Origin: an uncultured Odoribacter sp.
GTDB lineage: Bacteria; Bacteroidota; Bacteroidia; Bacteroidales; Marinifilaceae
Direction: 5' to 3'
Assembly (NCBI GenBank): GCA_944321145.1
Contig: CALUKF010000004.1
Coordinates: 1-64,000, forward strand
DNA length: 64,000 bases
Part shown: positions 1-64,000 of the stretch, piece by piece
How positions within the stretch are numbered: the first letter of the stretch is position 1
Layout of the letters: each line of letters begins with the position of its first letter
Notes under the pieces: generated by a model
Seen by the model: only the letters and a program-made list of their open reading frames with translations
What the model was told of the DNA's origin: nothing
Databases searched by the model: none
Made by a program: the position numbers and the translations under genes

Positions 1-98
1 CCCATTTTGTCCATGAACTGATGTATCTCTTCCGTGTCAAGCGGCTTGCCGGTCTTGACGAAATCCTTGAATTCTTCGAGTGTCATAATTCCTTGCAT
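1..98 (-). CDS. Sugar O-acetyltransferase, N-terminal fragment (truncated by window edge)
   Basis: Only the first 32 codons are inside the window, read leftwards from an ATG at 98; a second ATG at 86 is an alternative start. The peptide begins MQGIMTLEEFKDFVKTGKPL and continues with EIHQFMDKM. This acidic, helical start resembles the N-termini of maltose/galactoside O-acetyltransferase-like hexapeptide-repeat proteins of Bacteroidales, which acetylate sugars with acetyl-CoA. The hexapeptide repeats themselves lie outside the window, so the family call rests on this short stretch and is tentative. Confidence 0.35.
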   Translation of the reverse strand, partial: MQGIMTLEEFKDFVKTGKPLDTEEIHQFMDKM

Positions 99-173
99 TT
101 AGTTTATTGTCCGCAAAAATACGGCAACACGGAGAACAACGGAATACACAAATTCCCGATGTTTGTACCTGTT

Positions 174-638
174 TTACGGAAAATGAGATATCTTTTGATA
201 CATTCTCATAAGTTCTCCATCATCACCTTGTACCATGCACAAAAAATCCCAACCGTAACGCTCATAAAAAGTTGTATGTTCCGTAATGAGATAGAGAGTA
301 TTGATACCTTTTTCGACCATCTCCCTGCAGATATGCTCCAATAACTTTCCGGCAATGCCCTGATTGCGTTTTTCCGGCTCCACATACAAGGCGCAAACAT
401 TCGGGGTCAAGTCTTTGCGGTCGTGAAAATCGTTTTCTATGACACCGGCTCCGGCAATTATTTTTTCTTCTTCTGTCACCACGTACCATTGTGGCACAGG
501 CTCTCTTCGCTGAATGCTGTCATCTATGCTTATCAGATATTCTTCCAATGGGATTTCCCATTTCTCATGAAACCAGTGGGCTGCCTGTATACGCCACTCT
601 GGATGAGTGCCAAGAGCGATAAAGTTATACGCTTTCAT
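174..638 (-). CDS. GNAT-family N-acetyltransferase
   Basis: This 154-residue protein has the layout of a single GNAT domain. The acetyl-CoA-binding segment is visible as VEPEKRNQGIAGKLLEHI (the R/Q-x-x-G-x-G/A loop followed by a helix), preceded by the beta-strand CALYVEP and followed by LYLITEHTTFYERYGWDF, the usual final strand and aromatic turn. The family transfers acetyl groups from acetyl-CoA to amines; the substrate cannot be told. It has its own upstream promoter and no partner in an operon. Length is normal for the family. Confidence 0.85.
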   Translation of the reverse strand: MKAYNFIALGTHPEWRIQAAHWFHEKWEIPLEEYLISIDDSIQRREPVPQWYVVTEEEKIIAGAGVIENDFHDRKDLTPNVCALYVEPEKRNQGIAGKLLEHICREMVEKGINTLYLITEHTTFYERYGWDFLCMVQGDDGELMRMYQKISHFP

Positions 639-665
639 TTGTATTTCTCATTTTACATACGCTTG

Positions 666-696
666 CGAAGATAAGGAAAATCGCGGAGCCGTACAA
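666..696 (-). promoter_or_regulatory. Bacteroides-type promoter for the GNAT gene
   Basis: On the minus strand TTG (694-696) is followed after 20 nt by TATCTTCG (666-673), close to the Bacteroides -33/-7 consensus TTTG...TAnnTTTG. The same TATCTTCG form with a 20-nt spacer recurs before the PIN/antitoxin pair at 63435-63465. Confidence 0.55.
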
Positions 697-699
697 ACA

Positions 700-1992
700 T
701 TATTTCCCCATCGCCTCCTTCACCCTCGCCAGCAAGTTTGGAATATCCAAATGCTGCGGACACTTCGCCAGACACTCGCCGCAAGCGACGCACGAGGATG
801 CCGGGTCGCCGCGCTGTATGGGCGACATCGAAACGGTGTAGTCTGCCATTGCCCGCTCCTTGTTCCGATGCAGGATGTAGTTGTTATACACGTAGGCAAA
901 AATGTAGCCGATGGCGACGTTGTGCGGACAGGGGATGCACTGGTAACAGCCCGTGCAATCGATATGCCCTGGCGCGTGACGGTAGGCATAAATGGCGGCA
1001 CCCAATGCCTCGCGCTCGGCAGGGTTGAGCATGTTGGGGCGGGCTTTGGCGGCGTACTTTAGGTTCTCCTCCACATCCGCCATGCTGCCCATGCCGCTCA
1101 CCGCCACGCTGACTTCGGGTATGTCCCAGAGGTAGTCCAACGCCCACTCGGTATCAGGCTTTTGGATGCCCGTGGAGGCAAGCGCGTCACGCATCGGCTG
1201 TGGCAGATTGGCAAGGAATCCCGTGCGGACGGGCTTCATCACCGCCAGCCCCATGCCGTTGGCAGCAGCATACTTGGGACCGAGTACGCCCGCCTCGTAT
1301 TCGTAGTCCAAATAATTGTGCTGGATGAGGCAGAAGTCCCAGGCGGGCGTGTACTCCACCACCCGTTTGAAGAGTTGCAGGCTGTCGTGGAAGGAGAAGC
1401 CCATGAAGCGGATTTTGCCCTGCGCTTTCAACCGTTCCATTTTCTCGATGAGCTTGTAGGGCAACACCTTTTCTTTCCAGCCACGGTGCATAATCATGTG
1501 GATGTGGTAGAAGTCGATGACATCGGTGCCAATCGTGCGGCGCGACTGGTCGAAGAACTTTTCGAAGTCGTCCGCCGACTGCATCTCCCACCACGGCATC
1601 TTGGACGTGACATACACCCGGTCGCGCCAGCCTCCGGCGAGGGCTTTGCCTACCGCCTGCTCGCTCTCGCCGCCGAGATAGACGCGCCCCGTGTCGATGT
1701 AGTTCACGCCGCCCTCGATGGCACGGCGCACCATCGGCGTGGTCTGGTCGAAATCCACGTGCCCGTTTTTCATGGGCAAGCGCAACATCCCAAACCCCAA
1801 GGCAGACACTTTCACGCCTGTCCGCCCCATGTCTCGGTATGCCATGTCGGGGTTATAATTCAAAATACCCCTGCCTGCTTCTTCTTTTACCGCTTGTTTT
1901 TCTGCTTCTTGTGCTACAAGTTTTGCCGGATGGATGAGTGTTCCGGCTGCGGCTGCCAACAATCCTTTCTTGATAAAATCTCGTCTGTCCAT
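700..1992 (-). CDS. Aldo/keto reductase with C-terminal 2x[4Fe-4S] ferredoxin domain
   Basis: This is a 430-residue NAD(P)H-dependent aldo/keto reductase fused to a bacterial ferredoxin module. The N-terminus MDRRDFIKKGLLAAAAGTL carries a twin-arginine (RR) type signal, so export as a folded cofactor-loaded enzyme is likely. The reductase barrel starts near residue 50 (YRDMGRTGVKVSALGFG) and shows the catalytic Asp/Tyr region YIDTGRVYLGG and the Lys in VTSKM. Two cysteine clusters, CTGCYQCIPCP and CVACGECLAKCP, near residues 350-415 should bind iron-sulfur clusters. The substrate is unknown. It stands alone. A TATCTTTG -7 element lies at 2076-2083, with only a weakly placed -33. Confidence 0.9.
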   Translation of the reverse strand: MDRRDFIKKGLLAAAAGTLIHPAKLVAQEAEKQAVKEEAGRGILNYNPDMAYRDMGRTGVKVSALGFGMLRLPMKNGHVDFDQTTPMVRRAIEGGVNYIDTGRVYLGGESEQAVGKALAGGWRDRVYVTSKMPWWEMQSADDFEKFFDQSRRTIGTDVIDFYHIHMIMHRGWKEKVLPYKLIEKMERLKAQGKIRFMGFSFHDSLQLFKRVVEYTPAWDFCLIQHNYLDYEYEAGVLGPKYAAANGMGLAVMKPVRTGFLANLPQPMRDALASTGIQKPDTEWALDYLWDIPEVSVAVSGMGSMADVEENLKYAAKARPNMLNPAEREALGAAIYAYRHAPGHIDCTGCYQCIPCPHNVAIGYIFAYVYNNYILHRNKERAMADYTVSMSPIQRGDPASSCVACGECLAKCPQHLDIPNLLARVKEAMGK

Positions 1993-2146
1993 ACGATGCC
2001 CGTTATTTAACTATTTTGCTGAATCCTGCCGGACGCCGGCGAATGCCATGCAACACAACAGGATTTTATCTTGTGCAAAGATAGCGGACGCGAGTCGGAA
2101 AGCTCCCAACACCATTACGGATACTTGTAACACATTTACAGATTCC

Positions 2147-3559
2147 CTATTTCTTCACCGTGAATTGCAGTGCCACCGGCTCATTTGCCATGCCGGCAGG
2201 CAGCGTGACTTCCACCCGGTCGCCGTCCACGCGGTATTTCACCCGCTTGTTTCCCTTCAGGAGGGTCATTTTGCCCGTAGGCACATTGCCTTTCCACACA
2301 AGGGTTGCGGGCAGGTTTTCCCCTTCCGGAAGGGCATAAATGGCGTACAGGGTTTTGCCGTCTTTGTCTGCGGTGAACCACGTGTTTCCATCATGGTAGA
2401 CCGGTGTCGTGCGGGTCGCATAAATGGCTTTGCCGTTTGCACGCAACCATTCGCCCACGGCATGCAGGCGTTCTACGGCAGCTTCTTCGATGATGCCCGT
2501 GGGGGTAGGACCTACGCCCAGCACGAAGCACCCGCCTTTGGCAGTGATTTCCGCCAGCGTGTTGATGACTTTTTGTGCAGACTTATACGGCGCGTTAGGC
2601 ACCCAACCCCAGTCGTTGCTGAGCGGAATGCAACTTTCCCACGGGTAATTGAGTTGGGTTTCCGGAATGCCGCGCTCCGGCGTCTGGTAATTTTCGTTCT
2701 TGCCACGGATGCTCCGGTCTACGGAAATCAGTCCGGGATGCTGCCTGCGGGCTTTTTCCAGGATGCTGTCCAGCCCGATATCCTCGCCGGCAATCCAACC
2801 GCCGTCCAGCCAAAGAATGTCAAAACTGCCGTAATCCGTCATCAGTTCATCCAATTGGTTGCGGGTGAACGTGACGTAATTTGCCCACCAGTCGGGGTGG
2901 CGTTCTTTCTTGTAATTGATGCGTCGCGTAGGCGTCGCAAAATAAGGATTCCAAAACCACTCGCAATGCCAGTCCGGCTTGGAGAAATAGCACCCCATCA
3001 TAAAGCCCCGTTGGCGGAAAGCCTCAAAGACATGCAGTGCCGCATTCCGCCGTGGATGGTCTTTGAATGCCCCGTGGGCAATGGAAAAATCCGTGTATTT
3101 CGAGTCGAACAGGCAGAAACCGTCGTGGTGCTTCGTGGTGAAAATCATATATTTCATCCCTGCATCCGCCATTACATCCGCCCATTGTTCCGGGTTGAAG
3201 TCCACCGGATTCAGGGAGTCAATCAGTCCCCAGTACCATTTTTTATACTCATCGTAGGGCAGCCCGTTCTTCCGGGATATCCAATCTTCGTCCTCAGAAC
3301 AGATAGACCACGATTCCACGATGCCAGGCACAGAGTACAGTCCCCAGTGGAGGAGCACCCCGAATTTCTGGTCTTGCCACCGGTCGAGCTTTTCCAATAC
3401 CTGCGGGTCCGTAGGATAAACATAATCGGACGCTGCCGACTGTTCATGCACAAACCCTTCCACTTGTTCCTGTGCACTCAGGTTTAGCGCCAGGCTCGTC
3501 CCTACGACAAGCCCCAGTGCGCTTTTGCTAATTTTCTTAAACATAGATTTCTTCATCAT
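2147..3559 (-). CDS. Alpha-L-fucosidase (GH29), secreted
   Basis: This 470-residue glycoside hydrolase removes terminal alpha-L-fucose from glycans, typically host mucin or milk glycans. It has a signal peptide (first about 30 residues, cut near LNLSAQEQ). Family GH29 motifs are clear: KHHDGFCLFDSKYTDFS near residue 145, and the nucleophile region FDILWLDGGW with the likely catalytic Asp near residue 252. A short beta domain follows at the C-terminus. The gene begins 27 nt after mutL stops on the same strand, so it may be read through from the mutL operon, an odd pairing of DNA repair and glycan hydrolysis that probably reflects spacing only. Confidence 0.93.
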   Translation of the reverse strand: MMKKSMFKKISKSALGLVVGTSLALNLSAQEQVEGFVHEQSAASDYVYPTDPQVLEKLDRWQDQKFGVLLHWGLYSVPGIVESWSICSEDEDWISRKNGLPYDEYKKWYWGLIDSLNPVDFNPEQWADVMADAGMKYMIFTTKHHDGFCLFDSKYTDFSIAHGAFKDHPRRNAALHVFEAFRQRGFMMGCYFSKPDWHCEWFWNPYFATPTRRINYKKERHPDWWANYVTFTRNQLDELMTDYGSFDILWLDGGWIAGEDIGLDSILEKARRQHPGLISVDRSIRGKNENYQTPERGIPETQLNYPWESCIPLSNDWGWVPNAPYKSAQKVINTLAEITAKGGCFVLGVGPTPTGIIEEAAVERLHAVGEWLRANGKAIYATRTTPVYHDGNTWFTADKDGKTLYAIYALPEGENLPATLVWKGNVPTGKMTLLKGNKRVKYRVDGDRVEVTLPAGMANEPVALQFTVKK

Positions 3560-3586
3560 TCCCTTGTATTTAGTTGTTATTAAAAC

Positions 3587-5443
3587 TCATTTGAACCACG
3601 CATTGACATCTTCATATTTCAGGATGTGGACAATCACCTTCCCGTCCGCCGTGAAATGGGGCTGCTTGCTGGCGAAGAGTTGTGTGGTCAGTTCGCCCAT
3701 CTCTTCGCAGGTAAGGGACGTGTCGTATGCCATTGCCGCTGCTTTTGCCAATGCCAGAGCCACCCGTTCGCGCCCTTTTTCCCGGATACTGCCTTCCGTG
3801 TTCTTATAGTGTTCAATCAATTCCATCAGCACCTCCCGAGCCCTACCGCCCGGCAAATCCGGCGGCACTGCCTGGATGGCATAGCAGTTTTTGCCGAAAA
3901 CGGTCAGCTCAAACCCCAGGAATTCCAAGTCTGCCAGCAGGTCGCCCACCAAGACAAAATCCGTTGCCGGCAGTTCCAGCAACTCCGGGAACAGGCTCTT
4001 TTGTCCCGTCACCCGGTGTTCCGCGAGGGACTGCATATAGCGGTCGAAGAGGATGCGTTCGTGCGCCCGCTTCTGGTCTATCAGCATGAGCCCGCTTTGC
4101 ACGGGCGTGACGATATACCGCCCTTTGATTTGGAAATAGCAGGTCGTCGAGGGAGCCAGGGGTTCTGCCGCTTCTGCCATCTCCGGAATGATGGTTTGCA
4201 CCGCCTCTTCTTTCTCTTTCAGCCCGTCGAACAAGATGTCCCAATTCGCCGGCACCGCCTTATGCGGATGGGGATGGCTGTCTTTTGCCAGGCGCGGGAA
4301 GTCCGAATCCGCCGGCGTGATGCTGTCCGCCGGGTAATTGAACGGGTTGTAACCCGGCGTGTAACTGATGCGGGGCACGTAGGGCATTTCGTTTCCCACC
4401 GCAGCAGGCACATAGTCCATGCTCCCCTCTGCATCGAAATCCAGAGGCGGCGTGATGTTGAATTTTCCCAAAGCCTCCCGCACGCATGCCAGCAGGATTT
4501 GGAAAAGGTCTGCCTCATTTTGGAACTTGATTTCAGTTTTAGTCGGATGGATGTTCACGTCCACCGCCGACGGGTCTACCGTGAAGTAGAGGAAATACGA
4601 AGGCACGCTCTCTGCCCCCAGCAGCCCCGAATAGGCTTCCATCACCGCTTTGTGGAAAAACGGATGCTTCATGAAGCGGTTGTTTACGAAGAAATATTGC
4701 TCCCCGTAAGTCTTGCGTGCCTGTTCCGGCGTGCAGACAAAGCCCTTGATGCCCACGATGCTCGTCTCGCATTCCACAGTCACCAGACGCGAATTGATGC
4801 TTTTTCCAAAAATGTGTACAATCCGCTGCCGCAACCCGCACACAGGCAGGTCATACAGCGTCGTGCCGTTGTTCACGAGCGAGAGCGCGATTTCCGGGTG
4901 GGTCAGTGCCACCCGCAGGAATTCATTCGTCACGTTGCGCAATTCCGTTGTATCCGATTTCAGAAACTTGCGCCGTGCCGGGAGGTTGAAGAACAGGTTT
5001 TTGACCGCAATGTTCGTCCCCTTCGGCACGCTTGCCGCCTCTTGGCTCTTCAAGTCAGAGGCTGCCATGAAAAGGCAGGTGCCCAGTTCGTCCTCGGCGC
5101 GGCGGGTCTTCACTTCCACTTCTGCCACGGAGGCTATCGAAGGCAATGCCTCCCCCCGGAAACCGAGCGTATGGATGTTGAAAAGGTCTTGCGCCGACGC
5201 AATCTTGGATGTGGCGTGCCGCTCGAAAGCCATGCGTGCGTCCGTCGGCGACATGCCGCAGCCGTCGTCAATCACCTGGATGACCGCCTTCCCCACATTT
5301 TTCAGCAAGACCTGTATCCGTTTCGCGCCGGCGTCCACGGCGTTTTCGACCAGTTCTTTCACCACGGATGCCGGACGCTGCACCACTTCGCCCGCTGCAA
5401 TCTGGTTCGCCACCGAATCCGGCAACAAATGCACAATGTCCAT
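3587..5443 (-). CDS. mutL: DNA mismatch repair protein MutL
   Basis: MutL couples MutS mismatch recognition to strand incision and removal. The N-terminal GHKL ATPase is clear: PDSVANQIAAGEVVQRPASV, ELVENAVDAGA, DDGCGM and TLGFRGEAL. An acidic, proline-containing linker separates it from a C-terminal dimerisation domain ending in PHFTADGKVIVHIL. The start at 5443 (MDIVHLLPDSVANQ) is chosen over 5467 because family members begin there. In the C-terminal domain the endonuclease motif DQHAAHERI reads DQKRAHERI. The gene follows a small membrane protein by 13 nt. Confidence 0.97.
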   Translation of the reverse strand: MDIVHLLPDSVANQIAAGEVVQRPASVVKELVENAVDAGAKRIQVLLKNVGKAVIQVIDDGCGMSPTDARMAFERHATSKIASAQDLFNIHTLGFRGEALPSIASVAEVEVKTRRAEDELGTCLFMAASDLKSQEAASVPKGTNIAVKNLFFNLPARRKFLKSDTTELRNVTNEFLRVALTHPEIALSLVNNGTTLYDLPVCGLRQRIVHIFGKSINSRLVTVECETSIVGIKGFVCTPEQARKTYGEQYFFVNNRFMKHPFFHKAVMEAYSGLLGAESVPSYFLYFTVDPSAVDVNIHPTKTEIKFQNEADLFQILLACVREALGKFNITPPLDFDAEGSMDYVPAAVGNEMPYVPRISYTPGYNPFNYPADSITPADSDFPRLAKDSHPHPHKAVPANWDILFDGLKEKEEAVQTIIPEMAEAAEPLAPSTTCYFQIKGRYIVTPVQSGLMLIDQKRAHERILFDRYMQSLAEHRVTGQKSLFPELLELPATDFVLVGDLLADLEFLGFELTVFGKNCYAIQAVPPDLPGGRAREVLMELIEHYKNTEGSIREKGRERVALALAKAAAMAYDTSLTCEEMGELTTQLFASKQPHFTADGKVIVHILKYEDVNAWFK

Positions 5444-5456
5444 ACCAGCCCCTCCC

Positions 5457-5777
5457 TTATAAGCCAAAGAATCGCATGATGGCTTCCGGGTTCCGGATCA
5501 CCAGATAAAACGCCAGGATGAACAGCATGATTAATATCATGAACAAACGGAGTGTCCGCCAAGTGCCGGCATTGCCGCGTGCCGCGCGGCGGCGTTCATA
5601 CTCCGCCCTGAAGTGCCCTTTGAGGTGGGGGACATACTGTTCCTGCTCCCCTTCCTCCTCCATGCCAAGCTCCGCCCGCACCCGTTTTAGCCGTTCCTCC
5701 CGCGCCTCCTTCTCCGGGTCGTAAAAACGGGGCTTGTACTCAAATCTTCGATACTCCGGTTTCTTAAAAAATAGCAT
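5457..5777 (-). CDS. Small membrane protein of unknown function upstream of mutL
   Basis: This 106-residue protein has a highly charged cytoplasmic part (EYRRFEYKPRFYDPEKEAREERLKRVRAE) and a single C-terminal transmembrane helix (FMILIMLFILAFYLVI), so it is a tail-anchored type membrane protein. I do not recognise a characterised family; proteins of this shape are found beside mutL in Bacteroidales. It lies 20 nt after the flippase-like gene and 13 nt before mutL, which suggests one transcript. Confidence 0.75.
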   Translation of the reverse strand: MLFFKKPEYRRFEYKPRFYDPEKEAREERLKRVRAELGMEEEGEQEQYVPHLKGHFRAEYERRRAARGNAGTWRTLRLFMILIMLFILAFYLVIRNPEAIMRFFGL

Positions 5778-5797
5778 AGCTCTCTACGTTTTAGTTC

Positions 5798-6871
5798 TTA
5801 TTCGTTCACTTTTTGTTTCCTGCCGAAATGCTTTGCCAGCCATTTCGGCACAATGAATGCACCCGCAAACAGGTAGGGGTAATACGTCACCAGCCGCCAC
5901 AGGATGGCGATGGCTATCGCCACGCTTGCCCCCGGCAGGAACTCGCCCAAGTATTCTTTGAACACAAATTCCGCAAAACCGCTTCCGCCGGGTGTCGGGC
6001 TGACTAACATCATAATCCACATCACCAACTGCCGCGCGAAAATCAGGAAATGGTCGCCCCATCCGTATTTCCCTGCCCAGAACGCCATCAGCAAGGCATT
6101 CACCACCCAATAGCGTGCCGTCCACGAGAAGAAAGTCGCCCCGAAGGTCTTGAGCCAAAAGCTCAGCGGCTGGTGCCTGAGCTCATACGAATTGCGGATA
6201 ATGTCCGATCCTGCCTCGTTTGCGCTGTGCCGCCATTTGCGCAGGATGCGCAGCTTGAAGCATTTCATCAGCAGCCATTTCAGCCCCCGAGGGTTCCGGA
6301 ACAGCCCGTAACTCAATATAATCAAGTAAATCAGCTTGAGGGAATACCCCGTCACCGCCACCCAGAGCAGCCCCGTCGTCACGCCTTGGCTCACCCCCGG
6401 CATGTCCCACAGCCGGCTCTGGCTCACGCAAATCAAGATGATAGGAAACATCAAGATAAAATACAACTCGTCCAGGAACGATGTTGCCATCACCATGGCG
6501 GAACTCCGCCCCACCTTGATACCCTCTTTGTTCACAAACAAGATGGCAATGCTTGTCCCCCCGACCGCCGACGGTGTCACGGCAGAAGTAAATTCCCACA
6601 GGAAAATCACCCGCACCGCGCTCCACCAACTCAGCCGTCCCCCCGACAACACCCGTATCCGCACAATATAGCCGAAATCCCGAATGAACATACAAAGCAC
6701 AGCCACCAACAGCCACGCCACCGAATGCCACGTGAACGTAATTTCCCTGAACGCCGCCGGGTCAAACTCCCGGTACAGCATATAAGCCACTACCCCCACC
6801 CCAATAATGACCGGATAGATAATCTTATAGGGACTTATTTTCCTCGTTAATTGTTGTTCTGTCTCTGCCAT
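5798..6871 (-). CDS. Lysylphosphatidylglycerol synthetase transmembrane-domain (flippase-like, UPF0104) protein
   Basis: This 357-residue integral membrane protein has about eight hydrophobic helices and the family signature around TPSAVGGTSIAILFVNKEGI and SPTPGGSGFAEFVF (the PGGxGxxE motif). The family is the membrane half of MprF/AglD-type proteins and is thought to move lipids or lipid-linked sugars across the inner membrane. No synthetase domain is attached, so the cargo is unknown. I start at 6871 (MAETEQQLTRK) rather than 6901 because the extra ten residues look like leader sequence. It opens the mutL gene run. Confidence 0.85.
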   Translation of the reverse strand: MAETEQQLTRKISPYKIIYPVIIGVGVVAYMLYREFDPAAFREITFTWHSVAWLLVAVLCMFIRDFGYIVRIRVLSGGRLSWWSAVRVIFLWEFTSAVTPSAVGGTSIAILFVNKEGIKVGRSSAMVMATSFLDELYFILMFPIILICVSQSRLWDMPGVSQGVTTGLLWVAVTGYSLKLIYLIILSYGLFRNPRGLKWLLMKCFKLRILRKWRHSANEAGSDIIRNSYELRHQPLSFWLKTFGATFFSWTARYWVVNALLMAFWAGKYGWGDHFLIFARQLVMWIMMLVSPTPGGSGFAEFVFKEYLGEFLPGASVAIAIAILWRLVTYYPYLFAGAFIVPKWLAKHFGRKQKVNE

Positions 6872-6980
6872 AAATAAAACCTCTACAAAAATAAAGTTCA
6901 TAAAGTTAATGGAAAGTTTTCGGATAAACCACCTCTTTTGCCATAAACTTTATGAACTTAGCATACTTTAAGAACTCTCG

Positions 6981-7054
<74 letters not shown>

Positions 7055-7150
7055 TTCATTTCACGGGCAAAAATAACACAAATTCTCCAACCCCGCAAAT
7101 TTCCGCCCCATTCTTTCTCCTTTTCCCCGCAAAAACTTCCCCTCCCCTGA

Positions 7151-7212
7151 ATTATACTCGATAAAGTATAATCTTCCGCTCCATCATAATTTTTATACTC
7201 AATCGAGTATAA
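7151..7212. promoter_or_regulatory. Two related AT-rich palindromes (operator-like) between tRNA-Ala and a membrane-protein gene
   Basis: ATTATAC (7151-7157) is inverted as GTATAAT (7166-7172), and TTATACTC (7193-7200) is inverted as GAGTATAA (7205-7212) around AATC. The two sites share TATACTC and GTATAAT, 41 nt apart. They look like a double binding site for a dimeric repressor or a pair of small hairpins. No regulator gene lies beside them. The rest of 7060-7256 shows no gene. Confidence 0.4.
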
Positions 7213-7256
7213 TTTCCGAGGACACCGCTCTTGAAGAAGAATGAGCACCGGCGTTT

Positions 7257-7697
7257 TCACTGCCGCATCCGCCCCTCTTGGCGCATCTTCCACATGGCAA
7301 TGCTGATGGTGCTTATGGCAATGCCCAGCAGTACCCAGTTCCACCCGCTGGACAGCATCTCCTCCTCTCCGGTAATGGAGCACAGCATATACCAAGTGAA
7401 CCCGACGCTTCCTACAATCAGGGATGCCAACATCCATTTCCGTGTCACCCAACTAAATTCTCGTTTCAGCGGTTTCCCCGCCAGCCAATCCGCATACAAC
7501 CGCATGCCGAGCACAATGCACACGCCCACCGCTGCACCCCAAATCCCCGCCCAAATCATGGCATCCTCCAACGGCAACTCCCGCGGCTCCGCCACCGCCA
7601 CATACGTGACAAACAACGCATAAAACCCCAACGCCCCCACCAACCCGCACATCACCCTCCAACCCCTTGAAAACACCTTTGCCAACTGTCCTTCCAT
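7257..7697 (-). CDS. Four-helix membrane protein of unknown function
   Basis: This 146-residue protein has four predicted transmembrane helices: VMCGLVGALGFYALFVTYVA, an Ala/Gly/Val helix from AMIWAGIWG to VLGMRLYA, WMLASLIVGSVGFTWYML and VLLGIAISTISIAM. I start at 7697 (MEGQLAKVFSRG) because a very strong ribosome-binding site, AAAGGAGGACAAG, sits just upstream; the longer frame to 7751 would contain it. No family is recognised. It follows the 7718-8860 lipoprotein gene on the same strand with 20 nt between them, so the two are probably co-transcribed. Confidence 0.7.
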   Translation of the reverse strand: MEGQLAKVFSRGWRVMCGLVGALGFYALFVTYVAVAEPRELPLEDAMIWAGIWGAAVGVCIVLGMRLYADWLAGKPLKREFSWVTRKWMLASLIVGSVGFTWYMLCSITGEEEMLSSGWNWVLLGIAISTISIAMWKMRQEGRMRQ

Positions 7698-7717
7698 CTT
7701 GTCCTCCTTTCTTGCTT

Positions 7718-8860
7718 TTAAAGATGATACATTGTGGATTGTCGTCCCCAAACCACCGCTGCGTCCTCAGCTCCGGCTTCCGGCAGGATGCGGACAATAA
7801 CGTCCTCAGAATAATCCTTCAGCGTCACGGTTACGCGCAGGCACTTGCCCAAATCCAGTTCCCCGATGATAGTTCCGGTGACATGGATGCGGAAAGCCTT
7901 CCCCTCAAGGTTCTGGGCAAAGGGGTATGGCGACCCGTCCCATCTCAAAGACAAGTCTTCTGCATCAAAGCTTATCTTGGCTCCATTGGCGTTTAACAAG
8001 GTGGCTTCCTTGCGCTCCTTGTCATACGCATAAGCCAATGCCATGTCCAGGTGTACATCCGCGTTGCCTGCTTTTGCCCGCCATAGCGTATTGGTCTGCA
8101 CGTAGTCTACCGGTTCCTCGCCCGATTGCTCCACGATTGCCGGCTGCGCTTCTTCCAAGAAGTCGGTCAATACCTCCGCATTCAGCAGGAAATCCACAGT
8201 GGCTTGGGTTTTCTCCTTGGGCATCCGCACTGCAAGTTCCTCCAGAAGACCTTCCCAAAGCGTGAAATGCAGGTCATATCGCTCGTTCAGCTGTTCAATA
8301 ATGCGGTATTCTTCTGCGGATACTTCCTCACGAACCCATGCCGGGATGATTTTTCCCTCGTTGGTGTAATACGACTCCGGATGCCAGTCCTCCGATGTGG
8401 AATCTATTTCTACCAATTTCATTGATTGGGCAAATGCTTTCCATTTCGCTTGCAATTTCGGCATAGTGTCTTTTACCCATTGGTTGTTGCGCGCTATCTT
8501 GGCCTTGAACGCCCAATATTCCGCCTCTTGGAATCCTGTCTGCAGGAACTCCTCCAGCGTCATGTCAAAGGCTTGCAGCTTGGTCGTAGAATCGAATTGA
8601 AAATGCTTGTCCTCCACTTCCTCCTTCCATTTCTTCAGCCGCGCCTGCTTCACCTCCTCCTCTTCTTCCGTGAGCAGGTAATCCGGCACAAGGTGTATAT
8701 ACTCCGCCTTCAATTCCCTCTCCTGTTCCGTCAGCAGCGAATCCACAACCATATACACCAATTCCCCGCCCGCCGTCCTCGGCAATTGCGGATGCTGTTC
8801 CTCCTTGCATGCCACCACCGCCAGGCAACACAACCCCCAAACCCAAATTCCCTTTTTCAT
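7718..8860 (-). CDS. Putative lipoprotein of unknown function
   Basis: The protein is 380 residues when started at 8860 (MKKGIWVWGLCCLAVVACKEE), giving a lipoprotein signal with lipobox VVAC. The longer frame to 8974 runs through the promoter region and is rejected. The mature part is Glu/Lys-rich and helical to about residue 250 (EEEEEVKQARLKKWKEEVEDK), then becomes beta-rich (SLRWDGSPYPFAQNLEGKAF). No catalytic motif or known family was recognised. It is probably anchored in the outer or inner membrane facing the periplasm. Confidence 0.65.
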   Translation of the reverse strand: MKKGIWVWGLCCLAVVACKEEQHPQLPRTAGGELVYMVVDSLLTEQERELKAEYIHLVPDYLLTEEEEEVKQARLKKWKEEVEDKHFQFDSTTKLQAFDMTLEEFLQTGFQEAEYWAFKAKIARNNQWVKDTMPKLQAKWKAFAQSMKLVEIDSTSEDWHPESYYTNEGKIIPAWVREEVSAEEYRIIEQLNERYDLHFTLWEGLLEELAVRMPKEKTQATVDFLLNAEVLTDFLEEAQPAIVEQSGEEPVDYVQTNTLWRAKAGNADVHLDMALAYAYDKERKEATLLNANGAKISFDAEDLSLRWDGSPYPFAQNLEGKAFRIHVTGTIIGELDLGKCLRVTVTLKDYSEDVIVRILPEAGAEDAAVVWGRQSTMYHL

Positions 8861-8899
8861 AGTCTTCAATTTAAAGTGAATGATTCCTTTTAAGCGCGT

Positions 8900-8930
8900 T
8901 AAAGTTACAACGTTCCCCGAATAAAAACAA
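8900..8930 (-). promoter_or_regulatory. Bacteroides-type promoter for the 7718-8860 lipoprotein gene
   Basis: On the minus strand TTG (8928-8930), a 20-nt spacer and TAACTTTA (8900-8907) lie about 40 nt upstream of the chosen start, supporting that start. Confidence 0.5.
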
Positions 8931-9001
8931 GCGCAGGCATACTGAAAAAGTTCTGAATTTTTCCCGGATGCCATCCTTGTGCCGGCATGTGAGGGGATAC
9001 T

Positions 9002-9276
9002 CCGACAATAGTCTGAAACCTGTCCTACACCCGTGTAAAACAGGGTCAGAACCTATATTTGAGTTACACTTAACTTACACTTGAGTTACATTTCATTTAG
9101 AGATAAACCTATTCTCAACCTATTATAAACCTATTATTATCCTATTCCAATATAATAAGAATAGGTCAAAAATAGATTTTCATATAAATATCCTGTAACT
9201 GGAGTGTAATTTATATGTAACGAAAATGTAACTTAAATATGGGCTCTAACTATGCCTTGCTGCTGTTTTGGACAGG
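9002..9276 (-). repeat. 11-bp-unit palindromic array, copy 1
   Basis: Read on the minus strand this intergenic block divides into 25 consecutive 11-mers, for example GTTACATATAA, TAGGTTTATAA TAGGTTGAGAA TAGGTTTATCT, and GTAACTCAAGT GTAAGTTAAGT GTAACTCAAAT. It matches the arrays at 27431-27716 and 49519-49771 unit for unit. The two halves are an imperfect palindrome: GTTACA units on one side face TGTAAC units on the other. The conserved apex CCTATTC/GAATAGG forms a hairpin. Outer arms 9028-9043 and 9263-9278 also pair. It fills most of the 594-nt gap 8861-9454. No protein coding is evident. Confidence 0.9.
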
Positions 9277-9312
9277 TGCGGGCACAGAGTTCATGTTAGC
9301 GGGCGGGGAAAC

Positions 9313-9343
9313 TTGAATGTACCCAATCTTTCCGCTACTTTTG
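9313..9343 (+). promoter_or_regulatory. Bacteroides-type promoter before a very short ORF
   Basis: TTG (9313-9315), a 20-nt spacer and TACTTTTG (9336-9343) match the Bacteroides consensus. It points rightwards into the short frame at 9358, and would also make a transcript antisense to the fur-like gene. Confidence 0.45.
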
Positions 9344-9357
9344 GGAAAAACCAAATC

Positions 9358-9444
9358 ATGGTAAAAACCTTGGATTTAAACCAAGATTTTAAAAACATCA
9401 CCGCACAACTCGAACAGATTATAACAGAAGTAAAACTCCTGTAA
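9358..9444 (+). CDS. Possible 28-residue small protein
   Basis: A short frame starts MVKTLDLNQDFKNITAQLEQ and ends IITEVKLL. It is an amphipathic helix-like peptide lying 15 nt after a good -7 element. It could be a real small protein, a leftover of a larger gene, or chance. It stops 11 nt before the convergent end of the fur-like gene. No database family can be claimed for so short a sequence. Confidence 0.25.
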   Translation: MVKTLDLNQDFKNITAQLEQIITEVKLL

Positions 9445-9454
9445 AACAACACCC

Positions 9455-9886
9455 TCACTCCTCCTTTCCCCGCGCCGAGCACTCTGCGCACAGCCCTTTC
9501 ATCACGTAATTCACGCTTTGGAGCGTGAAACCGGGGGGCAGGGTGACTACGGGGACGCGGATTTTCTTCAGGCAAAAGGTGCGGTGGCACGCCTCGCAAT
9601 AGAAATGCGTATGGAGGTCGCCCACAGAGCATTCGCACGTGTCGTCGCAGACGGCATACTTCAACGCCCCGCTCCCGTCGTCCACGCAATGCGCCAAGTG
9701 GTGCGAGAGGAACAACATCACCGTCCTGAAAATCGTAGACTTGTCCACCGTATCCAGCCGCTCCTCCAAGTCCGCAAGCGACATCGCCTGGTCGGTTTTC
9801 AGCATTTCCCGCAGAATCAACAGCCGCATCGCCGTCGGTTTGATATCCCGGAGCTTTAATTTCTCCAAAAGCATAGCTTCCTCCAT
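9455..9886 (-). CDS. Fur-family transcriptional regulator
   Basis: This 143-residue protein has the Fur layout: a winged helix (residues about 1-80: LRDIKPTAMRLLILREML, DLEERLDTVDKSTIFRTVMLF), then a dimerisation domain with a His/Cys metal region (DLHTHFYCEACHRTFCLKK) and a final CAEC pair that would make the structural zinc site. Fur-family proteins repress genes for metal uptake, efflux or peroxide defence according to metal status. It lies 7 nt after the P1B ATPase gene on the same strand, so it most likely controls that pump. Whether it senses Zn, Fe or peroxide cannot be fixed from sequence. Confidence 0.9.
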   Translation of the reverse strand: MEEAMLLEKLKLRDIKPTAMRLLILREMLKTDQAMSLADLEERLDTVDKSTIFRTVMLFLSHHLAHCVDDGSGALKYAVCDDTCECSVGDLHTHFYCEACHRTFCLKKIRVPVVTLPPGFTLQSVNYVMKGLCAECSARGKEE

Positions 9887-9892
9887 AGCCGT

Positions 9893-11836
9893 TTATATTT
9901 TAATCATTCGTTGTATCCTTACCGCATTCAGCACTGCCAGCAACGCCACGCCCACATCCGCAAACACGGCCTCCCACATCGTCGCCATCCCCCATGCGCC
10001 CAACAGCAACACTGCAAATTTCACGCCAAACGCCAACACGATGTTCTGCCACACCACCCGCAACGTCACCCGTCCCGCACGCACCGCCGTCGCCACCCGC
10101 GAAGGCTGGTCTGTCTGGATGACCACATCCGCCGTTTCAATCGCCGCATCGCTGCCCAAACCGCCCATGGCAATCCCCACATCACTCAACGCCAATACAG
10201 GAGCATCGTTCATCCCGTCCCCCACAAACGCCACCCGTCTCCCTGCCTCGCGCAATGCCTCTATATGTGCCACCTTCCCCTCCGGCAGCAAATCGCCGTA
10301 TGCCGCCGCCACACCCACACGCGTCGCAAATGCCGACACAATGGCTTGCCTGTCGCCCGACAGGATTTCCACCTCCCGGATGCCCGCTACCTTCAAGTCT
10401 GCCACTGCCTGCACCGCGTCATCTTTCAAGCAATCCGCCAAAAGCAAATACCCCGCATACTGTCCCTCCACGGCACATGCCACCATCGTACCTTCTCCAG
10501 TCCGCAATTCCGCAGGATACGCCACCCCATAATTTTCCAGCAGGCGCGTATTGCCCGCCAGCACTTCTTTCCCTCCGACCTTAGCCCGCAAGCCGCAGCC
10601 TGCCACTTCCTCTACATCCGCCACTTCCTCCACACGAATGCCTTGCCTCTCGGCATAACGGGCAACAGCCCGCGCAATCGGGTGTGTGCTATGCTGTTCC
10701 GAAGCCGCCACCCATGCCACGACCTCTCCGGCAGTTATTCCCCCGGTAGTCTCCACCGCCTGCACCTCAAAAACACCCTTCGTCAATGTCCCCGTCTTAT
10801 CGAATACCACCGTATCGATTTTCGTAATGGCATGCAAATAATTCCCGCCTTTGAACAATACCCCCAACCGCGAAGCCGCACCGATGCCGCTAAAATACCC
10901 CAACGGGATGCTCACCACCAACGCGCAAGGGCACGAAATCACCAAGAAAACCAACGCCCGGTACAACCACTCGCTGACCTCAAACACAAAACCGGCATGC
11001 GCCAACGACCACACCCACGGCACCACGACAATCAGCACTGCCAATCCGAACACCGCCGGCGTATACACCCGTGCAAACTTTCGGATAAACAATTCCGCCG
11101 GCGCTTTCCGTTCCGACGCATGCTCCACCATTTCCAATATCCGCGACAAAGCACTCTCCGCATACGGGCGAGTCACCTGCATGCGTATGACCCGATCCGT
11201 CACAATCATGCCCGCCAACACCTCTTCGTCCTGCCGGATGGTGCGCGGCACGCTCTCGCCCGTCAACGCCGCCGTGTCAAAAGAGGCTTTCCCCTCTATC
11301 AGCGCCCCGTCCAAAGGCACCCGTCCGCCGGTCTTCACCTCAATTACTTCGCCCACCATCACCTCCTGGGGATGCACCGACCGCCATTCCCCTTCCCTCA
11401 AAACATCCACCGTTTCCGGACGCACATCCAACAAATCACTGATATTTCGCTTTGCACGGTCTACTGCCCGTTCCTGAAACGCCTCACCAATGGAGTAAAA
11501 CAACATCACCGCCACCGCTTCCGGATACTCCCCAATGCCCAACGCCCCCACAGAAGCCAGCGACATCAGCGTAAACTCATTAAACACATCCCCCTTCCGG
11601 ATTTCTCCCCACGCCTCCTTCCATACCTGCAACCCCACCGGCAAATAAGCCAGCACATACCACGCAAACTCCACTCCACCTTGGAAAAAACCGACCCCTT
11701 CCACATTCCCCAACACCAAACCCGCCGCCAACATTGCCAACGACACTCCCATCCGTCCCCCAAAAATCCGTTCCCTTCCCCCCTTTCCGCAACAGCCCGC
11801 AGCATGCTTCCGATTTTGAGTACAACAACGTTCCAT
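9893..11836 (-). CDS. P1B-type heavy-metal-transporting ATPase (Zn/Cd/Pb class)
   Basis: This inner-membrane pump exports divalent metals. It is 647 residues from 11836 (MERCCTQNRKHAAGCC); the frame to 11926 adds promoter sequence. Motifs: TGES actuator loop, membrane CPC at about residues 302-304 (ISCPCALVVSIPLGYF), phosphorylation site DKTGT with Asp346, the HP motif in STHPIARAV, and GDGMNDAP. The last helices carry the Lys and Asp (GVKFAVLL, FADVGVALL) expected of the P1B-2 zinc/cadmium/lead group. It lacks a standard N-terminal HMA domain but has two Cys-Cys pairs at residues 4-5 and 15-16 that could bind metal. A fur-like gene follows directly, and an 11-bp array lies just upstream. Confidence 0.93.
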   Translation of the reverse strand: MERCCTQNRKHAAGCCGKGGRERIFGGRMGVSLAMLAAGLVLGNVEGVGFFQGGVEFAWYVLAYLPVGLQVWKEAWGEIRKGDVFNEFTLMSLASVGALGIGEYPEAVAVMLFYSIGEAFQERAVDRAKRNISDLLDVRPETVDVLREGEWRSVHPQEVMVGEVIEVKTGGRVPLDGALIEGKASFDTAALTGESVPRTIRQDEEVLAGMIVTDRVIRMQVTRPYAESALSRILEMVEHASERKAPAELFIRKFARVYTPAVFGLAVLIVVVPWVWSLAHAGFVFEVSEWLYRALVFLVISCPCALVVSIPLGYFSGIGAASRLGVLFKGGNYLHAITKIDTVVFDKTGTLTKGVFEVQAVETTGGITAGEVVAWVAASEQHSTHPIARAVARYAERQGIRVEEVADVEEVAGCGLRAKVGGKEVLAGNTRLLENYGVAYPAELRTGEGTMVACAVEGQYAGYLLLADCLKDDAVQAVADLKVAGIREVEILSGDRQAIVSAFATRVGVAAAYGDLLPEGKVAHIEALREAGRRVAFVGDGMNDAPVLALSDVGIAMGGLGSDAAIETADVVIQTDQPSRVATAVRAGRVTLRVVWQNIVLAFGVKFAVLLLGAWGMATMWEAVFADVGVALLAVLNAVRIQRMIKI

Positions 11837-11880
11837 AATCTTTCGCTTTACATTTCTACGGACAAAGGTAAACGTTCCGC

Positions 11881-12045
11881 CTTGCAATCCGGTTGCAAAT
11901 CCATATCCTCCCCCTATCCTCCCCATCCCTATGGCACACCTGTTCCACTACTGTTCCGCAGCTGTTGGCTTTCCTAAGGCAACAGCTAGCCAGCAGATCC
12001 GAAACAGCAGCGAAACAGGTACAAGGGAAGTCGACAGAAACTACA
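11881..12045. repeat. 11-bp-unit palindromic array of different sequence (array B)
   Basis: The gap between the ATPase gene and the chaN-like gene divides into fifteen 11-mers. Examples: CTTGCAATCCG GTTGCAAATCC; ATATCCTCCCC CTATCCTCCCC; ACACCTGTTCC ACTACTGTTCC GCAGCTGTTGG. After a central CTTTCCTAAGG come inverted units CAACAGCTAGC, CAGCAGATCCG, AAACAGCAGCG, AAACAGGTACA. The sequence is unrelated to the 9002/27431/49519 family but has the same period and mirror layout. It abuts the ATPase promoter (TACCTTTG on the minus strand, 11863-11870) and ends at the chaN stop. Confidence 0.75.
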
Positions 12046-12049
12046 AGGA

Positions 12050-12934
12050 TTAATAGCTCGTCACCATAGTCTCCGGAATACAGACATAAAAGTCCGCCCG
12101 CCCCTTCTGTTCCTCGCCCAAACGCGAAATGTCTTCCGCCCGGAGGAAAGTAACAGTGGCAAGCGTGGTCTCCGGACGGTATTTCAAAAGGTAAGGAATT
12201 ATCCCCTCCTTGAAGTCCGAGTGGTAACTACCGTTCAAATGCAGAAATTTCCCGTCCAGATGGCGGGAGATAAACCATGCCATCGTCGCGTCCTTCACGG
12301 CTTGCGCTTCCGCCAAAAGGCGCAAGTCGCCGGCAGTCTTTCCGCCCATCATCAGCATCATGCCAAACGCCTCGCGGCTTTTTCCCTCATCGTACTCAAA
12401 AGGAATCGGCAATGGGGCTATGTAACGCCGAGCTTCCTCCGAAAACGCCTCCAAAGCTTCCAGACCGCCATTCTTGACGCTGTTCGCATAACGGCGCGGG
12501 ACGTTGGTGGCAATGAAAGGAATGCCATGCTCCTTCGCCAGCCATACCACCGCCCGGTAATCAGTATAATAATTATCCCACAGGCGCGTCTCCGCCTCGA
12601 AACGGTCATCAGTAATCAGTCCTGCCATGTACTCGTCCAGAATCAACTGGTTGTCGCTCTCGAACATCTCCGCGCCAATTGTAAACTTTTTCCCGTGAAC
12701 CTCATAGAGCGAGCAAGCAATCTCATATTCCAACCAATGGGTAATGGGGCAGTTGTGCATCTCCCCGAGGAACACCACATCGTATTGCGTCAAACGGTCA
12801 ACCAATTCCCCATAGGTGATGACATTCCCCTCCTTATCAAACAAAGTGTAAGCAGGCTTCTCCTGCGCCCATACGCCAACGCTTAAGCTACAGACGAGGC
12901 AAAGCATAAATAACGGTTTCAATATACGTTTCAT
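12050..12934 (-). CDS. ChaN-like (DUF399, haem-binding-type) secreted protein
   Basis: This 294-residue protein begins with a signal peptide ending near VGVWAQEK. The body matches the ChaN/DUF399 family: VVFLGEMHNCPITHWLE near residue 55, GAEMFESDNQLILDEY, AKEHGIPFIATNVPRRYAN and AFGMMLMMGG. The Campylobacter ChaN homologue was shown to bind haem and was proposed to act in iron uptake; other relatives lie in the TIKI/EreA-like superfamily, so an enzymatic role is possible. Its start overlaps the M16 protease stop by 4 nt (ATGA), so it is translationally coupled as the last gene of the SusC operon. Haem binding is inferred. Confidence 0.82.
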   Translation of the reverse strand: MKRILKPLFMLCLVCSLSVGVWAQEKPAYTLFDKEGNVITYGELVDRLTQYDVVFLGEMHNCPITHWLEYEIACSLYEVHGKKFTIGAEMFESDNQLILDEYMAGLITDDRFEAETRLWDNYYTDYRAVVWLAKEHGIPFIATNVPRRYANSVKNGGLEALEAFSEEARRYIAPLPIPFEYDEGKSREAFGMMLMMGGKTAGDLRLLAEAQAVKDATMAWFISRHLDGKFLHLNGSYHSDFKEGIIPYLLKYRPETTLATVTFLRAEDISRLGEEQKGRADFYVCIPETMVTSY

Positions 12935-15771
12935 GGCATGTTTATTTTCTGGTTACTCAAATACAGGAGCACATACGGCTCCAAACGGATGTATTTCCGG
13001 AAAGCCTTACGCAACTCGTCAGGAGTAATGCTCCGCAGGCACTGTTCGTAGCGGTCGAAGTCCGCCAGCTCCTCCCCATTCTTGATTAAGTTAGTCAACG
13101 TATTGCGCCACGCAGCAGAAGCATCCTCTGTTAGAGTTTCACGCTTAGCAATGAGAAACGAACGCTTGATTTCCTCCAACTCGTTCTTCCCGACTTTTTC
13201 AGTCTGCAAACAAGTGAGAATCTGCCTCAACACAGTGTCTATTGCCTCCATATTCTCGTTCTTTGCAGAAGCGTTAATATCAAAATAATAAGTCGCATAG
13301 GGGATGCCCTCATAAGTCAAGCCAATATACGGAGAATAAACTAAAGAACGCTCCTCACGTAGGACAGATATTAGGCGATCGCGAATCAAGTCGCGCATGA
13401 TTTTCAATAGCAGCGTCTGACGTAACCCAGGCTTATAGTTCCCGTAAAAAAGATAGTCAAATACGGTCTGGCTTTCATTTTCGTGTGGAAAACCTTTAAC
13501 AACCGTTTCGTCCGGCAAGGAAAAAGGCACTACCTCCCGGTATTTCTCCCCTGCACGGGCAGGTGCATTTCCAAAGACAGTAACGAACTGCCGGCAAAGG
13601 GTATCGGCATCAAAATCCCCGCAAATAATATACGTCTGCCCCTCCGTACGGGTATAAAGTTCCTGATAAAACGCCAAGATATCCTCGGCTGTCGCAAACT
13701 TTTCAGGACATCCTTCCGCCTTTGTCTGAGGAAGAGTCTCCCCCATCATCTCCCGCATGCAGGCAGACAGCTGCCGCACCGCATCACGTTGCAACATCTT
13801 CGCAAGCATGCTTTCGCGACCTCCTCCCCTTGTCCCAGAAGTGTCCGGCACTTCCACATAAGGCATTTCCGGATGGTAAATTTTCTCATAAATCAAACGG
13901 AAAAATTCCATAGCCTTCTGTACGGGACTCATACCCATAAAACCATGCCAATGATTTTCAACCGTAACCATCAGAGAGATATTGCTCTGATAAAGATAGG
14001 TGGAAAGCGTATCCGGATGTACTCCAGCTATTCCCGTAGCATCCATATATCCTGCCATATCTGCCAAGACAGAAAATTCTTCCTCCGTAAGGGCAGAGAG
14101 GCTGCCGGGTGCCAGAGAAGTCAAAAGAAGTTCCCCGCTCTTATCCGACGTAGGTTTCAATATCAAGCGAATGCCATTAGCCAATTCTACATCCAAAACG
14201 CCAAGATTGCTATATCGGGTTTGCTTTCGGATATATTCCGGACGAAATTTTCCGCAGTCTACAAGACAAACTGGTGTAGCGACACACACTTCCTCCCGCT
14301 CTTTAGGCTCCTCATAGACAAAAGGCTGGCAAGGCATTTCCATTCCCCGCCGCCAAGCGGCGACAATTTCTTCCGCCGTCAATGGTGCGCCGATACCGGA
14401 ATGCTCCCGGCAAGCTACAAGCAATGACTCTTCCCCACATGCCAACCACGCGGCAAACATTTCTTGCAATTCGCCGGAAACAATTGCCCGCACCTCCTCC
14501 TGCACGTGGCAAAACTGGAGACTGTCTACCAGGTGCCGGTCGCCGGAAAGAACGTAATCGGTTAAATCCTCACACAACAAGGCTGAAGAACGCCCCGACA
14601 GGTCAGGCAAATACATTCGCTGACAAAACCGCTTTTTGACGTGCTCCCACTCCTCCGGCGTCCAACCATTTTCCACCAGATTTTTACAAGCATTCGCTGT
14701 AAGAGCTATCTGTTCCAATAGGGTATCACGCTGTTCCCCTTCCATCGTCAAGACAAAATGATTTTTATCGCTCAAATACCACTCATCAGAAACTTGCGTC
14801 CCTAATCCCAACGCCCGGAAGCGAGCAGAAAGTGCAGAAGCCAACAATTCCTCCCGCTGCCGTAACAAAGCATCCACACAAGTGCGCTGTACTATACAAG
14901 GACGCGGAATAATCAATTCCACGCTTGTGCGATGACGAAGCGAATCACTATTCCTCATTAGCCGGATGCCCTGTCCATACTCTAAGGGGACAAGCCGACA
15001 CACAGTCGTATCTGCTATCACACAAGAAGAAAAATTACGGACAATTTCCTGCTCCACTTGCTGCGGATCAATATCGCCCACCACAATAATCGTTGCCAAA
15101 TCAGGACGATACCACCGCTTATAAAACCGACGCAATGTCTCCGGTGTAACCTGTCGAATTTCGTCAGCAGTACCCAACGGGAGACGTCGCCGATAAATAC
15201 CGTCCCCAATTTTCAAATCGTAAAATTCGTCCCCTTGGTCATACCCGCGCAATTCTTCCAAAATAATGCCTTTCTCACTCTCAACCCGAAGCGAATCAAT
15301 CATAGCGCCATCCAACCAATCCCGTAAAATGAGTACAGAACGCTCAATGGCTTTTGTTCCATCTTGGTCTGTGGGAATGCTAAACATATACACCGTGCGG
15401 TCAAAGCCGGTGACTGCATTAATGTCCTGTCCATATTTCATGCCAAGCGATTCCAAATATTCCACCTTCCCGCGTCCGGGGAAATGGCGCGAAGGACCAA
15501 AAGCCACATGCTCCAGGAAATGCGCACATCCTCCTTCTGTGTCAGTTTGCTGCAGTGAACCGACACGCATAACCAAACGAAATTCCGCTTTGGAAGCCGG
15601 CGTGCCGTTTCTCAAAATCAAGTAATGCAAGCCGTTCCCCAAACGCCCTTCTACAGTGCCCGGCGGCAATTTCACCGGCTCTTCCTGAGCATACCCTTCT
15701 AAATGACAGATTGCAGCCATAAATATGGCTGCAATAAGGGTCTTAAAATAAAATATTATACGAGGATTCAT
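12931..15771 (-). CDS. M16-family zinc protease (PqqL/FusC-like), periplasmic
   Basis: This 946-residue protease has a signal peptide (to about LEGYAQEE) and two M16 halves joined by a linker. The inverted zinc motif HxxEH is HFLEH at residues 84-88, and the downstream glutamate region is SEKGIILEELRG near 165-173. The second, inactive-type half contains ICGDFDADTL and EERSLVYSPYIGLTYEG, the usual closing-substrate groove motif. M16 proteases degrade peptides inside a closed chamber. In Pectobacterium and E. coli, M16 proteases FusC/PqqL pair with TonB-dependent receptors and cut imported ferredoxin. Here the gene is fourth in a SusC-led operon, 5 nt after the lipoprotein gene. Confidence 0.9.
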   Translation of the reverse strand: MNPRIIFYFKTLIAAIFMAAICHLEGYAQEEPVKLPPGTVEGRLGNGLHYLILRNGTPASKAEFRLVMRVGSLQQTDTEGGCAHFLEHVAFGPSRHFPGRGKVEYLESLGMKYGQDINAVTGFDRTVYMFSIPTDQDGTKAIERSVLILRDWLDGAMIDSLRVESEKGIILEELRGYDQGDEFYDLKIGDGIYRRRLPLGTADEIRQVTPETLRRFYKRWYRPDLATIIVVGDIDPQQVEQEIVRNFSSCVIADTTVCRLVPLEYGQGIRLMRNSDSLRHRTSVELIIPRPCIVQRTCVDALLRQREELLASALSARFRALGLGTQVSDEWYLSDKNHFVLTMEGEQRDTLLEQIALTANACKNLVENGWTPEEWEHVKKRFCQRMYLPDLSGRSSALLCEDLTDYVLSGDRHLVDSLQFCHVQEEVRAIVSGELQEMFAAWLACGEESLLVACREHSGIGAPLTAEEIVAAWRRGMEMPCQPFVYEEPKEREEVCVATPVCLVDCGKFRPEYIRKQTRYSNLGVLDVELANGIRLILKPTSDKSGELLLTSLAPGSLSALTEEEFSVLADMAGYMDATGIAGVHPDTLSTYLYQSNISLMVTVENHWHGFMGMSPVQKAMEFFRLIYEKIYHPEMPYVEVPDTSGTRGGGRESMLAKMLQRDAVRQLSACMREMMGETLPQTKAEGCPEKFATAEDILAFYQELYTRTEGQTYIICGDFDADTLCRQFVTVFGNAPARAGEKYREVVPFSLPDETVVKGFPHENESQTVFDYLFYGNYKPGLRQTLLLKIMRDLIRDRLISVLREERSLVYSPYIGLTYEGIPYATYYFDINASAKNENMEAIDTVLRQILTCLQTEKVGKNELEEIKRSFLIAKRETLTEDASAAWRNTLTNLIKNGEELADFDRYEQCLRSITPDELRKAFRKYIRLEPYVLLYLSNQKINMP

Positions 15772-15776
15772 TTGCG

Positions 15777-16976
15777 TTAAATGCTATATTCCACATAAAC
15801 CCGGGAATAACCGCCGGCATTCGTATGGTCAAAAACAAACTCAAAATTCAATGTCCCCTTCTCGAAATCTAAAGTAGCTTTCGGGACAATATAATTTTCA
15901 GGCATTTCCCAATAGTCCTCTCCGATTGTGCTATAAAAGAGATAATTTTGCGGATTAGCTGTAATACCATAACTTACCAGTTCCTGCAATTCAGCATTGC
16001 CTTCTGCCAAAAGTTCCTGCTCCCGACCATAAGCACTAAATTCATAAACAAAAGGTACTGTTACAATCTCTTCTTCATACACGTTAATTGTCGTACCTGT
16101 AAAATTGACATTTGCCGTCTGTCCATTCATTTCCAAAGATATTCCATCCAACGTCATAGAGAAAGTTTCCTTAGAATCCTTATTCCATTCCAAAATTTTC
16201 ATAAAGCGGAGCTTGCTCGGATTATACTCCTCATCCGGATTTGCAAAATACTCGGCATCCTCCACCGTCTCCTGCCGCAACACCCAATACAGATATTCCG
16301 TCAAGCCCAGCGGATTATAAGTCATTTTCAGTACAGGCACATCCGCTGTAGCCTCCTCACTCAAGGTAATAATAGAATAACCCTTGATTTCCCGTGTAAA
16401 GGCTTCCACAAAAGGCTGCAGATAACCATCTGCCGGGCTATGCACGGTTGTCTTGCAATTCACTACACCCAACCACTCGTTCAAATCAATACCAAACTTC
16501 GTCTTATATCCCTCAATCAACGCCTTCTGATCCTCTGTCAACTGTGGCATTGCCGGATTAGGGCGCACCACCACCTCCAGAGCCTGGTCTAATTGCAAAT
16601 CCTGCGGGAAAGTACTCATAGCTATTCGGAAACGGACTTCCTCAGTCAACAAATTTTGATTATTGGACACCACTTCAAAAGTCGCCTGTTTTTCCCCGGC
16701 AGCAATTGCTACAGGATTCCCCTCCAAACGCAATACTCCTTGCTCGTCATCCAAAATTTCAAACGTCAATTGAATGTTTTCTTCGCAAGCAGTCGTCAGT
16801 TCCACCGTCACCGCCAGCGGAGTTGTGTCGTTTTCTGTGATAACCGCTTCATTTTTCACAGTCAAATATACCTTATTCGTTCCCGTGTAACCTCCATTAC
16901 CTGGTTCATCGCTGCAGGCATGGAAAAGGGGCATTAACATTACCAGCCCCAATGCATAAATAAATAACTTCTTCAT
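15777..16976 (-). CDS. Lipoprotein of the SusCD operon (DUF4929-like)
   Basis: This 399-residue protein starts at 16976 (MKKLFIYALGLVMLMPLFHA), with lipobox FHAC followed by SDEPGN; acidic residues after the Cys suit surface export in Bacteroidetes. The first about 120 residues look like a beta-sandwich (VYLTVKNEAVITENDTTPLA), then a helical Glu/Asp-rich part (LTEDQKALIEGYKTKFGIDL) and a beta-rich C-terminus. I think it belongs to the DUF4929 group found after SusD genes, but am not certain. As third gene of the operon it may be a surface binding protein for the imported substrate. Confidence 0.7.
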   Translation of the reverse strand: MKKLFIYALGLVMLMPLFHACSDEPGNGGYTGTNKVYLTVKNEAVITENDTTPLAVTVELTTACEENIQLTFEILDDEQGVLRLEGNPVAIAAGEKQATFEVVSNNQNLLTEEVRFRIAMSTFPQDLQLDQALEVVVRPNPAMPQLTEDQKALIEGYKTKFGIDLNEWLGVVNCKTTVHSPADGYLQPFVEAFTREIKGYSIITLSEEATADVPVLKMTYNPLGLTEYLYWVLRQETVEDAEYFANPDEEYNPSKLRFMKILEWNKDSKETFSMTLDGISLEMNGQTANVNFTGTTINVYEEEIVTVPFVYEFSAYGREQELLAEGNAELQELVSYGITANPQNYLFYSTIGEDYWEMPENYIVPKATLDFEKGTLNFEFVFDHTNAGGYSRVYVEYSI

Positions 16977-16995
16977 GGTTTTGTTTTTATGTTGT

Positions 16996-18390
16996 TTATA
17001 ATTCAATTTTTGTCCACCCTTCATTTTGCTCCATGTAATTGTTATACAAATACTCTTCTTTAGGTATAGGGAAAGTCCATCTATAATCATCATTAGCAAT
17101 ATTCCTGCCGACCGCCTTATCCCAACCATTCAATACTTCTTTGCGACAACGCTTCAAATCAAAATAACGCACACCTTCACCCACAAATTCCTTGTGCTTT
17201 TCGTCCAATATCGCCCGTAGCAACGCCTCCCCGCTCACCCCCTCGTCCAAAAGCGGCGCCCCGCGTTGCGCCAAATAGCGGTTCATCACATCTACGGCAC
17301 GGGAATCATTATCCCGGCAATACGCCTCCGCCAAAAGCAGGCAAACCCCTGCCACCCGGAATTTATTGATATACCGTACCTCCTCCTGCTCCCACAACAT
17401 ACGATTATATTTGCCAAAATTGGCGGCATCCGCCGTATCGCCAATCACCTGTCCCGGCATACGGAACCAATAAATGCTCTCTTCTCCGCGCAAATCTCCG
17501 GGAGCAAAACTTTCCACCAAATCCGGGTTCACCACTAAATAATCCCCTTTCTCCCAATCATAATTTAAATCCGAATAGAACGATTGTGTCGTATATAATG
17601 CAAAAATCCTTTCTTCACTCTCCGAATCGCTCCAAAGATTCCGATAATTATCCTCTGTCATCACGTCATATCCCTTGGTTTCAAGGACGCCTGCAGCATG
17701 GGCTGCTGCATCTCTGTAATTACCAGCATACAACTCCAATTCCGCCAATAAGTACTCCGCACTCAGATTACCAAGCCAATACACCTCGTCCGGCTCTCGC
17801 ACCAATAGGAGCGATTCCGACAAAAGGTCGCGGATTGCCCCGATGCACGCTCCTACAGATGAGCGTGATAATTCAGCCATCTCCAATTTATCCTTCAGCA
17901 CAATGCCCGGCATTTCCTCCCCCTCATCCGGCGTAACCGCGAAAAGCCGTAGTAAATCAAAATAACACCACGCCTTCAATACTTTGGCTTCACTCTCAAT
18001 GCATCCCAGCTCCACCTCTTCTTCCGCTGTCGTACATACTACGCCCGGCAAACGTTCCAATACCATATTGGCATTGGCAATCGCTGCATAATATCCTTGC
18101 CACAGCGTATAAGCCAACGTTTCAAAGGCTGAAGGCTGCCAAGAATACAAATAACTAAGCGATGTATTTTTGCTAATCAGATAAGTAGACTCGAAATCAT
18201 CAGCCAATACCGACAAATCAAATTCCGGATTAGGCATAGTGGTATAGGCGTTTGCCAACAACTCACGGGCAGCTTCGACCGTTGCAACAGCATCCGGATC
18301 TGAAAACTGATTTTCATAAGGGATATCCAATGTACAGGCACAACAATACAAGCCTGCTAAAATCCCAAAGATATATTGCTTTCTCTTCAT
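16996..18390 (-). CDS. SusD/RagB-family outer-membrane lipoprotein
   Basis: This 464-residue lipoprotein (lipobox CCAC after GILAGLY) forms the lid over the SusC channel and binds substrate at the cell surface. Helical TPR-like SusD features are present: TVEAARELLANAYTTMPN near the start, AEVEVELGCIESEAKVLKAW..YFDLLRLFA in the middle and FVGEGVRYFDLKRC before the end, and it ends with the usual RWTFPIPKEEYLYNNYMEQN. It lies 3 nt after the SusC stop and is co-transcribed. Closest functional analogues by operon content may be RagB-like peptide receptors rather than glycan receptors, because a protease accompanies it. Confidence 0.93.
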   Translation of the reverse strand: MKRKQYIFGILAGLYCCACTLDIPYENQFSDPDAVATVEAARELLANAYTTMPNPEFDLSVLADDFESTYLISKNTSLSYLYSWQPSAFETLAYTLWQGYYAAIANANMVLERLPGVVCTTAEEEVELGCIESEAKVLKAWCYFDLLRLFAVTPDEGEEMPGIVLKDKLEMAELSRSSVGACIGAIRDLLSESLLLVREPDEVYWLGNLSAEYLLAELELYAGNYRDAAAHAAGVLETKGYDVMTEDNYRNLWSDSESEERIFALYTTQSFYSDLNYDWEKGDYLVVNPDLVESFAPGDLRGEESIYWFRMPGQVIGDTADAANFGKYNRMLWEQEEVRYINKFRVAGVCLLLAEAYCRDNDSRAVDVMNRYLAQRGAPLLDEGVSGEALLRAILDEKHKEFVGEGVRYFDLKRCRKEVLNGWDKAVGRNIANDDYRWTFPIPKEEYLYNNYMEQNEGWTKIEL

Positions 18391-18393
18391 AAC

Positions 18394-21300
18394 TTAAAAC
18401 GTAAGATTTAAATTGATAGTCAATACCGGTTGCAAGGTTCCCGCCAAGGAGCCTGTCTCCGGGTCGCTCTCTTTATAAGGGGTAATCATGAACAAGTTAG
18501 ATGCCTGAAACGCCAGGCTGGCATAGCGGACAAAGGGACAATGTTCCTCCAGTATCCGTTGTGGCACACGGTAACGCAAAGAGAGCATCGACATTTTGAA
18601 ATAATTGCTTTTACCCACATTCTCTGTATTCGGATAATCGAGCGAAGCGAGATTTGCGCTGGTATAAAACGGTGAATAATATTTCTTGCCCTCATCTCCC
18701 CGCTTGAACCACATATTTTCGGTCTGTCCCTTAATGGCATTACGTGTTGCATCATCAGCATAACGAACGTATGAATAATCGTAAGCCTTCACCCCGCCAA
18801 ATACGTAATAAAAATCCATGTCCAACTCAAAGGCTCGATAAGCTGCACTCAAATTAATAATACCGGTGTAAGGCGGAGTGCCGTGCCCCAAAACAACAAT
18901 CTCGTCGCGAGTAGGTGTCTTGTTAGCTTCCACCTCCGTACCATCACTGGACTCAAAAACCGGCAACCCGGTAATAGGATTAATACCCAAAGATTTCAAT
19001 CCATATACAATATCATAAGGTTCGCCCACAATGTAATCTGGCACCACTGCCTCGCCGCTTGTATAAAGCCTGTCTGTATAATAGAGATCGACCACCTTAT
19101 TACGATTGTAAGCAATTGAAGTTCGTAACGAGAACCGCCAAGGCTCCCTCTCCACAAGACGTGCATGCACCCCAGCTTCAACCCCGTCATTCCGCAGTAC
19201 GCCAATGTTACGTTTAAGAGTAGTAAAACCATTAGAAAGTGGTATCGGCACATCCAGCAATGCCTGGCTTGTCTCCCGACGGTAGAAATTGGCATCCAAT
19301 GTGAGACGATGGAAGAATTCCGCCGTAAGGCTGAAATCTACCGATTCTGTCTGTTCGGGTTTCAACTCATGATTATAAAGCTCCAACATATAAAGCAGCC
19401 TTTGGTCACCATAATAATCGGTAGAATAAGAGAATGTACCAATAGTCGAACCGGCAGAAACTCCAGCCAAGCTCGCTGTATTTCCATAGGAGGCTTTCAA
19501 ATTCAAAGAAGTGAGTACACGGCTGTCTTTCAATGCCTCATAACGCGTAGGCGTCCAGCCTATACCGACTGCCCAGGCGGTGTTCCAACGTTTATCTTTC
19601 GGCAAGATAGAAGATGCGTCTGCTTTATAAGTGAAGAAAAGGTCATAAGTGCTACGATAAGAATAACCTGCCACCACTCCAATGCCTACCTGTGCAGTCT
19701 TCTCTTTATACGCCCCGGTCTGCGGCTTACGGTTGCCGGTTATGGAAGAATTAATTGCAGCCGCCGTATTATGTGTCCCGACACCATAGCCGGTAATAGA
19801 CACATTGTCTACATCCGTCTTATAGAAGTCCACATTCCCTCCCAAAGTCAAATCATGCTTTTCACCAAAAGTATGGCTATAAGTCAGACGCACATTCGAA
19901 GAAATATTCGTCGTAACGTTCTTAGCCTTGGTCAATATGCCCCGTTCTTCCTCAGGCACTCCCGATGTCCGCTCCGTGATAGAAGTAGACGGGGTAAAAG
20001 TTTGCCCCTCATTCAGCACCACATCAATGCCTCCCACAGCATCAATTTGCAGTCCTTCTACAGGCTCCAGATTCAAGCTGCCGCTCAAACTGCCCCGCTT
20101 GTCTGTCGAACGTTCACTGTATTGCGAAAGCAAATCGTCATAAGTATAGTCAGCAGAAGAAGAGGAATAAGACACCAGAGTCCCTTCCTTTGTTTCATAA
20201 GGGTTCAATACATAAATCAACTCCGTCGGCGAGGTACTGCTTCCATTAGGAGTATTCGTCTCGGCATAACCGGCTTCAGCCCCAAGGGAAAGATACCCGA
20301 TTTTGTCCAATTGCCGATCGATCGTCAAATGGGCAGTAAAACGTTGCACATCATTTCCCGGCACACGCCCGCCCTGCCGTGCATAATTCGCCGAAAGGTA
20401 ATAAGATGTCCCCTCCGTTCCTCCTCGAAGGCTCAAATTGTGATTGTGGTAGGTACTGATGCGAATTAACTCATCAAACCAGTCTGTATTGTATTGTCGA
20501 AGCGAATCCAAAATATGTTTTCCATAAGCAATCATCTCCCCCAAACGCGGGTCATTGGCATAATACCTGCGATAGTAATCCTCACTGTAACGATAACCGG
20601 GAGCAGCAGCGTTCTGCAACAAGCGTTCCAACTCCAATTTCTCGTCCGTGTCCATCATTTCCACACCACGCCTCCCACGGGTCGTAATACCCATATTAAA
20701 ACTATAGTTCACTGTCGTCTCCCCATCCGGGTTGCCTCGCTGCGAAGTAATTTCAATCACTCCGTTCGCCGCCTTTATGCCATAAAGCGCACAAGCAGCA
20801 GCATCTTTCAGCACCTTGATTTCTGCAATATCCATAGGATTTAATGTCATGAAAGCATCGGAAGAAATTACTTTTCCGTCCAAGACATAAAGCGGTTCAT
20901 TGGCAGCATCCCCCTCGCGGAAAGAAGAATTACCGCGAACACGGATTTTCGGCTTGGAACCCAAGTCTCCCGTATTCGTGACAATCAATCCTGGCACACT
21001 TCCCTGCAATGCCATCGACATATCCATCATCGGTTTTTCATTCAGGCGCTTCACATCCACAGTCTGCACAACACCTGTCTTCGCCCGAAGATCTATCTCG
21101 TTGATATTAGGACGCGCCCTCACCACCACCTCATCCAATGCCCTTGAATCCTCCTGCATCGCAGCATCCTGCACACGCTGTCCCTCATACTTAAATGCCA
21201 CATCTTTCATCCCGATAAAAGTAAACAGAACCACATCCCCCTTTTCCCAATATCCTCGCAATGTGTATCGCCCGTTCCCGTCCGTCGACGTTCCGTACAG

Positions 21301-21447
21301 CGCACCTTTTATCCGCACAGTCACACCCGGCAATGGCTGCCCGTTCTGGTCAGTCACTGTCCCCGTCAACACCATATCATTACTTTGTGCAAATGCCCAA
21401 AGGCAAAAAAGCGAAAGAAAAATCGTCAAGTATGTTTTCATAGGCAC
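18394..21447 (-). CDS. SusC/RagA-family TonB-dependent transporter (no STN domain)
   Basis: This 1017-residue outer-membrane transporter has a signal peptide (LSLFCLWAFAQ), a CarboxypepD-reg-like domain (GTVTDQNGQPLPGVTVRIKG), a TonB box-like stretch ALDEVVVRA near residue 100, the plug (VPGLIVTNTGDLGSKPKIRV, LYVLDGKVI, LKDAAACALYGIKAANGVI) and a 22-strand barrel ending LNLNLTF. It moves large substrates across the outer membrane with energy from TonB. There is no N-terminal STN domain and no ECF/FecR pair beside it, unlike the second SusC at 40282. ATG at 21441 is an equally possible start. Confidence 0.95.
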   Translation of the reverse strand: MPMKTYLTIFLSLFCLWAFAQSNDMVLTGTVTDQNGQPLPGVTVRIKGALYGTSTDGNGRYTLRGYWEKGDVVLFTFIGMKDVAFKYEGQRVQDAAMQEDSRALDEVVVRARPNINEIDLRAKTGVVQTVDVKRLNEKPMMDMSMALQGSVPGLIVTNTGDLGSKPKIRVRGNSSFREGDAANEPLYVLDGKVISSDAFMTLNPMDIAEIKVLKDAAACALYGIKAANGVIEITSQRGNPDGETTVNYSFNMGITTRGRRGVEMMDTDEKLELERLLQNAAAPGYRYSEDYYRRYYANDPRLGEMIAYGKHILDSLRQYNTDWFDELIRISTYHNHNLSLRGGTEGTSYYLSANYARQGGRVPGNDVQRFTAHLTIDRQLDKIGYLSLGAEAGYAETNTPNGSSTSPTELIYVLNPYETKEGTLVSYSSSSADYTYDDLLSQYSERSTDKRGSLSGSLNLEPVEGLQIDAVGGIDVVLNEGQTFTPSTSITERTSGVPEEERGILTKAKNVTTNISSNVRLTYSHTFGEKHDLTLGGNVDFYKTDVDNVSITGYGVGTHNTAAAINSSITGNRKPQTGAYKEKTAQVGIGVVAGYSYRSTYDLFFTYKADASSILPKDKRWNTAWAVGIGWTPTRYEALKDSRVLTSLNLKASYGNTASLAGVSAGSTIGTFSYSTDYYGDQRLLYMLELYNHELKPEQTESVDFSLTAEFFHRLTLDANFYRRETSQALLDVPIPLSNGFTTLKRNIGVLRNDGVEAGVHARLVEREPWRFSLRTSIAYNRNKVVDLYYTDRLYTSGEAVVPDYIVGEPYDIVYGLKSLGINPITGLPVFESSDGTEVEANKTPTRDEIVVLGHGTPPYTGIINLSAAYRAFELDMDFYYVFGGVKAYDYSYVRYADDATRNAIKGQTENMWFKRGDEGKKYYSPFYTSANLASLDYPNTENVGKSNYFKMSMLSLRYRVPQRILEEHCPFVRYASLAFQASNLFMITPYKESDPETGSLAGTLQPVLTINLNLTF

Positions 21448-21468
21448 AAAAATTAGTCGTTAGCTCGA

Positions 21469-21498
21469 CAAAGATATAACTTTTTTTTGAAATAGCAA
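21469..21498 (-). promoter_or_regulatory. Promoter of the SusC-SusD-lipoprotein-M16-ChaN operon
   Basis: On the minus strand TTG (21496-21498), 19 nt, then TATCTTTG (21469-21476) is an exact Bacteroides -7 box placed about 20 nt before the SusC start. Confidence 0.65.
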
Positions 21499-21532
21499 TA
21501 GTTCCATCTTTCCCTGTTTACTTTTCTGAGTG

Positions 21533-21609
21533 CAAAAGTAGATACCCTGCAATGGAAATGCAATCACCAAAAATAGGTATCTTGCCATCAAAATGGACAA
21601 AAGTAGGTA
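21533..21609 (-). promoter_or_regulatory. Three repeated 12-bp boxes upstream of the SusC promoter
   Basis: CAAAAGTAGATA (21533-21544), CAAAAATAGGTA (21568-21579) and CAAAAGTAGGTA (21598-21609) are direct repeats. Read on the minus strand each contains TAcTTTTG or TAttTTTG, which also fits a -7 box. They may be operators for a regulator or tandem upstream promoters. They lie between SusC and the divergent PBP1A gene. Confidence 0.45.
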
Positions 21610-21730
21610 ATTGCATTTTGCTCTGCCTGTATAAATATCAAAAACACATCAAGCAATAAACCGTACCCCTAATAATTATTCCCGACATAGGATTCTTCCC
21701 CCAACCAATGGCATTTTCCCGGAAAATGAT

Positions 21731-21738
21731 TACATTTG
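21731..21738 (+). promoter_or_regulatory. Likely -7 box for the PBP1A gene
   Basis: TACATTTG fits TAnnTTTG and lies 24 nt before the chosen ATG at 21762. The -33 position carries ATG rather than TTG, so support is partial. It argues against the longer frame starting at 21708. Confidence 0.4.
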
Positions 21739-21761
21739 CCCGCATTAATAATGTCACACGT

Positions 21762-24086
21762 ATGTTGAAGAAATATTGGAAGTTTTTGACTATTTTCTGG
21801 GCGGTAGTATTGGCAGGGCTGGTGGGCGTTTTCGTGCTTTTTTGGTTGATTTCGGCAGGAAAGTTGGGATTCATGCCCACATTCGAGGAGCTGGAAAATC
21901 CGCAGAATCGTTTTGCATCGGAGGTGTATTTTGCCGACGGTCCGTTGATGAACCGCTATTTCCAACAGGAAAACCGGAAGTACACCGAGTACCGCGAAAT
22001 CCCGCAATCGGTGATTGACGCGCTGATTGCCACAGAAGACGTGCGTTTTTACGACCACAGCGGCATAGACGTGCGGGGCTTATTCCGGGTGCTGAAAGGC
22101 GTGCTGACAGGCAACACCTCCTCGTCCGGCGGGGGAAGTACCATCACGCAGCAATTGGCGAAAATGCTTTTCCCGCGCGAACCGGACTTAAACGCCCCGG
22201 AATTGGTAATCCGCAAATTCAGGGAATGGATTATTGCCGTGAAACTGGAAAGGAGCTACACAAAAGAGGAAATCCTGACCATGTACCTGAACAAATACGA
22301 TTTCCTCAACCTGGCAGTGGGCATCAGTTCCGCAGCAGACATCTATTTCCAGGTACCGCTCGATTCCCTGAAGGTGGAACAGGCAGCCATGTTAGTCGGG
22401 ATGGCGAAAAATTCATCTTACTACAACCCGGTGCGTCGCCCGGAACTGACTTTGGAAAGGCGAAACGTGGTACTGGGGCAGATGTATAAATACGGGAAAC
22501 TCTCCGAGCAGGAATTCGACTCCCTGAAGCAATTGCCGCTGGGATTGAATTTCAAACGGGTAGACCACAAGGAAGGATTGGCTACCTATTTCCGGGAATT
22601 CCTGCGGCTTTTCATGACAGCCAACGAGCCGGTGAGGGAGCAATATCACGACATCGCGCAATACCGGGTGGATTCGACAGCCTGGGCAACCAATCCGCTT
22701 TACGGCTGGTGCAAAAAGAACCGGAAAGTGGACGGCACGCCATACGACCTTTATTCCGACGGTTTGAAAATATACGCCACCCTCGACTCGCGGATGCAAC
22801 GCTATGCGGAAGAAGCAGTGCAAGAGCACCTGTCACAGGATTTGCAGCCGCTTTTCGACAAGGAACGGGTGCACAAACGCCATTCCCCGTTCTCAAACGA
22901 CATGACCGAAGCGCAAATCAACGATGTGCTCAACCGCTCCATCCGGCAATCCGAACGCTACCGCTCGCTGAAAAGGACGGGCATGAAGGAGGCGGATATC
23001 CGGAAAACTTTTGACGTGAAAACAGAAATGCAGGTATTCACCTGGAACGGCTTGCGCGACACGCTGATGACGCCCCTGGACTCCATCAAGCACTACAAGT
23101 CGTTCTTCCGCTCCGGCTTCATGGTGATGGACCCGAAAACCGGCTACATCAAAGCATACGTCGGCGGTCCGGACTACCGCTATTTCATGTACGACATGGT
23201 GAGCACAGGCAAACGCCAGGTGGGTTCGACGATAAAAGCCATCCTCTACACCCTGGCAATGCAAGAGGGTTTGGGCCCCTGCGACAAAGTGCCCAACATC
23301 CCGCAGACCTTCGTTTTGCCGACAGGCGAGACCTGGACGCCGCGCGGAGGCACCAAACGGGTGGGCGAAATGGTGACGTTGCGTTGGGGCTTGGCAAATT
23401 CCGAGAACAACATTTCCGCCTGGGTGCTGAAGCAATTCACGCCGGAAGCAGTGGCACAGATGGCGCATAAAATGGGCATCACGAGTTTCATCGACCCCGT
23501 GCCCTCCATCTTCTTAGGCACGGCAGAAATTTCAGTCAAGGAAATGGTAGCGGCATTCTCCATCTTTGCCAACAAAGGCGTCTACAGCACACCCCTGCCG
23601 GTTTACCGCATTGAGGACAAATACGGGAATGTATTAGACCAGTTCCAGGCAGAGACGCGGGAAGTGATTACCGAGCGGACGGCTTACCTGATGTGCAACC
23701 TGCTGGAGGGCGTCGTGCAGAACGGCACAGGCGTGCGCCTCCGCTACAAGTATAAACTGACGAACCCCATGGGCGGCAAAACCGGAACCACGCAAGCACA
23801 CGCCGACGGTTGGTTTATGGGCGTGACCCCGGAACTGGTGGGCGGCGTATGGGTAGGCGCGGAAGACCGCTCCATCCATTTCCAGAACCTGGCTCACGGA
23901 CAGGGGGCAAACATGGCATTGCCGATATGGGCGAAGTTTTTGTTGAAAGCCTATGCAGACCCCTCTTTGGGCTTGACGCAATGCGACTTTGAAATGCCGG
24001 CAGGCATCACCAAGCCGCTGGACTGCGACGACGAAGAAAGCGCCGGCGAGGCTTCGGAAATGGAATACAACGAGGACTTTTTTTAA
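21762..24086 (+). CDS. Penicillin-binding protein 1A-type (bifunctional transglycosylase/transpeptidase)
   Basis: This 774-residue enzyme polymerises and crosslinks peptidoglycan. It begins MLKKYWKFLTIFWAVVLAGL, a short cytoplasmic tail and one transmembrane helix. The GT51 glycosyltransferase domain shows EDVRFYDHSGIDVRGLFR and GGSTITQQLAK; the transpeptidase domain shows the active-site Ser in RQVGSTIKAILY, SENN and the KTGTT triad. The C-terminus is acidic (DDEESAGEASEMEYNEDFF). RadA follows 20 nt downstream. The length is normal for class A PBPs. Confidence 0.95.
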   Translation: MLKKYWKFLTIFWAVVLAGLVGVFVLFWLISAGKLGFMPTFEELENPQNRFASEVYFADGPLMNRYFQQENRKYTEYREIPQSVIDALIATEDVRFYDHSGIDVRGLFRVLKGVLTGNTSSSGGGSTITQQLAKMLFPREPDLNAPELVIRKFREWIIAVKLERSYTKEEILTMYLNKYDFLNLAVGISSAADIYFQVPLDSLKVEQAAMLVGMAKNSSYYNPVRRPELTLERRNVVLGQMYKYGKLSEQEFDSLKQLPLGLNFKRVDHKEGLATYFREFLRLFMTANEPVREQYHDIAQYRVDSTAWATNPLYGWCKKNRKVDGTPYDLYSDGLKIYATLDSRMQRYAEEAVQEHLSQDLQPLFDKERVHKRHSPFSNDMTEAQINDVLNRSIRQSERYRSLKRTGMKEADIRKTFDVKTEMQVFTWNGLRDTLMTPLDSIKHYKSFFRSGFMVMDPKTGYIKAYVGGPDYRYFMYDMVSTGKRQVGSTIKAILYTLAMQEGLGPCDKVPNIPQTFVLPTGETWTPRGGTKRVGEMVTLRWGLANSENNISAWVLKQFTPEAVAQMAHKMGITSFIDPVPSIFLGTAEISVKEMVAAFSIFANKGVYSTPLPVYRIEDKYGNVLDQFQAETREVITERTAYLMCNLLEGVVQNGTGVRLRYKYKLTNPMGGKTGTTQAHADGWFMGVTPELVGGVWVGAEDRSIHFQNLAHGQGANMALPIWAKFLLKAYADPSLGLTQCDFEMPAGITKPLDCDDEESAGEASEMEYNEDFF

Positions 24087-24106
24087 CCCGAAAAACACGA
24101 CAGGCG

Positions 24107-25468
24107 ATGGCTAAAACGAAAACAGTATTTGTATGCCAAAATTGCGGGGCAAAAGAACCGAAATGGACAGGGCGTTGCAATGTCTGCGGGGAATGGAACT
24201 CTTTTGTCGAAGAGATTGAATCCGCCCCTCAGGGGAAACGCGCCTCTTTCATGGGCAACGCCCCCTCGAAAGCCTTGCGCCTCTCGGAAATCAAGACGAA
24301 CGCCGACGCCCGCATGGACACGGGCGACGGGGAACTCAACCGCGTACTCGGAGGCGGCTTGGTGCCGGGCTCCATGGTGCTCCTCGGCGGCGAACCGGGC
24401 ATCGGCAAATCGACCCTGGTGCTGCAATTCGCCCTGCACAACCGCTGCGGCAAGGTGCTCTACGTCTCCGGCGAAGAAAGCATCGCGCAAATCAAAATGC
24501 GGGCAGAACGCTTGGGGGCAGACAACGACGACTGCCTTTTCCTCTCCGGCAATTCCCTGGAAACGGTATTGGAACATGCCCGCGCCATCCAGCCCGACCT
24601 CTTGATTATCGACTCCATCCAAACCCTCGCGACAGACGCCGTGGATTCCATCCCGGGCAGCCTCTCGCAAATACGGGAATGCACCAATGCCCTCCTGCGC
24701 TTCAGCAAGGAAAACACGATTTCCACTATCCTCATTGGACACATCACCAAGGACGGGCAGCTGGCAGGTCCCAAGATTCTGGAACACATGGTCGACACCG
24801 TGCTGCAATTCGAAGGCGACCGGCAATACATGTACCGCATCCTCCGCTCCATGAAAAACCGTTTCGGTTCCACCTCTGAAATAGGTATATACGAAATGCT
24901 CCAATCCGGCTTGCGGCAAGTGGCGAACCCCTCCGAACTCTTGCTCTCCAACCGGGGCGAAGACCTGAGCGGGGTAGCAGTGGCAGCCACCATCGAAGGC
25001 GTGCGCCCCATCCTCCTCGAAGTGCAGTCCCTCGTCTCCACAGCAGCCTACGGAGTGCCGCAACGCTCGGCGACAGGCTTTGATTCCCGGCGCCTGAACA
25101 TGCTCCTCGCCGTCCTGGAGAAGCGCGTAGGCTTCAAACTGGCAGCCAAAGACGTATTCCTGAACATTGCCGGGGGCATCCGCGTGAGCGACCCCGCCTT
25201 AGACCTTGCCGTGGTCATGGCAGTGCTCTCCTCCAACATCGACGCCGCCCTGCCGGCAGACACCGTCTTCGCGGGCGAAGTGGGGCTATCCGGAGAAATA
25301 CGCGCCGTCAGCCGCATCGAGCAACGCATTTCAGAAGCCGGCAAACTCGGCTTCCGCCAAATCTTCGTTCCCCTCGGCAACAAAAAAGGCATCACCGCCC
25401 CCAAATCCCCCATCGAAATCTGCTACGTCTCCAAAATCGCCGATGTCTGCCGCCGCCTCTTCGGCTGA
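24107..25468 (+). CDS. radA: DNA repair protein RadA
   Basis: RadA is a RecA-like DnaB-type helicase that drives branch migration in recombination. This 453-residue copy has all parts: an N-terminal C4 zinc finger (CQNCGAKEPKWTGRCNVC), Walker A GEPGIGKST near residue 100, the RadA-specific KNRFG motif (SMKNRFGSTSEIG) and a C-terminal Lon-like domain (DLAVVMAVLSSNIDAALPAD, GEVGLSGEIRAVSRIEQRI). It is on the same strand as the PBP gene, 20 nt downstream. Confidence 0.97.
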   Translation: MAKTKTVFVCQNCGAKEPKWTGRCNVCGEWNSFVEEIESAPQGKRASFMGNAPSKALRLSEIKTNADARMDTGDGELNRVLGGGLVPGSMVLLGGEPGIGKSTLVLQFALHNRCGKVLYVSGEESIAQIKMRAERLGADNDDCLFLSGNSLETVLEHARAIQPDLLIIDSIQTLATDAVDSIPGSLSQIRECTNALLRFSKENTISTILIGHITKDGQLAGPKILEHMVDTVLQFEGDRQYMYRILRSMKNRFGSTSEIGIYEMLQSGLRQVANPSELLLSNRGEDLSGVAVAATIEGVRPILLEVQSLVSTAAYGVPQRSATGFDSRRLNMLLAVLEKRVGFKLAAKDVFLNIAGGIRVSDPALDLAVVMAVLSSNIDAALPADTVFAGEVGLSGEIRAVSRIEQRISEAGKLGFRQIFVPLGNKKGITAPKSPIEICYVSKIADVCRRLFG

Positions 25469-25543
25469 CCGCGACACCCGCAACCCGCACGCCGCCTGAA
25501 ACAATTTATGCCGCACCCATAAATTACTTTACTCGAATTTTCA

Positions 25544-25551
25544 TACATTTG
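25544..25551 (+). promoter_or_regulatory. -7 box of the TetR-type regulator
   Basis: TACATTTG fits TAnnTTTG and lies 28 nt before the ATG at 25580. No good TTG is seen 20 nt upstream. Confidence 0.4.
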
Positions 25552-25579
25552 CATAGCAAAACCCTGAAGAACTCAAATC

Positions 25580-26347
25580 ATGGCAAGACAAAAAGACAAC
25601 ACCAACGCTCCACAAGAAAAGCAACGGCGCACCCGCCGCTCCAAAGCCGAGATTGAACAAGACCTTTCTACGGCAATCACCCGCATCATTACCACGCAAG
25701 GATTTACCAAACTCACGATAAACAACGTGTCCGAAGAATCCCACGTCATCAAACGGGTCATCTACGAAAACTACGAATCGTTCGAGCGATTGCTGCAAGT
25801 CTACTTCGTCAAAAATGACTTCTGGACTGCCCTGATACTCTCAAAAATAGCCGACCGGTGCTCCGATTACAAAGAATTTTTCACCGCCGTCCTCAAAGAA
25901 TTTTATAAATCCATTGATGAAAACCCCATCTTCCAATGCATCGTCCGCTGGGAAGTTGCCGCCCCTAACAACTTTGTCCGCAACGGTGCCAAAAACCGCG
26001 AAAACAACTGCCGGGAGGAACTGCTGAAAAACAAAGCCTTCTTCCAGCCCCTCGGCATCGACATCGAAGCCCTCTACGCCCTCCTCATTGCCGGCATCTA
26101 CCACCTGGTGCTGCGCAAAGACGTTTCCTCCTTCTGCAACATCGACTTCACAACCAAGGAAGGCAAAGAGCGCCTGCTCAACCTCATCGATAAAATCGCC
26201 GAAATCCTCTTCGCCTCTTTCGACCGCATCGAGGAGAAAAAACGCATCGCCTCCCGCCTCCTCTCCCGCGGCATCCCACCCCGCGAAGCCGCCGAAATCC
26301 TGGAAGTAGACGAAAGTTTTATACTCTCCATTTCCAACGCCAACTAA
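25580..26347 (+). CDS. TetR/AcrR-type transcriptional regulator with extended C-terminus
   Basis: This 255-residue protein has a basic N-terminal tail (QRRTRRSKAEIEQDL) and a TetR helix-turn-helix at about residues 30-75 (TTQGFTKLTINNVSEESHVI then YENYESFERLLQVYF), followed by a helical ligand-binding-type domain. The last 40 residues (EEKKRIASRLLSRGIPPREA, AEILEVDESFI) look like a second small helical motif of the type seen at the C-terminus of transposase-derived Rpn/PD-(D/E)XK proteins. Targets are unknown; the neighbouring DUF5036 gene is a candidate. It has its own -7 box. Confidence 0.75.
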   Translation: MARQKDNTNAPQEKQRRTRRSKAEIEQDLSTAITRIITTQGFTKLTINNVSEESHVIKRVIYENYESFERLLQVYFVKNDFWTALILSKIADRCSDYKEFFTAVLKEFYKSIDENPIFQCIVRWEVAAPNNFVRNGAKNRENNCREELLKNKAFFQPLGIDIEALYALLIAGIYHLVLRKDVSSFCNIDFTTKEGKERLLNLIDKIAEILFASFDRIEEKKRIASRLLSRGIPPREAAEILEVDESFILSISNAN

Positions 26348-26505
26348 AACAGCGAACGGAAAGAAACCTAAAATTAATACGACATGCAAATATACTGAAA
26401 AGTATTTACAAAACAAAGCCCGTTTTGTTGCGCATTTCAAGCGGAATCCTTACTTTTACGGCGTATTTAAAAGCGAATAACAAAACAGCAAAAGTACAAT
26501 AAAAC

Positions 26506-27243
26506 ATGAAAACAAAAACCATTCTGGGGATATGCTTATCCCTGTGCGCATGGAGCTTCACCGGCTGCAGCGACGACGACAACACCGACCTCTTCCCCGA
26601 AGGCACCTCCTCCCTGCGGATGATGAACGAGGACAACGGCACTACCCTCTTAGGCAATTCCGACGTCTACATCACTAACGGCGGCAACTTCAAAAGCAAC
26701 GAGTACCCCCTCTTCGACATGGGCGAAAAACGCGGCATCGCTGACATCGGCATGCCCAACTTTGCCAACATGGCTCCGGAAGTAGCAGTTTACCCCCGCC
26801 ACGGCTACGTCATCTGCAACAACGGTGACGTCCGCACCTTCCCTTCTGGCGAACAAGCCATCCGGCAGGATGCAAATGTCTACCGCGTATACGTCGACTC
26901 TTGGATTAAGGACAAGGACGGCAACAACACCGGCGCCAACGTCCATTTCCTCCTCGGCAAACCGGACGACAGCGGGCAAATCCCCGCCTGGCACAGCGAC
27001 ATCGAATGGAATTTCGACCCCACCAAGGAGAATCCCCTCGTCCTCACCCTTCCCTCCGACGACATCGAAGTGGAACGCCTCTACGAACTGGAAAATTACG
27101 ACCGCCTCGACTACACCGTCCAAGGGCGCACCATCACCTTCCAAATCATAAATTACACAGGCAGATACGAAACCTTCCAAGTGCGCATCCGCTGCGGACA
27201 CATCTACACGGAAGCCACCATCTCCTTGAAAAACACATATTAA
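26506..27243 (+). CDS. Secreted lipoprotein, DUF5036-like
   Basis: This 245-residue protein has a lipoprotein signal (LSLCAWSFTGC) followed by an acidic stretch SDDDNTD that suits surface exposure. The rest is rich in beta strands with conserved-looking aromatic motifs (YPRHGYVICNNGD, VYRVYVDSWIKDKDGN, TFQVRIRCGHIYTEATI). I place it with the DUF5036 lipoproteins of Bacteroides; function is unknown. A TTACTTTTA -7-like box lies about 50 nt upstream, and a strong terminator follows the stop. Confidence 0.7.
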   Translation: MKTKTILGICLSLCAWSFTGCSDDDNTDLFPEGTSSLRMMNEDNGTTLLGNSDVYITNGGNFKSNEYPLFDMGEKRGIADIGMPNFANMAPEVAVYPRHGYVICNNGDVRTFPSGEQAIRQDANVYRVYVDSWIKDKDGNNTGANVHFLLGKPDDSGQIPAWHSDIEWNFDPTKENPLVLTLPSDDIEVERLYELENYDRLDYTVQGRTITFQIINYTGRYETFQVRIRCGHIYTEATISLKNTY

Positions 27244-27261
27244 CCCTCATAACACACAAGA

Positions 27262-27290
27262 CCCCGACACTCTCCAGCCGGGGGCTTTTT
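27262..27290 (+). terminator. Rho-independent terminator after the DUF5036-like gene
   Basis: CCCCG at 27262-27266 pairs with CGGGG across an 11-nt-class loop and is followed directly by GCTTTTTG. It lies 19 nt after the stop codon. Confidence 0.75.
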
Positions 27291-27430
27291 GCATCCGCAC
27301 GCCTGTACCCTCTCCCGCTTTCCCCCTCCAACAACCTCGCCATCCACCCGACCCGCCTCCCTCTCTTCCCCGTCCCCGCCCCTTTCTCCTGCAAATTTCC
27401 CCCTCCGCCAATCTAAATCCAGTTCCCGCA

Positions 27431-27716
27431 CCTATGCAAGGCAGCGGCAAGGCAGATGCAAAGCCCGTATTTAAGTTACATTTCCGTTACATATAAATTA
27501 CATTTTATTTACAGGTCAGATTTATTTCAACCCATCTTTGACCTATTCTTATTATATTGGAATAGGATAACAATAGGTTTATAATAGGTTGAGAATAGGT
27601 TTATCTCTAAATGAAATGTAACTCAACTGTAAGTTAAGTGTAACTCAAATATAGCTTCTGACCCTGCCTTGCACAGGTGTAGGACAGGTGTCGGACAGGT
27701 GTCGGGCAAGGGGACA
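27431..27716 (+). repeat. 11-bp-unit palindromic array, copy 2 (most complete)
   Basis: The block is exactly 26 consecutive 11-mers. Runs of like units are plain: CCTATGCAAGG CAGCGGCAAGG CAGATGCAAAG at the left; GTTACATTTCC GTTACATATAA; TAGGATAACAA TAGGTTTATAA TAGGTTGAGAA TAGGTTTATCT; and three tandem ACAGGTGT(A/C)GG at the right. The halves mirror each other, and arms 27429-27444 and 27664-27679 pair at 15 of 16 positions. The apex is CCTATTC/GAATAGG. It occupies the gap between the DUF5036-like and AAA genes. The pyrimidine-rich stretch 27291-27430 beside it shows only weak 11-bp periodicity and no gene. Confidence 0.92.
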
Positions 27717-27793
27717 GCATGCCGGGCAAATTCCCTATTTGGAAGCAGCCAAAGAAACCTTTCCGGCTATTTAGAGCCCAAAGCGTAGGTATT

Positions 27794-27892
27794 TTTCTCG
27801 ATTATGTGTATTTTTGCAGGGATAAAAATCTCGATTACGTGTAAAAACAAGGGTTCAAAAATCGTCATTTCGTGAAAAAGGAGGGTTTATGA
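27794..27892 (+). repeat. Three 33-bp direct repeats running into the AAA-ATPase start codon
   Basis: CTCGATTATGTGTA (27797-27810) recurs as CTCGATTACGTGTA (27830-27843), 33 bp apart, and a weaker third copy (TCGTCATTTCGTGAAAAA) begins another 33 bp on. The third repeat contains the ribosome-binding site and the ATG of the AAA gene. The first includes TATTTTTG, a -7-type box. The period is 3 x 11. It may be an autoregulatory operator array. Confidence 0.6.
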
Positions 27893-29259
27893 AAAGGAAA
27901 ATTTACCAACAACTGCTTGATTGGAAGCAAAATAGAAAGGGAGATGTAGCTCTTTTAATTGAAGGCGCCCGACGTATCGGCAAAAGTTACATCGTGGAGG
28001 CATTTGCCCGCCAAGAATACGAGTCCTATTTATTGGTGGATTTCAGCAAGGTGAATCCACAGGTAATGGAGTTTTTCAACTTGTATTTGGATGACCTCGA
28101 CACACTTTTCATGAATCTCGAAGTCTATTTCCGCCGGAAATTAATACCGCGCCCAAGTGCAAATGCAGAAGCCCGTTCGCTGATTATTTTCGATGAAGTA
28201 CAATTTTGCCCTCGTGCCCGCGCCGCCATCAAACACTTGGTGGCAGACCACCGGTATGACTACATTGAGACCGGCTCACTGATTTCTATCAAGAAAAACG
28301 TAAAAGACATTATGTTGCCGTCGGAAGAACATGCCATTGAAATGTTTCCGATGGATTTCGAGGAATTTCTTTGGGCAATGGGCGACGAGGTCATGATGCC
28401 TTATATCCGCCAGCGATTCGAACAGCGTGCTGCGATGGGCACTTTCCACCGCAACGCGTTGGATTATTTCCGGCAATATATGATTGTAGGCGGGATGCCG
28501 CAAGCCGTAGCAAAATATGTGGAGACCCGGGACTTTGACAAAGTGGATGAAGTGAAGCGCGATATCCTGGCACTTTACCGGAACGATATCCAAAAATATG
28601 CCGACAAGCAAGAAAATAAAGTCACTGCCATCTTCGACGAGATTCCGGGGCAACTGCAAAAACACGAAAAGAAATTCCGCCTGTCAGCGTTGCAGTCGGA
28701 TGCCCGTATGCGGGATTATTCGGATGCGTTCTTTTGGTTGAGCGACGCAAAGATTATCAATTGTTGCTACAATTCGACAGAACCCAGTATCGGATTGAAA
28801 TTGAACGAAGAACGCACCACGCTAAAATGTTATATGGGAGATACGGGACTGCTGGTCAGCCACGCTTTTGACGAACGCGGCATCGTGAGCGAGGAGCTTT
28901 ACCAAAAGCTGCTGTTCGGCAAATTGGAGGTAAACGAAGGCATGTTGGTGGAAAACATAATCGCACAAATACTTCGCGCTGCCGGGCACAAACTTTATTT
29001 TTACAGTAAAAACTCGGGCACGTCTTCCGCCGATCGCATGGAAATTGATTTCCTGATTGCCAAATCCATGATTACAAGCCGGCATAACATTTCACCTATT
29101 GAAGTAAAATCGGGCAGGAACTATACGCTCACTTCACTGAAAAAATTCATCGGGAAATACGGGAATCAATTGTCTGTACCTTACGTCTTGCACGACAAAG
29201 ACCTGAAAGAGGAGGAAGGTATCACGTTTTTGCCGCTGTACATGACACCGTTGCTGTAA
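27889..29259 (+). CDS. AAA (AAA_14) ATPase with DUF4143 domain
   Basis: This 456-residue protein has Walker A GARRIGKS near residue 28, Walker B LIIFDEVQF near 105 and the sensor-type segment YIETGSLISI, then a DUF4143 domain (GGMPQAVAKYVET, AFFWLSDAKIINCCYNS, CYMGDTGLLVSHA) and the nuclease-like end EIDFLIAK...SPIEVKSGRNYTLTSL with the D-x-E-x-K pattern of PD-(D/E)XK enzymes. The family is very common in Bacteroidales and archaea, but its job is not settled. It stands alone with 33-bp repeats at its start, and has a normal family length. Confidence 0.88.
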   Translation: MKRKIYQQLLDWKQNRKGDVALLIEGARRIGKSYIVEAFARQEYESYLLVDFSKVNPQVMEFFNLYLDDLDTLFMNLEVYFRRKLIPRPSANAEARSLIIFDEVQFCPRARAAIKHLVADHRYDYIETGSLISIKKNVKDIMLPSEEHAIEMFPMDFEEFLWAMGDEVMMPYIRQRFEQRAAMGTFHRNALDYFRQYMIVGGMPQAVAKYVETRDFDKVDEVKRDILALYRNDIQKYADKQENKVTAIFDEIPGQLQKHEKKFRLSALQSDARMRDYSDAFFWLSDAKIINCCYNSTEPSIGLKLNEERTTLKCYMGDTGLLVSHAFDERGIVSEELYQKLLFGKLEVNEGMLVENIIAQILRAAGHKLYFYSKNSGTSSADRMEIDFLIAKSMITSRHNISPIEVKSGRNYTLTSLKKFIGKYGNQLSVPYVLHDKDLKEEEGITFLPLYMTPLL

Positions 29260-29270
29260 ATAGAAAAGTG

Positions 29271-29366
29271 GTTGTGTCAAGATACGCATCATACTCCTCC
29301 GTCTGCTTCGCAGCCACCTCCCCCGGCTTAGGGGAGGAGCCTGAATACCAAGCATTTTGACACAAC
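29271..29366. mobile_element. 96-bp element with terminal inverted repeats (MITE-like)
   Basis: The ends GTTGTGTCAAGATACGC (29271-29287) and GCATTTTGACACAAC (29352-29366) are inverted copies (13 of 15 match). The inside carries a hairpin CCTCCCC/GGGGAGG. The same end sequence recurs at 37474-37498 next to an IS3 remnant. It is too short to code a transposase, so it would depend on one in trans. No clear target duplication is visible. Confidence 0.45.
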
Positions 29367-29370
29367 ACCT

Positions 29371-29402
29371 CTCCCGGAAAGGCGGGAAGGCTTTTCCGGG
29401 AG
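29371..29402. terminator. GC-rich hairpin downstream of the GH123-like gene
   Basis: CTCCCGGAAA (29371-29380) is perfectly inverted as TTTCCGGGAG (29393-29402). It lies 25 nt beyond the stop of the minus-strand GH123-like gene. There is no U-tract, so it may be an end-of-transcript stabilising hairpin rather than a classic terminator. Confidence 0.4.
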
Positions 29403-29426
29403 GGGGAGGAGGCGGTTGCCGGGGGA

Positions 29427-31181
29427 TTAGAGGGCGTTGATGAATGCTTTGAGGCGGTTGACCATGCGGGCGGCGATGCCGTGCTGGAGGTCTTGGAGGA
29501 TGAAGCGGGAGACTTCGGCATCAAGACGCTGCAGGGCTTCGGTGTTGCCGGTGCGGGTGTATTCCTCGCGGAGGAGGCGGATTTTCTCTGCCAAAACCAG
29601 ACCTTCAGCCAGGCGTTCAAAGCGGATGCTTGAGGCACCGGGGTAGACAAGGAAGCAATCGCCGCCCACCCAAGTGCGGAAACGGGCATCCCGGAGCGGG
29701 TCGAGCGTCCAGCTGTTGTATGCCCAGCGCAGGGTGCCGCTGAAGCCGGCTGCAAGGGCATAGACAGGTATCCACGCGGCTTCGGCAGGGGCAGATATCA
29801 TGAACATGTTGGGATAAACGGTGCCGCAATAGCTGTAGACTGTGGTGATTTTGCCTTCCGCACGGCGGCGTTCGAGGACAGGCGCAGGAATGGTGTCGTA
29901 GAACATCAGGCTGAGGTCGTCCATCCGAGGCTCTGTCTCCGGGTAATAATGGGCTGCCCCCGAAATTTTGAAACCGGGGTCGGCAGCATGGAGCATAGCC
30001 ATGGCTTTGTGGGTCTCCTCCATGCCGCGCTCGTCAAGGGCGATGTAGGTGCGGGAAAACCAGCCTTTGGCTTTCAGGTGGGCAGCAAAATCCTTCAAGA
30101 AAGGCGTCCAATAGGCATTGTATTCCGGCGAGCCGATGGACGTGCGGACGTGGCGGACTGTGTTGGCTCCCTGGTCGAAATAGTCAAAACTCAAAGACCA
30201 GGGCACAATGGTATAGCAATTAATCTGGCGGTCGATGCCCAGCGACATCATGAATTCCACCCAGCGGTCGAAGACAGAATAGTCGTACTCCCAAGTGCCG
30301 TCCATGCACTTCATTTTGAAAACCATGCTCTCAAAAGGGTCTTCGGTCTGCTTGTCCCAAGGGTATTGCATGATGGTGGTGGTAATGACCTTCTGCCCTA
30401 CATCGGCAAGCCGCTGCATCAAGGGGCGCATGAGGACAAAATGCTCCTCGCTCCAAAGGTCAACATCGTAATAACGGGCAACGGCGTACGGGTTTTGCCA
30501 CAGGTCAAGGTGGAACGTCCATTCCGAAGCCGGCGGCAGGGTGCGGCTGCTGACCCGGATTTCATAGGGAAGCGAATGGCGGAAAGGCTTCCCGTCGGCA
30601 CGGCGGGCAGTGACCATCAGCGTGCCTTTGTAGGTGCCGGGAGCGGCATCGGCAGGAACGGTAACCCTCATCCAGAGCGGACGCGTAGTGCAAGCGTCTA
30701 TGTCGAAATCAGGACGGGTGTCGAGGACGTCCGCCACGAGCAGGGTATCCCACTGCGATTTGTCGAGGCGGTAACCGCAACCGGACTGGTTGTTCACAAG
30801 ACTGTCCGTAAGGACATAACGCACAAAACTCAATTCGACTGCCGAGGCGGGGATGGTGTGTTTCCCGGCGCAGAGGTCGGAAGCGTGAAGCTGCACGCCG
30901 TGGAGAGCCGGTGTCGTGCTGAGCACCGCTTGGGCGTTGACCTTTTCGCCACGCCAAGCTACCGTCTCCCAACGGGAAGCAAGCCCTTCGGCGATAGCAA
31001 ACTTCTCGTAGTGGATGTCCGTGGAACCCCAGCCGAGGCGATAATTTTTAAGTTCCTTCTTCCATTCAGCCGGAGGCATCAGGGTGTCGCCGGCGGTGAG
31101 TTCATCGTAGGCAAGCAAATCTTGTGCTTTCGCCTGACAGGTAAGGGCTAAAATACCCAAGAGTAGTAAAAAATGCTTCAT
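29427..31181 (-). CDS. GH123-like glycoside hydrolase (DUF4091), secreted
   Basis: This 584-residue protein has a signal peptide (LLLLGILALTCQAKAQ), an N-terminal beta-sandwich (to about residue 215) and a TIM-barrel. GH123 enzymes are beta-N-acetylgalactosaminidases using an adjacent Asp-Glu pair with substrate-assisted catalysis; the match here is RTYIALDERGMEE near residue 375. The C-terminal part contains WAYNSWTLDPLRDARFRTW and VYPGASSIRFERLAEGL. With the GH29 fucosidase it points to host glycan use. Exact specificity is not proven by sequence. The gene is divergent from typA. Confidence 0.85.
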   Translation of the reverse strand: MKHFLLLLGILALTCQAKAQDLLAYDELTAGDTLMPPAEWKKELKNYRLGWGSTDIHYEKFAIAEGLASRWETVAWRGEKVNAQAVLSTTPALHGVQLHASDLCAGKHTIPASAVELSFVRYVLTDSLVNNQSGCGYRLDKSQWDTLLVADVLDTRPDFDIDACTTRPLWMRVTVPADAAPGTYKGTLMVTARRADGKPFRHSLPYEIRVSSRTLPPASEWTFHLDLWQNPYAVARYYDVDLWSEEHFVLMRPLMQRLADVGQKVITTTIMQYPWDKQTEDPFESMVFKMKCMDGTWEYDYSVFDRWVEFMMSLGIDRQINCYTIVPWSLSFDYFDQGANTVRHVRTSIGSPEYNAYWTPFLKDFAAHLKAKGWFSRTYIALDERGMEETHKAMAMLHAADPGFKISGAAHYYPETEPRMDDLSLMFYDTIPAPVLERRRAEGKITTVYSYCGTVYPNMFMISAPAEAAWIPVYALAAGFSGTLRWAYNSWTLDPLRDARFRTWVGGDCFLVYPGASSIRFERLAEGLVLAEKIRLLREEYTRTGNTEALQRLDAEVSRFILQDLQHGIAARMVNRLKAFINAL

Positions 31182-31272
31182 TGTGTACGTGTATTAAATT
31201 ATCTGTGGGCGTAAAGGTAGGAAAAACAGACAAAATTTTGTAATTTTGCGGGCTTAAAATAGAGAAATACAG

Positions 31273-33093
31273 ATGCGAAAACTTAGAAACATTGCTATTA
31301 TCGCCCATGTCGACCATGGAAAGACGACCCTTGTAGACAAGATGATTCTGCAAGGCAAGCAATTCAGAGCCAATGAGAAACCTGCGGGAGAGCTGATTCT
31401 CGACAACAACGACCAGGAACGCGAGCGGGGCATCACCATCCTCGCCAAAAACGTGTCGGTGCATTACAAGGACTATAAAATCAATATCATAGACACTCCG
31501 GGGCACTCGGACTTCGGAGGAGAGGTGGAACGCGTGCTGAACATGGCAGACGGCGTGCTGTTGCTCGTGGATGCCTTTGAGGGCACGATGCCGCAGACGC
31601 GCTTTGTGCTGCAAAAAGCCCTGGGATTGGGCAAGAAAGCCATCGTGGTGGTGAACAAAGTGGACAAGCCCAACTGCCGCCCGGACGAGGTGCAGGAAGA
31701 GGTGTTCGACCTGATGTTCTCTTTGGGTGCCAGCGAAGAACAGTTGGATTTCAAGACCATTTACGGCAGCGCGAAGGAGGGGTGGATGTCTACCGACTGG
31801 CGGCTTCGCACGTCAGACATCACACCATTGCTGGACGCCATCATCGAGGACATCCCCGAACCGGAGGCAGCAGAAGGCACGCCGCAGATGATGATTACGT
31901 CGCTGGAATACTCTTCATACATCGGGCGGATTGCCATCGGGAAGCTGACCCGCGGGAAACTGAAGTCCGGCATGCCCATCACCTTGTGCAAACGCGACGG
32001 CGTGACCCAGGTAAAGAGCCGCATCAAAGACCTGATGCTCTTCGAGGGACTGGAAAAACAAAAGGTGGACGAGGTGGATGCCGGTGAAATCTGCGCGATT
32101 GTAGGCATCGAAGGCTTTGAAATCGGAGATACAATTGCCGACTACGAGAACCCCGAAGCCCTGACCCCGATTGCCATCGACGAACCGACGATGAGCATGC
32201 TGTTCACCATCAACAACTCGCCGTTCTTCGGCAAAGACGGCAAATATGTGACGTCAAGGCACATCAAAGAACGCCTGGACAGGGAATTGGAAAAGAACCT
32301 CGCCCTGCGCGTGGAGCCGGGTCCCAGTTCGGATTCGTTCATCGTGTACGGGCGCGGGGTGCTGCACCTCAGCGTGCTGATCGAGAGCATGCGGCGCGAG
32401 GGCTACGAGCTCCAGGTGGGACAACCGAAAGTCATCATCAAGGAAATCGACGGGCAGAAGTGCGAGCCGGTGGAAGAACTGACGATTGACATCCCGGAAG
32501 AGTATTCCGGAAAAGCCATTGAGATGGTCACCAAGCGCAAAGGCGTGCTGAACAACATGGAAAACCGGGGCGACCGCGTGCATTTGGACTTCGACATTCC
32601 TTCACGGGGCATCATCGGCTTGCGGAGCAACCTGCTGACCGCTTCCGCCGGGGAAGCCATCATCGCGCACCGGCTGAAAGGCTTCGAGCCTTACAAAGGG
32701 GATATCGAGATGCGCATCAACGGCTCGCTGATTGCCATGGAGACGGGCGAAACCTTCGCCTACGCCATCAACAAGCTGCAGGACCGGGGGAAATTCTTTA
32801 TCGAACCGGGCGAGGTGGTGTACGCCGGACAGGTTATCGGCGAGAGCACACGGCCGGACGACATTGTCATCAATGTCTGCAAGTCCAAGAAACTGACCAA
32901 TATGCGAGCCAGCGGCTCGGACGATAAAGTCAATATCGCGCCGCCGGTGAAATTCAGCCTGGAGGAAGCCCTGGAATACATCCAAGAGGACGAATACGTG
33001 GAAGTCACCCCGCACGCCATGCGCCTGCGCAAGATTATCCTCGACGACACGGAGCGCAAACGCGCCGGAAAACGCACAAGTGTAACCGAATAA
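31273..33093 (+). CDS. typA: Ribosome-associated GTPase TypA/BipA
   Basis: This 606-residue translational GTPase aids 50S ribosome assembly and stress or low-temperature growth. The G motifs are AHVDHGKTT (G1), RERGITI (G2), DTPGHSDF (G3) and NKVD (G4) in the first 130 residues, followed by EF-G-like domains and the BipA-specific C-terminal domain (ENRGDRVHLDFDIPSRGIIG, TNMRASGSDDKV). Length is as usual. A TAATTTTG -7 box lies at 31241-31248. It is followed 12 nt later by asd. Confidence 0.97.
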   Translation: MRKLRNIAIIAHVDHGKTTLVDKMILQGKQFRANEKPAGELILDNNDQERERGITILAKNVSVHYKDYKINIIDTPGHSDFGGEVERVLNMADGVLLLVDAFEGTMPQTRFVLQKALGLGKKAIVVVNKVDKPNCRPDEVQEEVFDLMFSLGASEEQLDFKTIYGSAKEGWMSTDWRLRTSDITPLLDAIIEDIPEPEAAEGTPQMMITSLEYSSYIGRIAIGKLTRGKLKSGMPITLCKRDGVTQVKSRIKDLMLFEGLEKQKVDEVDAGEICAIVGIEGFEIGDTIADYENPEALTPIAIDEPTMSMLFTINNSPFFGKDGKYVTSRHIKERLDRELEKNLALRVEPGPSSDSFIVYGRGVLHLSVLIESMRREGYELQVGQPKVIIKEIDGQKCEPVEELTIDIPEEYSGKAIEMVTKRKGVLNNMENRGDRVHLDFDIPSRGIIGLRSNLLTASAGEAIIAHRLKGFEPYKGDIEMRINGSLIAMETGETFAYAINKLQDRGKFFIEPGEVVYAGQVIGESTRPDDIVINVCKSKKLTNMRASGSDDKVNIAPPVKFSLEEALEYIQEDEYVEVTPHAMRLRKIILDDTERKRAGKRTSVTE

Positions 33094-33105
33094 ATACAGC
33101 ATATC

Positions 33106-34110
33106 ATGAAAGTAGCTATCGTAGGTGCAAGCGGGGCGGTGGGGCAAGAATTTTTAAGAGTATTGGCAGAACGGGATTTCCCGATGGATGAACTGGTGCT
33201 TTTCGGCTCGAAGCGGAGCGCGGGGAAGCAATATGAATTCCGGGGGAAAACACTGACCGTGCAACTCCTGCAACACAACGACGACTTCGCAGGCGTGGAC
33301 ATTGCCTTCGTTTCGGCAGGAGGAGACGTGTCGCGGGAGTATGCCGGGACGATCACCAAGCACGGCGCCATCATGATTGACAACTCCAGTGCATTCCGCA
33401 TGGACGCGGACGTACCTTTGGTGGTGCCCGAAGTGAATCCGGAGGACGCCTTTACGCGCCCGCGAGGCATCATTGCCAACCCGAATTGCACGACCATCCT
33501 GATGGTGGTAGCTCTGAAAGCCATTGAGCAACTCTCGCACATCCGGCGGGTGCATGTCGCAACCTATCAGGCGGCAAGCGGGGCAGGCGCGGCTGCCATG
33601 GACGAACTGCACGAGCAATACCGCCAGCTGCTGGCAGGCGAGACGCCCACGGTCGAGAAGTTTGCTTACCAGTTGGCATACAACCTCATCCCGCAAATTG
33701 ACGTGTTCACGGACAATGGCTACACAAAGGAAGAGATGAAAATGTTCAACGAAACGCGGAAAATCATGCACACGGACATCAGCGTGAGCGCGACTTGCGT
33801 GCGCGTGCCTGCCCTCAGGGCGCATTCGGAGAGCATTTGGATTGAGACCGAACGCCCTGTCTCCGTAGAGGAAGCCCGCGAAGCTTTTGCACACGCGGAA
33901 GGGCTTGTGCTGCAAGACAATCCTGCCGCCAAGGAATATCCCATGCCGCTCTTCCTGTCGGGCAAAGACCCCGTCTACGTGGGGCGCATACGGAAGGACT
34001 TGGCAAACGAGAACGGACTGGCGTTCTGGCTCGTCGGCGACCAAATCAAGAAAGGGGCTGCGCTCAATGCAGTGCAGATTGCCGAGGTGCTGCTCGCCCG
34101 GAAAAAGTGA
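33106..34110 (+). CDS. asd: Aspartate-semialdehyde dehydrogenase
   Basis: This enzyme reduces aspartyl phosphate to aspartate semialdehyde, feeding lysine/diaminopimelate, threonine and methionine synthesis. It is 334 residues with an N-terminal NADP-binding loop ([18 protein letters not shown]), the catalytic cysteine in ANPNCTTI near residue 130, and the active-site stretch [18 protein letters not shown]. It lies just downstream of typA on the same strand and ends 4 nt before the convergent phosphopantetheinyl transferase gene. Confidence 0.97.
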
Positions 34111-34114
34111 GATT

Positions 34115-34780
34115 TCAAAGCACGAAAGGCGTGACCGTAAAAGGTTCCGCCTCAGGGCTGCAAAGATATGTGCTGTAGTTTTTGTCAATAGGGCATTCCC
34201 GCAGGCTGAGAGGCAGGCGGGAATGCTCCTTTTCTATCCACGCCTCCCCGCCGGAAAAACAGACTTCAAAGGAAGCAAGCGAACCGGACAAACCGCTGCC
34301 GGTGAATTTCAAATAACTTTCTTTGGCTGCCCAATAATTGAAAAACAGCACCCGCTGTTCTTCCGGAGACGCCGCTTCCAGCCGCGCCACTTCGTGGGGG
34401 TGGAAGAAGCGGCGGGCGACTTCTAGGCGCGGCGTGCCCCGGTGCTCCATGTCGATGCCTGCCTCCCGGTCGCTGAGGACACATATAATATAGTCGCCCG
34501 TATGCGAAAGGTTGAAGTATGCCGACCTGCCTTCCACCTGCAAATAAGGCTTGCCGTGCTCGCCCTTTGTGATGCGGTAATCACCTTCGCGCAGGTTCCA
34601 CACGCAGTCAAAGAGCGTTCGCAAGAGAAATCGGCTGATAAATTTCACCTCCCGCACCTTGGGATTGCCATATTGCAAGAGGATTTTCCTCCCTTCTTCG
34701 CCAAGGCGCGACAGGAAAAAATCGTCATCGCAAGCGGCAAAATCGGTGCATCGGGCATAATGTACTTCCAACATGAGCAT
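34115..34780 (-). CDS. 4'-phosphopantetheinyl transferase (Sfp-like)
   Basis: The enzyme attaches phosphopantetheine from CoA to carrier proteins. The two signature motifs are GIDMEHRG (magnesium-binding Asp and Glu) and WAAKESYLKFTG (WxxKE), in a protein of about 221 residues starting at 34780 (MLMLEVHYARC). A longer frame to 34873 exists, but its extra 31 residues do not look like the family and run through the likely 5' region. The target carrier protein, such as an acyl carrier protein, is not in the window. Confidence 0.9.
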   Translation of the reverse strand: MLMLEVHYARCTDFAACDDDFFLSRLGEEGRKILLQYGNPKVREVKFISRFLLRTLFDCVWNLREGDYRITKGEHGKPYLQVEGRSAYFNLSHTGDYIICVLSDREAGIDMEHRGTPRLEVARRFFHPHEVARLEAASPEEQRVLFFNYWAAKESYLKFTGSGLSGSLASFEVCFSGGEAWIEKEHSRLPLSLRECPIDKNYSTYLCSPEAEPFTVTPFVL

Positions 34781-34919
34781 TTCATTTATAGATAGTTGCG
34801 ACAAATTTAATACAACTCTCCGGGAGATGCAAACTTCGGCGGCGTTAATTTCCTTAAGAGTTATCGATTGCATGAAAATAAGGGCTTTAACTTTTCGTTC
34901 AAAAAAAACGTTTGAATTG

Positions 34920-34950
34920 TTGTTTGGTATTTGAAATATGCGTATCTTTA
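34920..34950 (+). promoter_or_regulatory. Bacteroides-type promoter of tonB
   Basis: TTG (34920-34922), 20 nt, TATCTTTA (34943-34950); the tonB ATG is 42 nt further on. Confidence 0.55.
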
Positions 34951-34991
34951 CGCCGCATAATTTAGTTGTTTATACATACAAGTTTAATATT

Positions 34992-35687
34992 ATGGAAGTC
35001 AAAAAGTCACAAAAAGCAAATCTCGAATTGAAGAAAGGCGTTTTCTTCGAGATTGGTCTGACTTTGTCGCTGGCTGCATTGTTAGTCGCTTTCGAGTGGA
35101 AATCTTCCACAGAGGAAGTGGAACAATTCCAGACGGTTGCCGAAGAACAGATTGAGGAGGAAATCATTCCGATCACGCAGCAAATGATGAAACCGCCTCC
35201 ACCACCTCCACCAGCTCCGAAACTGACGGACCTGATTGAGATTGTGGAAGACGACACCATGATTGACGAGGATCTGGAAATTTTGGATGCAGAGGACGAC
35301 TCTGAAAACACGGAAGTTTCCGAATTTGACAGCGACATGTTCGGGGACTACGGAGATGAAGCTACGGGAGATTCTGAAGTCTTTATGGTAGTGGAAAACA
35401 TGCCTACTTTCAGCGGCGGAGACGTACAGAAATGGATTTCCAAGCATGTAAAATACCCGGTATTGGCTATGGAGAACGGTATCCAAGGCAAGGTGTACGT
35501 TCAGTTCGTGATCGAGCGGGATGGTTCTGTCTCCAACGTAAAGGTTGTAAGAGGTGTGGACTCTTCATTGGACAAAGAAGCCGTTCGCGTGGTGAAATCC
35601 ATGCCGAAATGGACCCCCGGGAAGCAGAGAGGCAAACCAGTGCGCGTTTCGTTCACATTGCCGATCAATTTCCAGTTAACAAATTAA
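34992..35687 (+). CDS. tonB: TonB energy-transducing protein
   Basis: TonB passes proton-motive energy from ExbBD in the inner membrane to outer-membrane transporters such as the two SusC proteins here. From 34992 the protein is 231 residues: MEVKKSQKANLELKKGVFFE leads into a single transmembrane helix (GLTLSLAALLVAFEW), a periplasmic proline run (KPPPPPPPAP), a long acidic linker (EDDTMIDEDLEILDAEDDSE) and the C-terminal domain (YPVLAMENGIQGKVYVQFVI, PKWTPGKQRGKPVRVSFTLP). The start at 34938 is rejected because the promoter lies between. The acidic linker is unusual in replacing the common Lys/Pro repeats. Confidence 0.92.
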   Translation: MEVKKSQKANLELKKGVFFEIGLTLSLAALLVAFEWKSSTEEVEQFQTVAEEQIEEEIIPITQQMMKPPPPPPPAPKLTDLIEIVEDDTMIDEDLEILDAEDDSENTEVSEFDSDMFGDYGDEATGDSEVFMVVENMPTFSGGDVQKWISKHVKYPVLAMENGIQGKVYVQFVIERDGSVSNVKVVRGVDSSLDKEAVRVVKSMPKWTPGKQRGKPVRVSFTLPINFQLTN

Positions 35688-35714
35688 TGGTTTAAAGGTT
35701 TAATGGAAAATAAG

Positions 35715-35746
35715 GGGCTGTCGCAATGTCAGCCCTTTATTATTTT
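35715..35746 (+). terminator. Terminator after tonB
   Basis: GGGCTG (35715-35720) pairs with CAGCCC (35730-35735) and is followed by TTTATTATTTT. It sits between tonB and hflX and so separates them. Confidence 0.75.
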
Positions 35747-35762
35747 ACCGCTTAAAACAAAT

Positions 35763-36983
35763 ATGTACATCACAAGCAAAGAAGCAGAAAAAGCCGTTTT
35801 GGTGGGAGTTGCCTTGCAGTCCAGAGGCGTCACCAACGAACAAATGCGTGAATATTTGGACGAATTGTCTTTCCTTGCCGAGACGGCAGGGGCGGAAACG
35901 GTGAAAATTTTCACCCAAAATTTGGAAAAACCGGTGCATGCCACCTTCATCGGACGGGGAAAATTGGAAGAAATCCATGCCTACACCGAGGAGCACGAAG
36001 TGGACATGATTATTTTCGATGACGAGCTGACGCCCACACAATTGCGCAACATTGAAGACATTTTCAAAGGCATCAAAGTGCTCGACCGCACCAACCTTAT
36101 TCTCGACATCTTTGCCAGCCGCGCACGCACTGCCCATGCCAAGACACAAGTGGAATTGGCTCAATACCAATACCTCCTCCCCCGGCTCACAGGCATGTGG
36201 ACTCACTTGGAACGCCAGAAGGAAGGAATCGGCTTGCGTGGTCCCGGCGAGACGGAAATCGAAACCGACCGCCGTATCATCCGCGACAAAATCACCCGCC
36301 TGAAAGAAGAACTGGCGCGCATCGCCCGCCAGAAAAGCATCCAGCGCAAAAACCGGGGCAAACTGGTACGGGTTGCCTTGGTCGGCTACACCAACGTAGG
36401 AAAATCCACCTTGATGAACCTCCTGAGCAAGTCCGATGTCTTTGCTGAAAACAAACTCTTTGCCACCCTTGACACCACCGTCCGCAAAATTGCCATCAAA
36501 AACGTCCCGCTCCTGTTGGCTGACACCGTTGGTTTTATCCGCAAGCTGCCCCACCACCTGATAGAATCCTTCAAATCGACCCTCGACGAAGTGCGCGAAG
36601 CAGACGTCATCCTCCACGTCGTGGACATTTCCCACCCACAGTTCGAGGAACAAATGCAAGTCGTAAACGAAACCCTCGCGGAGCTTTGCAAGGAGACAAA
36701 ACCCACCATCGTGGTATTCAACAAAATAGACGCATTCCGCTACGTTCAGAAGGACGAAGACGACCTGACACCCGTCCTGCGCGAAAACTACAGCCTCGAC
36801 GACCTGAAACAAATGTGGATGTCCAAACAAGGCGGCGAAACCGTCTACATCTCCGCAGCCAAAAAGGAGAACATCGAGGAACTGAAAGAAAAACTTTACG
36901 CCATCGTAAAGGAAATCCACTCCGCCCGTTTCCCCTACAACGACTTCCTGTACCAAGACTATGACGGGGAAATAGAGGAATAG
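35763..36983 (+). CDS. hflX: GTPase HflX
   Basis: HflX is a ribosome-splitting GTPase used under stress. The 406-residue protein from 35763 (MYITSKEAEKAVLVG) has an N-terminal HflX domain (ATFIGRGKLEEIHAY, FDDELTPTQLRNIE, FASRARTAHAKTQVELAQYQ), the glycine-rich GIGLRGPGETEIETDRR, and a GTPase domain with GYTNVGKST, DTVGFIRKLPHHLIESFKST and NKID. The frame to 35703 includes terminator sequence and is rejected. Two terminators follow the gene. Confidence 0.96.
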   Translation: MYITSKEAEKAVLVGVALQSRGVTNEQMREYLDELSFLAETAGAETVKIFTQNLEKPVHATFIGRGKLEEIHAYTEEHEVDMIIFDDELTPTQLRNIEDIFKGIKVLDRTNLILDIFASRARTAHAKTQVELAQYQYLLPRLTGMWTHLERQKEGIGLRGPGETEIETDRRIIRDKITRLKEELARIARQKSIQRKNRGKLVRVALVGYTNVGKSTLMNLLSKSDVFAENKLFATLDTTVRKIAIKNVPLLLADTVGFIRKLPHHLIESFKSTLDEVREADVILHVVDISHPQFEEQMQVVNETLAELCKETKPTIVVFNKIDAFRYVQKDEDDLTPVLRENYSLDDLKQMWMSKQGGETVYISAAKKENIEELKEKLYAIVKEIHSARFPYNDFLYQDYDGEIEE

Positions 36984-37001
36984 GTGCATAAAGATACTAA
37001 A

Positions 37002-37041
37002 AAGGGGCTGTACCCCCATAAACTGTACCCCTTCTTTTTTA
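37002..37041 (+). terminator. Terminator after hflX
   Basis: AAGGGG-CT-GTAC (from 37002) pairs with GTACCCCTT (37025-37033), then CTTTTTT. The stem has a 2-nt bulge. Confidence 0.75.
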
Positions 37042-37045
37042 ATCA

Positions 37046-37077
37046 CAAAGCCCCGGTTTTCAGAAGCCGGGGCTTTG
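37046..37077. terminator. Second, symmetrical terminator hairpin
   Basis: CAAAGCCCCGG (37046-37056) is perfectly inverted as CCGGGGCTTTG (37067-37077). A and T runs flank it, so it can act in both directions. Confidence 0.65.
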
Positions 37078-37123
37078 CGATATGAGGACGTGTCGTGATG
37101 AACGATGCGTCCTCTTTTTTGTG

Positions 37124-37475
37124 ATGGAGGGTTTTGGGAGATTTTCCCTGGCGTTCCCTTCCGTTTTCTTTGCCTTTCTCTGCCTTTTTCTTCCTTTTCC
37201 ATCTCATCCACCTTCGCTTCCCTGCCTTTCCCCCTCCCCTCGGACAGGCAAAAATTTTTATCCTTGTTTTTTATAACGAGTCATCTACTATTTTTTAACG
37301 TTAATGACTCGTAAGTGAATCGGAGATGACTCGTAGATGATAGTCGGAAGGGACGGGGAAAGGTGCTGAACATGAGGAAGAAAGGAGGAATGTCGAATAT
37401 TGGGCTGATTTTTCCGATTTTTGGGGTTTTTTCCCTGTTTTTTGAGGTATTTTTCCCCCGTTTTTTTGAGGGAGT
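37124..37475. repeat. 11-bp-unit array with phased T-tracts (array D)
   Basis: The gap between hflX and the TlpA-like gene can be cut into 32 consecutive 11-mers in one register. Clear runs: CTTTGCCTTTC TCTGCCTTTTT CTTCCTTTTCC (37168-37200); GTTAATGACTC GTAAGTGAATC GGAGATGACTC GTAGATGATAG (37300-37343), whose inverse GAGTCATCTAC lies at 37278; and T-tract units at 37406-37471 (ATTTTTGGGGT, TTTTTCCCTGT, TTTTTGAGGTA, TTTTTCCCCCG). T-runs repeating every 11 bp should curve the DNA. It is not homologous in sequence to the other arrays. It ends where an IS3 remnant begins. No protein gene is convincing here. Confidence 0.75.
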
Positions 37476-37623
37476 TGTGTCAAAATACTATCATAGTCTT
37501 TCGACAAATGGGCTATTGCCTCTTCTTGTTTTATACGGCTAACGGTGATGAGCCTTTGTTCGTAACTGTACTTCATAAAAAATACCCCAAAAGTTTTGTA
37601 TCTAACTTTTGGGGTGCAGTTCA
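37474..37623 (-). mobile_element. Remnant left end of an IS3-family (IS150-group) insertion sequence with truncated orfA
   Basis: On the minus strand, from 37623, TGAACTGCACCCCAAAAGTT begins a typical IS150-group terminal repeat; an inner copy AACTTTTGGGGT forms a hairpin with it. An ATG at 37576 opens a transposase N-terminus MKYSYEQRLITVSRIKQEEA followed by IAHLSKDYDS, the start of the OrfA helix-turn-helix. Similarity stops after about 30 codons, and the frame then runs into the 11-bp array. The rest of OrfA, OrfB and the right end are missing. The junction carries GTTGTGTCAAAATAC, also the end of the 29271-29366 element. Confidence 0.7.
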
Positions 37624-37650
37624 TTTTTTTAATACATTGCCATCTTACTT

Positions 37651-38844
37651 TTACGGGCAAATTTCTTCCAGCACGGCATCAAGGATTGCGCCGCGCATGT
37701 CGGTCTTGAAGATGCGTCCTTCTTTGTCCAGCAAGAGGCAAGTAGGGACGCCGGTCACGTTGTACATTTGGGTGACGGGACCATCAAACATCAGCGGATC
37801 GCAGAGTTGCGTCCATGCCATGTTTTCCTCGCGGACGGCTTTTTCCCAATCGCTCTGCTTGTTGTCGATGGAGATGCTGACAATCTCAAAACCCTTGTCC
37901 TTGTAGGTTTCGTAGACATGGCGCAAGTGGGGGATTTCACCCCGACAAGGTCCGCACCAAGATGCCCAAAATTCCAGCATCACGTATTTCCCCTCAGGCA
38001 CATAGTCGGCAAGACGCACTTTCTCCCCTTTCAGATTAATCAGCTCGATGTCCCGGTATTTGCTCCCTAATGCCAAAGGCTTTGCTTTTTCGGCTTTGGC
38101 GACAAATTCATCGGCTTTCTCCGGATGGGCAGCCCAGCCTTTGCGGATGATGCCCTCCAATTCGTCGATTTGCGAAGCGGTCAGGTTGACGTACATGCCT
38201 TCTACGAATTGACTGGCAAGGTCGTAAGCCACGATGGATGACGGATGACGCACAATGAAAGCCCATTGGGCTGCCTGCTTTGCCTGGTCTAAGACTGCCA
38301 TCCGACGGGCAAGGCCGATGCCCTCTTCCGTATGGAATACCCCGTCCAACGCAGGAAGGTGGTAAACTTCCATGTATTCGTTATAGATTTCGCTGTACTG
38401 ATGGTCAAGTTCGCGATTCTCTGCCTGATACTGCAGGAAGAGGTCTTGGGAGGCCGAGCCCGTCACCACGGCTTCCCGCACAGGACGGTCTTGCCGCCAA
38501 TAATAAGTCGGCAGGCTGTCGATGTGCCCGGAAAAAGTGATGGCGGAGTTCTCCAAATAGAATTTGCTCGCCAAAAGGTCTTCTTCATTCCCTTCCCCAA
38601 CGGGGTCGATGACCAGCATGTACATGCCGGGATATTCCACCCGACCTTTCATGAGGAACTGCCCGTTGCGGATAACCGCACTGTCTATCGTCACGGGCGG
38701 GTAAGCATAAGCATCCATGAGAGCCGCTTTCATGCCGTCTGCCTCGCCGGCAATTTTGCCACGCAGGAGATAGCCGTCTTCCTTGCCCCGGCAAGCTGCC
38801 AGGGCTAAGAGAAGCATAAATGGATAAATTACAATTTTCTTCAT
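37651..38844 (-). CDS. TlpA-like thioredoxin lipoprotein with DUF4369-type N-terminus
   Basis: This 397-residue lipoprotein (lipobox LAAC after PFMLLLALA) has an N-terminal beta domain (GYLLRGKIAGEADGMKAALM), a helical middle, and a C-terminal thioredoxin fold with redox motif FWASWCGPCRGEIPHL near residue 300 and cis-Pro loop VTGVPTCLLLDKEG. TlpA-like proteins reduce periplasmic disulfides or thioethers. It is the last gene of the second SusC/SusD locus (2 nt after SusD), where such proteins are common; it may reduce a disulfide-bearing substrate. Confidence 0.92.
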   Translation of the reverse strand: MKKIVIYPFMLLLALAACRGKEDGYLLRGKIAGEADGMKAALMDAYAYPPVTIDSAVIRNGQFLMKGRVEYPGMYMLVIDPVGEGNEEDLLASKFYLENSAITFSGHIDSLPTYYWRQDRPVREAVVTGSASQDLFLQYQAENRELDHQYSEIYNEYMEVYHLPALDGVFHTEEGIGLARRMAVLDQAKQAAQWAFIVRHPSSIVAYDLASQFVEGMYVNLTASQIDELEGIIRKGWAAHPEKADEFVAKAEKAKPLALGSKYRDIELINLKGEKVRLADYVPEGKYVMLEFWASWCGPCRGEIPHLRHVYETYKDKGFEIVSISIDNKQSDWEKAVREENMAWTQLCDPLMFDGPVTQMYNVTGVPTCLLLDKEGRIFKTDMRGAILDAVLEEICP

Positions 38845-38845
38845 A

Positions 38846-40255
38846 TCAATATTCTGGATTTTGTTCTAACAATTTGTTCCCGGAGAGGGCTTTTTCGGGT
38901 ATCGGAAGGACAAGTTGCCACGGGCGGGCAAGCGTGGATTTCACTGCGCCATATTCCAAGTCGCCGTTGGCAGTGTAGCGCACAAGGTCAAACCATTCTT
39001 CCCCGTTCTCTGCCACAAGTTCCAGCCATTTGTGCTGGCGGATGGCTTCGAGCAATTCGTTGTCAGGAATATTGTCCACCAAGGTTTCCGGATAGCCGGC
39101 GCGGTCGGTAACCACCTTCAGGCTGGCACGGGCTGCCGCGTAATGCGATGCGCCCTGCCGGGCTTCCGCCTCTGCATGAATGAGGTACACTTCTGCCAGG
39201 CGCATAAAGATATAACCGTTGCCGATTCCAGAATATTCATCCACTCTGTAAGGATATTTTCCGTTACCGGTCAAGGACATGTAAGATTGGAAGGTCGCCT
39301 CGTAACGGGAATCAGCGGGAATGCCTGCCTGAGCAGCCCAAGCGTTGGCAATGGATGCCGTGTAAACACCTACGGTCGTGCGGTCGATGCTGATGTTGCA
39401 AGACTCAACATTTCCCTCAGTATAAGGCGCAAAGAGAGTTTCCGGGTGCATGTAGTGCTGTTGGAACAATTGCGTCCAGTCATTGTATTCCAATTCATAG
39501 CCATACATGGGTGCCTCGTTGATGACTTCTTGGGCAATGCGGGCAGCTTCCGGATAATTCTTTTGGTAAAGCAGCACCCTTGCCATCAAGGCTTTTGCCG
39601 TCAGGCGCGAAACGCGGTCGTGCATCATGACAAACTCCGGGACGGTCTTGGCTGCCTCCTCCAAGTCTTGCAAAATGAAGACATAGCAATCTGCCACCTT
39701 GTCCCGCTCGGCAATCGGCGTGTCCGAACGGTAAGGCGCCTTGCGCAACACGATGCCTAAATCAGAACCCTCGTCATAGAATTGCCCAAACTGCCGGAGG
39801 AGCATGAAATGCGCCATTGCCCGGTGGAATTTGCATTCGCCGATGATTTCCACATTGCGCACAGAGTCGATGCCCACGGCACGACCGGCTTCCAACGCTT
39901 CAATCAGGTAGTTGGCAGCATTGATAATGGCGTAGTTGGCACTATAGAAATCCTGCACGGCGATATTGTTCTCCATCACCTCGTTGGTAGAGAAACCCTC
40001 GATTCCGGAAACGCCCAAATTGGCAGTAAGCCCGCCGGAAAGAACGGAAACATGCACCCGGAAAGGCGAAATACCCCACGCACGCCACCCTTGGTATACG
40101 CCGTTCAAGGCTTGCTCGGCACTTTTGGGCGTGGTAATGTAATTCTCTTCATCCAGCTGGTACTGCGGCTGGATTTCATCGATATTATTCATCAGATCGC
40201 AAGCCGAAAAAGCGACGATGCCGATGAGCAGGCTGAAAATGTATTTCAATTTCAT
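38846..40255 (-). CDS. SusD/RagB-family lipoprotein of locus 2
   Basis: This is a 469-residue surface lipoprotein with lipobox FSAC (LIGIVAFSACDLMNN). SusD-type features: TTPKSAEQALNGVYQGWRAW near residue 45, IGECKFHRAMAHFMLLRQFG near 140, RLAEVYLIHAEAEARQGASH and a C-terminal VLPIPEKALSGNKLLEQNPE. It caps the SusC barrel upstream in the operon. The substrate is not known; no glycoside hydrolase is next to it. Confidence 0.94.
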   Translation of the reverse strand: MKLKYIFSLLIGIVAFSACDLMNNIDEIQPQYQLDEENYITTPKSAEQALNGVYQGWRAWGISPFRVHVSVLSGGLTANLGVSGIEGFSTNEVMENNIAVQDFYSANYAIINAANYLIEALEAGRAVGIDSVRNVEIIGECKFHRAMAHFMLLRQFGQFYDEGSDLGIVLRKAPYRSDTPIAERDKVADCYVFILQDLEEAAKTVPEFVMMHDRVSRLTAKALMARVLLYQKNYPEAARIAQEVINEAPMYGYELEYNDWTQLFQQHYMHPETLFAPYTEGNVESCNISIDRTTVGVYTASIANAWAAQAGIPADSRYEATFQSYMSLTGNGKYPYRVDEYSGIGNGYIFMRLAEVYLIHAEAEARQGASHYAAARASLKVVTDRAGYPETLVDNIPDNELLEAIRQHKWLELVAENGEEWFDLVRYTANGDLEYGAVKSTLARPWQLVLPIPEKALSGNKLLEQNPEY

Positions 40256-40281
40256 AACGAATTCATTTAATAAGTTTCACA

Positions 40282-43200
40282 TTAAAATTCTACTCTCACG
40301 CCAACGGAGAAAGTTTTACTCAAAGGATAGGGGTCGCTATTGGTCGTATAACCACCCAAACCTGCGCTCGTATCCAGCACTTCCGGATCCAATCCCGGCC
40401 ATTGGGTCAGCGTCCAGATATTGCTCAACGAGGCAAAGATTTGTGCCGAGGAGATATTGATTTTGCGCAAGACGCTTTGCGGCACGTTGTAGGACAAGTT
40501 GATGTTTTTCAACCTCAAATAAGAGGTGTTGAATACATATTTGTCTGACGTTCGGGAATTGCCGTTGGGGTCACCCACCACCAAACGGGCATACCGGGCA
40601 TCCGTATGTTCCGGCGTCCACGTGTTTCCATAAAGTTCCCGGTAAATGCTGTTTCCCAACGAGCCATAGGCATCAATGGACAGCTGGTCTAAAAGCGCCT
40701 TGGTACCTTGTGAGAACTGGAAAGCAAAGGTCAATGCAAAATCTTTATACGTGAGCGTATTGACAAATCCGCCAAAGAATCGCGGTTCCGGACGGGCAAT
40801 GATGACCTGGTCGTCGGCAGTAATGGTGCCGTCGCCATCAAAATCTTTGAATTTGTAGTCGCCTGCCCCGGTGCCCGCTTCTTGGTAATAGTAGACATTC
40901 GGATTCTTGGCATGGGCGGCTTCGTTCAACAATGCCACTTCCTCATCCGACTGGAAAATCTTCTCCACCACATAGCCTTGCAGCAATCCGGCAGGTTCCC
41001 CTTCTACGTATGCACGGGTCTGGTATTCGTTCAGATTGGCATTGTTGAACTTCTCCACCCGGTTGCGGTTGAAGGAAAGGTTGAATTTGGAATTCCATGT
41101 GAAATGCTCGTTTTGAATAATGTAAGCCCCAATTTCAAACTCCAATCCGTGGTTTGACATATCGATAAGGTTCGAGTAGAAGGTTGTCGCTCCAGTCTCA
41201 AACGGCAGCGGCGAAGGCGCCAACGCCCCATCCGTAAAGCGGTAATAAGCATCGATGCTGCCATAAAGCCGATAGTCAAAGAAAGAGAAGTCGATACCTC
41301 CGTTATACTCCGTGGTCATTTCCCACTTCACATCCCGGTTGGGGAAGGTTGTGCTGGGAATAATGCCTGCCTGGCCTTCATACAACACGTTGCTGCTCCG
41401 GGTAAAGAACTGGCGATAAGTAAAGTCTGCCACATTTGTCGAACCGGTCTGACCGATACTGAAACGCAATTTCAGGTCGCTCACAAAGTCTGCATTCTCC
41501 ATGAATTTTTCCTGGCTCATCCGCCAACCCAAAGAAAGGGCAGGGAAATAAGCACGTTTGTTGCCGGGACCGAATTTAGAAGAGACGTCCGAACGGAAAT
41601 TGAACTCTGCCAAATACTTCTCGTCGTAATTATAGCTCACACGGGCGAACACGGAATTCAAGCCGCTGCTGCCCTTCGTGCCTGTCCAAGCCTCAGCGCT
41701 CCCCGCAGAGGAAATGTTGGTCATCACGTCGTCGTCCGGGAAATTGGTAAACATGTACATGCTGCTTTCCGTGAACGTCCTGTCCCAGGCATAGCCTGCC
41801 ATGAAAGCAAGGCGGTGCTTGTCCAGATCCAGATTGTAGTCTGCCCGGAAAGTCACAGACGTATTCGCCACCTGCGTCCGGCTATCCGTCATGGTGTTCA
41901 GCGGATCCTCACCTAGTGCCGCCATGTAGTCCATTGAATAACTGGGGTTAAAGGAATTCAGGTGGTCATCAAAAAGCGAAATATTAATGTCGCCCCTGAT
42001 TTTCAGATTGTCGATAAGCTCAACCTCCAGATAGCTGCTCCCGATAAACTGCGAGGAATTGTTGCAGTTCTGCTTCTGGCGGCTGGCAACCGGATTGGCT
42101 AAATCCGACTCCGAAAAATACATGAATGAGCCGTCACCCGTGCCCCAAGTGCCATCCTCGTTCTTCACGGGCACATCAGGACGGAAAGTCCACTCTTTCG
42201 TGGCATACATATATGAGAGGTCACTGCCCAAGCGACGCTTGGAATAGGTGTAATTCAACGAACCGCCCGCTTTAAAGCGTTTGGAAATGTCAGAATCCAC
42301 AGCAATGCGCGCGCCATAACGTTCCAGCTTGTCGTTGATTTGCGTCCCCTCCTGATTGATGGCATTAAACGTAAAAGAATAATTGGTGCTTTCCGAACCA
42401 CCTGAAATGCCTACGTTGTAAGCATGGGTAATGGCATTTTTGTTCTGCGTCTCCTTCACCCAATCGGTATCTGCCGTGCCGAAATAATCCTCATTGATGC
42501 CATTGTAGTCATAGCCGACAACCGTCATCATCCAAGGGTCATTGGGGTCATAAATAGGCGTAACGCCTAAATTGACGTATGGCACCATCATCATTTCCGA
42601 CGTCATCTCATCCATAAAACCGGGAGAATAGGCAAGCATGTTATTCGGATCGACATGCCCGGCTGCCACGGCATCCACTGTCCCCTGCAACAATTGGTCT
42701 TGCAGGTCAATAAATTCCCTACGGTTCAACGGTTTGTATTTCTTCACCGGATTGGCGACCGACAGGGTATAGCTTGCCTGGATACGCATTTTCTGGTTGC
42801 GCTGCCCATTGACCGTATTGATAATCACCACGCCGTTCGCCCCACGCGACCCGTAAATAGAGGTAGCGGCTGCGTCTTTCAGCACATCAATGCTCTTGAT
42901 GTCGTTAGGCGAAATCGTTAACAAAGGATTCATGCCGTCAGCATCTTTTGTCAGGAAGAAAGGCACACCGTCAATGACATACAGCGGCTCATTCGTGCTG
43001 CCGGACACGGGGGAAGTTATGCCTCGCACATTGAGTGTAGCGGCTGCTCCCGGCTTGCCGGAACTCTGTTGCACCAACACACCTTTCATCGCGCCACCCA
43101 GCATATTGTCGATGGTCGTCGCCCCGTTAGTGAATTTTTCCATGTCCTCGGCGGTCACAGAAGTCACGGCACTTGTCACGTCACGTTTGGATTTCGTGCC

Positions 43201-43851
43201 ATAACCAATCACCACAACATCCTGCAACTGGGTCTGTTCCTCTGCCAGCACCACGTCATGCACTTGGTCTGCCAGCGCGTCAAACGCATACTTCACCGAT
43301 TGCATACCCACAAAACTGTAGGTGATTTCCACCGCCGTGCCTTTGGGCAGTGCAAGTTGGTAACAACCGTCGATGTCGGTCGCCGTGCCCGTCGTCGTAT
43401 TGCCGATGATGACGGTCACTCCCGGCAGGGGCATGCCCCTTTTGTCTTTCACGGTGCCGCTCAATTTTACCGTCTCGGTCTGCGACTGCGGCACAGCAGG
43501 ACGCATCGTGATGTAAATCACATCTCCCTCGAAAGTCGCTTGGCAGGGCGTGTCGCGGAAAAGGTCTTCCAGCAAATCCCCCACATTCTGGTTCTCCACG
43601 TGAATATCCATAGGACGGATGCCCTGAATATCCCGTTCGTTGTAGACAAAACGCAACCCCGTTTGTTTCCATATCTCTTGGAAGAGCGTGTTCACCGTAC
43701 ACTGCCTCAAGTCCAACGATACGGTTTGTTGTTGCGAATAACCTGTCGCATGGGCTCCCCATACGAACGCCAGCATGAAAATGAAAAATAACTTCATGGC
43801 TTTGTGAATTAGATTACAATTCATAAATTTGCTTTTTAAATGGTTTGACAT
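40282..43851 (-). CDS. SusC-family TonB-dependent transducer with N-terminal STN domain
   Basis: This 1189-residue outer-membrane transporter has a signal peptide (MKLFFIFMLAFVWGAHA) and then an STN/secretin domain (VSLDLRQCTVNTLFQEIWKQ to about residue 110), which in this class contacts a FecR anti-sigma factor. A carboxypeptidase-like domain (GTVKDKRGMPLPGVTVIIGN), TonB-box region QLQDVVVIGYG, plug (VLKDAAATSIYGSRGANGVV) and barrel follow, ending FSVGVRVEF. The adjoining FecR and ECF sigma genes fit substrate-induced signalling across the envelope. The start is uncertain among ATGs at 43851, 43824 and 43797. Confidence 0.95.
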   Translation of the reverse strand: MSNHLKSKFMNCNLIHKAMKLFFIFMLAFVWGAHATGYSQQQTVSLDLRQCTVNTLFQEIWKQTGLRFVYNERDIQGIRPMDIHVENQNVGDLLEDLFRDTPCQATFEGDVIYITMRPAVPQSQTETVKLSGTVKDKRGMPLPGVTVIIGNTTTGTATDIDGCYQLALPKGTAVEITYSFVGMQSVKYAFDALADQVHDVVLAEEQTQLQDVVVIGYGTKSKRDVTSAVTSVTAEDMEKFTNGATTIDNMLGGAMKGVLVQQSSGKPGAAATLNVRGITSPVSGSTNEPLYVIDGVPFFLTKDADGMNPLLTISPNDIKSIDVLKDAAATSIYGSRGANGVVIINTVNGQRNQKMRIQASYTLSVANPVKKYKPLNRREFIDLQDQLLQGTVDAVAAGHVDPNNMLAYSPGFMDEMTSEMMMVPYVNLGVTPIYDPNDPWMMTVVGYDYNGINEDYFGTADTDWVKETQNKNAITHAYNVGISGGSESTNYSFTFNAINQEGTQINDKLERYGARIAVDSDISKRFKAGGSLNYTYSKRRLGSDLSYMYATKEWTFRPDVPVKNEDGTWGTGDGSFMYFSESDLANPVASRQKQNCNNSSQFIGSSYLEVELIDNLKIRGDINISLFDDHLNSFNPSYSMDYMAALGEDPLNTMTDSRTQVANTSVTFRADYNLDLDKHRLAFMAGYAWDRTFTESSMYMFTNFPDDDVMTNISSAGSAEAWTGTKGSSGLNSVFARVSYNYDEKYLAEFNFRSDVSSKFGPGNKRAYFPALSLGWRMSQEKFMENADFVSDLKLRFSIGQTGSTNVADFTYRQFFTRSSNVLYEGQAGIIPSTTFPNRDVKWEMTTEYNGGIDFSFFDYRLYGSIDAYYRFTDGALAPSPLPFETGATTFYSNLIDMSNHGLEFEIGAYIIQNEHFTWNSKFNLSFNRNRVEKFNNANLNEYQTRAYVEGEPAGLLQGYVVEKIFQSDEEVALLNEAAHAKNPNVYYYQEAGTGAGDYKFKDFDGDGTITADDQVIIARPEPRFFGGFVNTLTYKDFALTFAFQFSQGTKALLDQLSIDAYGSLGNSIYRELYGNTWTPEHTDARYARLVVGDPNGNSRTSDKYVFNTSYLRLKNINLSYNVPQSVLRKINISSAQIFASLSNIWTLTQWPGLDPEVLDTSAGLGGYTTNSDPYPLSKTFSVGVRVEF

Positions 43852-43948
43852 GTGATGTTCCGGCGCCTTGCCTTTTTGCCGGAATATCCTTTCTTCTCAC
43901 AGCCGGGGATGCGCCACATTCCCGGCTTTTATGGTGTTACACTTACTT

Positions 43949-45106
43949 TTACTGAACGACCACGGTATTCCCTTGTACAGAAAACCGCGCAACCGAAATT
44001 TTCTCGAAATGCCGGAACAACTCCCGCACATCCTTGTGCCGCTCCAGCATTCCCGACAGCCGGATGCCCTTTACCTCCTCGTTGGCAAAGAAAGCATCGA
44101 TGTTATACCACCGCCCCAGTTTCTCCATGATGGCTTCCAGCGATTCGTCGTGGAACATGAAAATCCCGTCCTTCCAAGCCACGTAGGGCAGCACGTCCAC
44201 CTCCTGCACGTTTATGCTCCCGTCCGCCAGCGTGACCTCCGCCTTTTGCGACGGTGCCAACAGCGTCTCCTCCCCGCCATACCCCACACCCACACGCCCG
44301 CTCACCAACACCGCCTGCACACGCCCCTCCTGCTGGGTGCAGACATTGAACTCTGTCCCGTACACCCGCGTCTCCATGCCTTCCGCTTCCACAATGAAAG
44401 GCTTCGTGCTGTCCGTCTCCACTTGGAAATACGCCTCCCCTTTCAGTACCACCCGCCTTTCCCCACCAACAAAAGCCGCCGGATAACGCAACTCGCTTTC
44501 GGCATTGAGCCAAACACTCGTCCCATCCGCCAGTTTCAAGCGGAACTCCCCGCCACGCGGCACTTCCAAGCGGTTGTACACGGCATCCGCTGCCGCCTCT
44601 TCCCCCGACCGGTAATTCAAAATCCCGTTCCCGTCTGCCGCAAGCAGCGTCCCATCCTGCTCCTCCAACTGCCGAGCTTCCTCCCCCAAATCCACTTGCT
44701 CCCCGTTGGAAAGGTGCAACGTAGCACGCACGCCCCCCGGTTGAATACTCTCCGCTGCCAACAATTCTGCCTCCGCCGGTACCTTCCCATTGTCCTTCAA
44801 GAAAACAGCTAAGCCAATCCCCACCAGCAACGCCAACCCTGCCGCCATGCCTGCAAACACCCGCAAGCGTTTACGCCGCCCCCGCAATTGCAACAGCCTC
44901 CTCCGGAAATTCGGATAAGTCCCCCGCACAGCCTCCCATTGCACCGCCTCCCGCACCTGCAAATGAAACCTCCGGAAGTCCTCAAAATACCTCCGGTTCT
45001 TCGCACTCTCCGCCACCCAACGCTCCACCTCGCGGCTCTCTTCCGCATCGCACTCCCCCAGCAGGTAGCGTATCAGCTTGTCGTCTATATGTTCTTTCGC
45101 ATTCAT
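43949..45106 (-). CDS. FecR-family anti-sigma factor
   Basis: This 385-residue inner-membrane protein has a cytoplasmic N-terminus that should hold the sigma factor (IRYLLGECDAEESREVERWV), one transmembrane helix at about residues 85-103 (VFAGMAAGLALLVGIGLAVF) and a periplasmic FecR domain (TSVWLNAESELRYPAAFVGG, GEAYFQVETDSTKPFIVEAE, GTEFNVCTQQEGRVQAVLVS). The C-terminal domain (LEAIMEKLGRWYNIDAFFAN) is the usual DUF4974 that meets the SusC STN domain. It sits between its sigma gene and SusC. Confidence 0.94.
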   Translation of the reverse strand: MNAKEHIDDKLIRYLLGECDAEESREVERWVAESAKNRRYFEDFRRFHLQVREAVQWEAVRGTYPNFRRRLLQLRGRRKRLRVFAGMAAGLALLVGIGLAVFLKDNGKVPAEAELLAAESIQPGGVRATLHLSNGEQVDLGEEARQLEEQDGTLLAADGNGILNYRSGEEAAADAVYNRLEVPRGGEFRLKLADGTSVWLNAESELRYPAAFVGGERRVVLKGEAYFQVETDSTKPFIVEAEGMETRVYGTEFNVCTQQEGRVQAVLVSGRVGVGYGGEETLLAPSQKAEVTLADGSINVQEVDVLPYVAWKDGIFMFHDESLEAIMEKLGRWYNIDAFFANEEVKGIRLSGMLERHKDVRELFRHFEKISVARFSVQGNTVVVQ

Positions 45107-45232
45107 GGTTCTCGCAGATTATTCAATAATTAGTCCTTTTCTGCCTTTAGTACGGAAAACCATCCAAAACCATTGAATGCCCCACCCACTTTTTTTCAAA
45201 AAAAATCAAGAATAGCCATAATACACTTAAAA

Positions 45233-45282
45233 TCTTTTAGGCTGCAAGAAAGGAAGCATAAAACCGGACATCGCCTAAAAGA
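45233..45282. promoter_or_regulatory. 10-bp perfect inverted repeat between sigma and fecR genes
   Basis: TCTTTTAGGC (45233-45242) and GCCTAAAAGA (45273-45282) are perfect inverses 30 nt apart in the 247-nt gap between the ECF sigma stop and the fecR start. It could be an operator, an attenuator or a processing hairpin. No U-tract follows in either direction. The rest of the gap shows no gene. Confidence 0.45.
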
Positions 45283-45353
45283 ACCTGCCAACTGAAAAAA
45301 ATTATAGAGCAGCAAAATAATGTTTCTCTTCCATAATTCCAAGCACCCCGCCC

Positions 45354-45935
45354 CTACTTTACGGTTTTCGTGCGCCGCACCCGCAGGAACACCAGCAGTT
45401 CTGCCCGGAAACCGGAGCAATTCTTGCGGATTTTCTTGACCGCGTTCACCAGCAGCGTATTGACCGTCGCCACCGACACCCCCAGCCGCTCGGCGGTCGC
45501 CTTGTAGCTCAACCCCTCCGCATAAATGCAGTCCATCACCGCCCGGCTGCGCTCCGGCAAGGCGGCAATCTCCGCCCTCACCCGTGCCAGCATCTCCTCC
45601 TCCCGCGTGTCATACTCCTCCCACGTCCGCTCGCACTGGCTGACATCCGCTGCATGGCGCAACGGATCTTTCTTTTCCAAACGGTCAAGCGCAAGATTGC
45701 GGACAGAAGTATACAGGAACGACCTCAACGTCTCCGCCTGCAAAGCCCGTCCTTCCTGCCGCTCCCACAGGCGGATGAAAAAATCCTGCACCACATCCTC
45801 CGCCTGCATCACATGGTTTAAAATACCGGCAGCCCAGACCACCAACGGCTTGTAGTACTTGTCAAACAAATGCTCCATTCCCTTCTCGTCATGAGCCGCC
45901 AAGAGCGCACATATCGTCTGGTCAGATGCCGCCAT
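45354..45935 (-). CDS. ECF-type RNA polymerase sigma-70 factor
   Basis: This 193-residue sigma factor has region 2 (HLFDKYYKPLVVWAAGILN, AEDVVQDFFIRLWER) and region 4 (IAALPERSRAVMDCIYAEGL, SYKATAERLGVSVATVNTLL) and nothing else, as ECF factors do. It should direct transcription of the SusC/SusD locus when released by the FecR protein. It follows rpiB by 14 nt, so it may share its transcript. Confidence 0.94.
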   Translation of the reverse strand: MAASDQTICALLAAHDEKGMEHLFDKYYKPLVVWAAGILNHVMQAEDVVQDFFIRLWERQEGRALQAETLRSFLYTSVRNLALDRLEKKDPLRHAADVSQCERTWEEYDTREEEMLARVRAEIAALPERSRAVMDCIYAEGLSYKATAERLGVSVATVNTLLVNAVKKIRKNCSGFRAELLVFLRVRRTKTVK

Positions 45936-45949
45936 GCCGTTTTCTCCGG

Positions 45950-46387
45950 TTAAACGGTTTTCAACGGGATTTTCTCAATCCGCCGTTGATGCCTTCCGCC
46001 CTCGAAATCCGTCGCCAGAAAACGTTCCACAATGTCCTGCGCATCCTCATAAGGGATAAAACGAGCCGGCAGACAGCACACATTCGCATCATTATGCAAG
46101 CGTGCCAGCCAAGCGATTTCTACCGTCCAGCACAACGCTCCCCGGATACCCTGATGCTTGTTCACCGTCATACACACCCCATTCCCACTGCCGCAAAGAG
46201 CAATGCCTCGGTCAAACTCCCCTGCCTCCACGGCTGCCGCCATCGGATGCACAGTATCCGGATAATCCATACTTTCCGCGGAATGCGTCCCGAAATCCTT
46301 GACTTCATACCCCCGCGTACGGAGAAACTCCACTAACTTTTCCTTATATTCGTAACCGGCATGGTCACAAGCAATCGCTATTTTCAT
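45950..46387 (-). CDS. rpiB: Ribose 5-phosphate isomerase B
   Basis: RpiB interconverts ribose 5-phosphate and ribulose 5-phosphate in the pentose phosphate pathway. The 145-residue protein has IACDHAGYEYKEKLVEFL at the start, HPMAAAVEAGEFDRGIALCG, the phosphate-binding GSGNGVCMTVNKHQGIRGAL with the active-site region, and NVCCLPARFI. Length is typical. A TAATTTTG -7-type box lies upstream at 46415-46422 on this strand. Its placement directly before an ECF sigma gene looks incidental. Confidence 0.95.
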   Translation of the reverse strand: MKIAIACDHAGYEYKEKLVEFLRTRGYEVKDFGTHSAESMDYPDTVHPMAAAVEAGEFDRGIALCGSGNGVCMTVNKHQGIRGALCWTVEIAWLARLHNDANVCCLPARFIPYEDAQDIVERFLATDFEGGRHQRRIEKIPLKTV

Positions 46388-46560
46388 AGTTTAAGATTTA
46401 AGCATTCAATACCGCAAAATTAACTTTTTATTCGCAAAACGACTACAATCCCGCCATTTTTTCCACCAAAACTTTCCTCCCTACCCATACCATCCTTTGA
46501 AGCATCCACCACATCCCTCATTCCCCACGGCAACACCGGAAAGGCAGGAGCATCCTTTCC

Positions 46561-46938
46561 TCACCCTCCCTGCACAGCCCGCTTGCGGTCGTCCATGATG
46601 GCGGGGCGATTCTCCAAAGCCCAAGCGATTAAGGCATTGATGTGCGGGAGGAGGGAATGGGCGCGGGCGGTCAGGGCGTATTCCACGCGGGGCGGCACTT
46701 CGGGGTAAACGGTGCGCGTCACATAACCGTCTTCTTCCAAGGTACGCAAAGTGACGGTCAGCATCTTTTGTGAAATGTCCGGGATGGCGCGCTGCAATTC
46801 CTTGAAACGCACTGCATTTTGCCCTGCCCTGTCCAGAGTGTAAATCACCAGCAGCGACCATTTGTCGCTGATTCGCGCCAGAATGTTCCGTATCGGGCAA
46901 TCCGGAAACAGCGCATCCTCTATCGTTGTCCTGTCCAT
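46561..46938 (-). CDS. HxlR-family transcriptional regulator
   Basis: This 125-residue winged-helix protein has the family's N-terminal Cys motif DCPIRNILARISDKWSLLVI (Cys14, often redox- or aldehyde-sensing in relatives), the recognition part FKELQRAIPDISQKMLTVTL and wing EDGYVTRTVYPEVPPRVEYA. It is divergent from a metallo-beta-lactamase-like gene. A 21-bp motif overlapping its own -7 box is repeated at the start of the divergent transcript, suggesting it controls both. Confidence 0.92.
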   Translation of the reverse strand: MDRTTIEDALFPDCPIRNILARISDKWSLLVIYTLDRAGQNAVRFKELQRAIPDISQKMLTVTLRTLEEDGYVTRTVYPEVPPRVEYALTARAHSLLPHINALIAWALENRPAIMDDRKRAVQGG

Positions 46939-46964
46939 AACAAACTACTTTTCAAATCACTCCA

Positions 46965-47143
46965 CAAAAGTAACCAAAACCCTTTTCAACTGCAAGAAAC
47001 TTTTTTCAAAAAAAGTTTGCACCGCAAACCGTTCATATCCAACAATGGTCACCTCCGCTTAACCAACTGACTTTTACGTGCCTACTTGCAGGATTCCATT
47101 CACTGACGTACATTTGCAGCGTAAAAGTTACCAAGACTCTTTT
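46965..47143. promoter_or_regulatory. Divergent promoters with a shared 21-bp candidate HxlR operator
   Basis: Minus strand: TTG (46993-46995), 20 nt, TACTTTTG (46965-46972) for hxlR. Plus strand: TTG (47086-47088), 20 nt, TACATTTG (47109-47116) for the divergent gene. A 21-mer, AAAAGTAACCAAAACCCTTTT at 46966-46986, recurs in the same orientation at 47123-47143 with 18 of 21 bases identical. The first overlaps the hxlR -7 box; the second lies just after the other -7 box. Confidence 0.65.
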
Positions 47144-47202
47144 AGATACCTATCAAAAGAAACACCGGCAACCCATTGTAGAACCATTAAAAACGAAGAA
47201 GT

Positions 47203-48042
47203 ATGAAAAAAGTATTATTTATCATGTTTAACCTATTAACAATTACCACTATGGCACAAACAAAAGGAAATTTTGAAGTCCACGACTTCGACACGTTCAA
47301 ATTGCATGTCTACTACACCAACGACGCCCTGGGTGACGCAAGCTACATCATCGAAGGCAAAGATGCCCTCGTCACCATGGAGCAGCCCCTGTTCAAAGAC
47401 AACGTGGCAGAATTCGACGCCTATCTCGACCGGCTCGGCAAGCCCGTCGAACAGCGCATTACAAATTATCACGTCGGCGGCACCGGTCACCACGATGTAG
47501 TCATGGCAGAAGGCATGCCCGCCTTCACGAAGGGCGACATCTACGGCGGCATGATGCAAGGCTTCGCACAAGCCTTCGGCGACGCAATGACTGACCTCCC
47601 CACCGGCAAGGCAACAGAAGTGGCATTCGGCACCACACACACGTGGGCAGGCGTCCCATTTGAATTCCGCCACGGTGCCTCCAGCGACTTCCCCGCTGCC
47701 AGCATCCTCATCGGCGGCAAAGTCTATTACACGCACTGGACTCCGGCAAAAGCCCACGTTAGCCACCTGCAAATTACTTCTCCCGCCGCCATTGACGCAG
47801 AAATCGCCGAAGCCGAACGCTCCCTCGCTTCCGACGCAACCCTCTTCATCGGCGGGCACGGCGGTGCAGCCGGGCGCGATGCCGTTGAATTCAAAATCGC
47901 CTACCTGAAACAACTGAAAACCCTCCGCACCGCAAACGCCACCCCCGAAACTTTCCTCCAAGCCCTGAAAGCCGCCTACCCCAGCCTTCCCGGCTCCGAA
48001 GACTTGCCCGACCTCGCCAAAGCCCTCTATGCAAACAACTAA
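47203..48042 (+). CDS. Secreted metallo-beta-lactamase-like protein with degenerate metal site
   Basis: This 279-residue protein has a signal peptide (LFIMFNLLTITTMAQ) and a beta-lactamase-fold start (LGDASYIIEGKDALVTMEQP). The usual HxHxDH zinc motif is replaced by NYHVGGTGHHDVV, keeping some His but not the normal spacing, while GGHGGAAGRDAVEFKIAYLK resembles the later GH motif. So the fold is likely and the hydrolase activity uncertain. It is controlled by its own promoter facing the hxlR gene, typical of a detoxification or stress gene. Confidence 0.7.
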   Translation: MKKVLFIMFNLLTITTMAQTKGNFEVHDFDTFKLHVYYTNDALGDASYIIEGKDALVTMEQPLFKDNVAEFDAYLDRLGKPVEQRITNYHVGGTGHHDVVMAEGMPAFTKGDIYGGMMQGFAQAFGDAMTDLPTGKATEVAFGTTHTWAGVPFEFRHGASSDFPAASILIGGKVYYTHWTPAKAHVSHLQITSPAAIDAEIAEAERSLASDATLFIGGHGGAAGRDAVEFKIAYLKQLKTLRTANATPETFLQALKAAYPSLPGSEDLPDLAKALYANN

Positions 48043-48100
48043 AATCCATCCCAAAGCCTCCCTCAAAACACCAACCACACCCCTCTATCAACTTCATTGC

Positions 48101-48125
48101 CACCTCCCCTCCTTCAGGGGAGGTG
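48101..48125. terminator. Strong symmetrical terminator hairpin
   Basis: CACCTCCCCT (48101-48110) and AGGGGAGGTG (48116-48125) are a perfect 10-bp stem around CCTTC, followed by CTTTCATTT. It separates the convergent ends of the MBL-like and 48239-48775 genes. Confidence 0.65.
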
Positions 48126-48238
48126 CTTTCATTTGCCCATTTCACCGGATTTGCCATCCGGAAGAATAGAAGTCCGGAGATTTTAAGTCCCCTTCCCTCA
48201 AACAAACGAGCGGCAAATCCGCTTGAACAAAGCAGTAA

Positions 48239-48775
48239 TTATTTGATATCTGCATAACCAACAGAAGTAATGTATTTGATATTCTTAATAGCCTTATCTT
48301 CTTGAGAAAGATGTGCCTTTAGCAGTTTTTTCAGCTTTTGCTCCAAGCGGTAAAATCTGTCCGGAGTGAATTTTGCTAATACAGGGTCGTCTTTTACAAA
48401 TGTGAACACAATTTCTTTCGCATTCCCATCCGAATCGCAAACAACCATTATTCTCAAATGATACACATACATCCCCTTTACCCGGTTCAATTCCTCCGGG
48501 GTAAGTTCTTCGCAAAAAACTTTGACCAAATCTTTATGCTTAAATAGAGGATAACCTTCTGGTTCATAATGCTCAGCCATACGTCCATCTTTATAATACA
48601 TCACAGACGAGGAATCCACGTTGTCCACGTTACTTATCCTAAGATAATATTCATCTCCGGTGCAATAATACGCCACAGAATCGCCCTTCGCTATTTCTCC
48701 CGGCTTATAAATAGTCTGTGCTTGCACACATAACGCACATCCTATTCCCATAAGAAGAAAAAGTATTTTTTTCAT
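48239..48775 (-). CDS. Small secreted protein, tandem paralogue 1
   Basis: This 178-residue protein has a signal peptide (ILFLLMGIGCALCVQAQ) and no other recognised domain. It aligns along its length with the next gene: IYKPGEIAKGDSVAYYCTGD against IYVPGKIAEGKSAAYHCVAN, YEPEGYPLFKHKDLVKVFCE against YEPEALPLFKQEELIEIFCS, and DRFYRLEQKLKKLLKAH against DRFYGLEQRLKEVLKVR. The middle resembles a small TonB-C-like or SecB-like alpha/beta fold, but this is only an impression. Function is unknown; likely periplasmic. Confidence 0.65.
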   Translation of the reverse strand: MKKILFLLMGIGCALCVQAQTIYKPGEIAKGDSVAYYCTGDEYYLRISNVDNVDSSSVMYYKDGRMAEHYEPEGYPLFKHKDLVKVFCEELTPEELNRVKGMYVYHLRIMVVCDSDGNAKEIVFTFVKDDPVLAKFTPDRFYRLEQKLKKLLKAHLSQEDKAIKNIKYITSVGYADIK

Positions 48776-48852
48776 TGTCCCATCATTTTATTTGCAAGTA
48801 ACCACTTTTTATTTACACTCTTGGACTCCTGCCGGAAAAGCAGAAGCCCTAA

Positions 48853-49392
48853 TCAATCAATATCCTTATAACCTATCGCTTCAACATACTTTATGCTCTC
48901 AATCGTTCGGTCTGTTGTGCTAAAGCGCACTTTTAGCACTTCCTTTAGCCTTTGTTCCAAACCATAAAATCTGTCCGGACTGAAAGCCAACAATATGGGA
49001 TCATTGTTCCTAAACCAGAAATTAATCTCCTCCGCATTGCCTTCGGAATCGCAAACAATCATCAAACCTAAAAAATAGCCATATTTCCCCCTTATTTTAT
49101 CCAATTCTTCCGCTGTCAATTCCGAACAAAAAATTTCAATTAATTCCTCCTGCTTGAATAAAGGCAAGGCTTCCGGCTCATAAACGGATGCACTTTCGCC
49201 ATTCTTATAAACCATTGTCCAAGTCGTGTCGCTATTGTTTACATTATAGAGCCTTAGAAAAATTCCGTTGGCAACACAATGGTATGCCGCAGACTTGCCT
49301 TCAGCTATTTTCCCCGGAACATAGATATCTTGCGCTAAAACATTGGTTGTGATTCCAACATAAAACATCAAAAATAACCATTTCATTTTCAT
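48853..49392 (-). CDS. Small secreted protein, tandem paralogue 2
   Basis: This is the duplicate of 48239-48775 (about half the residues identical by eye), 179 residues when started at 49392 (MKMKWLFLMFYVGITTNVLA), with a signal peptide. The frame extends to 49527, but the added 45 residues lack signal character. Spacing to its paralogue is 77 nt, same strand. Conserved between both: TAEELDKIRGKYGY/TPEELNRVKGMYVY and IVCDSEGNAEEI/VVCDSDGNAKEI. An 11-bp array lies directly upstream. Confidence 0.62.
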   Translation of the reverse strand: MKMKWLFLMFYVGITTNVLAQDIYVPGKIAEGKSAAYHCVANGIFLRLYNVNNSDTTWTMVYKNGESASVYEPEALPLFKQEELIEIFCSELTAEELDKIRGKYGYFLGLMIVCDSEGNAEEINFWFRNNDPILLAFSPDRFYGLEQRLKEVLKVRFSTTDRTIESIKYVEAIGYKDID

Positions 49393-49518
49393 ATATTGCC
49401 CATAGTCTTTAGTTTCAAATCCTGCACTAAGGTATGAAATATCTGCAAGACAATCAACTCCTGCCAAGGAAAAACTTGTTACACCCTTGCAGCAGACACC
49501 GCCGGTACCCGCTCTGCC

Positions 49519-49771
49519 CCTGTGCAAGGCGGCGGCAAGGCAGGTGCAAAGCCCGTATTTGGGTTACATTTTAGTTACACATAAATTACATTTCATTTAC
49601 AGATTGCATTTATTTCAACCTATCTTTGACCTATTCTTATTATATTGGAATAGGATGATAATAGGTTGAGAATAGGTTTATCTCTAAATGAAGTGTAACG
49701 TAACTCTAACTCAAGTGTAACAGAAATACGGGTTGAACTGCGGTCTTGACGCTGTCCAACCCGTGTGCAAG
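49519..49771 (+). repeat. 11-bp-unit palindromic array, copy 3 (one unit shorter in the core)
   Basis: The block is 23 consecutive 11-mers aligned with copy 2: CCTGTGCAAGG CGGCGGCAAGG CAGGTGCAAAG, then GTTACATTTTA GTTACACATAA ATTACATTTCA, ACCTATCTTTG ACCTATTCTTA TTATATTGGAA, TAGGATGATAA TAGGTTGAGAA TAGGTTTATCT. Exactly one unit (TAGGTTTATAA of copies 1 and 2) is absent, with the register kept. Near the ends CCCGTATTT (49552-49560) faces AAATACGGG (49724-49732). The remaining gap to murF-alr (49772-49874) holds only short GC-rich hairpins (CCCCC-GAA-GGGGG) and no gene. Confidence 0.9.
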
Positions 49772-49874
49772 CTTCTTTGGAATTAAGCAAGGGGAGTCCC
49801 CCGAAGGGGGAAGGGAATATGATAAAAGGCATATCAACACAGCCCCCAAAGGGCGGGGATGCGGGGGAAGGAGG

Positions 49875-52322
49875 TTATTCTTTGAAATAAATGCGCTTGA
49901 CGCGCTGGGAGACGGCAGTGAGCACCTCGTAGGGGATGGTCTGGAGCTTGTCGGCGACCTCGGTGACGGGGATGTGCTTGCCGAAAATCTCCACTTCGTC
50001 GCCGACGCGGGCATCGATGTCCGTGACGTCAATCATACAGGCATCCATGCAGATATTGCCGACGATGGGGGCGCGTTTACCACGCACGAAGACTTCGCCC
50101 ACGCCGCGGCTCAGGTGGCGGTTCAGTCCATCAGCATAGCCCACGGGGATAACAGCAATGAGGGAGTCGCGGGTGAGGACGCCTTTGCGCCCGTAGCCCA
50201 CGGTCTCGGTCGCCTTCACGCGGCGAAGGGAGGCAATGTGGGTCTTGAACGTGCTCACGGGGCGGAGCGTGGCGCCTGCCGCACTGATGCCGTGAAGCCC
50301 GATGCCGAGGCGCACCATGTCGAAAGCATAGTCCGTAAACCGCTCGATGCCCGCAGAATTGAGGATGTGGCGCAGGATGTGGTAATCAAAGCGGGACTGC
50401 ACGAGTTCGGTCATGCGCGTGAACTTGCGGATTTGCTCCAAGGTGTAGGCATCATGGACGCTCTCGTCACTGCCGGCGAGATGCGAGAACATGGAGCGGA
50501 TGACCACATGCCGCCGCGATTCAAAGAAACGCAGGAGAGCAGGCAAATCCTCCTCGTCCAAGCCGGAACGGTTCATACCGGTATTCAGTTTCAAGTGTAC
50601 GGGGTATTTCTCCATCCCGTGGCGCACGAGGGCACGATCGAAGCCTTCGAGCAGGGAAAGGGAATAGATTTCAGGCTCCAAATTGAACTCAATCATGTTG
50701 TCGAACGCCTCCGGTTCGGGATTCATCACGGCAATGGGAATGGTCACGCCAGCAGCGCGAAGCTCCACGCCCTCGTCGGCAAACGCCACCATCAGGTAAT
50801 TCACGCCCTGGTATTGGAGCAGGTTGGCGATTTCGCCTGCCCCGCTGCCGTAGGAAAACGCCTTGACCATGACGGCGAGCATCGTACCGGCAGGCAGGAG
50901 GGAACGGAAATGGTTGAGGTTGTAGACCATCGCGTCCATATCCACTTCCAAGACCGTGGCGTGCGACTGCTTCTGAAGGAAAGCGGCGATGTATTCAAAA
51001 TGATACTTGCGCGCGCCCTTGATGAGGATAACTTGGTCGCGGAACGACTCGCGGTCCTCGCCGCGCAAGAAGGCGTCCGTGTCCTCATAAAAGCGGGCGG
51101 CAGGCAGTCCAAAGTAATTCGCATACCGGCAAAGCCGCTCGCCGATGCCGATGAAAAGCCCTACGCCCGCCTCGCGAAGCAGGCGTGCCACCTCGCAGTA
51201 AAGCTCGTGCTCCTCCTGCCCGACATCCACAAAATCAGAAAGAATCACCACTTTCTCGCGCCCGGCATCCTGCATGGCAAGGGTGTTCAAGGCAAGCTGG
51301 AAGGAGGCAGCGTCGGAATTATAATAGTCGTTGATGAGCACGCAGCGGTTGATGCCGTCCTTGATTTCCATGCGCATGGCTATCGGCTGGAGGCGCGCCA
51401 CGCCCGCCGCAATGCTTTCGGGCGTTCTGCCCAGGAGGAGCAAGAAGCTGACGGCATGCAGGGCATTCTCGAACGAAGCCTCATCGGCAAAAGGGATGCG
51501 GATGGAAAAGGCTTTGCCCTGCCATTGCAGTTCCAGGGAACGCCCGGCGGCATCCGCGCGGTCGGAGAGAATACGCACGTCCGCGCCCTCGCCCATGCCC
51601 CAAGCCAAGCAACGGACAGCAGGCGGAAGTTCCTGCATGATGGCATCGAGCACCGCGCCCTCACGCCCGATGACCACCTCGCAACGGCGGAAAAGACGGG
51701 CTTTCTCGCGAAGTTTCTGCTCCTGCGACTCGAAATTCTCGCTGTGGGCATCGCCAAGGTGGGTGAAAATGCCCACGCGGGGGCGGATGATTTCCTCCAA
51801 CCGCTCCATTTCGCCGGGCTGGGAAATGCCCGCCTCGATGACTGCCAGACGGCACTGCTCCTCAATGCCCAACACGGAGAGGGGCACGCCGATTTGGGAA
51901 TTATAGCTGCGGGGGCTGCGGTAAATGCCCGGCTCGCTTGCCAAAAGCTGGTAAATCCATTCCTTCACAATGGTCTTGCCGTTGCTGCCCGTGACGGCAA
52001 CCACATCCGCCCGAAGGCGGGAACGGCGCCATGCCGCAAGGCTTTGCAACGCCGCGCGCACATCCAGCACGCGGAAAAAATTCGCCCCCGTAAGGGCATC
52101 AAACTCCACGCGCCACGCACCTACCACAAAATTCCGGCAGCCCCGGGCATAGAGGGCGGGGATATAATCGTGCCCGTCGTGGTTGACGCCCCGCAAGGCA
52201 AAGAAGAGGGCGGACGCGGGATCCGTCACCGAACGACTGTCCACGGTGGTCTCCGTGATTTCCACATCGTTTATGTTTTTGGGGTCGCACCCCAATGCTG
52301 TTGCAATTTCTTTTGTGAACAT
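49875..52322 (-). CDS. Bifunctional UDP-MurNAc-tripeptide:D-Ala-D-Ala ligase / alanine racemase
   Basis: This 815-residue fusion is typical of Bacteroidetes and links D-alanine supply to its use in peptidoglycan precursor synthesis. The MurF half (to about residue 450) has FALRGVNHDGHDYIPALYAR, ATP loop VTGSNGKTIVKEW and SYNSQIGVPLSVLGIEE. The racemase half begins near ATVLEVDMDAMVYNLNHFRS with the PLP lysine in AVMVKAFSYGSG, then KLNTGMNRSGLDEED, GLHGISAAGATLRPV and VGYADGLNRHLSRG. Length and order are normal. Confidence 0.97.
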   Translation of the reverse strand: MFTKEIATALGCDPKNINDVEITETTVDSRSVTDPASALFFALRGVNHDGHDYIPALYARGCRNFVVGAWRVEFDALTGANFFRVLDVRAALQSLAAWRRSRLRADVVAVTGSNGKTIVKEWIYQLLASEPGIYRSPRSYNSQIGVPLSVLGIEEQCRLAVIEAGISQPGEMERLEEIIRPRVGIFTHLGDAHSENFESQEQKLREKARLFRRCEVVIGREGAVLDAIMQELPPAVRCLAWGMGEGADVRILSDRADAAGRSLELQWQGKAFSIRIPFADEASFENALHAVSFLLLLGRTPESIAAGVARLQPIAMRMEIKDGINRCVLINDYYNSDAASFQLALNTLAMQDAGREKVVILSDFVDVGQEEHELYCEVARLLREAGVGLFIGIGERLCRYANYFGLPAARFYEDTDAFLRGEDRESFRDQVILIKGARKYHFEYIAAFLQKQSHATVLEVDMDAMVYNLNHFRSLLPAGTMLAVMVKAFSYGSGAGEIANLLQYQGVNYLMVAFADEGVELRAAGVTIPIAVMNPEPEAFDNMIEFNLEPEIYSLSLLEGFDRALVRHGMEKYPVHLKLNTGMNRSGLDEEDLPALLRFFESRRHVVIRSMFSHLAGSDESVHDAYTLEQIRKFTRMTELVQSRFDYHILRHILNSAGIERFTDYAFDMVRLGIGLHGISAAGATLRPVSTFKTHIASLRRVKATETVGYGRKGVLTRDSLIAVIPVGYADGLNRHLSRGVGEVFVRGKRAPIVGNICMDACMIDVTDIDARVGDEVEIFGKHIPVTEVADKLQTIPYEVLTAVSQRVKRIYFKE

Positions 52323-52373
52323 GTTCTTTCGTTTTTACATTCCGTGCGCCGGGCAGGGCGATGCGTCAGGGAT

Positions 52374-53828
52374 TTACAGCAAGGGGGCAAAGAGCCGTGC
52401 CACCGATTCGTAGACCCGTTCGCGCTTCGGACGGAATTTCCAGTATTGGATGGAAACTTCGTCGGCGGCTTCCAAGTCCTCTGCAAAATCCGCTGCCAAC
52501 TGTTTCACGACTTCCCGGTCGTATATAATCATATTTACTTCAAAGTTCTGCTCAAAGCTCCGCAAATCCATGTTTGCCGAGCCGACACTTGCCACCTGCC
52601 CGTCGGCAACAATCACCTTGCTGTGGTTGATGCCCTTCTTGTACCAATAAATTTTCACGCCAGCCTCCAGCAATTCCTCGACATAGGAACGGGAACACCA
52701 ATAAGTAAGGCGGGAATCGGACTTATGGGGCAGGAGAATGCGCACGTCCACGCCGCTCATGGCTGCCGTCTTCAAGGAATTGAGGGTCGTCTCCCCCGGC
52801 ATGAAATAAGGGGTGGAGATGAAAACATAGCGTTTCGCCATGTTGATAAGGGTAAAATACGCCTGTTGGATAGACGCCCAGTCGCTGTCGGGACCGGAAG
52901 CGACGGTCTGCACCACGACATTGCCTTCTGCCTGGAGGTAGGGCATATACTCATTTTTGTTCAGCAAAAGCTCCTGGCAGACAAAGTACCAGTCCGCAAG
53001 GAACACCACTTGAAGGGAGGTGACCGCCTCGCCCTCGACGCGGAGGTGGGTGTCGCGCCAAACGCCGATGCCCGGCACGCCGTCCACGTAGCGGTCGGCA
53101 ATGTTCAGACCACCGACGAAACCCACGCGCCCGTCAATCACGGCAATCTTGCGGTGGTTGCGGTAATTGGCTTTGCGGGCAAACTGATGGTAACGCACGG
53201 GCAGGAAGGGATACACCCGGATGCCTGCCTGGCGGAGGCGGCGGATGAAATGCTTCGAAAGGCTCCAGCTGCCCACATCGTCGTAAATGATACGCACCTC
53301 CACGCCCTCGGCGGCTTTTTGCAGGAGAATTTCCTCCAATTCGCTGAGCAAACGTCCCTCGGCAAGGATGTAATACTCCAGGTGGATGAACTTGCGGGCG
53401 GAACGCAACGCCTCAAAAAGGGCGGGGAAAGTCTCGCTGCCATTGTCAAGCACCGTCAGGGTATTGTAGCGCGTGAGGAGGGCTTTGCTGTTGTTGAGGA
53501 GGAGGGTCATGAGCTTACGCACCTCAACGGTGTTGCGCCGCTGGAGGAATTCGGACTTCTTGATGAGCTGCTTCTGGTCTTCGCTCATGTACTGGAGCCA
53601 CTTCATGTCGCCCAGTCCCTTGCGGGAAAACATCTTGATTTTGCGGTAATTCACGCCAAAGAACAGATAAAATAGGAAGCCTGCAAAGGGCATTGCCACG
53701 AGGACAATAATCCAAGCCAAGGTGCGCACGGGGTTGCGATTCTCAAGTATCACGTTGAAAATCACGGATGCCACGGTCAGCAAATAGAGGGCAATCCCGA
53801 TATATATGAAGATTTGCAGCCAAGTCAT
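52374..53828 (-). CDS. cls: Cardiolipin synthase
   Basis: This 484-residue inner-membrane phospholipase-D-type enzyme makes cardiolipin from phosphatidylglycerol. Two N-terminal transmembrane helices (IFIYIGIALYLLTVASVIFN, TLAWIIVLVAMPFAGFLFYL) are followed by two HKD motifs, NYRNHRKIAVIDGRVGFVGG and GINHSKVIVADGQVASVGSA. The end, FAPLL, is family-like. It lies 51 nt upstream of murF-alr on the same strand and is divergent from prmC with a 35-nt gap. Confidence 0.96.
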   Translation of the reverse strand: MTWLQIFIYIGIALYLLTVASVIFNVILENRNPVRTLAWIIVLVAMPFAGFLFYLFFGVNYRKIKMFSRKGLGDMKWLQYMSEDQKQLIKKSEFLQRRNTVEVRKLMTLLLNNSKALLTRYNTLTVLDNGSETFPALFEALRSARKFIHLEYYILAEGRLLSELEEILLQKAAEGVEVRIIYDDVGSWSLSKHFIRRLRQAGIRVYPFLPVRYHQFARKANYRNHRKIAVIDGRVGFVGGLNIADRYVDGVPGIGVWRDTHLRVEGEAVTSLQVVFLADWYFVCQELLLNKNEYMPYLQAEGNVVVQTVASGPDSDWASIQQAYFTLINMAKRYVFISTPYFMPGETTLNSLKTAAMSGVDVRILLPHKSDSRLTYWCSRSYVEELLEAGVKIYWYKKGINHSKVIVADGQVASVGSANMDLRSFEQNFEVNMIIYDREVVKQLAADFAEDLEAADEVSIQYWKFRPKRERVYESVARLFAPLL

Positions 53829-53851
53829 GTCCTGATATGCATTTTTAATCC

Positions 53852-53859
53852 TATCTTTG
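53852..53859 (+). promoter_or_regulatory. -7 box immediately before prmC
   Basis: TATCTTTG matches TAnnTTTG exactly and ends only 4 nt before the prmC ATG at 53864. If used, it gives an almost leaderless mRNA. No TTG is seen 20 nt upstream. Confidence 0.4.
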
Positions 53860-53863
53860 TGTT

Positions 53864-54730
53864 ATGAATACACTTTCTCAATTGTCCCAATATGCCCGGC
53901 AGGCGCTGCAGGATTTCTATCCCGACGGGGAAATCCGAAGCATTTGCCGTATCCTGTATGAGGACGTTTTCCATCTCACAAATATAGACATCCATTTGAA
54001 AAAAAACGAACGTTTGGACGAAAGCTTTATCAATAAATTTTATGGCATCGTCGAACGGCTGAAAACCGGGGAGCCGCTGCAGTACATTATCGGGAGCACG
54101 GAGTTCCGCGGGCTGCGGCTGGAAGTGAACCGCTCGACGCTGATTCCACGCCCAGAGACGTCGGAATTGGCAGTGTGGGCAAGCGGGGCATTGCGGGCAG
54201 GGATGCGGGTGCTGGACATCGGCACGGGGAGCGGATGCCTTGCCATCGCCCTCGCGCAAGCGTGTCCGGGAGCCGTGGCGGAGGGCATTGACATTTCAGC
54301 GGAAGCCGTTGCCACGGCACAGAGGAACGCCGCCGGCAATGACGTGAAGGTGGAATTTAGCGTGCGGGACATCCTGCGGCACGGGGAATACGCATGGGGA
54401 ACGTACGACCTCATCGTCAGCAACCCGCCCTACGTGCGGGAATGCGAGCGGGCGGGGATGGAGCGGAATGTGCTGGACTATGAGCCGCCGCAGGCTCTTT
54501 TCGTACCGGACGACGACCCGCTGGTGTTCTACCGCGCCATCGGGGACTTCGGGCAGGCGCATCTGAAGGCGGGAGGCATGCTTTTCCTGGAAATCAATGA
54601 AGCCCTGGGGCAGGAGACTGCCCGCCTGTTGGAAAGACAGGGCTACGTGCTTGTGGAGGTGCGGCAGGATATGTACGGCAAGGAACGGATGGTGAAAGCC
54701 ACTAAAATCACAGCGAACCATGGGCAATAA
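53864..54730 (+). CDS. prmC: Peptide chain release factor N5-glutamine methyltransferase
   Basis: PrmC methylates the GGQ glutamine of release factors. The 288-residue protein has an N-terminal helical domain (MNTLSQLSQYARQALQDFYP), the family stretch GEPLQYIIGSTEFRGL, RSTLIPRPETSEL, the SAM loop VLDIGTGSGCLAIALA and the catalytic motif SNPPYVRE. Its end overlaps recX by 11 nt. It is divergent from cls; the intergenic distance is only 35 nt. Confidence 0.96.
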   Translation: MNTLSQLSQYARQALQDFYPDGEIRSICRILYEDVFHLTNIDIHLKKNERLDESFINKFYGIVERLKTGEPLQYIIGSTEFRGLRLEVNRSTLIPRPETSELAVWASGALRAGMRVLDIGTGSGCLAIALAQACPGAVAEGIDISAEAVATAQRNAAGNDVKVEFSVRDILRHGEYAWGTYDLIVSNPPYVRECERAGMERNVLDYEPPQALFVPDDDPLVFYRAIGDFGQAHLKAGGMLFLEINEALGQETARLLERQGYVLVEVRQDMYGKERMVKATKITANHGQ

Positions 54731-55205
54731 GGATTACCAGTCACCGGAAAAACGGGCGGAACGCGCCCTGAAAAACTTGGCGGACAAATGCAGCCGGAAG
54801 GAATATTGCAGCGCGGACATCCGGAAAAAGTTGGAGCAATGGGAGTTGCCGGAAGAGGAAGCGGCAAAGGTCATGCAGTTTTTGCAGGAGCATCATTTCG
54901 TGGACGACCGCCGCTATGCCCGCAATTACGCAGAAGACAAAGCCCGCTTCAACCGTTGGGGCAGGCAGAAAATCGCCCTCATGCTGCGGCAAAAAGGCAT
55001 TGCCCCCGACCTCATCACAGAAGCCTTGGAAGCCATCCCGGCGGAAAGCTATGCCGGAAACTGCCTCGACCTGTTGCGGCAAAAAGCCCGCTCGCTCGCC
55101 GAAAGCGACCCTTACAAACGGCGTGCCAAGCTCATCCGCTTCGCCCTCGGCAGGGGCTTCGACTACGAGACGGTGCAAAAGTGTCTCGCGCAACTCACTG
55201 AATAA
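54720..55205 (+). CDS. recX: Regulatory protein RecX
   Basis: This 161-residue all-helical protein matches RecX, which limits RecA filament growth. Visible repeats of the three-helix RecX unit are ALKNLADKCSRKEYCSADIR, EHHFVDDRRYARNYAEDKA with the signature F(V/I)DD.RYA, and RKIALMLRQKGI-type GRQKIALMLRQKGIAPDLI. It overlaps prmC by 11 nt, so the two are coupled. Confidence 0.88.
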   Translation: MGNKDYQSPEKRAERALKNLADKCSRKEYCSADIRKKLEQWELPEEEAAKVMQFLQEHHFVDDRRYARNYAEDKARFNRWGRQKIALMLRQKGIAPDLITEALEAIPAESYAGNCLDLLRQKARSLAESDPYKRRAKLIRFALGRGFDYETVQKCLAQLTE

Positions 55206-55217
55206 AAGAGGACAAAC

Positions 55218-55258
55218 CGTCAATTGGACAAATTGACGATTGAATCGAAGATTTGTCC
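55218..55258 (+). promoter_or_regulatory. Two mutually exclusive hairpins after recX
   Basis: CGTCAATT (55218-55225) pairs with AATTGACG (55231-55238). GGACAAAT (55226-55233), which uses the loop and part of that stem, can instead pair with ATTTGTCC (55251-55258). Only one can form at a time. The site lies between the recX stop and the glycosyltransferase promoter; no U-tract is present. Confidence 0.4.
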
Positions 55259-55285
55259 AACCCGACAGAAGTTTTGCAAAATCCC

Positions 55286-55316
55286 TTGCCGGATTGGGGG
55301 AAGATTGCTATATTTG
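55286..55316 (+). promoter_or_regulatory. Promoter of the GT2-DUF4922-SpoIID-AmpG operon
   Basis: TTG (55286-55288), 20 nt, TATATTTG (55309-55316) fits the Bacteroides consensus fully. It places transcription start near 55323 and so supports the ATG at 55343. Confidence 0.65.
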
Positions 55317-55342
55317 GCGGAATGAAGTTAGCAACAATCGAG

Positions 55343-56689
55343 ATGAAAAATACGATACCCATTTACCAGGTGCCTGCCTATACGGACAGAGAAACACTGC
55401 GCAAACTGAGGCTGAAGAGTCCATACGGGTATGTCCTGCTCCGCGTAGGGGATGCGCCGCTGGAATTGCCGGAGGAAAACGCGGCGCGGATGTTACAAGT
55501 GGCAGAAGACAGCGGAGCGGTGCTGCTGTACAGTGATTACTACCTGCTTAAAAACGGGCAGCGGCTGCCCCACCCGACCATTGACTATCAAGAGGGAAGC
55601 CTGCGCGATGACTTCGATTTCGGCGCAGTCTGGACAGTCAACGCGCAAGCCTTCAGGCAGGCTGTGGAAGAGATGGACGCCACCTACCGCTATGCCGCCC
55701 TCTACGACCTGCGCCTGCGCCTCTCACGGAAGGGGGAAATCCTGCACCTGCCGGAGTACCTGTACACGGTGGAAGAAACGGATGCCCGGACTTCCGGGGA
55801 ACGGCAATTCGACTATGTAGACCCCCACAACCGCGAGGTGCAACAGGAAATGGAAGCCGTTTGTACCGCCCACCTGAAAACCATTGGCGGATGGCTGCCG
55901 CCGACATTCCGGGACCTCGACCTGCAGGAAGGCAAGTTTCCGGTGGAAGCCTCGGTAGTCATTCCCGTGAAAAACCGGGCAAGAACCATTGCCGACGCCG
56001 TGCATTCCGCCCTAAGCCAGGAGACGGACTTCCCATTCAACATCCTTGTGGTAGACAATTACTCCACGGACGGCACGACGGAAATCCTGCAAAAGCTGGC
56101 GCAAGAACACCCTGCCGTGGCACTCCTGCATCCGAAAAGCCCGATGGCAGGCATTGGCGGCTGCTGGAACGAAGCCATCGACTCGCCGCAATGCGGACGG
56201 TTTGCGGTGCAATTGGACAGCGACGACCTCTATGCCAGCCCCCAAACGTTGCAGACCATCGTGGACGAGATGTACAAACAACAATGTGCCATGCTCGCCG
56301 GCAGCTACCGGATGGTGGATTTCCAATTGCAGGAAATCGCGCCCGGAGTCGTAGACCACCGGGAATGGACGGACACAAACGGCAGGAACAATGCCCTCCG
56401 CATCAACGGATTCGGCGCGCCCCGGGCTTTTTTCACCCCCGTCATCCGCGAAGTGCGTTTCCCCAATGTGAGCTACGGAGAGGATTACGCCGTGGGGCTT
56501 GCCATCTCGCGACGTTATAAGGTCGGGCGAATTTACACGCCCATTTACCTCTGCCGCCGCTGGGAAGGAAACTCAGATGCCAACCTGAACATCGAGCAGG
56601 TGAACCGGAACAATTATTACAAAGACCGCATCCGCACCATTGAACTCCGGGCAAGACGCCTTTGCATGCCGGGGAATGATGTGCATTGA
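55343..56689 (+). CDS. Glycosyltransferase family 2 protein
   Basis: From 55343 ([20 protein letters not shown]) the protein has 448 residues. The first about 210 form a domain with [20 protein letters not shown] and [17 protein letters not shown], itself resembling a degenerate GT-A region. A clear GT2 domain follows: [37 protein letters not shown], and the metal-binding QLDSDDLYA, then [20 protein letters not shown] with the acceptor-side Glu-Asp. No membrane segment is seen, so it acts in the cytoplasm. It is first in a four-gene operon; donor and acceptor are unknown. Confidence 0.88.
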
Positions 56690-56703
56690 AGATTGAAAAA
56701 CAG

Positions 56704-57657
56704 ATGAATATGGACACAGAAAAGAGCCAGGCATTAAGCCGCCTGTTCCACCAACAGACACAGGACTTCCCCTTGGCAAGAGACAATTACCGGGCATTGA
56801 CGCAAGCCGTCTGTAAAGAAATCCCGCTGGACGGCTTCTGCATCCGGGTGCAATACAATCCCGCCCGCATCATTTCGACCAATGCCAAGACGGACGCGGC
56901 AAGCCTGAGGAACCGGAAATGCTTCCTCTGCCCCAGCGGCATGCCGGAAACCCAGCAGGGAATGGCATACGGCGACAGGTATCACATTTACATCAACCCC
57001 TATCCCATCTTCCGGCAACACTTCACCGTGCCCTCCAACGAGCACCTCCCGCAACGGATTGCCCACCGCTTCGAGGACATGTTGGACATTGCGACGGACT
57101 TCCCGGGACACGTGGTTTTCTACAATGGTCCTGCCAGCGGCGCCTCCGCTCCCGACCATTTCCACTTTCAATTAGTCTCCCGGGGCGAAATGCCCATCGA
57201 GGCAGATGCCGCCAACGAAAGGCTGCGGCAGGTTGTCCGGACAGGGGAAGACTACACCATTGCCACCCTGCGGGACTACCTGCGGGAGGTGTTTATCCTT
57301 GAATCCGCCAGCAAAGCGCGGCTCCGGGTACTTTTTGATGCGCTGCAACGGTTTGTGGGCATCACCGTGCCCTACGAAGCGGAACCGCAATTCAACCTTT
57401 TCGCCTGGCAGGCAGAGGGGTGCTTGCACATCTGCCTTTTCCCGCGCCGCCGTTGGCGTCCCCGGCAATTCTTCGAGGAAGGGGAAGGGCAAATCATGTT
57501 CAGCCCCGGATGCGCCGATATGGCAGGCTTGATTATCGCGCCGCGCCAACGGGATTTCGAGCATTACGACGCCGCTTTGCTCGCCGACCTGTTCCAACAA
57601 GTGAGCATCACGCCAGAGGAAAGAGAACAAATTGTCCACCTGATTCAACAATTCTAA
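56704..57657 (+). CDS. DUF4922 protein (HIT/Ap4A-phosphorylase-like nucleotidyltransferase fold)
   Basis: This protein of about 317 residues has a Cys-containing loop NRKCFLCPSGMPETQQGMAY and INPYPIFRQHFTVPSNEHLP, and a histidine motif SAPDHFHFQLVSRGEMP. Both resemble GalT/Ap4A phosphorylase-type members of the HIT superfamily, where the HxH histidine carries the nucleotide. I recognise the DUF4922 family; its reaction is not established. The ATG at 56704 follows the glycosyltransferase stop by 14 nt, and SpoIID follows 13 nt after its stop, so the genes are tightly linked. Confidence 0.8.
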   Translation: MNMDTEKSQALSRLFHQQTQDFPLARDNYRALTQAVCKEIPLDGFCIRVQYNPARIISTNAKTDAASLRNRKCFLCPSGMPETQQGMAYGDRYHIYINPYPIFRQHFTVPSNEHLPQRIAHRFEDMLDIATDFPGHVVFYNGPASGASAPDHFHFQLVSRGEMPIEADAANERLRQVVRTGEDYTIATLRDYLREVFILESASKARLRVLFDALQRFVGITVPYEAEPQFNLFAWQAEGCLHICLFPRRRWRPRQFFEEGEGQIMFSPGCADMAGLIIAPRQRDFEHYDAALLADLFQQVSITPEEREQIVHLIQQF

Positions 57658-57670
57658 AACTCCAAACGCC

Positions 57671-58969
57671 ATGCAAGCACCGGAAATAGAAATCGGCATC
57701 CTCTTTGCCCCGCGCATCACCTTCCGCCTAAACGGCACATTCATCTGCAAAGGGAAAAGCTATCAAGGAGAATACACGCTCACGCGGGAAGGGGAAAACT
57801 ATCGCCTCGCCGGCAGCACCGGCACGGAAAGCGTCCACCTGCCCTTGGAATTTCAGCCGGAAGACTATGCCGCTGCGGACTTCGACCTGATGGACGTTAC
57901 CATCGGCATCCATTTCCATTGGGAGCGGCAAGAGACGCAAAAGTTCAAAGGCACGCTCCGCCTCATCGATGAAGGCGAGCACCTGACCGCCGTCAACCGC
58001 CTGCCGTTAGAGGATTACCTGCGCAGCGTCATCTCGTCCGAAATGAAGGCAACCTCCTACATTGAACTGCTGAAAGCCCATGCCGTCATCTCACGCAGCT
58101 GGCTGCTGGCGCAAAAAGCCAAGGCAAAAAAGCTGGACGGCACGTATCGCTCCGGCTATCAGAACGAACAGGAATACATCCGCTGGTACGACCGCGAAGA
58201 CCACCGGAACTTTGATGTCTGCGCCGACGACCATTGCCAACGCTACCAGGGCATTACCCGCGCCTGTACGCCTGCAGTACACGAAGCGGTGGAACGCACG
58301 CAAGGCGAGGTGCTCACCTACGGGGGAGACATCTGCGACGCCCGTTTTTCCAAGTGTTGCGGCGGAGCCACCGAGCGGTTTGAAAACACTTGGGAAGCAG
58401 TACCCCACCCCTATTTGACCAGTCTCTTCGACGCTCCTGCCAAAAAAACCGCCGACCTCAGCCGCGAAGAAGATGCCCGCGCCTGGATACTCTCCGCGCC
58501 GCCGGCATTCTGCCACACGGACGACCGGGCAATCCTCGCAGAAGTGCTGAACGACTACGACCTCGAAACCCGCCATTTCTTCCGCTGGACAGAGAACCGG
58601 ACGGCAGGGGAATTGTCCGCCTTGATGCGGGAAAAACTGGGCATTGATTTCGGCGACATCCTCGACCTTGTGCCCGTCGAAAGGGGCAATTCCGGAAGAA
58701 TTATCCGCCTCCTCGTGAAAGGTAGCCGGCAATCGCTCACCATCGGCAAGGAACTGGCCATCCGCAAAGCACTCTCCCCCACCCACCTCTACAGCTCCGC
58801 CTTTGTCGTCGAAAAGGAAGGCGACACCTTCACCTTCCACGGCGCCGGCTGGGGACACGGCGTCGGGCTTTGCCAAATCGGGGCAGCTGTCATGAGCGCG
58901 CAGGGCTACGGCTACCGCGACATCCTGCAACACTATTTCAAAGGAAGTGAAATCACCAAAATCTATTGA
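57671..58969 (+). CDS. SpoIID/LytB-domain protein
   Basis: This 432-residue protein carries the SpoIID domain: LEDYLRSVISSEMKATSYIE with the conserved Glu, LLKAHAVISRSWLLAQKAKA, RFSKCCGGATERFENTW and the closing GWGHGVGLCQIGA. SpoIID is a lytic transglycosylase acting on peptidoglycan stripped of stem peptides. No signal peptide is obvious at MQAPEIEIGILFAPRITF, which is odd for a wall enzyme and may mean non-classical export or a cytoplasmic role on imported fragments. It ends 2 nt before the AmpG-like gene. Confidence 0.87.
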   Translation: MQAPEIEIGILFAPRITFRLNGTFICKGKSYQGEYTLTREGENYRLAGSTGTESVHLPLEFQPEDYAAADFDLMDVTIGIHFHWERQETQKFKGTLRLIDEGEHLTAVNRLPLEDYLRSVISSEMKATSYIELLKAHAVISRSWLLAQKAKAKKLDGTYRSGYQNEQEYIRWYDREDHRNFDVCADDHCQRYQGITRACTPAVHEAVERTQGEVLTYGGDICDARFSKCCGGATERFENTWEAVPHPYLTSLFDAPAKKTADLSREEDARAWILSAPPAFCHTDDRAILAEVLNDYDLETRHFFRWTENRTAGELSALMREKLGIDFGDILDLVPVERGNSGRIIRLLVKGSRQSLTIGKELAIRKALSPTHLYSSAFVVEKEGDTFTFHGAGWGHGVGLCQIGAAVMSAQGYGYRDILQHYFKGSEITKIY

Positions 58970-58971
58970 CT

Positions 58972-60291
58972 ATGCCTAAAAAGAAAAACACCGCCTGGAG
59001 TTGGATACCGACCCTCTATTTTGCGCAGGGGTTGCCTTACGTCATTGTCATGACCGTGGCGGTCATCATGTTCAAACGCCTGGGCATGCCGAATGCCGAC
59101 ATTGCGCTCTACACCAGCGGGCTGTACCTCCCGTGGGTCATCAAGCCGCTGTGGAGCCCCTTGGTAGACCTGCTTAAGACCAAGCGGTGGTGGATTGTCG
59201 CCATGCAACTCGTCATGGGCGCAGGATTTGCCGGCATCGCCCTCACGCTGGAAGCGCCCGACCCTTTCCGCTATTGCCTGGCATTCCTGTGGTTATTGGC
59301 GTTCAGTTCCGCCACGCACGACATTGCCGCCGACGGGTTCTACATGCTCGCCCTCGACGAGAGGCGGCAAGCCTATTTTGTGGGCATCCGCAACACCTTC
59401 TACCGCCTCGCGGTGATTGCCGGACAAGGCGGGCTGGTCATGCTGGCAGGCGCTTTGGAAAAACGCTATGCCGCCACCCGTCCGGAGGCAGAAGCCATTC
59501 CGGAGGCTTGGGCAATCACGTTCTACGTGGCAACCGGCATTTTCTTCCTGCTCTTCCTTTACCACCACCTGTTCCTGCCCCACGCGGCAAAAGATGCTGT
59601 TTGCAGGCAAACCGGGGCAGCAAAATCATCCATCGGCAAGGAGTTTCTGCTCACCTTCGCCTCCTTTTTCCAAAAGAAAGGCATCGTCCCTGCCTTGGCG
59701 TTCATCCTGCTCTATCGCTTTGCCGAGTCGCAATTGGTCAAAATCGCCTCGCCTTTCCTGCTGGATGCCCCTACCGCCGGCGGCTTAGGGCTGGATACTT
59801 CCACCGTGGGGTTCATTTATGGCACCGTAGGAGTCATTGCCCTCACGGCGGGCGGCATCCTGGGCGGTATCTTCATTGCCCGGCGCGGCTTGCGGAGGAG
59901 CCTGTGGCAGATGGTCTGCGCCATGAATCTCCCGAACCTTGTCTACCTCTATCTGGCATACGCCCATCCCGAAAGCGAAACGGTGATTTCCGCCTGCGTC
60001 GCCGTCGAGCAATTGGGCTACGGTTTCGGTTTCACCGCCCTCACCTACTTCATGATGCTCTTCAGCGCAGGCAAGCAGCAAACTGCCCACTACGCCCTCT
60101 GCACCGGCTTCATGGCACTCGGCATGATGCTCCCCGGCATGGTGTCCGGCTGGATACAGGAACTCATCGGCTACCGGCACTTCTTCCTCTGGATCATGCT
60201 TGCCACCCTCCCCAGCTTCCTTGCCACCCAAGCCATTGCCCGGCATCCCGCCCTCCGCGCTTCCGGCAAGGACGGTGCAGACGTTGCATAG
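58972..60291 (+). CDS. AmpG-like MFS transporter
   Basis: This protein of about 439 residues has twelve transmembrane helices and the AmpG-type N-terminus WSWIPTLYFAQGLPYVIVMT. Other matches are YTSGLYLPWVIKPLWSPLVD, SSATHDIAADGFYM and MVSGWIQELIGYRHFFLWIM. AmpG imports anhydro-muropeptides (products of lytic transglycosylases) into the cytoplasm for recycling. Its direct coupling to a SpoIID-like gene makes a shared cell-wall role plausible. The ATG at 58972 is chosen; a TTG at 58966 would overlap the previous stop. Confidence 0.87.
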   Translation: MPKKKNTAWSWIPTLYFAQGLPYVIVMTVAVIMFKRLGMPNADIALYTSGLYLPWVIKPLWSPLVDLLKTKRWWIVAMQLVMGAGFAGIALTLEAPDPFRYCLAFLWLLAFSSATHDIAADGFYMLALDERRQAYFVGIRNTFYRLAVIAGQGGLVMLAGALEKRYAATRPEAEAIPEAWAITFYVATGIFFLLFLYHHLFLPHAAKDAVCRQTGAAKSSIGKEFLLTFASFFQKKGIVPALAFILLYRFAESQLVKIASPFLLDAPTAGGLGLDTSTVGFIYGTVGVIALTAGGILGGIFIARRGLRRSLWQMVCAMNLPNLVYLYLAYAHPESETVISACVAVEQLGYGFGFTALTYFMMLFSAGKQQTAHYALCTGFMALGMMLPGMVSGWIQELIGYRHFFLWIMLATLPSFLATQAIARHPALRASGKDGADVA

Positions 60292-60315
60292 TCCGCCATT
60301 TTTTGTATAACTTTG
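60284..60315 (+). promoter_or_regulatory. Bacteroides-type promoter leading into a relic frame and methyltransferase
   Basis: TTG (60284-60286), 21 nt, TAACTTTG (60308-60315). It starts inside the end of the AmpG-like gene and transcribes the broken frame at 60353 and then probably the methyltransferase at 60500. Confidence 0.5.
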
Positions 60316-60352
60316 CATCAGGTTGAAAATACAGGTTTAAAATTTACCCATC

Positions 60353-60470
60353 ATGAGAAAAACAGTTGCACTATGGTTATATCCGTGATAAAAGTTTTGA
60401 CTATTACTATGTTTGCCTTTACATTTCCAACAAGCTGGACGAGAGCGGGCTTTACATTGTCGCGGATTAA
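60353..60470 (+). pseudogene. Possible gene relic between the AmpG-like and methyltransferase genes
   Basis: An ATG at 60353 opens MRKTVALWLYP and stops. A second frame over the same stretch reads HYGYIRDKSFDYYYVCLYIS then NKLDESGLYIVAD and stops at 60470. The tyrosine-rich peptide looks like a protein C-terminus, and a promoter lies upstream, so this may be what is left of a deleted gene. No family can be named. Confidence 0.25.
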
Positions 60471-60499
60471 AGTTGTTCATTAAAAACCAGAAAAAAGAC

Positions 60500-61252
60500 A
60501 TGCACCATTCAGTAGAAGAAAGCAAAGCCATTTGGAACGAAAACGCCGAATTTTGGGACAATGCCATGGGGGATGAGTCGAATGACTTCCACAGGCAAGT
60601 TGTCCGTCCAAAAGTAACCAAGCTCCTAAACCCCCAGCCCACGGACTACATTTTAGACATCGCCTGCGGGAACGGAAATTACTCTGCCTACCTTGCCGCC
60701 CAAAACATCCCGGTTGTCGCTTTCGATTACAGCGAAAAGATGATTGAGTTGGCAAAAAAACGACAGGTACAATACGCCGACCGCATCAAATTTTGCGTGG
60801 CAGATGCCACTAACCCCGCAAGCCTGCTGTCCTTGAAAAGGGAACGCCCCTACACAAAAGCCGTTTCCAACATGGCAATCATGGACATGACGGACATCCG
60901 CCCGTTGTTCACAGCCGTGTATGAACTATTGGCAGACAACGGGATTTTCGTATTCGCCACACAACATCCTTGCTTCGTGACGCGGACAGAGAAATACATG
61001 ACGCCCCACAGCTATTACGACATCGCCATCGAAGGGCAGCCCCGGAAACAATGCTACTACCACCGCTCTCTGCAAGACATTTTCAATCTCTGCTTTCAAA
61101 CCGGCTTTGCCATTGACGGCTTCTATGAAGAATGCTATAAAACCAACCCTGAAATCCCCATGGTCATCATTGTGAGAATCAGGAAAGTACCGCAAAACAA
61201 TAAATTGAATTTATGCAAGAACCCATTGCACGAACTTCAATTTCAATCATAA
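60500..61252 (+). CDS. SAM-dependent methyltransferase (class I)
   Basis: This protein of about 250 residues starts at 60500 (MHHSVEESKAIWNENAEFWD). The SAM-binding motif is DYILDIACGNGNYSAYLA, followed by VVAFDYSEKMIELAKKR (acidic loop) and FCVADATN. These are class I methyltransferase motifs; the substrate is unknown. An AraC-type regulator begins 15 nt after its stop and probably shares the transcript. The longer frame from 60413 has no suitable start context. Confidence 0.88.
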   Translation: MHHSVEESKAIWNENAEFWDNAMGDESNDFHRQVVRPKVTKLLNPQPTDYILDIACGNGNYSAYLAAQNIPVVAFDYSEKMIELAKKRQVQYADRIKFCVADATNPASLLSLKRERPYTKAVSNMAIMDMTDIRPLFTAVYELLADNGIFVFATQHPCFVTRTEKYMTPHSYYDIAIEGQPRKQCYYHRSLQDIFNLCFQTGFAIDGFYEECYKTNPEIPMVIIVRIRKVPQNNKLNLCKNPLHELQFQS

Positions 61253-61267
61253 ATATTTATCAATCAG

Positions 61268-62077
61268 ATGTATCCGAAAGACTTTCAATTCTACAGACCC
61301 TGCCAGGCATTGCAGCCTTACGTCCGGTATTATTGGGCATTCAAGAGCGGCGAAGTGGTGAACACCCTGACCTTCCCCATGGGCTGTCCCCAAATCATTT
61401 TCCATAAGAAAGCCCCGCTTTATGTCCCCGAACTGGACACCTGCCAACACAAACTCACCATCAGCGGGCAGGTGAACTATCCGGCACACTTGTGCACCCG
61501 CGGGGACACAGAAATGATTGTCGTTGTATTCCAGCCCCATGCCATGAAAACTTTCCTGGATTTGCCCATATCCCTGCTGCACAATCAGGAAATTTCCGGC
61601 TATGACCTCGGGAACAAAGGGCTCCACGAACTGGCTGCGCAAGTCTTTGATTGCGAAGACACAGGCTCATGCATCCGCATCATAGAGCAACGATTGTTAT
61701 CCCAAATCACGCACACGCCGGCATACCCTCTTAAAAGGATAAGCACTGCCCTGCAACAACTGCTTGCCACTCCCGGCATCTCCGTCAATGAACTGGCAGC
61801 CATCGCTTGCCTAAGCAAGAAACAATTTGAGCGTCTGTTCAATGCCATGGTTGGCGCAAATCCCAAAGAATACGCCAGAATCGCCCGTTTCCAAAAGGCG
61901 CTGAGCTTTCTGCAACACTTCCCGGAGACCATGAGCCAGGCGCAAATCGCCTATCAATGCGGTTACGCCGACCAATCCCACTTCATTAGGGAGTTTAAAC
62001 AATTCAGCGGGCACACACCCTTGTCCCTGCTAAAAACCGGCACCCCTTACTCCGATTTGTTCTCCCAACCGGTATAA
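61268..62077 (+). CDS. AraC-family transcriptional regulator
   Basis: This 269-residue protein has an N-terminal sensor domain of the DUF6597 type (FYRPCQALQPYVRYYWAFKS, TFPMGCPQIIFHKKAPLYVP) and a C-terminal double helix-turn-helix (ISVNELAAIACLSKKQFERL, IAYQCGYADQSHFIREFKQF, GHTPLSL). It probably controls the preceding methyltransferase or the following gene. Length is normal. Confidence 0.92.
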   Translation: MYPKDFQFYRPCQALQPYVRYYWAFKSGEVVNTLTFPMGCPQIIFHKKAPLYVPELDTCQHKLTISGQVNYPAHLCTRGDTEMIVVVFQPHAMKTFLDLPISLLHNQEISGYDLGNKGLHELAAQVFDCEDTGSCIRIIEQRLLSQITHTPAYPLKRISTALQQLLATPGISVNELAAIACLSKKQFERLFNAMVGANPKEYARIARFQKALSFLQHFPETMSQAQIAYQCGYADQSHFIREFKQFSGHTPLSLLKTGTPYSDLFSQPV

Positions 62078-62114
62078 TGTCCCTTTTCTTCTATCTGCAT
62101 CGCCGCAACTTCCT

Positions 62115-62122
62115 TATTTTTG
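62115..62122 (+). promoter_or_regulatory. -7 box of the CAT-like gene
   Basis: TATTTTTG fits TAnnTTTG and lies 29 nt before the ATG at 62152. No matching TTG is seen at the -33 position. Confidence 0.35.
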
Positions 62123-62151
62123 CACCTGCTTAACTAAAAACAAAAGACAAC

Positions 62152-62772
62152 ATGAAAGAAGTAAATCCCAACGAAACGACCCGCGCCTACGCCTTCAAAA
62201 TGTGGATGAATGCCCCGATGCCCATGCTCACCTTTTTCAAGACCTTGGACGTCACCCGGCTTGTCCGGCTCAGCAAACGGCAGGGCTTGAAGTTCAACAT
62301 GCTAATGTGCTGGTGCATCGGACGGGCAGCCAGCCAAGTCAAAGAATTCTATATGCTCCCTGTGAACGGAAAATTAATGCAATACGACCACCTTGCCGTA
62401 TGCGCCATCGTCGCCAACCGGCAGGGCGAAGTCAGTTCCTGCGACGTGCCCTTCTCCGACGACTTGCAGCAATTCAATGCCGACTACCTGCGCCTGACCC
62501 GCCAAGTCGCCGAGACCTGCACAGACCATAACCTCGCCGACTGCATGGTCATCGGCACCTCCGCCCTCGTCCAAGCCGAGATAGACGGCGCAGTAGGCAT
62601 GTACAGCGGCATATACAACAACCCCTTCCTCATCTGGGGCAAGCACCGGCGGCACCTCTGGCAGCGGACACTCACCGTCTCCTTCCAATTCCACCACACC
62701 CAAATGGACGGTGCCCACGCCTCCCGCTTCCTGGAAGCGCTGCAAAAAGAAATCCGAGAACTACGTTATTAA
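62152..62772 (+). CDS. Chloramphenicol acetyltransferase-fold (CatA-like) protein
   Basis: This 206-residue protein has the CAT layout: FFKTLDVTRLVRLSKRQGLK near residue 30, FYMLPVNGKLMQYDHLAVCA, and the catalytic histidine motif SFQFHHTQMDGAHASRFLEA (H-x3-DG) near the end. CAT-fold proteins move acyl groups from acyl-CoA; chromosomal relatives in Bacteroidetes often have unknown substrates, so drug resistance should not be assumed. It has its own -7 box. Confidence 0.87.
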   Translation: MKEVNPNETTRAYAFKMWMNAPMPMLTFFKTLDVTRLVRLSKRQGLKFNMLMCWCIGRAASQVKEFYMLPVNGKLMQYDHLAVCAIVANRQGEVSSCDVPFSDDLQQFNADYLRLTRQVAETCTDHNLADCMVIGTSALVQAEIDGAVGMYSGIYNNPFLIWGKHRRHLWQRTLTVSFQFHHTQMDGAHASRFLEALQKEIRELRY

Positions 62773-62783
62773 TAAAAATCTCT

Positions 62784-63206
62784 TTATCCCCCCATCTCCT
62801 CTTCAAATGTTTTCACATCAACAATCCGGCAAGAAGCAATCCTTTTGATAACCAATAAATCTTTATCACCTGTCACCAAATAATGGGCTTTAGCCTCTAC
62901 AGCCAATGCAAGCAGATAATCATCTTCCTCATCACGGCAATAATGTATATTTTCAGACGGTTCAAACAAATTCCCTTTCAAACGCAAAAATGACAAAAGA
63001 GATTTCACCTCCTGTATAGGGAAATACTTGACAAATTTAGGACGTTGTGTAACCTCCCTTATCTCCTCCAACAATTCATCGCACAACACCAATTCTATAC
63101 GGTCATTGCACAACAAATCAACAAGAGAAGCAAGCTTTCTGCCAATAAGAAAACTAATCCAACAATTTGTGTCAACAATGACCCGTTTCTTTCTGATGCC
63201 GCGCAT
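62784..63206 (-). CDS. PIN-domain protein, putative toxin of a toxin-antitoxin pair
   Basis: This 140-residue PIN nuclease has the acidic residues expected: VIVDTNCWISFLIG (first Asp), LCDELLEEIREVTQ (Glu), CRDEEDDYLLALAVE (Asp pair) and LVTGDKDLLVIK (last Asp). It fits the COG1569 putative toxin group; members cut RNA. The gene overlaps the upstream small gene by 35 nt on the same strand, the usual antitoxin-toxin layout. Confidence 0.85.
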   Translation of the reverse strand: MRGIRKKRVIVDTNCWISFLIGRKLASLVDLLCNDRIELVLCDELLEEIREVTQRPKFVKYFPIQEVKSLLSFLRLKGNLFEPSENIHYCRDEEDDYLLALAVEAKAHYLVTGDKDLLVIKRIASCRIVDVKTFEEEMGG

Positions 63207-63411
63207 GCCGTTCCTTTCTTACTTGTTGCACTTCAGAGAGAATATCCTCCTCGCTCAGTTCATCTGTCTTGAACGTTTCCAAAAAATATTCCAATTCAGC
63301 CCGTGTAGCATCTTTTGTCAAGATGCGTCCCAAACGCAATTGCGTACGTACCGGCAATTGTCTGACCAAGCTCAATATTTGGTTATAGTTTAAGTTTAAT
63401 ACGGCATCCAT
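63172..63411 (-). CDS. Putative antitoxin partner of the PIN protein
   Basis: This 79-residue protein from 63411 (MDAVLNLNYNQILSLVRQLP) has a short helical start like antitoxins beside COG1569 PIN toxins, then VRTQLRLGRILTKDATRAEL and a charged tail (VRKERHARHQKETGHC). The start at 63411 is preferred to 63465 because the promoter ends in between. It overlaps the toxin gene, so the two are coupled. Confidence 0.75.
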   Translation of the reverse strand: MDAVLNLNYNQILSLVRQLPVRTQLRLGRILTKDATRAELEYFLETFKTDELSEEDILSEVQQVRKERHARHQKETGHC

Positions 63412-63434
63412 AACATCATCTATTTTGTTCTCTG

Positions 63435-63465
63435 CGAAGATAATAAGAAACAAGGAAAAAAACAA
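63435..63465 (-). promoter_or_regulatory. Promoter of the antitoxin-PIN pair
   Basis: Minus strand TTG (63463-63465), 20 nt, TATCTTCG (63435-63442), about 24 nt before the antitoxin ATG. Confidence 0.5.
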
Positions 63466-63556
63466 GCAAAATTGCCGCCTTTTTCCCTACGCTGATTAAA
63501 CTTTTGCAATATGCAAACTCTATTCCTCCATCCGCAAACTATTTTATGATTTTTTG

Positions 63557-63564
63557 TACCTTTG
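63557..63564 (+). promoter_or_regulatory. -7 box of the LuxR-type gene
   Basis: TACCTTTG fits TAnnTTTG and lies 17 nt before the ATG at 63581. The -33 region is weak. Confidence 0.4.
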
Positions 63565-63580
63565 TTCCAAAATAACGGAC

Positions 63581-64000
63581 ATGATCAAAGAATTGACCCA
63601 AGAATACAAACGGTTGATGCTCTCCCAGCAAATTGACCCAAAATCATTGGATTATAATTTATTGCGCAAACACATCAAAGCATTCTCCCAATCGGACGGG
63701 CAGCCAAGCCTTGCCATTAGCATCTACGACAATTACCGCATGGAGCATGCCTACGAGTCTGAATACCACAAACACCTGTTCGGCAACGGGGAAATAGAGG
63801 TTCATCCCGACGACATGGAGGACGTATTGAAAAGCGCCATCGCCACCCTCAAACATGTATTCCAAGGCAATAAAAACCGCACCCACATCAAAATGATTCG
63901 GGAATACAGGGCTAAAATAGGAGACAGATTCCGACGGGTCACGGAATCATTCCAAATTTTAGAGACCGACGACAAGGGGAACATCTGGTTAGCCCTGTGT
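63581..64000 (+). CDS. LuxR-family regulator, N-terminal part (truncated by window edge)
   Basis: An open frame of 140 codons runs off the right end. It begins MIKELTQEYKRLMLSQQIDP and contains SIYDNYRMEHAYESEYHKHL, EVHPDDMEDVLKSAIATLKH and MIREYRAKIGDRFRRVTESF, a PAS-like sensor domain found in Bacteroidales LuxR-type regulators. The DNA-binding helix-turn-helix would lie beyond the window, so the class is inferred from the N-terminal domain only. Confidence 0.6.
   Translation, partial: MIKELTQEYKRLMLSQQIDPKSLDYNLLRKHIKAFSQSDGQPSLAISIYDNYRMEHAYESEYHKHLFGNGEIEVHPDDMEDVLKSAIATLKHVFQGNKNRTHIKMIREYRAKIGDRFRRVTESFQILETDDKGNIWLALC

Follow-up and report, generated by a model that had tools for sequence, protein, structure and literature searches.

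Why should stretches of intergenic DNA that do not align obey the same geometry? The question arises at positions 11881-12045 of the window (the whole 64,000-nucleotide stretch analysed here), where a row of 11-bp words, here called array B, lies between the genes for a P1B-type ATPase and a ChaN-like lipoprotein, running as one set of words up to a central dyad and as reverse-complement words beyond it. An earlier interpretation made from the letters alone (the sequence-only reading) had counted fifteen units there, judged them unrelated in sequence to another array of the same layout, and proposed that a shared period and mirror arrangement imply a process or a binding rule, and not simple copying of one element. 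Array B is, in our view, best explained as a member of a superfamily of dispersed intergenic elements within one Odoribacter clade, shaped by copying as well as by a common rule.

The 11-mers are present as described. Within array B, 80 of 154 positions (52%) are identical at lag 11, against 39.9±5.4 and a maximum of 59 in 5000 dinucleotide shuffles, where the best identity at any lag from 5 to 22 never exceeded 44%. Lag 11 is prominent among lags 3-39, and the mirror score reaches z = 9.3. Framed from the dyad, the left words include TGTTCCACTAC TGTTCCGCAGC TGTTGGCTTTC, and the right words, once reverse-complemented, TGTTTCGCTGC TGTTTCGGATC TGCTGGCTAGC TGTTGCCTTAG. Four places in the 64-kb window attain this level of lag-11 identity, the other three being arrays of a second family, A; a third family is also represented (Table 1). 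Separate from the third-family array but adjoining it is a 21-bp repeat, CCGTTTTTTGAGGTTTTTTCC, in 2.6 copies (window 37414-37471).

Table 1. Arrays in the window and the genes that flank array B
Feature	Position	Strand	Remarks
Array B element	11900..12031	.	12 units of 11 bp kept across copies; dyad after base 11973
Array B left arm	11897..11973	.	pyrimidine-rich; words such as TGTTCCGCAGC
Array B right arm	11974..12050	.	reverse-complement words; reaches the ChaN-like stop codon
ChaN-like lipoprotein gene, flanks array B	12050..12934	-	name from the sequence-only reading; relatives found by sequence
P1B-type ATPase gene, flanks array B	9893..11836	-	CPC and DKTGT motifs in translation; predicted start ~11836
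Array A copy 1	9016..9279	.	~24 units; CCTATT and TTACA words; dyad after base 9147
Array A copy 2	27422..27705	.	reverse orientation; dyad after base 27559
Array A copy 3	49516..49734	.	reverse orientation; shorter by exactly one 11-bp unit; dyad after base 49647
Third-family array	37245..37355	.	word ATGACTCGTAG; dyad after base 37299 (automatic) or 37305 (motif scan), exact centre uncertain

Array B is not unique. A DNA search of its own genome, a 3.15-Mb draft of a gut bacterium in 117 contigs, returned ~15 relatives of B at 68-85% identity and ~20 dispersed copies of A, and even an array that seemed to be single-copy proved to have relatives. The copies share a consistent length and sit in unrelated flanks. 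Judged by similarity, the B element comprises 12 units, whilst A extends for 12-13 units on each side of its centre with background beyond; of the fifteen units originally counted in B, all can be read as 11-mers, but only the 12 at ~11900-12031 are conserved between copies and the outer ones are not. In both families similarity fades over several units with no sharp end, and the end words of A are inverted but degenerate. One copy of A lies in two halves ~13 kb apart (C27:10212-10333, locus L055, and C27:23183-23278, locus L056), whose AT-rich flanks resemble terminal inverted repeats (TAATTAA...TTACAT); here a mobile element has apparently inserted into the middle of an array.

Within an element the spacing is strict. 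Sixteen copies of B align across ~125 columns with gaps confined to the ends, and their internal spacing is nearly constant, one copy carrying 2 extra bases in its outer part. In A, two internal anchors stand 58 bp apart in every measurable copy except one (W3), in which the distance is 47, exactly one unit less. The same A and B copies have accumulated ~650 substitutions. Change also comes in larger pieces: single copies show whole-unit losses and local duplications of units, and the spacer words of B appear to have moved in blocks from copy to copy and from arm to arm. Cores in the right arm of A hardly vary, whereas variability in its spacers reaches up to 50%.

How general is this architecture? 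A lag-11 scan covering 853 kb, or 27% of the genome, found 36 places at or above the threshold of 41/77 matches, compared with 0-2 places for control lags 8, 10, 13, 16 and 17, and 7 for lag 14. Forty arrays at the clustering threshold fell into 18 alignable sequence clusters, whose independence was judged by blastn only, such that an old common ancestry of clusters is possible. A mirror z above 3 was found in 32 of the 40 (80%), against 12% of 134 control intergenic regions; dyads were placed automatically by complementarity and are uncertain where the mirror is weak. All but one of the 40 are intergenic, in divergent (14), tandem (13) and convergent (10) contexts with 2 at sequence edges, as judged from genes called with a simple codon-usage script. 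By extrapolation from the 27% covered, we estimate that the whole genome holds ~150-200 arrays. The 72 genes scanned beside the 40 arrays are an ordinary, varied set that includes many housekeeping genes, with no enrichment of transposases, and the ParM/ParR-type family is absent from the top 25 families that they matched; ECF sigma factors account for 5 of the 72, seemingly above expectation. A GGGGGGTAAC-type repeat (locus L073, 18080-18170) gives a lag-11 peak within an open reading frame, has no mirror layout, and is probably unrelated to the arrays.

Beneath the clusters that do not align lies a common rule. In every one of the 32 mirror arrays the 5' arm is rich in pyrimidines and the 3' arm in purines (mean difference 0.24), compared with 46% positive and a mean of 0 in controls; 13 of 17 arrays in other species show the same polarity. 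Cytosine exceeds guanine in the left arm of 36 of the 40 arrays, and guanine exceeds cytosine in the right arm of 33. The GC oscillation is phase-locked to the dyad across 18 clusters from four species (Rayleigh R 0.79, p 1.3e-5; the analysis was repeated with half-integer centres), with its peak at |d| 6.2 mod 11 from the dyad. When 20 clusters are averaged with equal weight and read toward the dyad, a degenerate unit emerges, T-t-C-T-C-C-r-a-t-t-Y, carrying 1.81 bits of information against 0.87±0.09 after random rotation of the clusters (maximum 1.26 in 5000). Its z is 10.7 at period 11 and 1.2-5.6 at periods 9, 10, 12 and 13, and is 7.5 both when the A, A', B and TTAGAC clusters are left aside and when the source genome is taken alone. 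The motif also predicts clusters on which it was not built: for 16 of 20, the held-out dyad scores within the top 1% of ±3 kb, and frequently no other position scores better. This ranking is partly due to arm polarity alone, while the rotation test isolates phase.

Scanning the 853 kb with this motif gave 49 hits at score 18, all but one of them intergenic. Among those absent from the lag-11 list, five have a mirror identity of 0.55-0.69, where the motif by itself would give 0.31, and resemble additional arrays; most of the remaining new hits lack mirror identity and were treated as chance. Short mirror elements of another family, TTCTCCGGACAT...CCCGTGGTTCCAACCACGG...TGGAGAA, occur at L060 5691, L073 5967, L076 3595, L078 5704 and L090 13068; four of these five were found by the motif scan only and have low lag-11 scores.

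The proposal that such arrays share period and mirror layout without shared sequence therefore needs some adjustment. Period and mirror are common to non-aligning clusters far above chance, but because a degenerate, dyad-locked 11-bp motif is common to these clusters, the absence of shared sequence is true of alignable sequence only. Likewise, simple copying does account for arrays within families (~20 of A, ~15 of B). The idea of a binding rule, with a putative binder, has fared largely well, insofar as a rule taken from some clusters predicts others.

The trait is limited to a clade: arrays are dense in the source genome and its relative G001, sparse in G005, and rare or absent in the other sampled Odoribacter. 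From samples of 60-240 kb per relative, with the G001 contigs partly chosen for hits to A, the density of hits to the motif at score 20 is, per 100 kb, 4.3 in the source genome, 6.5 in G001 and 2.1 in G005, with none in the sampled G002, G006, G007, G003/4 and G012, and 0.2 in four genomes of other genera. Lag-11 mirror arrays are clear in G000, G001 and G005, and one was seen in G006. B itself was found only in the source genome among the 40 genomes searched, and the flanks of the ChaN locus in 80 other genomes show no lag-11 excess. Turnover is evident between the source genome and G001 (73-87% identity): one A locus is common to both but with species-specific words, one site is occupied by B in one of the two and by A' in its relative, and three arrays occur in just a single species (one of them lies at a contig end, making for a weak comparison). 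Among viral contigs, A had no matches, and two matches to a B pattern were taken as chance.

What, then, might maintain this geometry? We tentatively suggest, at somewhat less than an even chance, that the arrays are phased, dyad-symmetric platforms, dispersed in a BIME- or MITE-like manner, for a putative oligomeric or DNA-wrapping protein. Helical spacing, phase lock to the dyad, arm polarity and a degenerate unit together lead us to infer a symmetric complex of oriented, cooperative monomers on double-stranded DNA. Each element would consist of asymmetric, degenerate 11-bp sites, head-to-tail within each arm and inverted around the dyad, all about one helical turn apart, and the protein would bind them cooperatively, with one subunit per turn and both arms directed toward the dyad. 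Selection on the protein-DNA complex would maintain the spacing and the degenerate motif, whilst the exact word of each family would be free to drift, with unit-level slippage or conversion, together with element copying, homogenising it. The most likely function would be local organisation of the chromosome or of supercoils, or insulation, at the boundaries of transcription units, comparable to that of BIMEs. Counting against such a platform, the centre-left 44 bp of A show no variation in either spacers or cores, where plain selection on cores predicts otherwise. Core conservation could moreover be mimicked by the shuffling of units between identical cores, and the shared motif could partly reflect ancestry, as the clusters may be old homologues.

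Several other explanations deserve consideration. It is unlikely, if conceivable, that the arrays are non-autonomous, MITE-like mobile elements whose phased sites bind a transposase or recombinase, with any host function incidental; the dispersal of units of consistent length into unrelated flanks, their gain and loss between species, the finding of different families at one site and the inverted words at the ends of A would all fit, yet the edges have no sharp end but fade across several units, the neighbouring genes are ordinary, and no target duplication was seen at the presence-absence sites, few of which are comparable and whose flanks are too diverged to decide. As for a candidate mobiliser, the sole Y1-transposase (RAYT-like) gene found in the source genome (L031, C105:2227-2769, minus strand) lies ~100 bp from a B copy, but is surrounded by palindromes of its own, GGATTTGCAATCC, which are unlike the arrays and rare elsewhere (5 in 853 kb), and no RAYT was found in the array-bearing G001, which makes RAYT mobilisation look unlikely. 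Another B copy (L032) also adjoins a GGATTTGCAATCC-type palindrome. That the arrays are gyrase sites seems to us distinctly unlikely. In E. coli the gyrase motif spans 130 bp and is symmetric, with a 10.75-bp GC periodicity in both flanks (PMC6379681); array B is likewise ~130 bp long, the arrays have a dyad-symmetric GC periodicity of ~11 bp, and their GC peak at 6.2 mod 11 compares with 7.2 in the Mu site. The Mu site, however, scores -26.7 against the array motif, which is no match, and its arms differ in phase (5.2 and 8.3), while the pSC101 tet site has little periodicity; A is twice too long, a readout of GC only would not explain the pyrimidine/purine polarity, and the enzyme is universal where the arrays are not.

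Transcription offers two further possibilities. Bidirectional Rho-dependent terminators, in which the 5' arm on each strand would serve as a rut site, richer in C than in G and with a cytosine every ~11 nt, we consider improbable. The composition and period of the arrays do fit the published rut rule of 78 nt, C>G and a cytosine every 11-13 nt (PMC6407284), rho is present, and 12 of 15 B copies follow a gene end in one orientation; but divergent genes flank 14 of 37 arrays, with tandem and convergent contexts also common, termination does not explain why the phase should be locked across the dyad, the conserved TTACA cores of A lack a YC dimer, and rho is equally present in all congeners, array-less ones included. 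A role as functional RNA hairpins, suggested by strong predicted hairpins and by a period equal to the 11 bp per turn of A-form RNA, looks on sequence grounds to be largely refuted, and we hold it to be extremely improbable: derived changes in the predicted pairs of A comprise 26 G-U, 27 A-C, 99 other and just 2 compensatory, B has only 8 consensus pairs and fold z-scores generally alike on both strands, and the orientation of A is independent of transcription. A G-U strand preference in such hairpins was rejected, the difference in folding energy between strands being equally large in controls, and Rfam returned only hairpin-like microRNA matches far below threshold. Finally, the arrays could be purely mutational, born of slippage at short direct repeats and quasi-palindrome correction and tolerated after loss of the hairpin nuclease SbcCD, which we regard as quite improbable. 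Whole-unit losses and local duplications are what it would produce, and SbcC and SbcD were not found in the source genome, G001 and G005 and are present in G002, G006 and G007, thereby tracking the arrays inside the genus. Against this, G006 has SbcCD together with one mirror array, a period of 11 in every family with a common motif and phase is left unexplained, and SbcD-negative genomes of other genera show no clear arrays, for which reason SbcCD loss was rejected as a sufficient cause; loss of MutS was also rejected, as MutS is present.

The platform reading can be taken further, in a form that we consider somewhat unlikely: one clade-specific, oligomeric DNA-binding protein with degenerate 11-bp specificity would read the ~150-200 dyad-symmetric arrays of each genome as a chromosome-organising system, tolerating rapid drift of the words in each array, hence many word families and one architecture. 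Intergenic repeat families are usually described sequence by sequence; here, non-aligning families under one quantitative rule of period, dyad, polarity and phase-locked motif point to a single physical reader. How could a genome-wide binding architecture persist while its words turn over? And is it gyrase or a new nucleoid factor that shapes domain boundaries in Bacteroidales?

Literature searches for arrays of this kind returned nothing matching, and comparison is therefore with systems that share some of their features. The parC site of plasmid R1 consists of 11-bp direct repeats bound by ParR. Like the arrays, it has direct repeats about one helical turn apart, and its binder oligomerises; unlike them, it is found on a plasmid next to its own partition operon, and is not dispersed, dyad-mirrored or chromosomal. 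The arrays share C>G in an arm and period 11 with rut sites, but differ in their mirror layout, in a phase lock that spans the dyad and in often lying between divergent genes. Strong gyrase sites (Mu SGS and the E. coli motif) resemble them in length, dyad symmetry, ~11-bp GC periodicity and degenerate sequence, although these sites are not built of repeated words, nor has a pyrimidine/purine polarity of their arms been described. Enterobacterial BIME-2 elements, themselves gyrase sites (PMC6379681), and REPs are likewise dispersed, intergenic, palindromic and present in many copies per genome; set beside REPs, which are palindromes of 20-40 bp (PMC3733652), the arrays differ in being 130-270 bp of 11-bp direct units mirrored at a dyad, with many word families and one motif. 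Within the Bacteroidales, the BrickBuilt MITE of Porphyromonas gingivalis, with 19 copies of a 23-nt tandem unit between leader and tail ends, dispersed, always intergenic and species-limited (PMC4596501), is likewise a tandem repeat inside a taxon-limited element, but the array unit is 11 bp with no fixed leader or tail, and BrickBuilt is not described as a multi-family, mirrored 11-bp array. Whilst their anatomy, as tested, fits neither REP/BIME nor BrickBuilt, and not clearly a MITE, the arrays are, in kind, dispersed intergenic palindromic repeats.
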